A model generated the notes under the pieces. It did not search any database, was not told where the DNA came from, and was given only the letters and a program-made list of their open reading frames with translations. Of a DNA stretch of 36,600 bases, positions 1 through 36,600 are shown one piece after another (position 1 is the stretch's first letter; the number at the start of each line of letters is the position of its first letter). A program made the translations under genes and the position numbers. Origin of the DNA: a virus; IMG/VR virus record IMGVR_UViG_3300031951_000576, positions 1-36,600 of that record; one strand, written 5' to 3'.

Positions 1-178
1 CTTCCTCGTAGGTCATGCCCTGCGACTCCAGATTGGCGATGACCTTTTCGTAGTCGTAGGCGACGACCGGAATGCCGCCGAACGATTCGCAGACTCCGAT
101 GATGCAGTCGTCGAAGCCGTCCATCAGCAGGAGGTCTGGGTCGATATCGGACAGAAGTTCTCGGATAGTTCTTCTCAT
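1..178 (-). CDS. Conserved phage hypothetical protein, partial (C-terminus beyond left edge)
   Basis: The reading frame starts at ATG 178 and is still open at base 1, so only about 59 N-terminal residues are visible. The sequence holds LLLMDGFDDCIIGV and, later, VVAYDYEKVI followed by GMTYEE. I recall this DGF-D-x-I-G plus YDYEK pattern from many small phage proteins of unknown function, but I cannot assign an activity. The ATG overlaps the stop of the gene upstream (ATGA), which fits translational coupling in a tightly packed minus-strand operon. Confidence 0.75.
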   Translation of the reverse strand, partial: MRRTIRELLSDIDPDLLLMDGFDDCIIGVCESFGGIPVVAYDYEKVIANLESQGMTYEE

Positions 179-426
179 GGGTTAGCCTTCGTCCGCTCAG
201 GTATGGGATAAACATCGTAATCCTCGGGCATGTCCTTCGGCACGACGCGAAGTCTTCCTTGCGTGTACTCGTTGGGGTTGAGGTCTTTGGCCGCTTGCTC
301 CGCCTCCTTGCGCGTGGCGAAGATAACCGTCTCGTAACTGACCGTCCGCTGCTTCAGGTCGGCCCAGCCAATCGCGCCGCTGATCTGGACCTTGTAGCGC
401 GTCGGCGCGAAGAGATTGCGGCTCAT
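175..426 (-). CDS. Small hypothetical protein, paralogue of the 2298-2495 gene
   Basis: This is an 83-residue soluble protein without membrane segments. It has a RYKVQI strand near the N-terminus, then GWADL, FATRKEAEQAA and RVVPKDMPEDYDVY. The same series (RYK-x-Q, GW-x-x-L, TR-x-x-A, RIVP-x-x-VPE) occurs in the protein at 2298-2495, so the two look like diverged copies. No function is known to me. Its start overlaps the preceding stop (ATGA), and its own stop overlaps the next start. Confidence 0.7.
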   Translation of the reverse strand: MSRNLFAPTRYKVQISGAIGWADLKQRTVSYETVIFATRKEAEQAAKDLNPNEYTQGRLRVVPKDMPEDYDVYPIPERTKANP

Positions 427-659
427 TGGCCTACCTTTCCTTCCTGTTTATCCAATTCCTCAATCGCTCGCTGCAGATAGATGGCATGGTCGAGCGACTC
501 CTCCAGCGCATGCTGCAACCAGTCGCGAAGGGTCAGCGGATTGGCCTGCACGGTCGTGCCGTACTTCTCAATGCCCTGCATCTGCCGCTCTGCGATGAGC
601 TTGCAGACGCGATACTCGGTGCCGGTGAGGAGTTCAAACGGATCGTAGTCGCATCTCAT
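423..659 (-). CDS. Conserved phage hypothetical protein (KYG / WLQHALEE motif)
   Basis: About 78 residues. I chose the second ATG (659) because it forms an ATGA overlap with the upstream stop; an ATG at 665 is the alternative. The centre reads GIEKYGTTV, then NPLTLRDWLQHALEE and LDHAIYLQRAIEEL. This is a pattern I recall from many phage proteins; the acidic helices are loosely reminiscent of the MazG-like fold of nucleotide pyrophosphohydrolases. Activity is not established, and the similarity to MazG is only a guess from the helical Glu/Asp pattern. Confidence 0.7.
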   Translation of the reverse strand: MRCDYDPFELLTGTEYRVCKLIAERQMQGIEKYGTTVQANPLTLRDWLQHALEESLDHAIYLQRAIEELDKQEGKVGQ

Positions 660-961
660 TCGCATCCTCCGGTTCGGATCAGGGAAACGACCGTCTCCGC
701 ATCGTCGATGAGCATTCTGCGGCGATTGTCGCCGTCCGCCGTCGTGTCGCGGTACATCCGCGCGTAGAAAAGCGAGTCCTCAAGGATAGTCGCCGCGCAG
801 GATGCGTTGCGAAGTCGGTTCGCGGCCTCGCGAAGTACGGGCGAATGCATCAGGTACGCGAGTGATTCGAGTTTTTCGATCAGTTCCTTAAGCGGCATGG
901 TGCTAGCCTGAACAAGGGCTGTTTCGGAAAGGCTTTGGTAAAATGTTTCGCGGTCGATCAT
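656..961 (-). CDS. Hypothetical protein, helical, 101 aa
   Basis: The protein starts MIDRETFYQSL and is predicted by eye to be almost entirely helical, with repeated Leu/Ala and Arg/Glu residues and no membrane segment. I do not recognise a family. It sits in the coupled string of small minus-strand genes, with ATGA overlaps on both sides, and no Shine-Dalgarno site is seen before it. Confidence 0.6.
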   Translation of the reverse strand: MIDRETFYQSLSETALVQASTMPLKELIEKLESLAYLMHSPVLREAANRLRNASCAATILEDSLFYARMYRDTTADGDNRRRMLIDDAETVVSLIRTGGCE

Positions 962-1200
962 AGCGTCTCCAAGTCAGGGTTTCCCTCAAAGCGCGGCATG
1001 ATCCTGTCCCCGTCCTCACGCTCGATGATCAGTTCGAGAATCTGCTCTCCGTTCGCTGCGACGATTGAGCAGATGTGCTTGTCGTCGTCGTAGATGCTCA
1101 GCGGTTGCGCGCCGTGTTCCTGCACCTCGCCGTTGATGATTGCATTGAACAGGTCGATGATCGTTTGGGCGTTGGCTTTTGACTGAATGGTTAGTTTCAT
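958..1200 (-). CDS. Hypothetical protein, 80 aa
   Basis: I chose the start at 1200 (MKLTIQSKA) because it lies just after the stop of the upstream gene at 1205 and has an A-rich context (GTAAAAAT before ATG). A longer frame to 1320 would overlap the transglycosylase gene heavily. The sequence alternates strands and helices (NAQTIIDLFNAII, QILELIIEREDG). No recognised domain. Probably translated as part of the left-arm operon. Confidence 0.6.
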   Translation of the reverse strand: MKLTIQSKANAQTIIDLFNAIINGEVQEHGAQPLSIYDDDKHICSIVAANGEQILELIIEREDGDRIMPRFEGNPDLETL

Positions 1201-1204
1201 ATTT

Positions 1205-1573
1205 TTACCTGCGAGTTTCGTTTGTACCTGCGAGTGAAATATCCTGCTGCCGGTGAAGTTCGCGCATGACCCGTCGGCCATAGGCGCGCGTGGAGGATTT
1301 CTTAGCTCCTTTTGGCCCACCTTGCCAGATGCGAGCTAAAGATTCGTCGCTGAGGTTTTTGCCGTAGTGGCTGAGATAGGCGTTGGCGATAAACGTCGCG
1401 GTTGCGCGGTTGGTTACCTGCGAGTGAACGTAGTGTGTTCCCATGATTCGGTTCACGTCGCGCACGAGGATTGCGCGGATTTGCAACGCGCCAAGCTCGC
1501 CATGACGGCCTTTGGCTAGGTCGTTGCCGCCGGATTCGATCTGGATGAGAGCGGATAGAAGGAGTGGATGCAT
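1205..1573 (-). CDS. Lysozyme-like / soluble lytic transglycosylase domain protein
   Basis: A 122-residue single-domain protein. Near the N-terminus it has ALIQIESGGN, with the presumed catalytic Glu at residue 13, followed by GELGALQI at residues 25-32. Later come AYLSHYG and ARIWQGGP with a final YGRRVM. The E-S-G-G / G-x-L-Q-I / W-x-G-G-P set is typical of SLT-type (goose lysozyme-like) murein transglycosylases, which cleave the MurNAc-GlcNAc bond of peptidoglycan. There is no signal peptide, so release would need a holin, or the protein could be packaged in the virion. It lies among accessory genes on the strand opposite to the holin/spanin cassette at 11666-12336. Family call is fairly firm; the endolysin role is inferred. 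Confidence 0.75.
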   Translation of the reverse strand: MHPLLLSALIQIESGGNDLAKGRHGELGALQIRAILVRDVNRIMGTHYVHSQVTNRATATFIANAYLSHYGKNLSDESLARIWQGGPKGAKKSSTRAYGRRVMRELHRQQDISLAGTNETRR

Positions 1574-1594
1574 GATTTGATGCGTTCTGACGGT

Positions 1595-1777
1595 TTATTC
1601 GTTCGATTTAAGTTCCTCGATGAGTTTGTTCCACTCGCTCACACGCTGGCGAGCCTGCTCAATCGCAAACCCCCATTCCTGCTCCTCGCGCCACATTCCG
1701 CGCACAACCTGCGGTCTGATGCCAAGATCATGCAGGCGCACCATCTCGCATAAAATCTCAATCGTACTCATGCTCAT
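1595..1777 (-). CDS. Small hypothetical helical protein, 60 aa
   Basis: The start MSMSTIEILCEM at 1777 is chosen because this ATG overlaps the upstream stop (ATGA). The protein is rich in Arg, Glu and Trp with a likely two-helix layout (MVRLHDLGIRPQ, then EQARQRVSEWNKLIEELK). No family recognised. It follows the 1774-2034 gene directly and is read in the same coupled operon. Confidence 0.5.
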   Translation of the reverse strand: MSMSTIEILCEMVRLHDLGIRPQVVRGMWREEQEWGFAIEQARQRVSEWNKLIEELKSNE

Positions 1778-2034
1778 TTCCCTCTCGCGTTGGCGATACA
1801 ATCGCGCGCATAGCTTAGATCCTCATCGTCGGCCATTGGGTGAACCAGTCGTTCAAGCGCGAGGAGAAGATCCGGGGCTGCGGCGATAAGGCGAGCATTG
1901 GCCACGGTTTCTTCGTATCCTAACGATGAGCCACGAAGTCCAGCTATCTGCTCACCAAGCGGTCCGTAAATGATTGGTCCGGGCTGAAGTCCAAGACGCC
2001 AAGGTCCGGGGGTGAATTGGTTTAATGGATTCAT
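1774..2034 (-). CDS. Conserved phage hypothetical protein (TPGPW / ANARLIAAAPDLL)
   Basis: An 86-residue protein with FTPGPWRL at the N-terminus and ANARLIAAAPDLLLALERLV in the middle, ending AIANARGK-like (CIANARGK). Proteins with TPGPW followed by NARLIAAAPDLL are very common in phages and prophages, but their function is unknown. The ATG at 2034 follows a GCGCGCGAAATT leader, a sequence that recurs before the 2298-2495 gene. No Shine-Dalgarno site. Confidence 0.75.
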   Translation of the reverse strand: MNPLNQFTPGPWRLGLQPGPIIYGPLGEQIAGLRGSSLGYEETVANARLIAAAPDLLLALERLVHPMADDEDLSYARDCIANARGK

Positions 2035-2055
2035 AATTTCGCGCGCGGTAGTTTT

Positions 2056-2301
2056 CTAGTGGCTCTTCAAACAACGTTTGCATTGGGGAATTAGCCCAAC
2101 GCTTCCGCTTGGCTTTCCGCAACGGATACACGGCCTTCCTTTTGCTCTAGCTTTCGCGGGATTCAATTTGAGCTTTCCGCTCCTTTGCATTGCTGCAATT
2201 TGCGCCCAAGAATAACCAAGGCAGGTTTCTTCCTGTCTCTTTTCGAGGTACAGCTTTGCTTCTTCAACGCTCATTCCTTTGTTCGGCTCTTGGTTGTTCA
2301 T
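2056..2301 (-). CDS. Small zinc-ribbon-like hypothetical protein
   Basis: An 81-residue basic protein. Its C-terminal third holds CIRCGKP...QCKRCLKSH, i.e. two C-x2-C pairs about 14 residues apart, a spacing suited to one zinc ion. An additional Cys is in the N-terminal half. Lys/Arg-rich stretches between suggest nucleic acid binding, but that is inference. The start overlaps the upstream stop (ATGA). Confidence 0.65.
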   Translation of the reverse strand: MNNQEPNKGMSVEEAKLYLEKRQEETCLGYSWAQIAAMQRSGKLKLNPAKARAKGRPCIRCGKPSGSVGLIPQCKRCLKSH

Positions 2302-2495
2302 GCGTAGATGTTTTCGGTTTCGGGGACGTTTGCGGGGACGATGCGAGTGGATTCCAATAGTTCTGCGAATTCCTCAACTGCGCCGACGGCATCCATGCGC
2401 GTCGGGTAGAAGCAGGTTTTATAAGGTCCGCCGTCGCTCGATTCGCGGAGGTTTGACCAGCCGTTTGGCGTTTCTAATTGGATTTTGTATCTCAT
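2298..2495 (-). CDS. Small hypothetical protein, paralogue of the 175-426 gene
   Basis: A 65-residue protein starting MRYKIQLETPNGW. The start at 2495 is preceded by the recurring leader TACGCGCGCGAAATT. It shares RYK-x-Q, GW-x-x-L, a TR-x-x-A helix and a (I/V)VP-x-x-(V/M)PE tail with the gene at 175-426. The two copies differ in loop length, as expected for an old duplication within the same arm. No function known. Confidence 0.7.
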   Translation of the reverse strand: MRYKIQLETPNGWSNLRESSDGGPYKTCFYPTRMDAVGAVEEFAELLESTRIVPANVPETENIYA

Positions 2496-2515
2496 AATTT
2501 CGCGCGCGTAGGGTT

Positions 2516-2770
2516 TTAAAGAGCGGCAGTCCAGTTGTCGGCAATCCAATTCCAGACTTCCTGCGCGGAGTCTTCGTGGATGGAATGAACGCCTCCGCCG
2601 CGTGGGGTTTGCGTCCGCTCGAAAGCAAGGTCAAGGCGCGCGCCGAATTCAGCGCGGATCATGGATTCCATCCGGTCGAGGATGTTTGGCAAATCGTCAA
2701 CCTCGTTGGCGGTGCTGCCCCAATACTGAGGATCGGCGGGGAGTTGGATTAGGACTTCGTTTTTGTTCAT
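2516..2770 (-). CDS. Hypothetical protein, 84 aa
   Basis: The start MNKNEVLIQLPAD at 2770 is chosen because it follows an ATCC-ATG leader like its neighbours; the open frame itself runs further upstream. The protein is acidic with aromatic residues near the end (EVWNWIADNW). It has no recognisable domain. The 83 bases upstream to the next gene hold another CGCGCGC element. Confidence 0.55.
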   Translation of the reverse strand: MNKNEVLIQLPADPQYWGSTANEVDDLPNILDRMESMIRAEFGARLDLAFERTQTPRGGGVHSIHEDSAQEVWNWIADNWTAAL

Positions 2771-2853
2771 GGATTCGGATTGGTTGCGGATAGGTGGCCT
2801 ACCCTTTCGCGTCACCAGTTGCCCGGTGGCGCGCGTAGGATGGGTCGATCTAA

Positions 2854-3060
2854 TCAGTCCAGACTGTCCCAAAGAGGTTGCAAGGTTGTCTGGCCTGAAT
2901 AGTGGACCGTGTAACGCGGAGGATTGGCAACGCCAGTCTCGCGCCAAAGGTCTAATTGCTGGCGCGCATAGGCGATAGCGTCATCTTGGGTTTTCGCCCA
3001 ATGCACAAGCTGAGGTTTCGAGCCTCTCGCGAGAGAGGTTTGCATGACGTAGTAGTTCAT
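2854..3060 (-). CDS. Hypothetical protein, 68 aa
   Basis: Starts MNYYVMQTSLARG at 3060 behind a CCCCGCGCATCC leader. Residues 25-36 read DDAIAYARQQLD, like the helix seen in small phage proteins that begin with a YYV strand. No domain can be named. It is separated from its neighbours by short gaps carrying repeated leader sequences rather than by ATGA overlaps. Confidence 0.55.
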   Translation of the reverse strand: MNYYVMQTSLARGSKPQLVHWAKTQDDAIAYARQQLDLWRETGVANPPRYTVHYSGQTTLQPLWDSLD

Positions 3061-3074
3061 GGATGCGCGGGGAA

Positions 3075-3356
3075 TTAGCGGCTCAATTCGAAGGTAATTA
3101 GCTTGTAGCCTTTGCGCGGCTCAATTGTCGCGCTGATTTTGTCGCGTGAATCGCGGAAAAGCTGATTCCATTCGACCTTGTCCCGGAATGATCCGTTGCC
3201 GATTTTGAGCGAGACATTGCGCGGCATTTCATGCGTCAAAATTTCGACACGCTGAAATTGAGAAAGAGCCGACCGACTTAGAAACGCGGGAATGGAATCG
3301 CCAAAACCATTCCAAAATTGGTCGGACATGTCGCGGATGATTGCTGTGGCTTTCAT
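3075..3356 (-). CDS. Hypothetical protein, 93 aa
   Basis: I prefer the start at 3356 (MKATAIIRDMSDQF), because the bases before it (TATCCTACGCGCGCACCC) match the leader repeats of neighbouring genes. A start at 3380 would give an ATGA overlap with the upstream stop and cannot be excluded. The C-terminal half alternates Lys/Arg and hydrophobic residues. No family recognised. Confidence 0.55.
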   Translation of the reverse strand: MKATAIIRDMSDQFWNGFGDSIPAFLSRSALSQFQRVEILTHEMPRNVSLKIGNGSFRDKVEWNQLFRDSRDKISATIEPRKGYKLITFELSR

Positions 3357-3376
3357 GGGTGCGCGCGTAGGATAGG

Positions 3377-3541
3377 TCATTCTGTCCGCTTCGCTCTCTC
3401 GATTATCTCGCGCGCGTCAGCCGCGCAGCGTTTAAGACTATCTAACATGAAGACTATCTCTCGCGGATTGATTGATACCTTGCGGAGCAAAAACTCCGCA
3501 TCTTCTAATGCCGTAAGCAATTCAAATTCGATGGGTTTCAT
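3377..3541 (-). CDS. Small hypothetical helical protein, 54 aa
   Basis: A short frame starting MKPIEFELLTALEDAEF at 3541 and ending RAKRTE. It is preceded by CCCCGCGCATCC, the same leader as the gene starting at 3060, which supports it as a real gene despite its length. By eye it forms two amphipathic helices. The function is unknown. Confidence 0.55.
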   Translation of the reverse strand: MKPIEFELLTALEDAEFLLRKVSINPREIVFMLDSLKRCAADAREIIERAKRTE

Positions 3542-3558
3542 GGATGCGCGGGGATAGG

Positions 3559-3867
3559 TTAGAACAACTGAATGACGATTCCGCTTTGGAATTCGACGAC
3601 TTGGGTTTGCTCCCGTAACCAGTCAATCGCGTCGGATTCATTGTCGAAATTCTGGCCATATTCCTTGGACGCGGAGATTGCTGAGGGATGTTCGGCGAAT
3701 TCGCAGCAAATGCCGATTGGGTCAAGTTCAAGTTCAAAGCAGGTTGACTTTTCGTAGTCTTCCAAATGCGCGAATAAGGCGCGACGAGCGTTGACGCTGA
3801 ATTGAGTTTCGCGGCCAGCGTGGCGGAATGCTTCGATGAATTGGTACTCGGTAATGGTTTGCTTCAT
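3559..3867 (-). CDS. Conserved hypothetical protein (ITEYQFIEAF ... CCEF family)
   Basis: A 102-residue acidic protein: ITEYQFIEAF at the N-terminus, ARRALFAHLEDYE in the middle, then ELELDPIGICCEFAEH and a final GIVIQLF. This layout, with ALF-x-x-L-E-x-Y-E, a LD-x-I-x-x-CCE-(F/Y) strand and a hydrophobic (V/I)IQ-F tail, matches a widespread family of small acidic proteins of phages and plasmids with unknown function. The start at 3867 follows AAAATCCC. The 73 bases upstream hold no convincing gene. Confidence 0.75.
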   Translation of the reverse strand: MKQTITEYQFIEAFRHAGRETQFSVNARRALFAHLEDYEKSTCFELELDPIGICCEFAEHPSAISASKEYGQNFDNESDAIDWLREQTQVVEFQSGIVIQLF

Positions 3868-3940
3868 GGGATTTTATGCTTTTGATTCGGGCTTGATTAC
3901 CCGCCGGAGGCTACGGTTTCCCATAACCTCGCGCGGGGAA

Positions 3941-4276
3941 TCAGGCGACGGCCTTGGAAATCAGAACTTCATGCTCTGGTTCATGCGAGGACGGCCATTT
4001 CGGAAGCGGGGCATCCTGATTCGTGTGGTGCCGAAATGCCCAGACTTCATGCTGGCATTTCGCGTCACGCTCACATGTTGCGTAACCTGAAATGCGCTTC
4101 CCGTTGATTCGAACCGAAGCGGGGATGCTGAAATATGTGTCCGCAGTTTCGGCCATTTCAGCGGCACGAATGACGCCATCAGAGCAAAGGAGCCGATGGC
4201 CGTTCCGGGGATGAAGTCCCCAAGGATAGGAACGGGAAACGTGAGTCTTTCCAAGTGTGTTTTTCGTGATGTTCAT
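3941..4276 (-). CDS. Conserved phage hypothetical protein, 111 aa
   Basis: The protein has RLLCSDGVIRAAEMAETADTYFSIPASVRING followed by KRISGYATCERD, written here in parts as LLCSDGVIRAA, TADTYFSIPASVR and GKRISGYAT. I recall this pattern from phage proteins of unknown role. A competing open frame covers the same bases, but this frame has the family-like sequence. The start at 4276 is directly preceded by five ATCCC units, an unusual tandem-repeat leader. Confidence 0.7.
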   Translation of the reverse strand: MNITKNTLGKTHVSRSYPWGLHPRNGHRLLCSDGVIRAAEMAETADTYFSIPASVRINGKRISGYATCERDAKCQHEVWAFRHHTNQDAPLPKWPSSHEPEHEVLISKAVA

Positions 4277-4301
4277 GGGATGGGATGGGATGGGATGGGA
4301 T
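4277..4301. repeat. Tandem repeat, five GGGAT units (ATCCC on the coding strand)
   Basis: Five perfect 5-base units lie between the stop of the gene at 4301-4543 and the ATG of the gene at 3941-4276. They fill the whole leader of that gene, and the last unit overlaps the upstream stop codon by one base. The unit resembles the ATCC found just before the start codons of neighbouring genes, so the array may have grown from it by slippage. Confidence 0.9.
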
Positions 4302-4543
4302 TAGCGCGCAAGGATTGCCGGAGTTTCGACTTCGCGAACGGAAAGAATAAACCCCTTGCCGGTCGGAACGGTTAAGACTTCGCCGTTGAACAATTCAACG
4401 TGCAACTGCCCCGGCTCTAAAGACTTCGCCCATGCCTTGACCGGCTCCGGAGAATTGCCGGAAACGTAATGGGACGATTGATTGATTCCCCGATAGGTTC
4501 GGCGGAGTTTCGATTGCGGGGCGAGGTAGCAGACTGGCTTCAT
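4301..4543 (-). CDS. Hypothetical protein, 80 aa
   Basis: Starts MKPVCYLAPQSKLRR at 4543, chosen because it follows a leader with three AATCCA copies and ends AAAATCCA-ATG, like the 4615-4896 gene. The C-terminal half contains ELFNGEVLTVPTGKGFILSV, a beta-rich segment. No known domain. The other two frames over this stretch lack family-like sequence. Confidence 0.55.
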   Translation of the reverse strand: MKPVCYLAPQSKLRRTYRGINQSSHYVSGNSPEPVKAWAKSLEPGQLHVELFNGEVLTVPTGKGFILSVREVETPAILAR

Positions 4544-4614
4544 TGGATTTTGGATTGATTGGATTTTGACTGACGAATGCTGGCTTCCGTTTCCGAAAGC
4601 CAGTTGTTCGGCAT

Positions 4615-4896
4615 TCAAGCCAGATAGTTTCCTTCGTCGCCTTCCGTTGCTTCGATGTAGTCCAGCGCGGTAACAAGTCTGGACGGTTCTGAACCGTGAA
4701 CCGTTGCCCACGCTTTCCGATAGTCTGGATGCATGATGCCGATGGAATAACCGAGAGACTTGAGAGCGTAGAAATAAGCTCTTTGGTAGTTTCCTTCGTC
4801 ATGATGGCGAATTGCATCGGCAAGGTTGAGGCGGGCCGATGATTCCATCGCTGCACCGTTGCCGATATGTTTTCTGGCGGTTTGGATTAAATTCAT
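4615..4896 (-). CDS. Conserved phage-type hypothetical protein, 93 aa
   Basis: Helical protein with MESSARLNLADAIRHHDEG, then AYFYALKSLGYSIGIMHPDY. The S-A-R-x-x-L-A-D-A and ALKSL-x-YS-x-GI-x-HPDY motifs suggest a compact helical bundle that I associate with small phage proteins of unknown function. The start at 4896 follows CAATCCAAAATCCC, closely matching the leader at 4543. Confidence 0.65.
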   Translation of the reverse strand: MNLIQTARKHIGNGAAMESSARLNLADAIRHHDEGNYQRAYFYALKSLGYSIGIMHPDYRKAWATVHGSEPSRLVTALDYIEATEGDEGNYLA

Positions 4897-4914
4897 GGGA
4901 TTTTGGATTGAGGG

Positions 4915-5019
4915 TTAGAACTGGGAAGCGAAGAAAACGAAGAAAAAGGCGAAGCCCAAGGCAACGTAGGCAATGGCAATGGCAAGGAAGGAGAGGAGTT
5001 TTTGAAGCGCGGATTTCAT
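4915..5019 (-). CDS. Very small membrane protein, 34 aa
   Basis: The frame begins MKSALQKLLSF and then consists almost wholly of hydrophobic residues (AIAIAYVALGFAFFFVFF), forming one membrane span, and ends ASQF. A positively charged N-terminus suggests an N-in orientation. It is the first gene of the left minus-strand arm next to the divergent control region, so it would be transcribed early from that promoter. Function unknown; a role at the host inner membrane is inference only. Confidence 0.5.
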   Translation of the reverse strand: MKSALQKLLSFLAIAIAYVALGFAFFFVFFASQF

Positions 5020-5205
5020 TGGTGAGGACAGACTAGGGTGGAGGGTGGAAAACGTCAAAGAAAAAGTTTGAAAAAGTTTTAATGGAAGGGAAAACGAGGG
5101 GATTTCCTTAGGAAAACGAGGGAAAACGGAGGGCAACTAGACAGTGTCTAGATCTAGAAATCCGATTCCTTGCGGGATTCCTTGCCAGTCCGTACGGTGT
5201 CGGAA
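5020..5205. promoter_or_regulatory. Divergent control region with iteron-like repeats (candidate origin or switch)
   Basis: This gene-free gap separates the left minus-strand arm from the rightward morphogenesis genes. It holds four copies of GGAAAACG (5047, 5089, 5111, 5121), the last three followed by GAGG/AGGG, two adjacent 9-base copies of AAAAAGTTT (about 5061 and 5071), a perfect palindrome TTTCCTTAGGAAA at 5103-5115, and the overlapping palindromes at 5137-5158. Such a cluster of direct and inverted repeats is typical of replication origins and of phage operators. I cannot point to a convincing -35/-10 pair. Confidence 0.55.
5137..5158. promoter_or_regulatory. Two overlapping palindromes, probable operator
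   Basis: CTAGACAGTGTCTAG (5137-5151) is an inverted repeat of 7 bases around one central base, and TCTAGATCTAGA (5147-5158) is a perfect 12-base palindrome overlapping it. The pair lies 48 bases before the TerS-like gene. A dimeric repressor or activator could bind here; no repressor gene is visible in this window. Confidence 0.5.
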
Positions 5206-5667
5206 ATGAGAATGCCGAAGGAAGTCTGGCAGAAAGCCTGTAGCCTGTACCTTGCGGGAATGGAATGGGACGCAATTGCAGACAAGTTAAAGGTGAACAA
5301 AACGACACTTTGCAAACGTGCTAGCCTTGAGGGTGTCACGAAAGTAAGAAAGGAGATGAAAGCTGAATTTCCTTCTGAAATTTCTGTAAAGACAGAAAAG
5401 AGCTTAGAAGCTCTCTCCGCTTTGGTTCGAAGCAAGCTCGCCGCAGATGCTGCCAGCACCTTGGAAAGGATCGAAACGTATGACTTGGAAGGATTGAAGG
5501 ATGAAGGATTGCGCGAAACGATCCTTGCAAGTGTTGCGAAACGTAGCGCGCTGACATTCGGCTGGAGCGAAACGGGAGAGCAAGCCAGCGTTTCAATCAA
5601 TTTACTCGGTTCAATGCCTGACCGATCGGTTGAATTGAACGTCACAAGCGAACAGCCGAAAGAGTGA
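5206..5667 (+). CDS. Helix-turn-helix protein, probable terminase small subunit
   Basis: About 153 residues. Starts are possible at ATG 5206 or ATG 5212; frames further upstream use only TTG or GTG. The N-terminal 40 residues form a helix-turn-helix: VWQKACSLYLAGMEWDAIAD then KLKVNKTTLCKRASLEG. The rest is helical with many Glu/Lys residues (LRSKLAADA-like SKLAADAASTLERI), ending in a polar tail. This layout, an HTH followed by a helical oligomerisation region, is that of small terminase subunits, which bind the packaging site and load TerL. It lies apart from TerL (minus strand, 21031-22710), which is unusual. A plain transcription regulator is the main alternative. Confidence 0.5.
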   Translation: MRMPKEVWQKACSLYLAGMEWDAIADKLKVNKTTLCKRASLEGVTKVRKEMKAEFPSEISVKTEKSLEALSALVRSKLAADAASTLERIETYDLEGLKDEGLRETILASVAKRSALTFGWSETGEQASVSINLLGSMPDRSVELNVTSEQPKE

Positions 5668-5695
5668 ACATAACAGTGATTGTGCGACGCTAGGC

Positions 5696-5725
5696 GACTA
5701 ATGGACAGGATAAGGTTGACTAATG
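5696..5725. repeat. Direct repeat GACTAATG x2, 22 bases apart
   Basis: GACTAATG occurs at 5696-5703 and 5718-5725. The spacing of 22 bases places both copies on the same face of the helix, which suits a protein-binding site. It lies in the gap between the TerS-like gene and the nuclease gene and could serve transcription control or terminase recognition. Confidence 0.4.
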
Positions 5726-5765
5726 ATAAAAAAGGATTGTTTTTCCTAGGATTGGCACAAATTAT

Positions 5766-5829
5766 GAGGGGGAACCTGGCACCCCCTTTGCGGGTGGGCT
5801 TCGTTTACGATACCCCCCTCAAAAATTTT
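5766..5829 (+). terminator. G/C-run hairpins ending in AAAAATTTT, structured leader or terminator
   Basis: GAGGGGG at 5766-5772 can pair with CCCCCTC at 5814-5820, directly before AAAAATTTTC. The same G run can pair instead with CCCCC at 5782-5786, followed by TTT. Two mutually exclusive hairpins just upstream of the nuclease gene could end TerS transcription or control the next gene. Only the base pairing is seen; function is inferred. Confidence 0.45.
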
Positions 5830-5843
5830 CCGACTTTTTGACC

Positions 5844-6374
5844 ATGCTAAACAAAATCAAAATTGGTCAAACTGTCTCTTTAACCGCCGCCGAGAGGAAG
5901 TTGGCCCACTTCATCGCCAAGAATCGAAACGGCAGCAATCGCTCGTTCAACGTGACAAATCTGAAGATCAGCTTGGACGACGCTGCGACTGTGGATCTGG
6001 AGGGAATGTGCGGTGAGATAGCGTTCTGCAAGCTCTTCAATGTGTATCCCGATCTGGATACCGACCGCGAGCCTCCACATCCGCTTTACGACGCGGTCAT
6101 CCCGCCTCCGCCGGGATTCCGCATCGATGTCAAAACGACCAAGTACGAGACTGGAAAGCTGCTGGTCGATGCGCGCAAGGGGAAGAAGACAGACGGAGTG
6201 GATTTCTACGCTCTAATGACCGGAAGTTTCCCCGGTCCGTACACATTCAGAGGCTTCATCGCCAGAGAGCAGATCATCCAGCCACATAAACTTGGCCTAC
6301 TCTGCGGGTACAAGAGCTACATGGCGGAGCAGTCGGAACTAACGGACGAGATTCCCGATCATCCACTATTCTGA
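5844..6374 (+). CDS. Putative PD-(D/E)XK-fold nuclease
   Basis: A 176-residue protein from ATG 5844. Its first part is helical (TAAERKLAHFIAKNR). The core reads LEGMCGEIAFCKLF, then PLYDAVIPP, then FRIDVKTTKYETGKLLVDAR. The order Glu in a helix, Asp after a turn, and D-V-K in a strand matches the E / D / (D/E)-x-K signature of PD-(D/E)XK nucleases, as in phage and restriction-type endonucleases. The GE-A-x-x-K-L start is common in small DNA-binding nucleases of this fold. It sits between the TerS-like gene and the capsid gene. Roles in packaging, recombination or host DNA breakdown are all possible. Fold assignment is from motif reading only. Confidence 0.55.
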   Translation: MLNKIKIGQTVSLTAAERKLAHFIAKNRNGSNRSFNVTNLKISLDDAATVDLEGMCGEIAFCKLFNVYPDLDTDREPPHPLYDAVIPPPPGFRIDVKTTKYETGKLLVDARKGKKTDGVDFYALMTGSFPGPYTFRGFIAREQIIQPHKLGLLCGYKSYMAEQSELTDEIPDHPLF

Positions 6375-6570
6375 TTGACATTGCGGCCATTCATATGCGT
6401 CAGTCCGCTCATCGACCTTAAGCAAGGCGGCGGCTTGGTCAGCCATCGCAAAACTGTCTAAGCGGCAATGACGCTCCGCATCGGTGAGAAGGTAGGATAA
6501 TCATCCACTGTGTGGTGGAATAGATGGCCTACGGAATGGCGGTTTAACGTCGGTTTAATTTTGTTAGAAT
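6375..6570. promoter_or_regulatory. Leader/control region of the capsid gene
   Basis: A 196-base gap before the probable major capsid gene, with no convincing small gene on either strand. Directly before the start are two copies of CGGTTTAA at 6540-6547 and 6551-6558, spaced 11 bases (one helical turn), followed by an A/T-rich TTTTGTTAGAAT-ATG start context with no Shine-Dalgarno site. Further upstream CCACTGTGTGG forms a short inverted repeat. A late promoter is likely here because the capsid gene must be strongly expressed, but no consensus promoter is evident. Confidence 0.4.
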
Positions 6571-7818
6571 ATGTCTTGTCCCAATGTCTTTAACGCCTTT
6601 GCCGTTGCGACTGAGTCGCTCGCGCAGGACGTTTACAAACGCGCCTCGTACCGTTCGATGTGGCTCAACCTCATTGAGCGCGGCGAGTATCCTCAGGGTA
6701 CGGGTCTGACCCAGACCTCGTTCACCACCACTTCCATCGAGCCGACTGCGGCTGAGGAGTGGTCTGCTATCACCCTCGCCAGCGGTAATCCCGGCGATAA
6801 CGGTGGTGCTTGCGATGTCACCTACAATGACGTTCCGGTCGGCTACAACGCTGTCACCTGGGGGCCTGAGCGTTTCGCTCTCAAAGGTCCGCTCCTGTGT
6901 AAGGATGATCTGACCTTTGATCATCGCGTCGAGGCGTTCTTGCGTGTGTATCTTGAGAAGCTCTCGATCCGCGCGCAGCGTTCGTGGGAGACTCGCTACC
7001 AGAACATGTTCGCCAAGTACGCCATCAAGGCGGTGGCCGACTCGTCCTTCACTCAGGTGGAGACGATTCCGAGCGGTGTGAACGAGTTGCCCTGGATTCA
7101 GACCGGCTCCGTTGGTCAGGCTTTGAATCAGGCCACCTCCGAGCTGACGCAGGAGATGCTCGATGTTGCCGCCGCCACGCTGATCCGCAATGGCGCGACG
7201 AATCCTGATAGCTCTGGTTTCATCAGCTTCTCCAGCGACGGTCCGGTGTTTCCGTTGTACATCGGCATGGAGGCCAGCCAGCGCATCGCTCAGAACAACG
7301 CCGCGCTGCGCGAGGATCTGCGCTTTGCCGATATGGGTTCTGGTCCGGGTGCTGAGCTGCTCAAGCGGATTGGCGCGAATCGGGTCATCAAGAACTTCCG
7401 CCATATCCCGAACCTGTTCCCGCCCCGCTTCAGCTACGCTGGCGGCAAGTACACGCTCATCCAGCCCTTCACCAGCACCAGCGGAACGAAGGGTACTGTG
7501 TTCAGCGTTAACCCGAGCTGGACGACCGCCTTGTACGAAGGTGCGTTCATCCCGACTCCGTACGTCATCAAGAGCCATATCGTTCGCCCGGTGAACCGTG
7601 TTGGCGACTTGAGCTGGCAGCCGACCAACTACATGGGCGAATGGCAGTGGGTGACTGGTGCCTACAAGCTCGATGTGGATTGCGCCGATCCTCTGGAGAA
7701 GAAGGGTCAGCACTACGCTGAGTTCGTTCATGCCGTGGAGCCAGTGTTCACCAATCAAGGAATGACTATCATCTTCCGTCGTTGCACCGGAGCTTTGTCT
7801 CAGATCATTTGTAGCTGA
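6571..7818 (+). CDS. Probable major capsid protein
   Basis: A 415-residue protein starting MSCPNVFNAFAVATESLAQD. The N-terminal half contains RASYRSMWLNLIERGEYPQ and then strands rich in Thr/Ser; a long helix follows (AFLRVYLEKLSIRAQRSWET) near residues 120-145, reminiscent of the spine helix of capsid folds; the C-terminal half is beta-rich with many aromatic residues. There is no signal peptide. Strong start region, size, soluble mixed alpha/beta character and position near the TerS-like gene and a small acidic protein fit a major capsid protein. The scaffold-like gene lies far away on the other strand. A terminator follows directly. I infer the role from layout and from remembered phage sequences. 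Confidence 0.65.
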   Translation: MSCPNVFNAFAVATESLAQDVYKRASYRSMWLNLIERGEYPQGTGLTQTSFTTTSIEPTAAEEWSAITLASGNPGDNGGACDVTYNDVPVGYNAVTWGPERFALKGPLLCKDDLTFDHRVEAFLRVYLEKLSIRAQRSWETRYQNMFAKYAIKAVADSSFTQVETIPSGVNELPWIQTGSVGQALNQATSELTQEMLDVAAATLIRNGATNPDSSGFISFSSDGPVFPLYIGMEASQRIAQNNAALREDLRFADMGSGPGAELLKRIGANRVIKNFRHIPNLFPPRFSYAGGKYTLIQPFTSTSGTKGTVFSVNPSWTTALYEGAFIPTPYVIKSHIVRPVNRVGDLSWQPTNYMGEWQWVTGAYKLDVDCADPLEKKGQHYAEFVHAVEPVFTNQGMTIIFRRCTGALSQIICS

Positions 7819-7839
7819 AAAGCCCAGTAAATACGCGAG

Positions 7840-7871
7840 AATCCGCAGGTCGAAAGGCTTGCGGATTTTTT
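7840..7871 (+). terminator. Rho-independent terminator after the capsid gene
   Basis: AATCCGCA (7840-7847) pairs perfectly with TGCGGATT (7860-7867); the stem can be extended by a G-T wobble and one G-C pair, with an 8-base loop, and is followed by a run of T. It lies 22 bases after the capsid stop and would limit readthrough into the HNH gene. Confidence 0.85.
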
Positions 7872-7909
7872 GTTGCCATGTTCAGTCGATGCGTCTATTT
7901 TTACATCGC

Positions 7910-8677
7910 ATGGAGCAAGACGAACCAAAACGTGGCGACGTACGCGAATCGGATGGAATGGTCTGCTGGGGTTACACCTGGAAAGATCCGCAGGGAAACA
8001 AGCGGTATCAGTGGCTAACGCCCGAGCGTTTCGCCGAGAAGATGGCCGCTGATAAGGAGAGGTTGGCCAAGTACACAGCCGACAACGCTGAGAAAATCCG
8101 CGTGAAGCAGGCTGAGAAGTATCTCAAGAATGCGGAGTATTACAAAGCAGCGGCTAGGGGATATTACGCGAACAACAGGGACAAGATTCGTGAGCTTCAC
8201 AAAAAGTACCAAAAGGAAAACGCCGAGCATCTGAAGAAACAAAAGAACGAGTACCGCGCCGCGAATCGCGAGAAAGCAAGAGCGTGGGCCAGAAAGTACG
8301 GAAAAGTTCATCGCGCAAAGTTGACAGAAAAGCTCCGCGAGAAGCGTCGATCAGATCCTATGTTTCGACTGAAGGATGCGATTCGCGGCTCGATCCGTGC
8401 ATATCTCGGAAGCAAGAAGACTCGTCGTGGATCTACCTTCGAGATTGTCGGCTGCACTCCAGATTTCCTGCGTGAGCATTTGGAAAGGCAGTTTAAGCCC
8501 GGAATGACTTGGGATAATTACGGCTCGCACTGGCATGTTGATCATCGCATACCGTTGGCCAGCGGTCGTACTTCTGATGAGGTAAAAGGCTTGAGTCATT
8601 GGACCAATCTCCAGCCGTTGGAAGCGTTGGAGAATCTCATTAAGAGCGACAAGGTTCCACAGTCGGTAATGCCTTGA
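7910..8677 (+). CDS. Free-standing HNH endonuclease (homing-type)
   Basis: 255 residues from ATG 7910; ATG 7889 is also possible. Residues 15-45 hold CWGYTWKDPQG. Residues 55-135 are a long Lys/Glu/Tyr-rich region with near-repeated AEK-x-Y / NREKAR units, as in DNA-contacting linkers of homing endonucleases. The catalytic core is at residues 208-245: WHVDHRIPLASG, WTNLQPLEALENL and SDK, giving the H-x-DH-IPL / NLQP-L-x-x-x-EN layout of the HNH (beta-beta-alpha-metal) fold. It cuts DNA and probably spreads by copying itself into related phages. It sits directly after the capsid terminator as a separate gene; I see no intron or split capsid gene. Confidence 0.85.
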   Translation: MEQDEPKRGDVRESDGMVCWGYTWKDPQGNKRYQWLTPERFAEKMAADKERLAKYTADNAEKIRVKQAEKYLKNAEYYKAAARGYYANNRDKIRELHKKYQKENAEHLKKQKNEYRAANREKARAWARKYGKVHRAKLTEKLREKRRSDPMFRLKDAIRGSIRAYLGSKKTRRGSTFEIVGCTPDFLREHLERQFKPGMTWDNYGSHWHVDHRIPLASGRTSDEVKGLSHWTNLQPLEALENLIKSDKVPQSVMP

Positions 8678-8707
8678 CATCGCACCCCATAATCTGATGC
8701 TCCCCGT

Positions 8708-8992
8708 ATGCCGAGTTTTACTCTCCCCGAAGGCGTTGAGATTCCCGAGAATTTGAAGGAAGGCGAAGCGTTCCAGACGATGGCGACGATTGTCCTCGGT
8801 AAGAACGGTAAGGCCGAGTTCATCGAGATTGATGGCATGGCTATTCCCGGCTACGAGAAGAAGTCGAAGGGCAAGAAGATGGCCGAGCGTGGCGGGGAGG
8901 AGGAGGGCGAGGAATACGAGGAGGAGGAAGCTTCCGGCGGCGGCGGTTTCATTGCTGAGGTGATGCAGCGCGGACGCGGTCCGATGGCCTAA
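8708..8992 (+). CDS. Small acidic phage protein, capsid-associated (hypothetical)
   Basis: 94 residues. The N-terminal half reads FTLPEGVEIPENLKEGEAFQ and then ATIVLGKNGKAEFIEIDGMAI, a compact beta-type segment. This is followed by a Lys cluster, an acidic run with alternating Glu/Gly, and a glycine-rich tail. Proteins with LPEGVE-x-PE-x-LKEGE are often found beside phage capsid genes; function unknown. The ATG follows TCCCCGT with no Shine-Dalgarno site. Confidence 0.65.
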   Translation: MPSFTLPEGVEIPENLKEGEAFQTMATIVLGKNGKAEFIEIDGMAIPGYEKKSKGKKMAERGGEEEGEEYEEEEASGGGGFIAEVMQRGRGPMA

Positions 8993-9011
8993 TTCAAAAA
9001 GATAAAAGCGT

Positions 9012-9455
9012 ATGTCCGACATTACATGTGCTGAAACGGCAACGCTGCTGAGCGAGGTTCAACCTCTTGGGTGTCGCTCGCCGTGGGAGCGTGAGATGGC
9101 CAAGCTGGCACTTCTCAATCGCATTGCCGATGGAACCGGAACGGCGGCGCAGAATGCGGCGTCATTTGGAACTGTTCGTTCGGTGACGGCGTCAACGGCG
9201 ATTGTGTCGAGTGATTTCGCGATTCTTGCAAATTCGACATCGGGAGCGATTACGGTTTCGCTTCCACCGGCTGCGACGGCCAATGGTCGGATCTTTTTCG
9301 TGAAGCGTGTGAATGCTGGCGCGAACAATGTGACTGTCGATCCGTTTGGTGCCGAGACGATTGAAGGTGCCGCGACTTATGTTTTGACCGCTCAATGGGC
9401 GAGGGTTGAATTCATCAGCAACGGAACAGCGTGGTTTATCATCGTGAACCAATAA
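9012..9455 (+). CDS. Virion protein with shared N-terminal domain and beta-rich C-terminal domain
   Basis: 147 residues. Residues 1-42 read SDITCAETATLLSEV, then GCRSPWEREMAKLALLNRIADG, and are nearly repeated in the next gene. Residues 55-147 form a beta-rich domain (AIVSSDFAILANSTSGAITV, IFFVKRVNAGANNVTVDPFG, ending WFIIVNQ). I recall this D-x-x-I-L-x-N-(S/T)-x-G-x-I-T-V-x-LP module from phage fibre or decoration proteins. The shared N-terminus may anchor both proteins to one virion site. Role in virion decoration or tail is inferred from context. Confidence 0.6.
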   Translation: MSDITCAETATLLSEVQPLGCRSPWEREMAKLALLNRIADGTGTAAQNAASFGTVRSVTASTAIVSSDFAILANSTSGAITVSLPPAATANGRIFFVKRVNAGANNVTVDPFGAETIEGAATYVLTAQWARVEFISNGTAWFIIVNQ

Positions 9456-9456
9456 C

Positions 9457-9681
9457 ATGGCCGAAGAATCATCCATCACCTGCGCGGAAGCCGCTCAGCT
9501 AATTGCGGAAGTTGCTGCAACCGGGTGCCGTTCTCCGTGGGAGATGGATCTGCTTGAGCTTGCGCTTTTGAACCGCATTTCTGACTCTAGCGGCGGTTCG
9601 GTCGGATTTCCGCTGACGGCGGATCTGACATCGATTACCGCCGATGTGACGACAATCACTGCGGATCAGACTCAATTTTAA
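9457..9681 (+). CDS. Small virion-type protein, partial paralogue of the previous gene, with TAD repeats
   Basis: 74 residues starting one base after the previous stop codon. Residues 5-45 (ITCAEAAQLIAEV, GCRSPWEMDLLELALLNRIS) repeat the N-terminal domain of the 9012-9455 protein. The C-terminus is made of 7-residue units LTADLTS, ITADVTT, ITADQTQ and a final F. A similar TAD repeat occurs in the nozzle-like protein at 23974-25827. It has no second domain, so it could be an adaptor with the anchoring domain only. Confidence 0.6.
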   Translation: MAEESSITCAEAAQLIAEVAATGCRSPWEMDLLELALLNRISDSSGGSVGFPLTADLTSITADVTTITADQTQF

Positions 9682-9707
9682 CAACGGTTTAGGAAACACC
9701 TCATACT

Positions 9708-11417
9708 ATGGCACAGCAAACGATCAATGTCGGAGCCTCAGCCAACGACGGAACGGGGAGTCCGCTGCGGACGGCATTCCAGTACACGAACAGCAACTTT
9801 ACCGAGCTGTACGCAGCTCTAGGCGGTGGTTCTGGCCTACCTGGGTCTACGAATCAGGTGCTGTTCAACAACGGAACCGCCATCGCTGGTGACGCGGGGA
9901 TGACGTACAATCCCTCGACCGACACGATGACGCTCGTCAATTTGGTGCTGAGCGGAACCTTTGCCGCGCGTAATGGTGACACCCCCTCCGCCATCCGCGC
10001 CGCCGCGAGCGACTACGCTGCTGTAAACTTCGATGGGGCGACGGCGAGTACGCGAATCTCCTCGACGCTGACGGGGCAATCCATTGGAACGGGCGACTTT
10101 TCAATCTGGTGTCGGTTCAAAATTTCACAGACAACGGCTAAAGCCGTATTTTCGGTAGTAGAAGACGCAAACAACTACTTTGGACTGACAACATCTTCGG
10201 GTGCTTACGGCTTGGATAAGACAATTGGAGGGGTTGCCTCCAATGCAACCATCACTGGATTTACTGGGGCTGCATTTGCTGGACAAATTGTTGATTTTGT
10301 TTTGGTGCGTAGTGCTGGTGTATTTTCTGTCTACGTCAACGGTTCTGCATACACACTCACAAACACGACTGGAAATATCAGTCTCAGCGCAGCAGCGAAT
10401 CTTAGAGTCGGTGGCTACTTTACGGCTTCTCAAGTCTTCGATAAGAGGGTTTACCGCTCAGTCGTCTTCAACCGCGCACTGTCCGCTTCTGATGTCACCG
10501 AGCTTATCACACTCGGCGTGAATCCGGCGGATCAGTGGGGGACGCAGACGGATATTATCAATGCAAGCACTTTGAACGGTGGTTTTGAAACCGCTGGAGG
10601 CGGCGGTGCTGATGTGTTTGCTGATTGGGCTGAAGTAACCAGCGGCACTTCTACGATCAATCGCGATACATCAATCTTCTATGCTGGAACCGCATCATGC
10701 CGGTTTGATTTGGATGTTAGCGGAAGTTCTGTAAGCATTCAGTCTGCAACTGCAACTTTTGCAAGAAACAAACGCTATCGTGTATCCTGTTTTGCAAGAT
10801 CGACAGCAACCAGTGGCAGGTTGGCGGTTAATGTTGGTGCTTCGCTTTTCTCGCCATTGGGTGCTGTTTTGGACAACGCTAGTTGGCAAGAAAGAGTGTT
10901 GGAGTTTGTGACTGAAAGCGGCGGAGGAAATATATTTACTATAAGCCGATTGGCTGGGGCGTTGAATGGTTCAATCTGGATTGATAACGTCACCTTCACC
11001 CGCATCGGCGCAATCGTCGATCTGGATTTCACCGTGGGTGCTGGCTACCAAGCCACCGACCGCTCGACCAACGCGCTGCACGGAACGCTGTTCAACGGTG
11101 TCGAGTTCTCGCAGCCGAAACGGGTTGCGGTGCTTTACGCGACGACCAACACCAATGGCAACCAGCAGATGCTTGGGACGCTGGCCATCCCGACCAATGC
11201 GGTTATCGAGGACATCATCTGCAACTCGACCGGCTCGGCTACGGTGAGCATCGGCAACGCCTCCGCTGGCACCCAGATCGTAAACGGTGCGAGCGTGGTG
11301 AGTGGCCGACAGAAGCTCACGTTGGCGACGCCGTTCAGCACCACCGGCAATCTGTGGGTTAACTCCAACAGCACCGCCACGCTCCAGTTCACCATCCTCT
11401 ACACCGTTGCTGCCTAA
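9708..11417 (+). CDS. Tail fibre / receptor-binding protein with LamG-like domain
   Basis: 569 residues. The N-terminus reads INVGASANDGTGSPLRTAF then YTNSNFTELYAALGG, a motif common at the N-termini of phage fibre proteins. Residues of about 105-270 form a concanavalin/LamG-like jelly roll: FDGATASTRI, GDFSIWCRFKI, FVLVRSAGVFSVYVNGS and VYRSVVFNRALSASDV. Residues 285-430 resemble a carbohydrate-binding jelly roll (GGFETAGGGG, RYRVSCFARST, IWIDNVTFTRIG). The last 100 residues are a separate beta-rich tip. Base composition shifts to more A/T within the middle domains, suggesting exchange with other phages. It likely binds host surface glycans. A weak AGGAAA lies upstream of the start. Confidence 0.75.
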   Translation: MAQQTINVGASANDGTGSPLRTAFQYTNSNFTELYAALGGGSGLPGSTNQVLFNNGTAIAGDAGMTYNPSTDTMTLVNLVLSGTFAARNGDTPSAIRAAASDYAAVNFDGATASTRISSTLTGQSIGTGDFSIWCRFKISQTTAKAVFSVVEDANNYFGLTTSSGAYGLDKTIGGVASNATITGFTGAAFAGQIVDFVLVRSAGVFSVYVNGSAYTLTNTTGNISLSAAANLRVGGYFTASQVFDKRVYRSVVFNRALSASDVTELITLGVNPADQWGTQTDIINASTLNGGFETAGGGGADVFADWAEVTSGTSTINRDTSIFYAGTASCRFDLDVSGSSVSIQSATATFARNKRYRVSCFARSTATSGRLAVNVGASLFSPLGAVLDNASWQERVLEFVTESGGGNIFTISRLAGALNGSIWIDNVTFTRIGAIVDLDFTVGAGYQATDRSTNALHGTLFNGVEFSQPKRVAVLYATTNTNGNQQMLGTLAIPTNAVIEDIICNSTGSATVSIGNASAGTQIVNGASVVSGRQKLTLATPFSTTGNLWVNSNSTATLQFTILYTVAA

Positions 11418-11423
11418 GAAGTT

Positions 11424-11654
11424 ATGGAAACCGAAACCACAATCGAAACCGCGCCGGTCGAAACCATCACCTTCGAGCCGCCCATTGAGGTCAACCCCAA
11501 CGTCATTGCCGGTGACATGGTGGTCAGCACCGCCGATGTCATTCCGCAGGATGACCCGACCCAGGTGGTTGCGAGCATCTACGGAGATGGCCGAGTCATT
11601 GGCGTACCGTTCATTGACTCCAACGAAAACTCCCTCAGGGTTGCTCTGAGCTGA
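11424..11654 (+). CDS. Small acidic hypothetical protein, 76 aa
   Basis: The protein is acidic and Thr/Val/Pro-rich in its first half (ETTIETAPVETITFEPP) and more beta-like later (VVASIYGDGRVIGVPF). It follows the fibre gene by six bases and precedes the holin-like genes. Proteins in this position are sometimes fibre chaperones or small virion proteins; nothing in the sequence decides this. Confidence 0.5.
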   Translation: METETTIETAPVETITFEPPIEVNPNVIAGDMVVSTADVIPQDDPTQVVASIYGDGRVIGVPFIDSNENSLRVALS

Positions 11655-11665
11655 TAGTTTAGACC

Positions 11666-11848
11666 ATGACTGAATCCCACTTCATGCGAGACATGCTTGC
11701 GGCAGCGAGTGGGCCAGTCATTGGAATACTCGGGAACGCGGTTTTTTCAGACCCGAATCTTAAGACGGCATCGCTCGCGTTCGGTGCCGTCACTGCTTTT
11801 ATTGTCTGCTTGTCCAAAGCCATCGACCTGTATCGAAAGCTCAAATGA
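11666..11848 (+). CDS. Small membrane protein, holin-like
   Basis: 60 residues with two hydrophobic stretches: GPVIGILGNAVF and TASLAFGAVTAFIVCLS, followed by the basic end KAIDLYRKLK. Size, two short membrane segments and a charged C-terminus are holin-like. It overlaps the next membrane gene by ATGA. The two may form a holin/antiholin pair that times lysis from the inner membrane. Confidence 0.55.
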   Translation: MTESHFMRDMLAAASGPVIGILGNAVFSDPNLKTASLAFGAVTAFIVCLSKAIDLYRKLK

Positions 11849-12036
11849 ACCCCAATCTTACCTCTCTCATCCGTCATCTTCTCTCCGCCGCTGGTGGTTT
11901 CCTCGTCGCCAAAGGTCTGGCTAGTGCCGATCAGGTCGCCGAACTTGCCGGTGCCACCGTGAGCATCATCGGCGTCGCTTGGTCGATCTTCAATAACAAG
12001 AAGGCTGCGAAGTCTGACGCTCCGAAGACCGAATGA
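11845..12036 (+). CDS. Putative holin (small membrane protein)
   Basis: 63 residues: LIRHLLSAAGGFLVAKG forms the first amphipathic/hydrophobic helix, SADQVAELAGATVSIIGVAWSIF the second, and a charged NNKKAAKSDAPKTE tail follows. This resembles a family of small phage holins with a helix-turn-helix membrane layout (RH-x-L-x-x-x-GG-x-L at the start, G-x-x-x-x-x-x-x-W-S at the end). It would open the inner membrane to let the lysin act. Coupled by ATGA on both sides. Confidence 0.65.
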   Translation: MNPNLTSLIRHLLSAAGGFLVAKGLASADQVAELAGATVSIIGVAWSIFNNKKAAKSDAPKTE

Positions 12037-12212
12037 ACTTTTTGGCCGACTTGGTGATGAAGCTGGTCATCTGGCTTCATGCGCTGACCAAGGAGGATGT
12101 CTCAAGTGAAGACGCCAAGAAACAACCTGATCTTAAGCGCAACCTTCTTGCTCGCATTGATGAGCATGAGCGTGAGCTGCGCGAGCCGGGTGATTTACGT
12201 CCCCCACGGTGA
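12033..12212 (+). CDS. Putative inner-membrane spanin-like protein, short
   Basis: A 59-residue frame whose ATG overlaps the holin stop (ATGA). It begins MNFLADLVMKLVIWLHAL, one short hydrophobic/amphipathic helix, followed by a charged helix (KRNLLARIDEHERELRE) that could form a coiled coil. The lipoprotein gene at 12106 lies inside its 3' part in the +1 frame. This layout matches Rz/Rz1-type spanin genes, though it is shorter than classic i-spanins. The call rests on context. Confidence 0.5.
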   Translation: MNFLADLVMKLVIWLHALTKEDVSSEDAKKQPDLKRNLLARIDEHERELREPGDLRPPR

Positions 12213-12336
12213 GCCTGTACGCCTCGCTGAGAGCGTTGAGGCGCGAGTTTGGACTGTTGACGCCAGCGGCAAAACGGTGCGTAGTAAGAACCGAATTACC
12301 ATCCATGAGGGTTGGTATGCACTGCCGAAGGAATGA
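12106..12336 (+). CDS. Putative outer-membrane spanin-like lipoprotein
   Basis: I place the start at GTG 12106 because AGGAGG (12091-12096) lies nine bases before it; the ATG at 12097 touches that site and is too close. The protein has a basic start (KTPRNN), a hydrophobic core (LILSATFLLALMSM) and then VSCAS, a lipobox-like cysteine, although Ser rather than Leu is at -3. The mature part is short and rich in Val, Arg and Glu, ending HEGWYALPKE. It starts inside the upstream frame (+1), as Rz1 does inside Rz. It would act with the inner-membrane partner to fuse membranes at lysis in a Gram-negative host. Confidence 0.55.
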   Translation: MKTPRNNLILSATFLLALMSMSVSCASRVIYVPHGEPVRLAESVEARVWTVDASGKTVRSKNRITIHEGWYALPKE

Positions 12337-12491
12337 AAAAGAACGTCCCAACGAACAAGTCGCTTTACAGCAAGATGAAGGCGTTGGCCAAGAGCAAGTT
12401 CGACGTTTATCCAAGTGCGTACGCCAATGGTTGGCTCGTCCGCGAGTACAAGAAGCGCGGAGGTAAATACAAGGTTGCCGATGTCAGGTAA
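12333..12491 (+). CDS. Small basic phage protein (YPSAYAN motif)
   Basis: 52 residues, about a quarter Lys/Arg. It reads SKMKALAKSKFDVYPSAYAN followed by GWLVREYKKRGGKYK. The K-(F)-x-V-YPSAYAN-x-x-x-(V/R)-x-x-YK-x-RGG pattern is familiar from small proteins of large phages and viruses, often found beside proteins like the next gene. DNA binding or virion packing is a guess from charge. ATG overlaps the previous stop. Confidence 0.65.
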   Translation: MKKNVPTNKSLYSKMKALAKSKFDVYPSAYANGWLVREYKKRGGKYKVADVR

Positions 12492-12750
12492 TAAGGCTAG
12501 AGGAGGACTAGACCGCTGGTTCGCCGAGAAATGGGTGGACATCAAGACCGGAAAACCGTGCGGTCGTCAGGAAGGTGAGGAGCGCGCCGGATATCCCGCT
12601 TGCAGGCCGACAAAGCGCATCAGCGAGAAGACTCCGAAGACTCTTGGTGAGATGAGTAGCGCGGAAAAAGCTCGATTCAAGCGCGAGAAAACCAGCTTCC
12701 AGAAGATTGGTTACCAGCATAGGATGCGGAAGAAGAAGGAAAAAATATGA
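12481..12750 (+). CDS. Small basic protein (GLDRWFAEKWVDI / CGR motif, DUF5872-like)
   Basis: 89 residues starting MSGNKARGGLDRWFAEKW, then DIKTGKPCGR, YPACRPTKRIS, KTPKTLGEMSSAEKARFKR and HRMRKKK. The two cysteines and many basic residues suggest a compact nucleic-acid-binding protein. The pattern matches, from memory, a domain of unknown function shared by phages and giant viruses (I recall it as DUF5872). It overlaps the previous gene by 11 bases. Function unknown. Confidence 0.7.
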   Translation: MSGNKARGGLDRWFAEKWVDIKTGKPCGRQEGEERAGYPACRPTKRISEKTPKTLGEMSSAEKARFKREKTSFQKIGYQHRMRKKKEKI

Positions 12751-12893
12751 GCTATAACGCACCATATCGCGGTTCGCCGTCAGTCTCACGACCTAGCGGA
12801 AGCGGACCTTACAAACAGTCGCCGCCGCCGAAGCCGCCTATTCGGCCTCAGCCTAGGCCGGTTCCAAGCGGAAGCGGACCTTATCGTAAATAA
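12747..12893 (+). CDS. Short proline-rich protein with duplicated SGSGPY motif
   Basis: 48 residues: MSYNAPYRGSP, then PSGSGPYK, a proline-rich middle (PPPKPPIRPQPRP), and PSGSGPYRK at the end. The two motif copies are encoded by an exact 17-base repeat (12795-12811 and 12867-12883). The ATG overlaps the preceding stop and lies behind AAGGAAAAAAT. It is the last gene before the two-way terminator. Function unknown; it is probably unstructured. Confidence 0.6.
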   Translation: MSYNAPYRGSPSVSRPSGSGPYKQSPPPKPPIRPQPRPVPSGSGPYRK

Positions 12894-12896
12894 ACG

Positions 12897-12935
12897 AAAA
12901 TCCCCCGGTGGCTTCGAAACCATCGGGGGATAATT
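12897..12935. terminator. Two-way terminator between convergent operons
   Basis: A 12-base stem (12900-12911 with 12920-12931, one G-T wobble) and an 8-base loop. On the minus strand the stem is followed by TTTTCGTTTA, and on the plus strand by AATTGTTT. It lies between the stop of the proline-rich gene and the end of the scaffold gene, so it can stop both converging transcripts. Confidence 0.85.
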
Positions 12936-12938
12936 GTT

Positions 12939-14117
12939 TCAGCGTCCTAACGATTTCAGAACGCTCGCAACGAAGTCCTCGCTCTTGGCGTTGTTAACAT
13001 TGGCCGACTTGAAGCCAGGATTCGTCGCCTTCGAACTGACTCCTGGCTCGCTGCCACGATACTTCGCTAGTTCCGCTTGCAGGCGTTTGTTTACCTCGAC
13101 CTGAGAATAGAGAAGCTCGCGGTATTTCGGCGCGGCAGCAGCCCAAAGAGCAGCCTTAGCGAGGTCTTCTTCGCTGTTCTCGCCATTGAAGATCTGCTGC
13201 GCGAGGCTGAGACGCTGGTTCAGCTCGCCATTCCATTCTTCATCGCCCTCACGCGGCTCGAAGATTTCAAGTGCGCGAGCATTCTCGCTTACCTTAGCCC
13301 AGGTCTTACTGGCCGACTCCAATGCAGCCTTCGTACCTTGCTCGTTGTCCTGCTGATACTTCGAGATGATGGCGTCGTAATCGGACTTAGCCTCGGACAT
13401 CTCCGCCGCCTTCTCGCCGTTAATCTCGTCGTAGCGAACGATTAGCGCGCCGAGCTTGGCTTTCTTGGATGGCGAAAGACCTTCAACGATGTCATCGATC
13501 TGCGAGTTGCGGTAGTCGCTCTCAGGCGACTTGAGTAGGCCAACAAGTCGTTCTCCATCGGTGCCGACAAGACCCTTCACCGATTCGAAGACGCTATTAA
13601 TCTTGCCCTCGTACTTCTTAACGAACTCAGGGTGACGCTCGATGTCCAGCAATCGAACACGCTCAGAAAGCGCGTCACGCTCCTCCTGCAAGGTCTTGAG
13701 CTGCGCTTCGAAGTTAGGATTGGTGGTCTTACCAGCTTTCAGCTCGTCCAATTGCTTCGCAAGTTGCGCCTTCTCCTCCTTGATCTTGCGGAACGCATCA
13801 GCGGCTTTCGTGGACTTGATCGTCTCGGGAATATCGGAATCAGCGTCCGTAGAAGTCGGAGCCTCGGCGGCGGCGGTAGCCTGCTTCTTCGAAGAACCGA
13901 ACAAACGCTCGATGTCCTTCTCGGATTTGCTGCTTGGCTTGGCCGTTTCGGCGGCTGGCGTAGCTGCCTTCTTGGCAGGCTTAGGCTCCTCGGTAACCGG
14001 AGTCGATACGCCTTCATCGGCTTCGGCTCCCATGCGGTTGAATGCGTCGAGAATCGAGTTGCCAAAGTCAGGTTGCGACGCCGGATTTGTCAGCGGGGAA
14101 TTCAGTGGTTCGTCCAT
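12939..14117 (-). CDS. Probable scaffolding protein
   Basis: 392 residues, strongly charged and Ala/Lys/Glu-rich. Residues 1-120 are a low-complexity Pro/Ala/Glu/Ser region; residues 120-175 a coiled coil (AFRKIKEEKAQLAKQLDEL, LQEERDALSERVRLLD); the rest is helical (EDLAKAALWAAAAPKYRELL), and the C-terminus reads SEDFVASVLKSLGR. Phage scaffolds are typically such extended helical proteins with a small basic capsid-binding tail. It is the last gene of the TerL-portal operon. It is not next to the capsid gene, which lies on the other strand. An AAATT-ATG start context is used. Confidence 0.65.
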   Translation of the reverse strand: MDEPLNSPLTNPASQPDFGNSILDAFNRMGAEADEGVSTPVTEEPKPAKKAATPAAETAKPSSKSEKDIERLFGSSKKQATAAAEAPTSTDADSDIPETIKSTKAADAFRKIKEEKAQLAKQLDELKAGKTTNPNFEAQLKTLQEERDALSERVRLLDIERHPEFVKKYEGKINSVFESVKGLVGTDGERLVGLLKSPESDYRNSQIDDIVEGLSPSKKAKLGALIVRYDEINGEKAAEMSEAKSDYDAIISKYQQDNEQGTKAALESASKTWAKVSENARALEIFEPREGDEEWNGELNQRLSLAQQIFNGENSEEDLAKAALWAAAAPKYRELLYSQVEVNKRLQAELAKYRGSEPGVSSKATNPGFKSANVNNAKSEDFVASVLKSLGR

Positions 14118-14123
14118 AATTTG

Positions 14124-14378
14124 TTAGTATTGCTTTTCGAAGGTTGCTTCAGGTTCCTTAGTTGTTTCATTCACCGACAATTTTCGAAGGTTTTCAAGAC
14201 AATGCGCGTAGCCAGCGGTTACACCGGCAGCGAAAATGATGTCCGATTCCTTCGCTCCATGAGACGGCATCGGCACCGGCATGGATTCAGCAACGATGCG
14301 GATTGCCATGCGTAAGAGCGGAGTCTGTAACAGCTTTGAGAATTCAGCACTCTCACCGCTTGTCATCCAGTCCGCCAT
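14124..14378 (-). CDS. Hypothetical protein of the head operon, 84 aa
   Basis: I chose ATG 14378 (MADWMTSGESAEF) because GAGG lies six bases before it; a longer frame from 14447 overlaps the glycosidase-like gene. The protein has LLQTPLLRMAIRIVAESMP and DIIFAAGVTAGYAHCLENL, both helical. Small proteins of this type (helix, then G-x-x-x-G-Y-x-x-x-L) sit between portal and scaffold in some phages. Function unknown. Confidence 0.65.
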   Translation of the reverse strand: MADWMTSGESAEFSKLLQTPLLRMAIRIVAESMPVPMPSHGAKESDIIFAAGVTAGYAHCLENLRKLSVNETTKEPEATFEKQY

Positions 14379-14385
14379 ATTTACC

Positions 14386-15729
14386 TCAGGCAGATTCTTC
14401 AGGTCCGATTTCTGGGTCTTCGTTGAGCCTTTCAGCCAATTTATCATACTTTGTTTTCTTGTTTCGTTTCAGTTTATGCCTCTGTGGAATCGGGTCGAGA
14501 ACGTCGTCTAGCTTGATCGGTTTCTCAGGTGTAACGACATCTCGCTTGGGTCTAATCACCTTCGTCACCTCCAGCATGTCGGCCAATGGTAGCTTGATGT
14601 AGCCGCAATCAACGTCGTTGATGCCGTATGAGACGACGAAATGATTCTTCGCGCTGTCGTAGAACGCTCCGCACGGGAATACGACCGCAGGCAATCCCGG
14701 CCACCAGTCCTGCTGATTTGTGCCGGTGAGAAGTGGCAGCGTCGTCATGCGGACGATGCGGAATGGAGCCTTAGCCTCGAATGCGTAAGCTCCCATGTAG
14801 TAGCGACGCTTCTTATTTATCCACGGCAGCGAGCTGTGGAAGAAGGTCCAGTACAAGCCATCGACCAGAATGGGATTCGAGCCGCCGCGCACCTCGCCAA
14901 ACTTCCAGAGCGGATTGAACTCGTCGGTGACATACTCCGCTTCCTTCTCAAGACGCCCATTAAGGCGCACTACGACATGAGGATTGGCCGAATACACCAT
15001 GTGTGGCGTGTTATCGTGGACGAAGTAGAGCCAGTTCTTCTCATGGCCATCGTTCACCATCGCCTGCGCGTAGTTGTTGCCGTAGATCGGATCGAATCGA
15101 GCGACATTCAGGAACTGCTTGTCCAAGACGAACATTGCCTGATGCGCGTAGCTCTTGAATGGGACGAACGTGCAGCAGCTTAGTCCGTACTTGTCGCCGA
15201 ATTTGACCACTCGCGGATCTTCGAACTGCTCTCCCGGCATGTGCGAGGTAAGTGTCAGCAACGCCTTCTTGATGGCTCCAAGATCCTTGGTCAGCTCGAA
15301 GACAACGATGTCGTTCTTCTCAAGGTAAACGTCCTCATCCTTCTCGCGCTTGTTGCGGCAGCGTCGGGCGAAAAGCAGGATCTGACCGCTCGGTTCCTGA
15401 ATGATTGCGGGGTTGAAGTAGTAGGTTCCAACCTCCTCAGGAAGCGTGATTTTGCCAACCTCCCAGTCGCACTGTTCGGCCAGCTTGGGTACGTCGTTCT
15501 TTGCGTAGCTCATTAGAAACTCGGCTGCGAATTTGATTTCGTCGTATTGAGCAAGCCAATGGTCGCGCTCCTCGCGGACCTCGGTGAGATGCTCTTCGTT
15601 TTCTTTGGTTCGAATCTCAAGCGTCTTCTGCAAATCCTCGATCTGCATGAGCAAATCGGCCTGACCATCACCGCCATTTGCGAATCGTTTGAGAGCTTTA
15701 AGAGACAGACTTCGGATGATGTCTTTCAT
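14386..15729 (-). CDS. Five-bladed beta-propeller protein, GH130-like glycosidase/phosphorylase fold
   Basis: 447 residues. Residues 1-85 are a charged helical/coiled-coil segment not found in the enzymes. The propeller follows: YYFNPAIIQEPSGQILLFAR, FEDPRVVKFGDKYGLSC, GGSNPILVDGLYWTFFHSS, RRYYMGAYAFEA, and VVFPCGAFYD with FVVSYGINDVDCGYIKL. The N-P-A-I, EDPR, FP-x-G and YG-x-x-D motifs are those of the GH130 family (mannoside phosphorylases and mannosidases) and related propellers. It would act on a mannose-type or similar glycan, or only bind one. Its ATG shares a base with the stop of the GT25 gene (TAATG). Fold is fairly sure, substrate unknown. Confidence 0.65.
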   Translation of the reverse strand: MKDIIRSLSLKALKRFANGGDGQADLLMQIEDLQKTLEIRTKENEEHLTEVREERDHWLAQYDEIKFAAEFLMSYAKNDVPKLAEQCDWEVGKITLPEEVGTYYFNPAIIQEPSGQILLFARRCRNKREKDEDVYLEKNDIVVFELTKDLGAIKKALLTLTSHMPGEQFEDPRVVKFGDKYGLSCCTFVPFKSYAHQAMFVLDKQFLNVARFDPIYGNNYAQAMVNDGHEKNWLYFVHDNTPHMVYSANPHVVVRLNGRLEKEAEYVTDEFNPLWKFGEVRGGSNPILVDGLYWTFFHSSLPWINKKRRYYMGAYAFEAKAPFRIVRMTTLPLLTGTNQQDWWPGLPAVVFPCGAFYDSAKNHFVVSYGINDVDCGYIKLPLADMLEVTKVIRPKRDVVTPEKPIKLDDVLDPIPQRHKLKRNKKTKYDKLAERLNEDPEIGPEESA

Positions 15730-16358
15730 TATGGATACAATTTTGTGTTCTCCTGCGTAGCAAGCCTCGGAAGAATCCCGTAAAAGTTCATCCTAGGCAT
15801 CGAATCGACCAGCATCTGGATGTCGATTGGACCCCAAACCTTCTGATTCGTTTCGAGGAGTTTGCAGACACCTTCGTAATTTACAAGGTAAGCATGCGTA
15901 CACATGCCTCGGACCAGCTTGTAAAGATTCGACGCGATGTAGCCGTGGTCTTCAATCGGGTCGGCGCAGCAACTTCCGATGTAGACGACATGCCAGTCGC
16001 TCGGCAGATAGTCCAGATTGTCGGCCAGCTTTGCCTTCCAATCGGCGCATGTGAACTCAACGTCGTCCTCAACAATCAGAAACGTCCGATGATCAGTCAC
16101 CTTCGACTCAACCATCCATTTGATGGCCGACCAGACTGAGAAATGGCTGAGTCCGGCGACGATTGTTTTGACCTTCGCCTTCTCCTTCTCGCGTGTGTGG
16201 TAGTAGTCGGTCGAGATGCCGCAGTTCTCAGCCCTGAATCCATACATCGGAACCGCATCGATTCCGAATGTCTTCATGTAGCGGATGCAACGTCTTTCCT
16301 TCTCGCTTTCAGGCTTCGAGACGATGAAGCACGGCGTCTTTTCGAGCTGTAGTTTCAT
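15729..16358 (-). CDS. GT25-family-like glycosyltransferase (LPS type), copy 1
   Basis: 209 residues from ATG 16358 (ATGA overlap upstream). CFIVSKPESEKERRCIRYM forms the N-terminal strand and Arg-rich turn; GLSHFSVWSAI is the helix with the conserved G-x-x-x-S-H motif; FLIVEDDVEF holds the acidic nucleotide-sugar/metal site (residues 97-99); THAYLVNYEGVCKLLE and VWGPIDIQM follow. These match family GT25, enzymes that add galactose or glucose to lipopolysaccharide (LgtB/LpsA type). It is a diverged copy of the gene at 16950-17552, sharing the SCCA and ETN-x-x-V-x-x-PID-x-QM segments. Cytosolic; acceptor unknown. Confidence 0.75.
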   Translation of the reverse strand: MKLQLEKTPCFIVSKPESEKERRCIRYMKTFGIDAVPMYGFRAENCGISTDYYHTREKEKAKVKTIVAGLSHFSVWSAIKWMVESKVTDHRTFLIVEDDVEFTCADWKAKLADNLDYLPSDWHVVYIGSCCADPIEDHGYIASNLYKLVRGMCTHAYLVNYEGVCKLLETNQKVWGPIDIQMLVDSMPRMNFYGILPRLATQENTKLYP

Positions 16359-16945
16359 CGGTTCGGGAGGATGTAGATGATTCCGCGACGCGCGCCTACG
16401 CATCGACTGGGGTGGTTGTAATAGAAGCTGTAGCCGTACTTCTGCGTCAGGGTCTTGGCGCGGTAAATCGCGTCCAACTTCTCCTTGATGTAGCCGAGGC
16501 AGATGTCGTGGCCGTTGTAGCTGTCGTATCCAAGCTGTCCTGTCGGCTCCTTGAAATCGTGAATAGCAATGACCGGATGCAAATCGTATCGGTTGATTGC
16601 CTCAAGCTCTTCGAGCAGCGGGAGATAATCGTTCCAATGAGCGTCTAGGAAGAAGATTGTATCATGTCCAATTCCGTGATGCGGAATGAACCAGTTCATG
16701 CAGGCATCGCTGCTGCCCTCGAACATTTCGACGTAGACCTTCTCTCGCTTGAACTTCTCCTTAGCTCTCTCAACCAAGTCGTGGTTCAGCTCGCACGAAA
16801 CAGTCTTGATGAAGTTCTTGGCCAACCAAACGGTAGTGTCCGCTTCGTGAGTGCCGGTTTCGACAGCAGTCGTCAGCTCGAAGCGTTCTTTGAGGTAAAG
16901 AAACTCCTGCTCGATGAACGTGTCTCCATTGAAAGGTGAACCCAT
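16355..16945 (-). CDS. Class I SAM-dependent methyltransferase-like protein, copy 1
   Basis: About 196 residues from ATG 16945, chosen because it follows the upstream stop by four bases and has the AAATT-ATG context. Residues 26-35 read TAVETGTHEA, a variant of the E-x-G-x-x-x-G SAM-binding motif I, followed by TTVWLAKNF and VSCELNHDLVERAKEKF (acidic residue after strand 2). Later comes DTIFFLDAHWNDYLPLLEEL. Proteins of this type often lie in glycan gene clusters beside glycosyltransferases. It could methylate a sugar or another acceptor. Motif I has Thr where Gly is usual, so catalytic activity is not certain. Confidence 0.65.
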   Translation of the reverse strand: MGSPFNGDTFIEQEFLYLKERFELTTAVETGTHEADTTVWLAKNFIKTVSCELNHDLVERAKEKFKREKVYVEMFEGSSDACMNWFIPHHGIGHDTIFFLDAHWNDYLPLLEELEAINRYDLHPVIAIHDFKEPTGQLGYDSYNGHDICLGYIKEKLDAIYRAKTLTQKYGYSFYYNHPSRCVGARRGIIYILPNR

Positions 16946-16949
16946 AATT

Positions 16950-17552
16950 TTAGTCGGCCAAAGGACAGTCTTCTTGATCGGCAACTCGCGGGAAAATTGT
17001 GAAGCATTTCAGATGGTGGCGGCTCTTGAAGTACATCTGCAAATCGATTGGGGCGAAGACCTCTTCGTTTGTTTCGATGAGAGTCTTGAGAGCCTTTTTT
17101 CGGACGATGTAGCAGTGAGTGCAAAGCGGCATTCCCTCGAAGAGATTGGAATCCAGCTCGCATGAGAGCTTCCCGTGCGCGCAGCAGGAGCCAGGATAGA
17201 GAATATCCCAATCCTCGGGCAGCTTTGTCAGCGCACGTTCGATTGTTTCGCGCCAATGAGGACGGAACAGGATGTCATCCTCTAAGACCATCACCATGTC
17301 CGGCGTGGAAGGATCGAAATCCAGCGCGTTCCATAGCATCCAATGGGACATCGTGCATCCAACGTGCTTGGAGCAGATGAGGTAGCCTGAGCCGGGAGCA
17401 TCCACCTCGTACGGAATGCTCGCTTTCAGACCGGACTTCGCGCCGTTCAGGCCATAGAAAATGCGGTAGTCCGTGATTCCGGCGGAATCTAGGTTTCTTT
17501 GTAGACGCGGGATGCGAGAACTACCTCGCATCGTGATAACGACCGTTTGCAC
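16950..17552 (-). CDS. GT25-family-like glycosyltransferase (LPS type), copy 2
   Basis: 200 residues. The start is a GTG at 17552, needed to include the first strand (QTVVITMRGSSRIPRL); the next ATG would remove it. Domain marks are CTMSHWMLWNAL, MVMVLEDDILF (acidic site, residues 91-93), DILYPGSCCAHG, CTHCYIVRKKALKTLIETN and FAPIDLQMYF. This is the same family as the 15729-16358 gene, with clear similarity along the length. As a pair they could add two sugars in sequence. Follows the methyltransferase gene at 17557 after four bases. Confidence 0.75.
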   Translation of the reverse strand: MQTVVITMRGSSRIPRLQRNLDSAGITDYRIFYGLNGAKSGLKASIPYEVDAPGSGYLICSKHVGCTMSHWMLWNALDFDPSTPDMVMVLEDDILFRPHWRETIERALTKLPEDWDILYPGSCCAHGKLSCELDSNLFEGMPLCTHCYIVRKKALKTLIETNEEVFAPIDLQMYFKSRHHLKCFTIFPRVADQEDCPLAD

Positions 17553-17556
17553 GGGG

Positions 17557-18174
17557 TTATTTCAGTTTTCGATAGATGGCAAAAACGCTCTCGCTCAGGT
17601 CAAATCGCGAGACAAATTCGCAGCGTTTCAGAACGAATTTGAGAGCAGTCTGGGTTGATTCCCAGTTCACATCGTCCATCACGATGTAGCCGCCAACCTT
17701 GAGCTTCGGAAGCCAGTTGACGACATCGCTCGTAGACGGCCATTCGGCGTGATTCGCATCGATGTGAACCATGTCCATGTCCGGCAGGAATCGCGACGCA
17801 TCCCATGAGGACATGCGGCAGAACTGGATGTGCTTCACGACCTGCGCGCGGACGCAATGACCAACGAACGATTCGTAATGCTTGTTTAGATCGAGCGTTG
17901 ACCACCATTCCTGATTGGCACTCGTCTCGTCGTCGATGCAGTCCTCTTTCTTCCAAGAGTCGATGGCGTAAACGGTTCCGCTTCCGTTCAGCTTGCAGGC
18001 TTGAGCAAGAGCGAGCGTTGACTTGCCCTCGAAGACGCCAACTTCGGCGATACGCTGCGGCTTGGTTTCGAGAACAAGTTTGGCAATTTCCAAACCTTTC
18101 TTCGGGTCGCACCAACCGCCCATCTTCGGGAAGTTGTCGGCGATAAACTGAACGATGTTTTCTTCGTTTCCCAT
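17557..18174 (-). CDS. Class I SAM-dependent methyltransferase-like protein, copy 2
   Basis: 205 residues. RIAEVGVFEGKSTLALAQA (residues 41-59) is a good SAM motif I; GTVYAIDSWKKED holds the acidic residue after strand 2; DMVHIDANHAEWPSTSDV and GGYIVMDDVNW match the later strands of the Methyltransf_24-type family found in glycan and cell-surface loci. It is the first gene of the glycan cassette after the portal gene, with an AGAATT-ATG start context and five bases between. The acceptor is unknown; a sugar hydroxyl is the most likely by context. Confidence 0.75.
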   Translation of the reverse strand: MGNEENIVQFIADNFPKMGGWCDPKKGLEIAKLVLETKPQRIAEVGVFEGKSTLALAQACKLNGSGTVYAIDSWKKEDCIDDETSANQEWWSTLDLNKHYESFVGHCVRAQVVKHIQFCRMSSWDASRFLPDMDMVHIDANHAEWPSTSDVVNWLPKLKVGGYIVMDDVNWESTQTALKFVLKRCEFVSRFDLSESVFAIYRKLK

Positions 18175-18179
18175 AATTC

Positions 18180-20429
18180 TTATCCCTGACGCGCCAAGTT
18201 GGACTCGGCAGTTGCATTCGCTCGCTGAATATCAGCGGTAGTCTTCGCATTCCGGCGAGCCAAGTCGGCCATCGCCTTCGTGTTCTGACGCTGAATGTTG
18301 GCCATAGTCTCGGCATTCTGGCGAGCGATTTTCGCCTGAACTTCCGCATTCATCACGGCAGTGCGAGGATCGACTCCCTGCTGGATAGCCATCGCCTGCT
18401 GTTGCTGCGCCATTGCCTGCTGCTGCTCGGCCAGCATCTGACCAAGCTGCTCAACGGTCTGGACAAGCATCTGGAGCTGCTGCGCGTAGGCTTCGACCTG
18501 AGGACGACGAGTAGGATCGGTGGAGAGACGAGCCAGATGATCCTGAACGTGCTGACCAATACCTTGCAGGAAGAGCATAATCTCCTGCGGATTGCCGCCC
18601 TGCTGAATTGAAGACGCAGCCTCGTTTGCCGCCGCAAGATGCGTGTCGATGTGAGCGATTTGATTCTGCGTATCCGTGACGATTGCCATGTTACCCTGGC
18701 GCAGCGACGAATGCTCCAGAACAGCCAGCGCGGTCTGATCCTGAACTCGCGAAGATTGGATCTGAGTCGGCAGATAGCGGTCCACCATTTGTTGACCAAC
18801 CTGAGCGGCGATGTAGTCGCGCAAGAGGCTGACTTTGCCACCCTCTGGCAGAGAACCGAGAAGTCCGAGCAGAGAGCCAAGGAGCTGCTGCTTCGCGAAC
18901 TGAGAACCTTGGCCGACCGTGCGAGTCGCTTCCACGAAGTCGATATCAAGCATGGCTTGAACTGGAACGCCTCGTTCGGCGCAACGACGCTGGAACTCAA
19001 TCGCATCCTTATCCGACTTGGTAATCGGGTTCAGGTTGGGATTGGAGGCTCGGTTGTACCGCTCTTCGAAGAAGGAATCGAGCTGGTTGTAATACCGACT
19101 GAGCTGCGTCTTACCGATTGCTGACTGCTGCGCCACGATGGCTTGGATTTCAGTCGCAGTTCGTGGGTTGCCAGCCGGTTTGTTGAGCGATTGGCGATAC
19201 TGAGAGAGATTGCCCTGAAGAACATTCTCAAGGTCCGCGTTGACCGCCATAGGAGCGTCCAGAACGCCAGCAATGTTCTGCTGAATGACTTCGTAGTCTG
19301 GCGGGAGAATGGCATACGGTCCTTGCTGAACGACGCTTGTCTTGCTGAGAGCGTTCGGGTTGAGGGGGCGGAAGAGGATCTGAGTGCGAGCGAATGCACT
19401 GTCCACCATCGAGCAACGAAGCCGGTTCTTCAGCTCCATCGCCTGAAGCATCTTGATGCCAAGACCCTTCACACCGTGATGCTCGCCATCACCACGGTCG
19501 TAATACATCGGATGAATGATCTGCTCCCACCGCTTGTAGCGGCGCAGCTTCCGATACATGAAGTTCTCGCTGTCCCGCTCATCGATGATGGCATGGCTGA
19601 TCTGGCCATCGAACTCCTTGTAGAAGATGTGCGACATCAGCACGACCTCGGACCGCGCGCTAAAGGTGATGTCGTTCGAGCGGAGCTGACGTTGGAAGAA
19701 CTCCCAATCGTACTGAACGCCGGAACGGTACGGCTCGGGCATCGCAGCGCGGATACGCTGGCGAACGTAGTCCACGTTCCAACCGGCAGCAGTCGCAGCT
19801 TTCTCGTCTTGGATCTTCTCGAACAGATCATCGACACCCATGCGAGTGCGGACGCAAGCCACCTTCCAATCGCTGACGTTGGACTTGGTGCCATCGGGGA
19901 CGAGAAGATCCGTCGCCATGATGGCTTTGCATCGCCAGTTGGAGCTGTCTTCGAAGATTAGCGGACCATTGCCAATAAGGACCATCTCACGCTGCGAGAG
20001 CTGCATGATGTAGTCGAAGTCCTTGTCCAGCTTCTGGAGACGGTCGAACTCCTCGGTGATAATCTTCGACCACTCCTCCCGCTTATCCATGTCGTTGCCG
20101 TAAGCGGTGCGAATGTTGGCGTAGGTCGGAACCTCGGCGAACACATCGTAGAAGGCTGACATGGCCAACGTGAGGAACGCTTCCGACTCGCGGAAGTTGA
20201 CGTTGGTACGGAACGCTTGGTTATTGCGACGAAGCTCCGCCGGATTGTACGGAGGATTGCCGTCAACAAGACCACGGAGCTTTGCGCGGGTGCTGTTCCG
20301 AAGCTCGTCGGCCATGATGAGCTTCTGAAATATCTCGCGAGCCGATGCCGCGTCGGCAATACGAGTTTCGGGAGCTTTACCCTCCTCGTTAATGGTTTCG
20401 AGCGGCAGTTGGGCTAGGTTTCCGTACAT
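18180..20429 (-). CDS. Portal protein
   Basis: 749 residues. The N-terminal 450 residues have a portal-like series: RNNQAFRTNVNFRESEAFL, FDRLQKLDKDFDYIMQLSQ, MVLIGNGPLIFEDSSNW, VPDGTKSNVSDWKVACVRTR and VKGLGIKMLQAMELKNRLR. The middle contains RTATEIQAIVAQQSAIGKTQ, typical of the clip/stem helix region. The C-terminal part is Gln-rich and ends in five imperfect 11-residue repeats. Portals form the dodecameric ring through which DNA is packed and ejected. Length is long compared with many portals and close to those of podoviruses with a barrel extension. The start overlaps the 20414-21034 gene. Confidence 0.85.
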   Translation of the reverse strand: MYGNLAQLPLETINEEGKAPETRIADAASAREIFQKLIMADELRNSTRAKLRGLVDGNPPYNPAELRRNNQAFRTNVNFRESEAFLTLAMSAFYDVFAEVPTYANIRTAYGNDMDKREEWSKIITEEFDRLQKLDKDFDYIMQLSQREMVLIGNGPLIFEDSSNWRCKAIMATDLLVPDGTKSNVSDWKVACVRTRMGVDDLFEKIQDEKAATAAGWNVDYVRQRIRAAMPEPYRSGVQYDWEFFQRQLRSNDITFSARSEVVLMSHIFYKEFDGQISHAIIDERDSENFMYRKLRRYKRWEQIIHPMYYDRGDGEHHGVKGLGIKMLQAMELKNRLRCSMVDSAFARTQILFRPLNPNALSKTSVVQQGPYAILPPDYEVIQQNIAGVLDAPMAVNADLENVLQGNLSQYRQSLNKPAGNPRTATEIQAIVAQQSAIGKTQLSRYYNQLDSFFEERYNRASNPNLNPITKSDKDAIEFQRRCAERGVPVQAMLDIDFVEATRTVGQGSQFAKQQLLGSLLGLLGSLPEGGKVSLLRDYIAAQVGQQMVDRYLPTQIQSSRVQDQTALAVLEHSSLRQGNMAIVTDTQNQIAHIDTHLAAANEAASSIQQGGNPQEIMLFLQGIGQHVQDHLARLSTDPTRRPQVEAYAQQLQMLVQTVEQLGQMLAEQQQAMAQQQQAMAIQQGVDPRTAVMNAEVQAKIARQNAETMANIQRQNTKAMADLARRNAKTTADIQRANATAESNLARQG

Positions 20430-21034
20430 GGTCGTTTTTTCCAGCAGTGAGCTGGCAAGTTTGCGTTCTCTGTAGCGTCCGTAAATTTATGGAGTGTTTC
20501 AATGGGAAACCACACCATGCTTCTGATGAAGCAACCACAAAATTCACAGCTTTGAAGCTGGTCGTCTAGTGGCGTTGTTCCGTGTTGAGAAAGCGTTCTA
20601 ACAGCCTCTTTGAGGACGCGAGCGTTACATCCGGTGCATCCAAGCGGCTTTCGGTTGAACTGACATCCAGCGCAAATGCTCGCCCTTCGAATCGCTTCCG
20701 CCTGATCCACCTTACCGCCGCCAACGGTCAGCCCATGAATCAGGCTCATGCTGAAGCGGATAACGTCTCCGATCTGAAGAGATTTCAAACCTTTTGGCTT
20801 AGGAATCTCAATTTCGTCGTAGGAACAATCAGCACCGTTACGGCACTGATACTCAGTGATTAAGATGTCGAGGTTGTCTGGAACTTTTACCGCGTTGGCG
20901 GCGTAATGGTTTCGGACGAACTCGCGGAGCTGCGGCAATGAACCGGCGGGTATCTCGATTCCGGTTTCAGGAACGCGGTAGTTCCATCCGCCAGGGATTA
21001 CATTGTGTTCATTGAGAATCTTGTAGCCGCTCAT
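20414..21034 (-). CDS. Zinc-cluster protein between TerL and portal
   Basis: 206 residues from ATG 21034 (ATGA overlap with TerL). The N-terminal half is an alpha/beta segment (GWNYRVPETGIEI, SLPQLREFVRNHY). The C-terminal half has ICAGCQFNRKPLGCTGC, then LQSCEFCGCFIRSMV and LPAHCWKK: two C-x2-C pairs plus C-x2-C-x-C and a final CW, enough for two or more zinc ions. The family is one I associate with phage packaging loci but whose function is unknown. Its place between terminase and portal suggests packaging or head assembly. Confidence 0.65.
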   Translation of the reverse strand: MSGYKILNEHNVIPGGWNYRVPETGIEIPAGSLPQLREFVRNHYAANAVKVPDNLDILITEYQCRNGADCSYDEIEIPKPKGLKSLQIGDVIRFSMSLIHGLTVGGGKVDQAEAIRRASICAGCQFNRKPLGCTGCNARVLKEAVRTLSQHGTTPLDDQLQSCEFCGCFIRSMVWFPIETLHKFTDATENANLPAHCWKKRPCTET

Positions 21035-22710
21035 ACGTCCCCGTCGTAGTAAATGGAGTCTGCGTCCCTCACCAGCTTTTCCCATACCTTGTCAGCTTTT
21101 GTTGCTCGCGGTTCAAAGGAGGCGGTTTTACGCACCAGATCAAGCAGGACTACAGCAGCGTCGGCCAAGTCAGGCGATTTGCCAGTTCTTTGCTTCATCA
21201 CAGTCTTCGATTCGACGGATATCTTACGCTTCCCATCGTCGAACATTCGCGCACAGAACTCCTGCAATGTCTCGATGTCCATGCCGCCGACCCGCTCCTC
21301 GACAACCCATTTACGCATCGAGAACCAGAGTTCTGTCACCTTGCGGTCGTAAGCCTCATTGCATGGCCTACTATCCTCGTCGCTGACCGGAATGGTCGAT
21401 GGAGAGCCGCCGAACTCAACGCGATGAACCACACCCCATTCGCGGGTTAGAATGTCCGCAAGACCGCCACCCTCACCGCTTGAATCGAGAGCGAACTTGT
21501 CCGGTGGAACGCCGCGCTTGTTGCATTCCTCTTTAACTCGATTGGCTATCTGGTAATGGACCGGCTCGGTGAGCTGTGCGTTCGGTGATATCTGGATGAT
21601 GTCCTGAAAGAGAATGCTCAGCTTGTCGTTAGCGGTGCCAACCTTGGCAAAGCGAAGGACGCATCTATCGCCGCCAAAACCCGGATCAAGACCGGCAACA
21701 ATTTGGACGTTTGTAGTAAACACCAAATTTTTTGTAGGTGTGTGCGTTTCGATAAGCGACTCAGACAGCACCGTCTTGACCATGCCGTCAGGACTCCAGA
21801 ATCCGCGTGTGTACTTCCAGAACGTAGGACTCTGCTCGCCCTCATGGCGCATCGCTGACAAGACCTGATCTTGGGTGATGAGATATGGGTACTTCGTTCG
21901 CCCCTCAGTGATGTTCGGCGACTTCATGCCGTCGAAACGTCGGCACATACCGCGTTCCGTTAGCCAATGCTGATCTTCAATCGTGACGCTGCGCCATCCT
22001 TTTGCCGGTGTGCAGAATCTGCCGTGCGGATCGAACTTTGATGCCGGATTCCCAATGACCAGCATCTTGAACTCACGGCAACCCTTGGAGAGGTTCGTGC
22101 AAGCCTCGAACGCTGCTTCAGGCGTATCCGTTGCTTCGTCGATAATGACCATCACGCGTTCCGCATGAATACCCTGAATGTTGGCCACCGCCTTCGAGGT
22201 GTTACCTTCGGCGACGGCGATAGCTGAAATAGAGTGCCGGTCGTCACCTTTGACAGCCTGTAACGCCATCTTCGAATCGACCATGTTGCCGGGGAATCCT
22301 CGCGATTTCCGAACAAGATCCTGAAGATTGGCCCACATACGCTTTCGGATCATCTTCGCGGTCGTCGATGTCAGGACAACCGTTGACTTGGCAGGGTTGG
22401 CCAACCACCAGACCGTCGCAAAAAGCGTTGCGCCAAAGGTCTTTCCGCTCGCTCCGCATCCCGCCCATCCAACGTAGTCATGCTCACAGAGGCTTTCGAC
22501 TTGAGCTTCAAGCCACGGGTTCCAGCTCATCTTCGGCCAGAGCATTTTCGTCGCATTCTGAAAATGTTCGAAAGTACCTAGTCCACCCTCGTTTGGTTGG
22601 AGTCGATTGCGGAAAGCGTACAGCTCCAGTTCAAGATCGGGAATCTTGACGGGAGAACGTATTCCGTACTTGTGGTCGATCAGTGGATTCTCAGACACTT
22701 GCTCTGCCAT
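21031..22710 (-). CDS. terL: Terminase large subunit
   Basis: 559 residues from ATG 22710, which has AAGG eight bases upstream; a start at 22725 is possible. The ATPase domain has Walker A GCGASGKT (about residues 84-91) and Walker B VMVIIDEAT (about 187-194), with a STT coupling-type motif between. The nuclease domain has GLDPGFGGD (acidic residue near 341), FALDSSGEGGG (near 408) and GKSPDLADA (near 513-516), the three acidic sites of an RNase H-fold packaging nuclease. It pumps DNA into the prohead through the portal and cuts concatemers. It leads the minus-strand head operon. Confidence 0.9.
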   Translation of the reverse strand: MAEQVSENPLIDHKYGIRSPVKIPDLELELYAFRNRLQPNEGGLGTFEHFQNATKMLWPKMSWNPWLEAQVESLCEHDYVGWAGCGASGKTFGATLFATVWWLANPAKSTVVLTSTTAKMIRKRMWANLQDLVRKSRGFPGNMVDSKMALQAVKGDDRHSISAIAVAEGNTSKAVANIQGIHAERVMVIIDEATDTPEAAFEACTNLSKGCREFKMLVIGNPASKFDPHGRFCTPAKGWRSVTIEDQHWLTERGMCRRFDGMKSPNITEGRTKYPYLITQDQVLSAMRHEGEQSPTFWKYTRGFWSPDGMVKTVLSESLIETHTPTKNLVFTTNVQIVAGLDPGFGGDRCVLRFAKVGTANDKLSILFQDIIQISPNAQLTEPVHYQIANRVKEECNKRGVPPDKFALDSSGEGGGLADILTREWGVVHRVEFGGSPSTIPVSDEDSRPCNEAYDRKVTELWFSMRKWVVEERVGGMDIETLQEFCARMFDDGKRKISVESKTVMKQRTGKSPDLADAAVVLLDLVRKTASFEPRATKADKVWEKLVRDADSIYYDGDV

Positions 22711-22764
22711 AGTTTGGCCTTGCATTAGTTGTCGTTGGACTTGAGGTTGTGCGAAAGGAAAAAT
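22711..22764. promoter_or_regulatory. Short divergent gap between TerL and fibre genes
   Basis: Only 54 bases separate the TerL start (minus) from the fibre start (plus). Two divergent promoters would have to overlap here or lie inside the coding ends. The plus-strand side has GAAAGGA before AAAAT-ATG, a usable Shine-Dalgarno site. No clear -35/-10 pair is visible. Confidence 0.35.
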
Positions 22765-23970
22765 ATGCCGTCGCAACTTGTTTCTTCATCCGGCTGTTGC
22801 CAGCCTTGCGACTCCGAGCCGGTAGTCGTGAATATCCCCGGTCCTCAAGGGGCAGCGGGTACAAACGGCACCAATGGCACGAACGGAATTGATTCGTTTA
22901 CCTACACGACGGCTGCGTTTTTTGTTCCTGCGCTTGGTTCGAGTGTTCTTGTTTTCGTCGATAACACCGAGTTTCTTCCCGAATCAGTCGCCGGACAGTT
23001 TTTCGTTTCGATTCAGGGTCTTGGGTACATGCAGGTTCTGTCGGTTGACGGCTTGCAGCTAACGCTTCAAAACCCCGCTCCCGGCGTTCTCGGCATTGCC
23101 AATGCGGTTCCGACTACGCTGATTCCTCCCGGTTCGCTCATCACGCTAGCTGGAGCGATTGGTCCTACGGGTGCTGCGGGTGTTTCTGGCGGTGCGCCGG
23201 TTGGGGCTTCCTACATTTGTCGAACAGCGGATGGAACTCTAACGAACGAGACAGCTCTTGATTCGCTTGCTGCCGGTTACATGAAGACCGCCGGATCTGG
23301 CGGTGCTGGCGTCGTCTCGACGGTGGCGACGGTTCCGGTTGGCGACATCAGCGGCACGTTGCCGATTGCTAAAGGTGGAACCAACCTGACAACCGCCCCA
23401 GCAAACAAGATTCCGGTGGGCGATGGAACCACCTATCTCCAGAAGGAAATCGTCGGAACAGCTCCGATTGTCGTCACGAATTCGACTGGAAACATCACGC
23501 TGTCCGCGCCTTCAATCGTTCCGTTCAACTACGTCACGTTTACGCGGAGGGTGACTGGTCTTGGGGCGGCAAATGCACCGAACGTCAGCCCAACTTCAGC
23601 AAGCAATCCGTACAGCACATCTGTTTACACGACGGCATCTTATGCTGGCCTTGATTCAGCTTCTGGATTCACGGCATCAAGTGGACGTTTTACCGTTCCT
23701 TACACCGGATACTACAGAATAGACGCCTATTTCAATCTTGATGCGGTATCAACAACCGCAACTGTCACTGTTTTTATCAGAAAAAATGGCTCTGACGTTT
23801 TGGCTTCTAGGTCATTCAATGTGACAAGCAGTGGGTATCACCCAATATCATTGGTTTACATTGATCAAGCATCAGCTCTAACTGATTATTACGAGGTATT
23901 GGTTGGCACAGACCATAACCTTTACGTCGATCAAGGTTCCTCATTCTCTGTCCAGCGGATTCAGGCTTAA
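22765..23970 (+). CDS. Fibre protein with collagen-like and C1q-like parts
   Basis: 401 residues from ATG 22765; upstream in-frame codons are TTG only. Residues 10-15 hold a Cys cluster (GCCQPC). A collagen-like G-x-y run lies at 26-41 (GPQGAAGTNGTNGTNG) and a second near 134-147 (GAIGPTGAAGVSGG). The C-terminal 130 residues resemble a C1q/TNF-type trimeric head: FNYVTFTRRV, GRFTVPYTGYYRIDAYF, VTVFIRKNGSDVL and YYEVLVGTDHNLYV. Such fibres are trimers, with the head likely binding the receptor. The C-terminal DNA is more A/T-rich than the N-terminal DNA, as expected for exchanged receptor modules. It is the first gene of the tail operon. Confidence 0.7.
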   Translation: MPSQLVSSSGCCQPCDSEPVVVNIPGPQGAAGTNGTNGTNGIDSFTYTTAAFFVPALGSSVLVFVDNTEFLPESVAGQFFVSIQGLGYMQVLSVDGLQLTLQNPAPGVLGIANAVPTTLIPPGSLITLAGAIGPTGAAGVSGGAPVGASYICRTADGTLTNETALDSLAAGYMKTAGSGGAGVVSTVATVPVGDISGTLPIAKGGTNLTTAPANKIPVGDGTTYLQKEIVGTAPIVVTNSTGNITLSAPSIVPFNYVTFTRRVTGLGAANAPNVSPTSASNPYSTSVYTTASYAGLDSASGFTASSGRFTVPYTGYYRIDAYFNLDAVSTTATVTVFIRKNGSDVLASRSFNVTSSGYHPISLVYIDQASALTDYYEVLVGTDHNLYVDQGSSFSVQRIQA

Positions 23971-23973
23971 ACC

Positions 23974-25827
23974 ATGAGCGAACGCGCACCACGCAGGTAC
24001 ACGGACGGATCTGTCACCTTCGATGGTGGTATTGATGCTGGCGTGATGCCTTCCGAAGTGGACAAGAATCAGGTTGCGTTCGCCGTCAATGCCAACTTCC
24101 GCGAGGGTTTCATCTCGCCTCGCCCCGGCTTTATTCAGAAGGACTACGACCTCTGTGTCACAGTCACCGCTGATAACGCCGAGATTACCGCTGACCAAAC
24201 GAACGTGACGGCGGATGGGTGGTCAGAGGAATGCTACGGTCCTCAGGGTCTAACCGGCACGTTCCAATGCGCTCTACCCTACATCTCGGACGATGGACGC
24301 ACGTTCATCCTGCTGATGATCAGTGGTAAAGTGTGGCTTTACAACTGCGCTCAAAATAACGCTCAGAACCTCACAACCTCTCCCGACCTAGAGAATCCTT
24401 CCAACCTGCTCGATGGCTGGATGGTTCAGGCGGAGAACTTCGTCGTCATTCAGGATGGGTTTAGTAAGCCGCTGATCTTTAACGGAACAAGCCTGCGCCG
24501 AGCTAAGGACGACGAGATTAAGACCGGCAGAGTTATGGCCTACGTCAATGGCCGTATCTGGTACGCGCTTCCGAACGGATTTTCATTCCGAGCTACCGAC
24601 ATTGTTTATGGAGACGGTACGCGAGCCAGTGTTCTCAAAGAAACCGAGAACACCTTCCTTAATGAAGGCGGAGACTTTTCGGTTCCGTCGGATTCAGGAG
24701 GCATCACAGCGATGGCCGTCCCCGGCGACCCAGATACGTCGCTTGGTCAAGGACCGCTTCTTGTCTTCACGCCTCGATATGTTTTCAGCGTCCAAGCCCC
24801 TGTAGACCGCGATGTCTGGAAGAACCTGAACTATCCGATTCAGGCTATCAGCTTGCTGACCAGCGGTGCGTTGGGCGCACGGTCGGCCATTACCGTCAAT
24901 GGCGATGTCTTCTACCGAGCTATCGACGGCATCCGCTCGTTCATCATCGCTCGCCGGTCGTTCAGTGATTGGGGCAACACACCTATCAGCGGGGAGATGA
25001 CGCCCATCGTTGAGAACGATCAGTCGAGTCTCTTGTGGGCCAGTTCAGCGGTTGTCTTCGACAATCGGGTGCTGATGACTTCTCAGCCTCGATTCAATTC
25101 TGAGGGTGTGATTCATAAGGCCATATCTGTTCTGGATATGGAGCTTGTCACCTCGATGCGGAAGAAAGCTCCTCCAGCATGGGCTGGCATCTGGACCGGC
25201 CTGAACATCTTGCAGCTCGTCAAGACCGAGAACGCTTACGGGGACAACTGCTTCGCAATCGCTCGCGGATCGGATGACTCGATTCAGATTTGGGAAATCA
25301 CCAAGTCCGAAAAGTTCGACATGAACTTGAGCGAGATTCCCAAGAAGGAAATCGAGTGGCAGGTGCAGACCCGCGCCTACAACTTCGAGGTTCCGTTCGG
25401 TCTGAAGCGGCTCGATTCCGGCGACTTGTTCATCGACAGGTTGGAAGGCGATGTCTCGTTCAATGTCACCTATCGACCTGACCAGTATCCCGGTTGGATC
25501 GAGTGGATTGACTTCGCCGAATGCGCGACTGTTACGCAGTGCTTTGATCTTTGTCCGATTACGAACTTCAAGCCGCAGTACCGGCCTAAGATGCGTTTTC
25601 CGACTCCATCGGATGCGCCGTGCAACGCGACGATCAGCACCCCCGCTCGGAATCTTTACGAGGTTCAGGTTATGATGAACATCATCGGGTATTGCCGGAT
25701 CAAGAGTCTTCGGGTTCACGCCTACGACATTCAGGAGTCGAGTGTTGGAGAGTGTCGGACGGTCTTCCCTGCCTGCACACCGCTTGATGTCTGCGATATT
25801 AACCCGCTGACCTATACGTCAGAATAG
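23974..25827 (+). CDS. Tail nozzle-like protein
   Basis: 617 residues. The N-terminus has VTFDGGIDAGVMPSEVDKNQ and NANFREGFISPRPGF, a pattern seen in tail nozzle (T7 gp12-type) proteins that form the lower tail tube of podoviruses. Much of the rest alternates strands of beta-propeller or barrel type (GRIWYALPNGFSFRA, DVFYRAIDGIRSFIIA). An insert at residues 62-82 contains three TAD units, like the protein at 9457-9681. The C-terminus is Cys-rich (CATVTQCFDLC, GECRTVFPACTPLDVC). The role is inferred from the N-terminal motif and gene order. Confidence 0.65.
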   Translation: MSERAPRRYTDGSVTFDGGIDAGVMPSEVDKNQVAFAVNANFREGFISPRPGFIQKDYDLCVTVTADNAEITADQTNVTADGWSEECYGPQGLTGTFQCALPYISDDGRTFILLMISGKVWLYNCAQNNAQNLTTSPDLENPSNLLDGWMVQAENFVVIQDGFSKPLIFNGTSLRRAKDDEIKTGRVMAYVNGRIWYALPNGFSFRATDIVYGDGTRASVLKETENTFLNEGGDFSVPSDSGGITAMAVPGDPDTSLGQGPLLVFTPRYVFSVQAPVDRDVWKNLNYPIQAISLLTSGALGARSAITVNGDVFYRAIDGIRSFIIARRSFSDWGNTPISGEMTPIVENDQSSLLWASSAVVFDNRVLMTSQPRFNSEGVIHKAISVLDMELVTSMRKKAPPAWAGIWTGLNILQLVKTENAYGDNCFAIARGSDDSIQIWEITKSEKFDMNLSEIPKKEIEWQVQTRAYNFEVPFGLKRLDSGDLFIDRLEGDVSFNVTYRPDQYPGWIEWIDFAECATVTQCFDLCPITNFKPQYRPKMRFPTPSDAPCNATISTPARNLYEVQVMMNIIGYCRIKSLRVHAYDIQESSVGECRTVFPACTPLDVCDINPLTYTSE

Positions 25828-25837
25828 CCTAACGATT

Positions 25838-26638
25838 ATGCCAAACCTTACGCTCATCACTCTTACTCCGCCGAGTCTGCCGGTTGGATATTGTCCGTTG
25901 AATTACCAGACGTTGGCCAACGACATCATCAGCGGCACTCAAGCGACGTTCAACAGCTCGATTGGAAACTCGTTCTTTAACTTTGGATCGACCACCCCCG
26001 CGCTTAACAATCAGGTTTATCCGTGGCTAGACGAGAAGGGTAACTGGTGGGTGCGTGTTAATGGGTACTGGGCGAGACAGCATCCGGTTGCACCAAACAG
26101 CTCCGAGCGTCGCATTTTTGTTGGGCCTGCCGCAGATATTTTGAGCTACGACGGTGGCGACGGAACCGCTACCGCTGCCATTATGAGCGGTCCAATGTGG
26201 GAGATTGACCCTGCTTTTGCGGCTCGATTCCCAGTTGGCGTTGGAGCGTTTGCGGCGAGCGGCACGGTGAATGTCAATGGAACCTCAACGACCACATCTG
26301 TTGTCGGCGAGGACAAGCACACGCTTATCGTTGCGGAAACTCCGTTCAACGAACACACGCATGGCGTCGCTCAGTTGGCTATCCCCAACAACGACGACTA
26401 CTACCTTGTCGGGAAAACTTGGTCCGGCCTCGGATCTTATCCCACCAAGATTATTCAGGGTGCTGCTGGAACGGGTGGCGGGGGAGCGGGTCCGAGCGTG
26501 ACGACTGGTGAGGTTGGAACGACCAACGCGGACAAGACTGGCAACGACAGCCAAAACGCCATCGGTCATAACAATCTTCCGCCGTTTTACGGTGTGTACT
26601 TCATCAAGCGAACCATCCGAGAATACTACACCAAATGA
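25838..26638 (+). CDS. Tail collar-type receptor-binding protein
   Basis: 266 residues. The middle has WLDEKGNWWVRVNGYWARQH and a Gly/Thr-rich segment. Near residue 170 is FNEHTHGVAQL, a metal-type H-x-H motif, and the end reads AIGHNNLPPFYGVYFIKRT. The H-x-H repeat plus HNNLPP-(F/Y)-Y-x-x-(Y/F)-(F/I)-I-(K/R) tail is the signature of phage tail-collar/short-fibre proteins with a knitted trimeric, metal-containing tip. It likely contacts the host surface. It overlaps the next gene by four bases. Confidence 0.7.
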   Translation: MPNLTLITLTPPSLPVGYCPLNYQTLANDIISGTQATFNSSIGNSFFNFGSTTPALNNQVYPWLDEKGNWWVRVNGYWARQHPVAPNSSERRIFVGPAADILSYDGGDGTATAAIMSGPMWEIDPAFAARFPVGVGAFAASGTVNVNGTSTTTSVVGEDKHTLIVAETPFNEHTHGVAQLAIPNNDDYYLVGKTWSGLGSYPTKIIQGAAGTGGGGAGPSVTTGEVGTTNADKTGNDSQNAIGHNNLPPFYGVYFIKRTIREYYTK

Positions 26639-27606
26639 AGCTGATCGTTCAGGACATCCGCTCGACTATCGCTCGGGTCATCGGCGTATGTGTCGATGAT
26701 CAGCGCGTTTACGACTACATCAACCAAGCGTGTCGAAGGCTTCTACACAAGGGGTTGTGGGCTGGTGCGTATGGGCGGTTCACGATTCATACGGTCGGCG
26801 GATGCATCACTTGGCCGCGCCAGATCGAAACCATCGAGTCTGTCGCCGATTGCTGCGGAGTTGGAACCGTCCGCAATCAATGGTTCGAGTTTCAGGAAAC
26901 CGGCTATGGACTGCTCAACTCAGGAGACGCTTGCGTCGGTAAGCAGCTTATTGACCGTGGGACTGTCGTCTCTTACCGCGACATGTCTGGTGGTCTTAAC
27001 AGCTACATTCGAGTCTACCCTGGTGACGCTTCGGATGTCGGCAAGACCATCACCCTGCAAGGAGTCGATCAGAATGGTCAGTGGATTCGAACGCAGTCCG
27101 GTGGCGCATGGATTGACGGAGAGAAGCTGACGCTCGCTTTGCCGTACGTTCAGTCCACCAAGAAATTTACTCAGCTTACCGGCGTAATTCGCGAGGCGAC
27201 GAACACCGCAAGCCGACTGTATGAGTACGATGCGACTGCGTTGTCCGAACTCGATCTGGCAGTTTACGACCCTGATGAAACTTTGCCGCAGTACCGTCGG
27301 AGCCTGCTGACCGACCGTTGCCACAACGACGAGGATAAGCCGGTGACGGTCATGGCGAAGATGCGCCATATCAACGCGACGAGCGTCAACGACTACCTTA
27401 TTCCTCCGTGTCCTGATGCCATCAAGCTGATGGTCATGGCGATTCGCAAGGAGGAGAACGATTTGATTCAGGAAGCAGTGGCCTACGAAGCTAAAGCCAT
27501 TCAAGCTGTGCAGGAGCAGACGATGCAGTACCTAGGCGATGCTGTCGCGACGATACGCATGGTCGGTGTAGGATTAAATGGCGGTGGATTCTCGCAATGG
27601 TTCTGA
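26635..27606 (+). CDS. Putative tail adaptor protein
   Basis: 323 residues. The N-terminus is MKLIVQDIRSTIARVIGV, then VDDQRVYDYINQACRRLLHKG, GRFTIHTVGGCITWPRQIET and, at the C-terminal half, helices such as DAIKLMVMAIRKEENDL and QAVQEQTMQYLGD. A helical start with D-x-R-x-x-x-Y-I-N-x-A-x-x-x-L and an ITWPR strand is, from memory, found in adaptor-type proteins of short-tailed phages, which link the portal to the nozzle. The next gene to the nozzle and collar genes is consistent. The role is inferred, not proven. Confidence 0.5.
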   Translation: MKLIVQDIRSTIARVIGVCVDDQRVYDYINQACRRLLHKGLWAGAYGRFTIHTVGGCITWPRQIETIESVADCCGVGTVRNQWFEFQETGYGLLNSGDACVGKQLIDRGTVVSYRDMSGGLNSYIRVYPGDASDVGKTITLQGVDQNGQWIRTQSGGAWIDGEKLTLALPYVQSTKKFTQLTGVIREATNTASRLYEYDATALSELDLAVYDPDETLPQYRRSLLTDRCHNDEDKPVTVMAKMRHINATSVNDYLIPPCPDAIKLMVMAIRKEENDLIQEAVAYEAKAIQAVQEQTMQYLGDAVATIRMVGVGLNGGGFSQWF

Positions 27607-27622
27607 ACCAAAAGGATAATTT

Positions 27623-28450
27623 ATGATCGACCCGGGAACGGCAATTTTGGGCGGAGCGGCAATCTCCGGCCTTGGAAGTTTGTTTGGTGGGCTGTTCGGT
27701 GGAAAGAAGCCGAAGGTTCCTGAGCTGAAGCCGATTGATTTCGCCAAGGAGCAGCAGCAGGCGATTCAGCAGAACATCGCGTCGCTTGAGCCTGCTACCG
27801 AGTTGGCCAGAAAGACGACCGCCGCTGAACAGTCTCAGCTTGAGACACAGCTTCGTCGTGCGATTCCTGGTTATGACCAGCTTGTTTCTCAGGCTGGGCA
27901 GAACATTGCCGCTTCTCTTCGCGGCGAAATCTCGCCTGAAGTCTCCGCTCAGGTTCAGCGTTCGACCGCTGGACGCGCTTTGTCTGGTGGATTCGGCGCA
28001 GGATCTGGATTTGGCCGTGCGCTGACCGCTCGCGATTTAGGTCTGACCGGCATGCAGATTCAGAATCAGGGTCTTGCTCAGGCGCAGAACTTCATCCAGC
28101 AGCAGCGAGCGTTTGGTATGGTTCAGCCGTTCTCGGTGAGCAGCATGTTCATCACGCCAGCGCAGCGCATTGGAGCGATTCAGGAACAGCAGGCCAGAAT
28201 GTACGGTCGTGACTTGACTGCCGCTCAGGTTGCTGCCGCTCCTTCTCCGATGCAGCAAGCGGCTCAGACTGCATTTACCGGATTCGGCGGAACGGTTGGA
28301 GGCGCGCTGACGCAGTATGGATTGTCAAAAGCGTTAATGCAGGACTATTCAGCGATGTCGGGAAGAATGCCTCAAATTGAGGCTCCAAATTTGATGGCAC
28401 CGCCGCCTTCTTTGACAGCACCTTCAGTTGGATTCGGTGGAACTCCTTGA
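27623..28450 (+). CDS. Structural protein, likely internal virion (ejection) type
   Basis: 275 residues. The N-terminus is a Gly/Ala hydrophobic segment (GGAAISGLGSLFGGLFGG) suited to membrane insertion, followed by a basic PKVPELKP linker. The middle is Gln/Ala-rich helix (FAKEQQQAIQQNIASL, QNQGLAQAQNFIQQQRA) and the end is Pro-rich. This is the layout of small podovirus ejection proteins that enter the host envelope with the DNA. It precedes two larger Ala/Gln-rich proteins. The start has GGATAATTT-ATG. Confidence 0.6.
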   Translation: MIDPGTAILGGAAISGLGSLFGGLFGGKKPKVPELKPIDFAKEQQQAIQQNIASLEPATELARKTTAAEQSQLETQLRRAIPGYDQLVSQAGQNIAASLRGEISPEVSAQVQRSTAGRALSGGFGAGSGFGRALTARDLGLTGMQIQNQGLAQAQNFIQQQRAFGMVQPFSVSSMFITPAQRIGAIQEQQARMYGRDLTAAQVAAAPSPMQQAAQTAFTGFGGTVGGALTQYGLSKALMQDYSAMSGRMPQIEAPNLMAPPPSLTAPSVGFGGTP

Positions 28451-28454
28451 TCTT

Positions 28455-29828
28455 ATGGCCGACCAATCTCTTCAAGCATTTCAGCTAGGCGCGTCGCTGT
28501 TCGACCGCGCGCAGACGCAGGCTCGTATGATGGAGCAGATGCAGATGAACGCTGCTGAACAGGTAATGCGTCAGCGGCAGTTCGATCTTCAGAACAAGAT
28601 CCAGTCGAACGCTTATGCTCAGGCGTTGGCGGAGCAAGAGGCTCAAACTGCGGAGTATGATGCTTTTCAGGCGTTCAACCAACAGGTGGCCGACTTTCTA
28701 AACAACGCTACGGAGGATGGTGCAATGCCTGCACTTCCTCGTTTCAAATCAAAGCAGTTCAATCAGCAAGCGACTCAGATCATCAACGGATTGGAGCCGT
28801 ATTCTGCTCGTGCAAAACTCATCAAAGAGCAGGCAAAGTTAGCATCGTTCACTGATCAGCTTGAAGCAGGAAGAATAGCTGAGGCTAGAAAGTACAATGC
28901 CCTGACGCGCACTTCTGACGGAAAATATGTCATTGATGACGGCCTGATTGCACAGAAGAAGTCTGAAGAAGAGCAGCTTGGAAAAGCCTCAAAACTGAGT
29001 TCATTTGCTCGCCTCGGCAAAGACACTGTTCAAAGCATGATTGATGCTGGGCAGATTCCTCAAGAAATTGCACCTCAGGCTCTTTTGGCTGCTGAAGCTG
29101 GAGAAAAATCAAAGATGGGTGCGGTCGGGAAAAACACCGATTTGTTCATTGAAGCTGCAAAAGCAAAGGCCAAAGCATCAGGCCAAGAGCTTTCTCCAGC
29201 TAAAGAAGCTGAGTTAAGGCAGACATTTATCGGCGGCGGCGGACGGCTCAAGCCGCTTGAAGCTAAGACAGCGACAAAGTTGGAGGATGAATTTGCTGTC
29301 ATGGAAACGATTGATTCTCTTCAAGACGGAATCGCCGAATTTGAATCCCGTTATCCCGGCAGAAAGTTTACTGATTTTCTTGGAGCGATACCAACAACTG
29401 AAATCAAGATTCGCTCTCTTGTTCAGACTGAGAAAGATCCTGTCCGCCAAGACGCTTTGGAGTTGTTGGCTGACTTCATGGGTGTTGTTAATCGAACCGC
29501 AAGAACTACATCTGGGCTGAACGTCACTGAAAGCGAAGGTAAGCGAATCACTCAAGAAATCGGTGGATCGTTCGACAAAAACTCTCTTATCAAGCTCGAT
29601 CAGTTTAGGAAACGGATTGAGCGAAGTGCGCGTGGGACGATTGGTCGAAATATCGACAAGTCTCTTCCGTCATTCTACGAACGATGGTCTACAACCCCAT
29701 TTGGAACTAGAACCACTGCTGCATATTCCGTTCCTGCGGTTCCGTTTCAGTCGAATGCTCAGTCCACAGAGTCTATGAGCCTTCAGGAAATGCAGCGGTT
29801 AATCCAAGAGCTAGAAGCGAAGCAATAA
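28455..29828 (+). CDS. Internal virion (ejection) protein, 457 aa
   Basis: I chose ATG 28455, five bases after the previous stop; the frame also extends upstream only through TTG. Residues 1-70 are a Gln/Met/Arg-rich coiled coil (RAQTQARMMEQMQMNAAEQ). The rest is helical with Lys/Ala runs (LFIEAAKAKAKASGQ) and a basic segment near the end (RKRIERSARGTIGRNIDK). No enzymatic motif is seen. Gene order (small Gly-rich, medium Gln-rich, large Ala-rich) resembles the three ejection proteins of P22/T7-like phages. Confidence 0.6.
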   Translation: MADQSLQAFQLGASLFDRAQTQARMMEQMQMNAAEQVMRQRQFDLQNKIQSNAYAQALAEQEAQTAEYDAFQAFNQQVADFLNNATEDGAMPALPRFKSKQFNQQATQIINGLEPYSARAKLIKEQAKLASFTDQLEAGRIAEARKYNALTRTSDGKYVIDDGLIAQKKSEEEQLGKASKLSSFARLGKDTVQSMIDAGQIPQEIAPQALLAAEAGEKSKMGAVGKNTDLFIEAAKAKAKASGQELSPAKEAELRQTFIGGGGRLKPLEAKTATKLEDEFAVMETIDSLQDGIAEFESRYPGRKFTDFLGAIPTTEIKIRSLVQTEKDPVRQDALELLADFMGVVNRTARTTSGLNVTESEGKRITQEIGGSFDKNSLIKLDQFRKRIERSARGTIGRNIDKSLPSFYERWSTTPFGTRTTAAYSVPAVPFQSNAQSTESMSLQEMQRLIQELEAKQ

Positions 29829-29831
29829 TTT

Positions 29832-32576
29832 ATGCCACTTTCCCAACAAGAATCTGAGCTTCTTCAGAGCCTTAAAGCAGAAGTCGCTCGGCGAACGGCA
29901 TCAAGCAATGCCATTCCAGCTCAACCTTCAGTTTCTCAAATTGAAGCTGCTGCCGTTGTTGGCTCAACCGCTCAATTAAATCAGGCGGTGCAGAAGTCGG
30001 CCACGATTGGCGAAATGCGACGGCGTGAAGAGCAGGGGCTTGTTTCTGCTCTTTCTCCAGAGCAGATCAGGCAAGCGACGATGAGCGACGCTGCTCGGAT
30101 GGGTGAAGCAATGCAGCAAGAGGAGGCTCGTCTTGCTGCTGCTGGCGCACCGTCAATGTTTGATGAGACTGTTCCTGAAGGTGCCGCATCAGTTGCGCTT
30201 GGGTTTGCTGCGCCAGAAATGCTTGCCGCAAGAGTTCCAGCTTTGGCCCGTGCGGCAATGGCTGGAAAACTTCTTCAGAGAACCGGCGCGCAGGCTACTC
30301 TTGGGGCAACCGGAGGAGCTGCTAGTGCAATTCCAAAAGCCGCAGAACTTGTTGCCAAAGGAGAACCCGCTGAAGCAGTTGGAGAAGTTGCTAAAGAAAC
30401 TGCAATAGGAACAGCACTTGGACCTGTCATTGGTGAACCAATGAGAGTCGTAATGGCTGGTGCAAAGGCGTTAGGCGGAAAACTGCCACTCATCAAGGAG
30501 ACTGTAGCCAACTTGTTCAGGCCGGTTGATCTGACCTCTGATCAGCTTAAAATGCTGAGGTCAGTTCAGACTATTGAAACTGCAACTGGACAGCAGGTTC
30601 CGATTTCTTTAGCAGGAGCGATAGATTCTCAGGCTATTTCAAAGAGAATGGCTTTAGAAGGGGCAGAACCTGACCCTGAAACAATGGGCCAACTCTATGA
30701 GCTAGCTCTTCATCGAGCAGCAAATACGCCTCGCGGAAACAGGACTCCACAAGAAATTAGCCGTCAGGTTTTCGATGTTCTCGATCCGCAACGTCAAGGT
30801 CTTGGGAAGCAAGCCGAGATGGCGGTCCAAAACTTTTCCAATAGAGCGGCAAACTCTGTAAACAATGCAGAACAGCGTATTCGTCAGGTTGGAAAATCTT
30901 TTTTTGCACCCGGGCGCAGTCTTGCCTCGATTGGAGATGACCTGAAAGAACTTGCTGAAAACTCGCTGGAGACGGCAAGGACTTCGTGGAACAAGGCTTA
31001 TTCAGATGCCAAGAAGCTGCCCGAGTATTCACAGACTCTTGTGGATCTTCAGCCACTCATTGACTTTGCAAATTCCACAGGACTGAACCTCGCCAAAACT
31101 GCTGGAGGAAACATTTCTGTTATTGCGGCACCTGCCGGACAGCGCGCCACACTTGCTGCCGCAGAAGATTTGCTGAACACAGCAAGCCTTGAGGAAGCGA
31201 GGAACTTGGCATCAAATCTTTCAAAGCAAATCAGGCAGGCTGGCGTTCTTCCTGGCGTCGATGTTCGCACTAAAGCGCAGTTAGCAGAAATTGCTGCAAA
31301 TCAGATCGACAGTGCTGTCTCTCAGACTCCAGCTCTTCAGAAAGCACTTGGCGCAGCAAACCAAAATTACGCTCAAAATATCAGTCGTTTTAGGGGTAAT
31401 TTGAGCGACGGGATTCTGAAGGAGGTTGGAGAAGGTGGCGGTCTTTCTGGAGAAGCCATCATTTCGCGGCTTACCGGATCTAACGCTGAAACCAATCTTG
31501 GTCTATTGACCGATCTTCTTGGATCTTCAAATGCACAAAAGGGGATTGATTTGGTTAAGGAGGCAATCGTTAGCACAGCATCTCAAGCTGGTAGAAAAGG
31601 TGCTGGAATCAACGTAGGGAGGATGTTTGAAACGATTAACGGACTCCCAGAGCCTGTTAGAAACAGGCTTTTCCCAAACTACGCAAACATCAGAAACGCA
31701 TTCATTTCGGAATCTCGACTTGGAGATATTAGGACTGCTGTAAAATCACCGGAAGGATATTTAGCATCAGTCAATGCTGACCCGCGTTTTGTAGAGCAAA
31801 TGCTTGGAACGACCGATAAAAACACTCTCCAGCAACTTGCACAAAAAGCAGTTCAAGAAGATGTCCGCGTTAAGTCTGAGCTTTCAAAACTTGGACTCGA
31901 CAAGGTTGTGGATAGAGATGCGTTTGACATCGCAAAATTCGTTTCTGATCCGGTAAATCAGCCAAAGATTGCAAATGTTGTTTCTAGGTTGTCGTCAAGA
32001 AAACCAGATGTACTTCGAGATGTTCAGTCTCTTTTCATCGACGATCTTCTTCAGCAATCGAAAACCGGAGATGTGATTGATGGCCAAAAACTTCTCAATC
32101 TTGTGTCTTCAGGAGTTCCGGCAGGACCGGCAACCGCAGGCCGAGCTGCCAGTCCATTCTTTGAAACAGCAAATACACTTCTAGGCCCTACTGGAAGACA
32201 AGAACTTGAAAAAGTTGCGAAAGCTATTGCTGACATGCCAGTCCCAGCAAAGTCAGCATCTGATGTGAATCGTGGGCTGATCAACTATCTTTTGGTTGGA
32301 TACCAAGGCGGCAATGTAGCTCAGGGAACAGTTCCAGCCACGCTTGCTTTCTTATCTCGGCTATGGAATTCGAAGAGTGAAGTTCGGTATCGTTTTGCGG
32401 CAAAAATGTTGTCGTCTCCAGAGCTTCGAAAGTTGGCCATGACGCCAGTCAAAGATGTCGAGGCAGCTTCTTTGGTTAGCGCGGCAAATCAACTTTCACA
32501 GTCTTTGCGTCAAGAATTTGGAAAGAACTCAGAGGAGTACAAGCAAGCGGTTGAGGCTGAAAACGAACTTCCATGA
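29832..32576 (+). CDS. Large internal virion (ejection) protein, 914 aa
   Basis: This is the longest protein here. It starts MPLSQQESELLQSLKAEV, is rich in Ala, Gln, Lys and Glu, and is mainly helical. Residues of about 110-175 contain Ala/Gly-rich hydrophobic stretches (GAASVALGFAAPEMLAARV, GATGGAASAIPKAA) that could enter membranes. The middle has coiled-coil-type repeats (LAENSLETARTSWNKAYSD). I see no transglycosylase or other catalytic motif, unlike T7 gp16. The codon choice is more A/T-rich than in the head genes. Role as a channel or ejection protein is inferred from size, composition and position. It overlaps the next gene by ATGA. Confidence 0.6.
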   Translation: MPLSQQESELLQSLKAEVARRTASSNAIPAQPSVSQIEAAAVVGSTAQLNQAVQKSATIGEMRRREEQGLVSALSPEQIRQATMSDAARMGEAMQQEEARLAAAGAPSMFDETVPEGAASVALGFAAPEMLAARVPALARAAMAGKLLQRTGAQATLGATGGAASAIPKAAELVAKGEPAEAVGEVAKETAIGTALGPVIGEPMRVVMAGAKALGGKLPLIKETVANLFRPVDLTSDQLKMLRSVQTIETATGQQVPISLAGAIDSQAISKRMALEGAEPDPETMGQLYELALHRAANTPRGNRTPQEISRQVFDVLDPQRQGLGKQAEMAVQNFSNRAANSVNNAEQRIRQVGKSFFAPGRSLASIGDDLKELAENSLETARTSWNKAYSDAKKLPEYSQTLVDLQPLIDFANSTGLNLAKTAGGNISVIAAPAGQRATLAAAEDLLNTASLEEARNLASNLSKQIRQAGVLPGVDVRTKAQLAEIAANQIDSAVSQTPALQKALGAANQNYAQNISRFRGNLSDGILKEVGEGGGLSGEAIISRLTGSNAETNLGLLTDLLGSSNAQKGIDLVKEAIVSTASQAGRKGAGINVGRMFETINGLPEPVRNRLFPNYANIRNAFISESRLGDIRTAVKSPEGYLASVNADPRFVEQMLGTTDKNTLQQLAQKAVQEDVRVKSELSKLGLDKVVDRDAFDIAKFVSDPVNQPKIANVVSRLSSRKPDVLRDVQSLFIDDLLQQSKTGDVIDGQKLLNLVSSGVPAGPATAGRAASPFFETANTLLGPTGRQELEKVAKAIADMPVPAKSASDVNRGLINYLLVGYQGGNVAQGTVPATLAFLSRLWNSKSEVRYRFAAKMLSSPELRKLAMTPVKDVEAASLVSAANQLSQSLRQEFGKNSEEYKQAVEAENELP

Positions 32577-32842
32577 AAACCTCCCTCTCCAAGAAAGGTA
32601 ACGTCTACCAGGGAAAGAAGGTGACGCTCAACAAGCCGTTCTACACTCCGGGTGAGCGGAAGAAGAGTGCTGTCTACGTCAAGAACGACAGCGGCAACGT
32701 CATCAAGGTTCGCTTCGGCGACCCGAACATGGAAATCAAGCGCGACAATCCTGAGCGTCGTAAGAACTTCCGCGCGCGGCATAACTGCGCGAGTGCAAAG
32801 GACAAGACGACGCCTAAGTTCTGGTCCTGCAAGGCTTGGTAA
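32573..32842 (+). CDS. Small basic phage protein (GKKVTLNKPF ... RARHNC, DUF6321-like)
   Basis: 89 residues: KGKKVTLNKPF-type start (here QGKKVTLNKPFYTPGERKK), then SAVYVKNDSGNVIKVRFGD, PNMEIKRDNPERRKNFRARH, and NCASAKDKTTPKFWSCKAW at the end. Two cysteines and many basic residues suggest a small metal- or nucleic-acid-binding fold. I recall the same series from many marine phage and virus proteins with no known role (DUF6321-like). It overlaps the ejection protein stop. Base composition returns to the G/C level of the head genes. Confidence 0.75.
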   Translation: MKTSLSKKGNVYQGKKVTLNKPFYTPGERKKSAVYVKNDSGNVIKVRFGDPNMEIKRDNPERRKNFRARHNCASAKDKTTPKFWSCKAW

Positions 32843-32871
32843 TTTTGTAGTTAAAACTCATTCTAACTGAT

Positions 32872-33060
32872 ATGGACAAGATGAAACTTGGTGGTGGCGG
32901 ACGGTATGAGAAGCTCGTTGGCGAGCTTGAGAAGAAGGGCGTCAAAGATCCGGCGGCATTAAGTGCCGCAATCGGACGCAAAAAATACGGCAAGGCGAAG
33001 TTCCAATCGCTCGCCGCCAAAGGCCGTCGCCGCGCTGAACGCGAGAAGGCTAACGCCTAG
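32872..33060 (+). CDS. Small basic phage protein (KKYGKxKF motif)
   Basis: 62 residues, strongly basic: GGGGRYEKLVGELEKKGVKDP, then ALSAAIGRKKYGKAKFQSL and AKGRRRAEREKANA. The GVK-(D/N)P-x-AL-x-A-x-IGRKKYGK-x-KF pattern is common in small phage proteins, often near the two types seen at 12333-12750. It may bind nucleic acid. Its end overlaps the end of the primase gene on the other strand by 11 bases. A start at 32881 is also possible. Confidence 0.7.
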   Translation: MDKMKLGGGGRYEKLVGELEKKGVKDPAALSAAIGRKKYGKAKFQSLAAKGRRRAEREKANA

Positions 33061-34867
33061 GTCGTCCGCCCCACGGCTTCTTCGTCGTAGCCGCCGCCTT
33101 ATCGACTACAAACTGCTCAGGCGGTGCGTAGTCCCAGGATATCGTTCCGACTCCTCGTTGAATGACGATAGAGCCGGTTTTGTTTCCGTTTTTATCCTTC
33201 AGTCCTGACCTATCTCCGCGCTTCGCCATTCCGAGCATGAAGCGTCGCGGCTGATTGAATCCAACTTCCTTCAGGACAATTACCTCTCTCGCCCAGTTGG
33301 TCAGGTCGGAGCTTCCGAATCCTGAGTAGGCCATGTCTGCCACGCTCTCCGGTTTTTCGTCCTTACCCTTCGGCTTGGGGAAGTGATGAACCAGCACGAT
33401 GACGACTCCTGTCTCCATCATAATCGGCTGGAGCAGATGTCGCGTGAAGTTCGCGCAGACCTCGATGTCCGATGGATTTCCGCCGATGTAGGAGAGCAGA
33501 GGGTCGATATAGACAATGTCTACTTTCGTTTTTCGAATAAGACGGCGCAGCATGGTCGTGAACTCCACGCCGGTTCGAACTGCCTCTCTGAAGAAGAGCA
33601 TGTCCGCACGGCGCAATCCGTTCTGCCAATCGCTTCCGAAGACCATCTGCGCGGCTCCTTTCAGTGCATCATGCTGATCGGCGATGTCGTTCTCAGCTTG
33701 AACGTAGGCCACCTTGAGCGGTCGTACCGGCTGACATCCGAACCAATCTGAACCTATGGCCCACCTCAGTCCTTGATAGAACGCCATCGAGCTTTTGCCG
33801 CATCCGCTCTGACCGACAAAGAGGACCGATGAACCGCGCCGAATCCATCTGTCACCAATCAGGTTGTCAGGGTCGTTCTCAGGATCGTAGTCGATGATGC
33901 TCTGGAGCGTGAACTCCTGAGGCATGTCCTGGGACTCCAGATAGTCCGTGAACGCATCCCAGTTCACGACGCCCACATTGATGGCGACAAGCCTCTGCTC
34001 CTTGCCATCGCGCATCACACCGGCAAGACGAGAGAACCTGCTCGCGTTCTTGTTCTTCGGATCGATGCCCAACGCTTCCAGATGGCGATAGACGACATCA
34101 CGACGCTCGTTCCATTCCTCCTTGTTCGCCGCTTCAACGCGCACCCATCCGTGCAGACTCTTGCCGCCGGAATCGATGACGACAGAGAGTGGCAGCTTGG
34201 ACTCCTTCAGGATCGTCCATTGCTCGTCCTTCGTCTTGTCATCCATCTCGACCAGCACATGGCGGAAGGCTGACACGCCGGAATCCGAACCTGTCTCATC
34301 CAAGCACGGGTTGACCCGCACATACGCGCCACGGCTATCAGGACCGTTCCACATGGAACTTATGGGCGGCGTGAAATGCTTCTCAATCCATTCGTCGCGC
34401 TTGAGGAACGTACCCTTGGACGCTGGCCTACCCTTACCCTCCTCGTCGCAGATGATGTCATTGCAGATGCAGACAACTTCATCCGGCTCGAAGCAGGCTT
34501 TGAGAAAGTCGATGGTTGTAAATCGGCATTCCGGTTGCGGAATTGCTTGGATCTTTTGAACGATGAACTTGCCGGTCGTGGATACCGGCGTTCCGCTTTG
34601 TGCTGAGAGAAGCCATCCCTTCGGCTTGTCGTGCGTCACGGTCATCGCCTGATTGACCTTGTGGGCCAATTCGTTCGGCTTCCACGGCGGAACGCACTTC
34701 GCGTTGTACTCGCTCAGCAGCATCTCCGCATCGGAGCGTGATAGCTCGAAGCCATGAACTAGAGCGGTAGCTACTGCGAAGGTTGTGTTATGACCTCCCT
34801 GACCGCTAACGGCTCCGGGGGTGTTTCGAAGCCATGCTCGCGCACGGTCGATATTTGAATTGCTCAT
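33050..34867 (-). CDS. Primase-helicase: PriCT-like, AEP-type primase and RecA-type ATPase fusion
   Basis: 605 residues. Residues 1-75 resemble a PriCT/D5_N-type helical domain (ISGQGGH-like VSGQGGHNTTFAVATALVHG). Residues 200-290 carry archaeo-eukaryotic primase motifs: LVEMDD (207-210), VVIDSGGKSLHGWVRV (229-244) and ASRFSRLAGV (275-284). Residues 340-560 form a RecA/AAA_25-type ATPase with Walker A GQSGCGKSS (352-360), Walker B DIVYIDP (450-456) and VIVLVHHF. It probably makes primers and unwinds or loads on DNA for phage replication. The last residues are basic (KKPWGGRPRR). It begins the leftward minus genes seen here and ends by overlapping the last tail gene. Confidence 0.8.
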   Translation of the reverse strand: MSNSNIDRARAWLRNTPGAVSGQGGHNTTFAVATALVHGFELSRSDAEMLLSEYNAKCVPPWKPNELAHKVNQAMTVTHDKPKGWLLSAQSGTPVSTTGKFIVQKIQAIPQPECRFTTIDFLKACFEPDEVVCICNDIICDEEGKGRPASKGTFLKRDEWIEKHFTPPISSMWNGPDSRGAYVRVNPCLDETGSDSGVSAFRHVLVEMDDKTKDEQWTILKESKLPLSVVIDSGGKSLHGWVRVEAANKEEWNERRDVVYRHLEALGIDPKNKNASRFSRLAGVMRDGKEQRLVAINVGVVNWDAFTDYLESQDMPQEFTLQSIIDYDPENDPDNLIGDRWIRRGSSVLFVGQSGCGKSSMAFYQGLRWAIGSDWFGCQPVRPLKVAYVQAENDIADQHDALKGAAQMVFGSDWQNGLRRADMLFFREAVRTGVEFTTMLRRLIRKTKVDIVYIDPLLSYIGGNPSDIEVCANFTRHLLQPIMMETGVVIVLVHHFPKPKGKDEKPESVADMAYSGFGSSDLTNWAREVIVLKEVGFNQPRRFMLGMAKRGDRSGLKDKNGNKTGSIVIQRGVGTISWDYAPPEQFVVDKAAATTKKPWGGRPRR

Positions 34868-35088
34868 TCGATTCCAAGTTGTTTTCTCGCGAGTTCCCCG
34901 GACCTGCCAAGGTCAGTCTTGGCGATTTCCTGAAGAACAGAATTTGATTTCTCTAATTTCTGAAAAAGGAGAGACAGCTCTTTGGGAGTCATCAGGTACT
35001 TGCTCCATTGTTGGATGGGTATGGAGCGAGACTTGAACTTCGCAAAGAGCTGCTCTTGTGCGGCGATGTAATGGCTAGGGCTTCGCAT
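34864..35088 (-). CDS. Small helical hypothetical protein, 74 aa
   Basis: It starts MRSPSHYIAAQEQLFAKF and has several charged helices, ending ARKQLGIE. No domain recognised. The stop overlaps the primase start (ATGA), and the start overlaps the neighbouring gene, so the two are probably translated together. Confidence 0.55.
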   Translation of the reverse strand: MRSPSHYIAAQEQLFAKFKSRSIPIQQWSKYLMTPKELSLLFQKLEKSNSVLQEIAKTDLGRSGELARKQLGIE

Positions 35089-35260
35089 CTATCAGCGCGA
35101 ACTTGGCATTGAATTCAGCCTTAGTTCGAACGTAGACCTTTCGCTTTCCCTCACGCATGTAGGCCACGCCTTGCCACTTGGTTTCTCCGATTCGTATCTC
35201 TACGTCGTCGGAGAGGAGTTCAACCTGCACCGAGCTGTTTCCTAAGTTCTTGTATCTCAT
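35075..35260 (-). CDS. Small conserved-type hypothetical protein, 61 aa
   Basis: I prefer ATG 35260 (MRYKNLGNSSV); longer starts would overlap the upstream gene more. The sequence is strand-rich, with RIGETKWQGVAYMREGKRKVY and VRTKAEFNAKFALID. The W-Q-G-V-x-Y-x-R and Y-V-R-x-x-x-x-F-x-x-(K/R)-F pattern occurs in small phage proteins of unknown role. It overlaps neighbours on both sides. Confidence 0.6.
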   Translation of the reverse strand: MRYKNLGNSSVQVELLSDDVEIRIGETKWQGVAYMREGKRKVYVRTKAEFNAKFALIDAKP

Positions 35261-35420
35261 CTTCGGAAGCATCGTCGAGATGGCCTGAACCGCTCGAATG
35301 CCAGACTTCATCCACGTTTTGCTGGGGCTTCGGCCTGCTCATCCAACCGCGAAGAAGTGCATACTCGATCAACTGAGGGGCTTCCTTCAACAACTGTTGT
35401 CGCGTGATTTCAGATTTCAT
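35220..35420 (-). CDS. Hypothetical protein, 66 aa
   Basis: The start MKSEITRQQLLKEAP at 35420 is chosen for its short 11-base overlap with the upstream gene. The protein is helical and acidic at the end (LDDASEDEIQELRKQL). No family recognised. Confidence 0.5.
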   Translation of the reverse strand: MKSEITRQQLLKEAPQLIEYALLRGWMSRPKPQQNVDEVWHSSGSGHLDDASEDEIQELRKQLGAG

Positions 35421-35607
35421 CAGGTTCGATTCGTTTGCCGCGTCGTCCGCCTGCTCGGCGCATTCCCATTTCGGTTCCGATTTCGTTGGCGAATCCACGG
35501 CGGATCAACCATTCCTTGTACTTTCGGTCGATGTAGGCGAAGTCGATCCTTGGGGTCGATTCGTCTGCGTCTGCCACTCGGACTGTCGTTACTTTGTTCA
35601 TGCTCAT
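35410..35607 (-). CDS. Small hypothetical protein, 65 aa
   Basis: Starts MSMNKVTTVRVADADES at 35607, with ATGA overlap upstream. It has a beta-type start, YIDRKYKEWLIRRGFANE in the middle and a basic Arg/Gly stretch (RRAGGRRGKR) near the end, which could touch nucleic acid. No family recognised. Confidence 0.5.
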   Translation of the reverse strand: MSMNKVTTVRVADADESTPRIDFAYIDRKYKEWLIRRGFANEIGTEMGMRRAGGRRGKRIEPDEI

Positions 35608-35798
35608 TTGTATATCTCGATTGTTTGTTTGTAGTGTCGCTCAGCTTGGGTGCAGTTCCAGCACAGGTCATGCCCTGCGTTGCATCCGCATCCGAGAGAT
35701 TTGAAGAGAACCTTGGCCAACCATTGGTATTCCTCGATGGCATGGCGCAGGGTTTCGATGTCGGTTTCCTCTGCAAGAGGTTTGGTAGGCTCGCTCAT
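35604..35798 (-). CDS. Small Cys-rich hypothetical protein, 64 aa
   Basis: I chose ATG 35798 (MSEPTKPLAEETD) because it overlaps the upstream stop. The first half is helical (IETLRHAIEEYQWLAKVLFK). The second half holds CGCNAGHDLCWNC with four Cys and one His, which could bind zinc, followed by a helical end. Function unknown. Confidence 0.55.
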   Translation of the reverse strand: MSEPTKPLAEETDIETLRHAIEEYQWLAKVLFKSLGCGCNAGHDLCWNCTQAERHYKQTIEIYK

Positions 35799-35914
35799 TT
35801 GACGACGAAGAGAATGAAGTATGCGGCGGTGATGACCATGCCAGCGCAGAACGCGGCGATGAGGAGCTGTCTGATTTCGTCCGATGATGGAGGACGGCTC
35901 GATCTGCGGATCAT
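35795..35914 (-). CDS. Very small membrane protein, 39 aa
   Basis: Starts MIRRSSRPPSSDEIRQ at 35914 (ATGA overlap) and continues as one hydrophobic span (LLIAAFCAGMVITAAYFILF), ending VVK. The basic N-terminus suggests an N-in membrane topology. No family known. It lies between two coupled genes, which supports it despite its length. Confidence 0.5.
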   Translation of the reverse strand: MIRRSSRPPSSDEIRQLLIAAFCAGMVITAAYFILFVVK

Positions 35915-36375
35915 CTGCCACCTCCTAGGGCATAGTGAAGGATCAGAAGCGCGTCGCAGTTCTTCAGGGTTACGTCCAGATGGGGGTACAATTCCTGCGC
36001 CTTCGCCTTGAGCTTTCTTTTCCATTCCGAATGATCTTTGCACGATGCTTTCCCGCCGAGTCCTAGAGGAGCCTGCCACACTTTTGGAGCTGCTCTGTGA
36101 AGAGCGTATCCGTATGCGTATGCAGCAGCCTCAACTCGACCAAGGTTTCTGTGAAGTGTCGCCATCGACGAGCTTTTCGTCTTGGGAGACACGAACAGTG
36201 GAAGTTCCTCGATCCATAACTCTGCATTGGCCGTCTTTAGCTGATTGATCAGCGCGCAGATTTCAGGCAGCGATTCCGGCATGGACAGCAGGATAATGCC
36301 GTCCGGTGTATTGACCGCGAATCCTCCGCTGACGCCAGGATCTACGGCTACGATGGGTTTGTTGTTTGCTTTCAT
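35911..36375 (-). CDS. RuvC-like Holliday junction resolvase
   Basis: 154 residues, RNase H fold. PIVAVDPGVSGGFAV holds the first catalytic Asp (residue 12), LWIEELPLF the Glu (56/57), and NCDALLILHYAL the last Asp (141). This D...E...D layout with DPG and D-A-L is that of RuvC-type crossover junction endonucleases, which cut four-way DNA junctions arising in phage replication and before packaging. It is close in length to bacterial RuvC. The start follows AATCCA, as in several left-arm genes. It is next to the SSB gene, as expected for a replication/recombination module. Confidence 0.8.
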   Translation of the reverse strand: MKANNKPIVAVDPGVSGGFAVNTPDGIILLSMPESLPEICALINQLKTANAELWIEELPLFVSPKTKSSSMATLHRNLGRVEAAAYAYGYALHRAAPKVWQAPLGLGGKASCKDHSEWKRKLKAKAQELYPHLDVTLKNCDALLILHYALGGGR

Positions 36376-36379
36376 TGGA

Positions 36380-36600
36380 TTAGTAACACAGCACGGTTAT
36401 CTGCTCCGCAGCGATTCGAACCGCACTTTTCGTATCGCCACCTTCCGACCACTTCTCAACCTTCACACGGCCCTTGACACGCACCAGCGCGCCATTCTCG
36501 ATTTCGAGAAATTTCTCAGCCACCTGTCCCCATGATGAAAGTTCAAAATCATCGTAGTCTTCGTGGAATCGGCCATCAGCATCGGTCCAATGGCGAGCGA
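36380..36600 (-). CDS. ssb: Single-stranded DNA-binding protein, partial (N-terminus beyond right edge)
   Basis: The frame is open at the right edge and ends at TAA 36380, giving the last 73 residues. It reads HWTDADGRFHEDYDDFELSS then WGQVAEKF, GALVRVKGRVKVEKW and AVRIAAEQITVL, the OB-fold series of SSB (W-x-x-V-A-E, the G-x-L-V-x-V-x-G-R strand, and the final I-x-A-x-x-I). The usual acidic C-terminal tail is missing: the protein ends CY. It binds single-stranded DNA in replication. Only the C-terminal half is visible. Confidence 0.75.
   Translation of the reverse strand, partial: ARHWTDADGRFHEDYDDFELSSWGQVAEKFLEIENGALVRVKGRVKVEKWSEGGDTKSAVRIAAEQITVLCY

Follow-up and report, generated by a model that had tools for sequence, protein, structure and literature searches.

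The gene-free gap at 5020-5205 of virus record IMGVR_UViG_3300031951_000576 carries two predicted promoters placed back to back, an architecture conserved in 77 non-redundant relatives, and the block before its rightward gene is exchanged among relatives together with the HTH codons of that gene. The record is linear, and its whole length of 36.6 kb is the window analyzed here. We interpret the gap as a control region for divergent transcription, in which the right half (~5134-5205) may be the cognate site bound by the HTH protein whose gene follows directly, a reading that comes just under an even chance. The further proposal, that this protein is a small terminase and the site its pac and autoregulatory site, is put forward tentatively, at somewhat short of even.

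Predicted back-to-back promoters between two gene arms

The gap separates a leftward ATG at 5019 from a rightward ATG at 5206; its 186 bases are indeed free of genes and lie between oppositely transcribed arms, as a sequence-only reading had noted. The leftward arm begins with a gene for a 34-aa small membrane protein (MKSALQKLLSF..., 4915-5019, minus strand); the identity of this first gene changes among relatives, and its promoter, PL, is kept. The arm continues through a part missing from the record to a primase-helicase at 33050-34867 and also encodes a Holliday-junction resolvase; in a complete relative, SSB-, helicase-, ThyX-, exonuclease-, and RecT-like genes were read by eye in it. The leftward gene at 4276 starts directly at a tandem array of 5.4 ATGGG units (4275-4301), read as CCCAT repeats just upstream of the ATG on the gene strand; their copy number could differ between phages. 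The rightward arm starts with the 153-aa HTH protein and includes genes for a DUF5843 protein, an endonuclease VII-like protein, a lectin-domain tail protein or tail fibre, and a holin.

The relatives were collected by protein match. Alignment with a relative of 45.5 kb indicates that ~10 kb is absent from the record. The ends are permuted among the 45-46-kb relatives, two of which circularise via a 127-bp overlap. One contig, IMGVR_UViG_3300021962_000056 (L101/L038), is 92.5 kb long, twice the usual genome length, has a single HTH-gene match, and is possibly chimeric.

In the 77 gaps, a sigma70-type promoter precedes both flanking starts, its -10 hexamer ending 4-10 nt before the start codon; -35/-10 pairs at 16-18 bp are present on both strands. 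PL consists of TTGACG (5053-5058, minus strand) and TAGTCT (5030-5035, minus strand, 10 nt before the ATG at 5019), separated by a 17-nt spacer that is found in 63 of the 77 non-redundant gaps; the PL -10 lies mostly 6-10 nt before the start codon. The rightward promoter PR consists of TTGCGG (5170-5175, plus strand) and TACGGT (5193-5198, plus strand), the latter 7 nt before the ATG at 5206. The TTG is present in 96% of the 77 gaps, the distance to the start codon is 6-8 nt in 72/77, and the spacer is 17 in 73/77. This spacing is kept although PR sequences are unrelated between HTH types. Mean sigma70 scores were 10.14 for PL vs 6.52 in shuffles (the best among several start codons was chosen, with shuffles treated alike) and 8.89 vs 6.17 for PR; the consensus used presumes such promoters in the host. 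A genome scan for that host with the primase and a TerL (large terminase) alignment gave no match.

Since only 6-10 nt separate the -10 from the start codon, the PL and PR transcripts would be nearly leaderless, each beginning within a few bases of its first codon. Short or absent leaders fit the lack of Shine-Dalgarno enrichment at the gene starts of the record (12% vs 9.7% background). Further strong near-leaderless promoters precede the plus-strand starts at 7910 (TTGCCA-17-TATTTT-8-ATG) and 8708 (TTGACA-16-GATGCT-6-ATG).

Behind PL lies a 22-nt UP-element-like AT tract (5059-5080, minus strand), with a mean AT content of 84% and a minimum of 77%, vs 52% across whole gaps (71 gaps). Two predicted outward-firing sigma70-type promoters with an AT-rich tract abutting the -35 resemble divergent phage control regions with UP-element promoters; the short distance from the -10 to the start codon distinguishes the present case. 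The GTCAA of the PL -35 was the anchor of a 38-gap alignment set. Each genome has a single PL block, which therefore defines no regulon.

Repeat words, G/A boxes, and the origin question

The sequence-only reading had listed four copies of GGAAAACG, two of AAAAAGTTT, and the palindrome TTTCCTTAGGAAA in the gap, and had suggested an origin of replication or a master control region. All the words are present: GGAAAACG at 5047, 5089, 5111, and 5121, with only two copies elsewhere in the record (8215, plus strand, and 25594, minus strand); AAAAAGTTT at 5061 and 5071, with no further copy in the record; and the palindrome at 5103-5115 (plus strand, 6-bp arms, 1-nt centre). When the gap was shuffled with its dinucleotide composition preserved, at least one 8-mer with four copies arose in 32/5000 and a 12-bp direct repeat in 3/1000, vs 143/1000 for a palindrome with arms of at least 6, so that the repeats are modestly above chance and the palindrome is not.

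Among the relatives, these exact words are largely unconserved. The number of GGAAAACG copies drops from four to zero, the word being absent from 40 of 71 related gaps, and the palindrome is retained in 3/71. What is conserved is a shorter box, a G-run followed by an A-run, at a fixed distance from PL. Box 2, which coincides with the third GGAAAACG copy (5111-5118, plus strand), lies ~57 bp from the PL -35 and is found in 90% of the 71 gaps, vs 3% in the shuffled control; its offset has a standard deviation of 2.6 relative to PL and 24 relative to the rightward start. Box 1, coinciding with the second copy within GGGAAAACG (5088-5096, plus strand), lies ~35 bp from the PL -35 and is found in 46%. 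The fourth copy, again within GGGAAAACG (5120-5128, plus strand), is 10 bp from the third, and a third G/A box ~10 bp further on is seen in a minority of kin. The first copy (5047-5054, plus strand) overlaps the PL -35 and spacer and is not conserved. Thus, copies 2 and 3 are best read as instances of looser conserved G/A boxes, and the AAAAAGTTT pair, with its 10-bp period inside the AT tract, as this record's version of the conserved PL tract. The exact words GGAAAACG, AAAAAGTTT, and the palindrome are evidently not the functional unit.

The suggestion of a master control region agrees with the conserved back-to-back promoters between the two arms; that of an origin with GGAAAACG iterons is not supported. 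The two outcomes named beforehand as refuting it, repeats that are not conserved and an unchanged skew, largely apply to the exact words. Detrended GC-skew extremes lie kilobases away, and there is no skew turn at the gap in the record and six relatives, a weak test in phages. AT skew shifts near the gap, as expected because the coding strand changes there. Four copies of GGAAAACG in 186 bp exceed chance, which speaks for iterons; with their loss in most kin, the first copy inside PL, two others being G/A boxes, and no conserved direct-repeat array formed by this word, we find this origin reading very improbable indeed.

In a different form of the origin hypothesis, the HTH protein would initiate replication and the type-specific repeats next to PR would be its iterons; should the gap be an origin, these repeats (5164-5185), and not GGAAAACG, would be the iteron candidates. 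In the PLE replicon of Vibrio satellites, the RepA_N domain covaries with ori, the C-terminal domain is constant, and modules swap (PMC8263062). The same covariation is seen here, between the DNA-binding domain and the adjacent site, with a constant C-terminus, and tandem repeats and predicted curvature are present. Unlike the site considered here, the PLE site is an origin with ~30-bp iterons and a replication initiator. Since none of seven genomes has a skew turn here, the replication genes sit in the opposite arm, and the AT-rich tract is already explained by PL, we consider an initiator improbable.

Co-exchange of the rightward promoter block and the HTH half

The HTH protein consists of two unlike halves. 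The HTH half (aa 1-48, 5206-5349, plus strand) is hypervariable and falls into 11 types, and the C-terminal half (aa 67-142, 5404-5631, plus strand) is near-invariant; the top-residue frequency is 0.61-0.65 in the former vs 0.87-0.90 in the latter. The ~60 bases before the gene start follow the HTH type and hardly anything else. In Mantel tests, for which the floor of p is set by the permutation number and relatives are handled as exchangeable, HTH and PR block correlated with r 0.63 at the lowest p possible in the test (r 0.53, p 0.001 in the first relative set). The correlation was 0.15 between HTH and PL, and neither HTH vs C-terminus (r 0.06) nor C-terminus vs PR block (r 0.07) was significant. 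Pairs with HTH identity >90% have a PR similarity of 0.75 (n=190), and pairs with HTH <60% one of 0.15, with a maximum of 0.41 (n=1981).

Individual pairs point to recent exchanges in both senses. In 41 pairs, for example L103/L087 and L124/L113, PL and C-terminus are common and HTH and PR differ; in L124/L114, HTH and PR are common and PL differs. From these comparisons we regard it as solid that the PR block and the HTH half are exchanged together as one cassette (5134-5349, plus strand, borders approximate). Such pairing is as expected for a lock-and-key pair, for example, a packaging start site and its recognition protein.

The PR block contains repeats and dyads that the sequence-only reading had overlooked. 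The tandem GATTCCTTGC (5164-5185, plus strand, copies at 5164 and 5176) has a 12-bp step, overlaps the PR -35, arose in 0/300 shuffles, and has no exact copies elsewhere in the record; it is a type-specific repeat and a candidate site of the HTH protein. The dyad CTAGACAGTGTCTAG (5137-5151, plus strand, 7-bp arms, 40/1000 shuffles), a possible operator, is represented in close relatives by variants such as CTTGACGGTGTCAAG..., and TCTAGATCTAGA occupies 5147-5158. Other HTH types have their own repeats, for example GCTTGTCGTCAGC. In the 75 nt upstream of the start, 8 of the 11 types have significant exact direct repeats (9-13 bp, uncorrected p < 0.05), and in six of these eight the step is 9-12 bp, approximately one helical turn. 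Against a cognate site, the repeats are not significant in three of the 11 types, and in some types they lie just upstream of PR rather than on it.

Other explanations of the cassette dispense with packaging. Recombination in the conserved flanks could move a cassette without any binding; thus exchanges within the PL block and the C-terminal codons might carry PR and HTH along without mutual recognition. The flanks are conserved, the by-eye reading includes RecT- and exonuclease-like genes, and the unlike cassettes have no common homology for recombination. We consider such hitchhiking quite improbable, as it leaves unexplained both the persistence of 11 unrelated PR blocks with their HTH types and the recurrence of helically spaced repeats in several types.

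Alternatively, the HTH protein could be a transcription regulator only, forming a heteroimmunity-like repressor/operator switch between the arms; it would bind the PR repeats and possibly also the G/A boxes behind PL. The repeats on or beside PR, the typical position of such a switch between divergent promoters, and the weak family matches of the protein, mostly to general DNA-binding or regulator families, agree with this. Against it, operator copies were not found at other promoters, and exact motif copies show no enrichment in other parts of the tested genomes; in several types the repeats are mostly direct and not inverted; and the strong conservation of the C-terminal half points to a partner that is itself conserved. 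A pure regulator is doubtful, though a real possibility.

A putative packaging site and its counterparts

In the mechanism that we favor, PL and PR would fire outward, and oligomers of the HTH protein would bind the helically spaced direct repeats at PR and shut this promoter off. The protein would be the small terminase subunit and its site pac, the start of packaging, with site and HTH half swapping between relatives as one cassette while the C-terminal half stays fixed. The terminase reading agrees with the size and domain plan of the protein, with its place as first gene of the rightward arm, and with the helical repeats, the predicted bend, and the permuted genomes. The 153-aa product of PR has the size and N-terminal HTH expected of a TerS of 15-21 kDa, and these features, with tentatively also two predicted helices and short strands, match the TerS plan described in PMC9611059. 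The predicted model is poor overall (pLDDT 59, with ~80 for the HTH helices); for the helical-hairpin oligomerisation core and stalk expected of a TerS, it offers, at low confidence, helices at 66-91 and 100-113 and two short strands. The predicted curvature of the record has its maximum in the gap, calculated with wedge parameters; the peak is strong only in the record and its closest relatives, the mean z across 42 gaps being 0.78, and because it is weak across kin we treat curvature as a side feature.

Against a terminase, neither sequence nor fold comparison gave a significant match to a known small terminase. Foldseek returned nothing significant, phage protein 2ao9 being among the matches at E ~1, and PHROG terminase matches are weak and limited to the HTH (phrog_2606, E 0.0017; phrog_509, E 0.005, in L112), with none for the protein of this record. 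The HTH gene is also not beside TerL, which lies ~16 kb away at 21031-22776 on the opposite strand and in a different operon; a small terminase gene beside that of the large terminase is usual, not universal. There is no accumulation of contig ends at the gap, an observation that is neutral with respect to pac.

The closest counterpart is provided by Bacillus phages SPP1/SF6, in which pac overlaps the promoters and DNA-binding-domain codons of gene 1, the small terminase gene, and SPP1 pac comprises direct-repeat sets with proposed intrinsically bent DNA (PMC6316719, PMC4737164). Here, the putative site likewise overlaps a predicted promoter, adjoins the HTH codons, and has direct repeats and a predicted bend. 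In contrast to SPP1/SF6, the HTH gene is not followed directly by that of the large terminase, transcription is divergent, and there are 11 site/HTH types. In lambda-like phages, the N-terminal HTH of TerS reads repeated cos sites (cosB), the C-terminal half binds TerL, and a lambda-21 chimera demonstrates that the two parts are separable (PMC9026076). The two halves of the HTH protein similarly vary separately; unlike in lambda-like cos systems, the contigs are permuted.

We speculate, as a rather unlikely extension, that this lake phage family carries a polymorphic specificity locus, in which at least 11 swappable site and HTH cassettes, flanked by an unvarying leftward promoter on one side and an unvarying C-terminal half on the other, would form a packaging or replication barcode. 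Its diversity would be kept by selection, for example, from satellites or co-infecting relatives exploiting a common packaging signal. If HTH and PR block are cognate, dozens of natural recombinants would constitute a code table that assigns a DNA site to each HTH sequence, and would allow a test of whether selection in wild phage populations diversifies the specificity of packaging or regulation. For an abundant group of uncultured freshwater phages, the gap also supplies rules on promoters and start sites.

Annotated phages gave no near DNA match to the record, no match to the HTH protein, and only ~25% identity for the large terminase; Rfam and tRNA searches gave no match. Several other genes deserve mention. 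A 415-aa protein (6571-7818, plus strand) with 91-98% identity among relatives is a candidate structural protein; it has no family match, and its predicted structure is unusable (pLDDT 27). The gene at 11845-12036 (plus strand) encodes a member of the Pam3 gp28 holin family (Pfam E 3e-18); that this family takes its name from phage Pam3 may be a clue to the host. A glycoside hydrolase family 130 match (14386-15729, minus strand, Pfam E 3e-9) is unusual for a phage, and adjacent glucosyltransferase-like genes and a DNA methyltransferase-like gene (15729-18174, minus strand) hint at modified DNA or sugar decoration.
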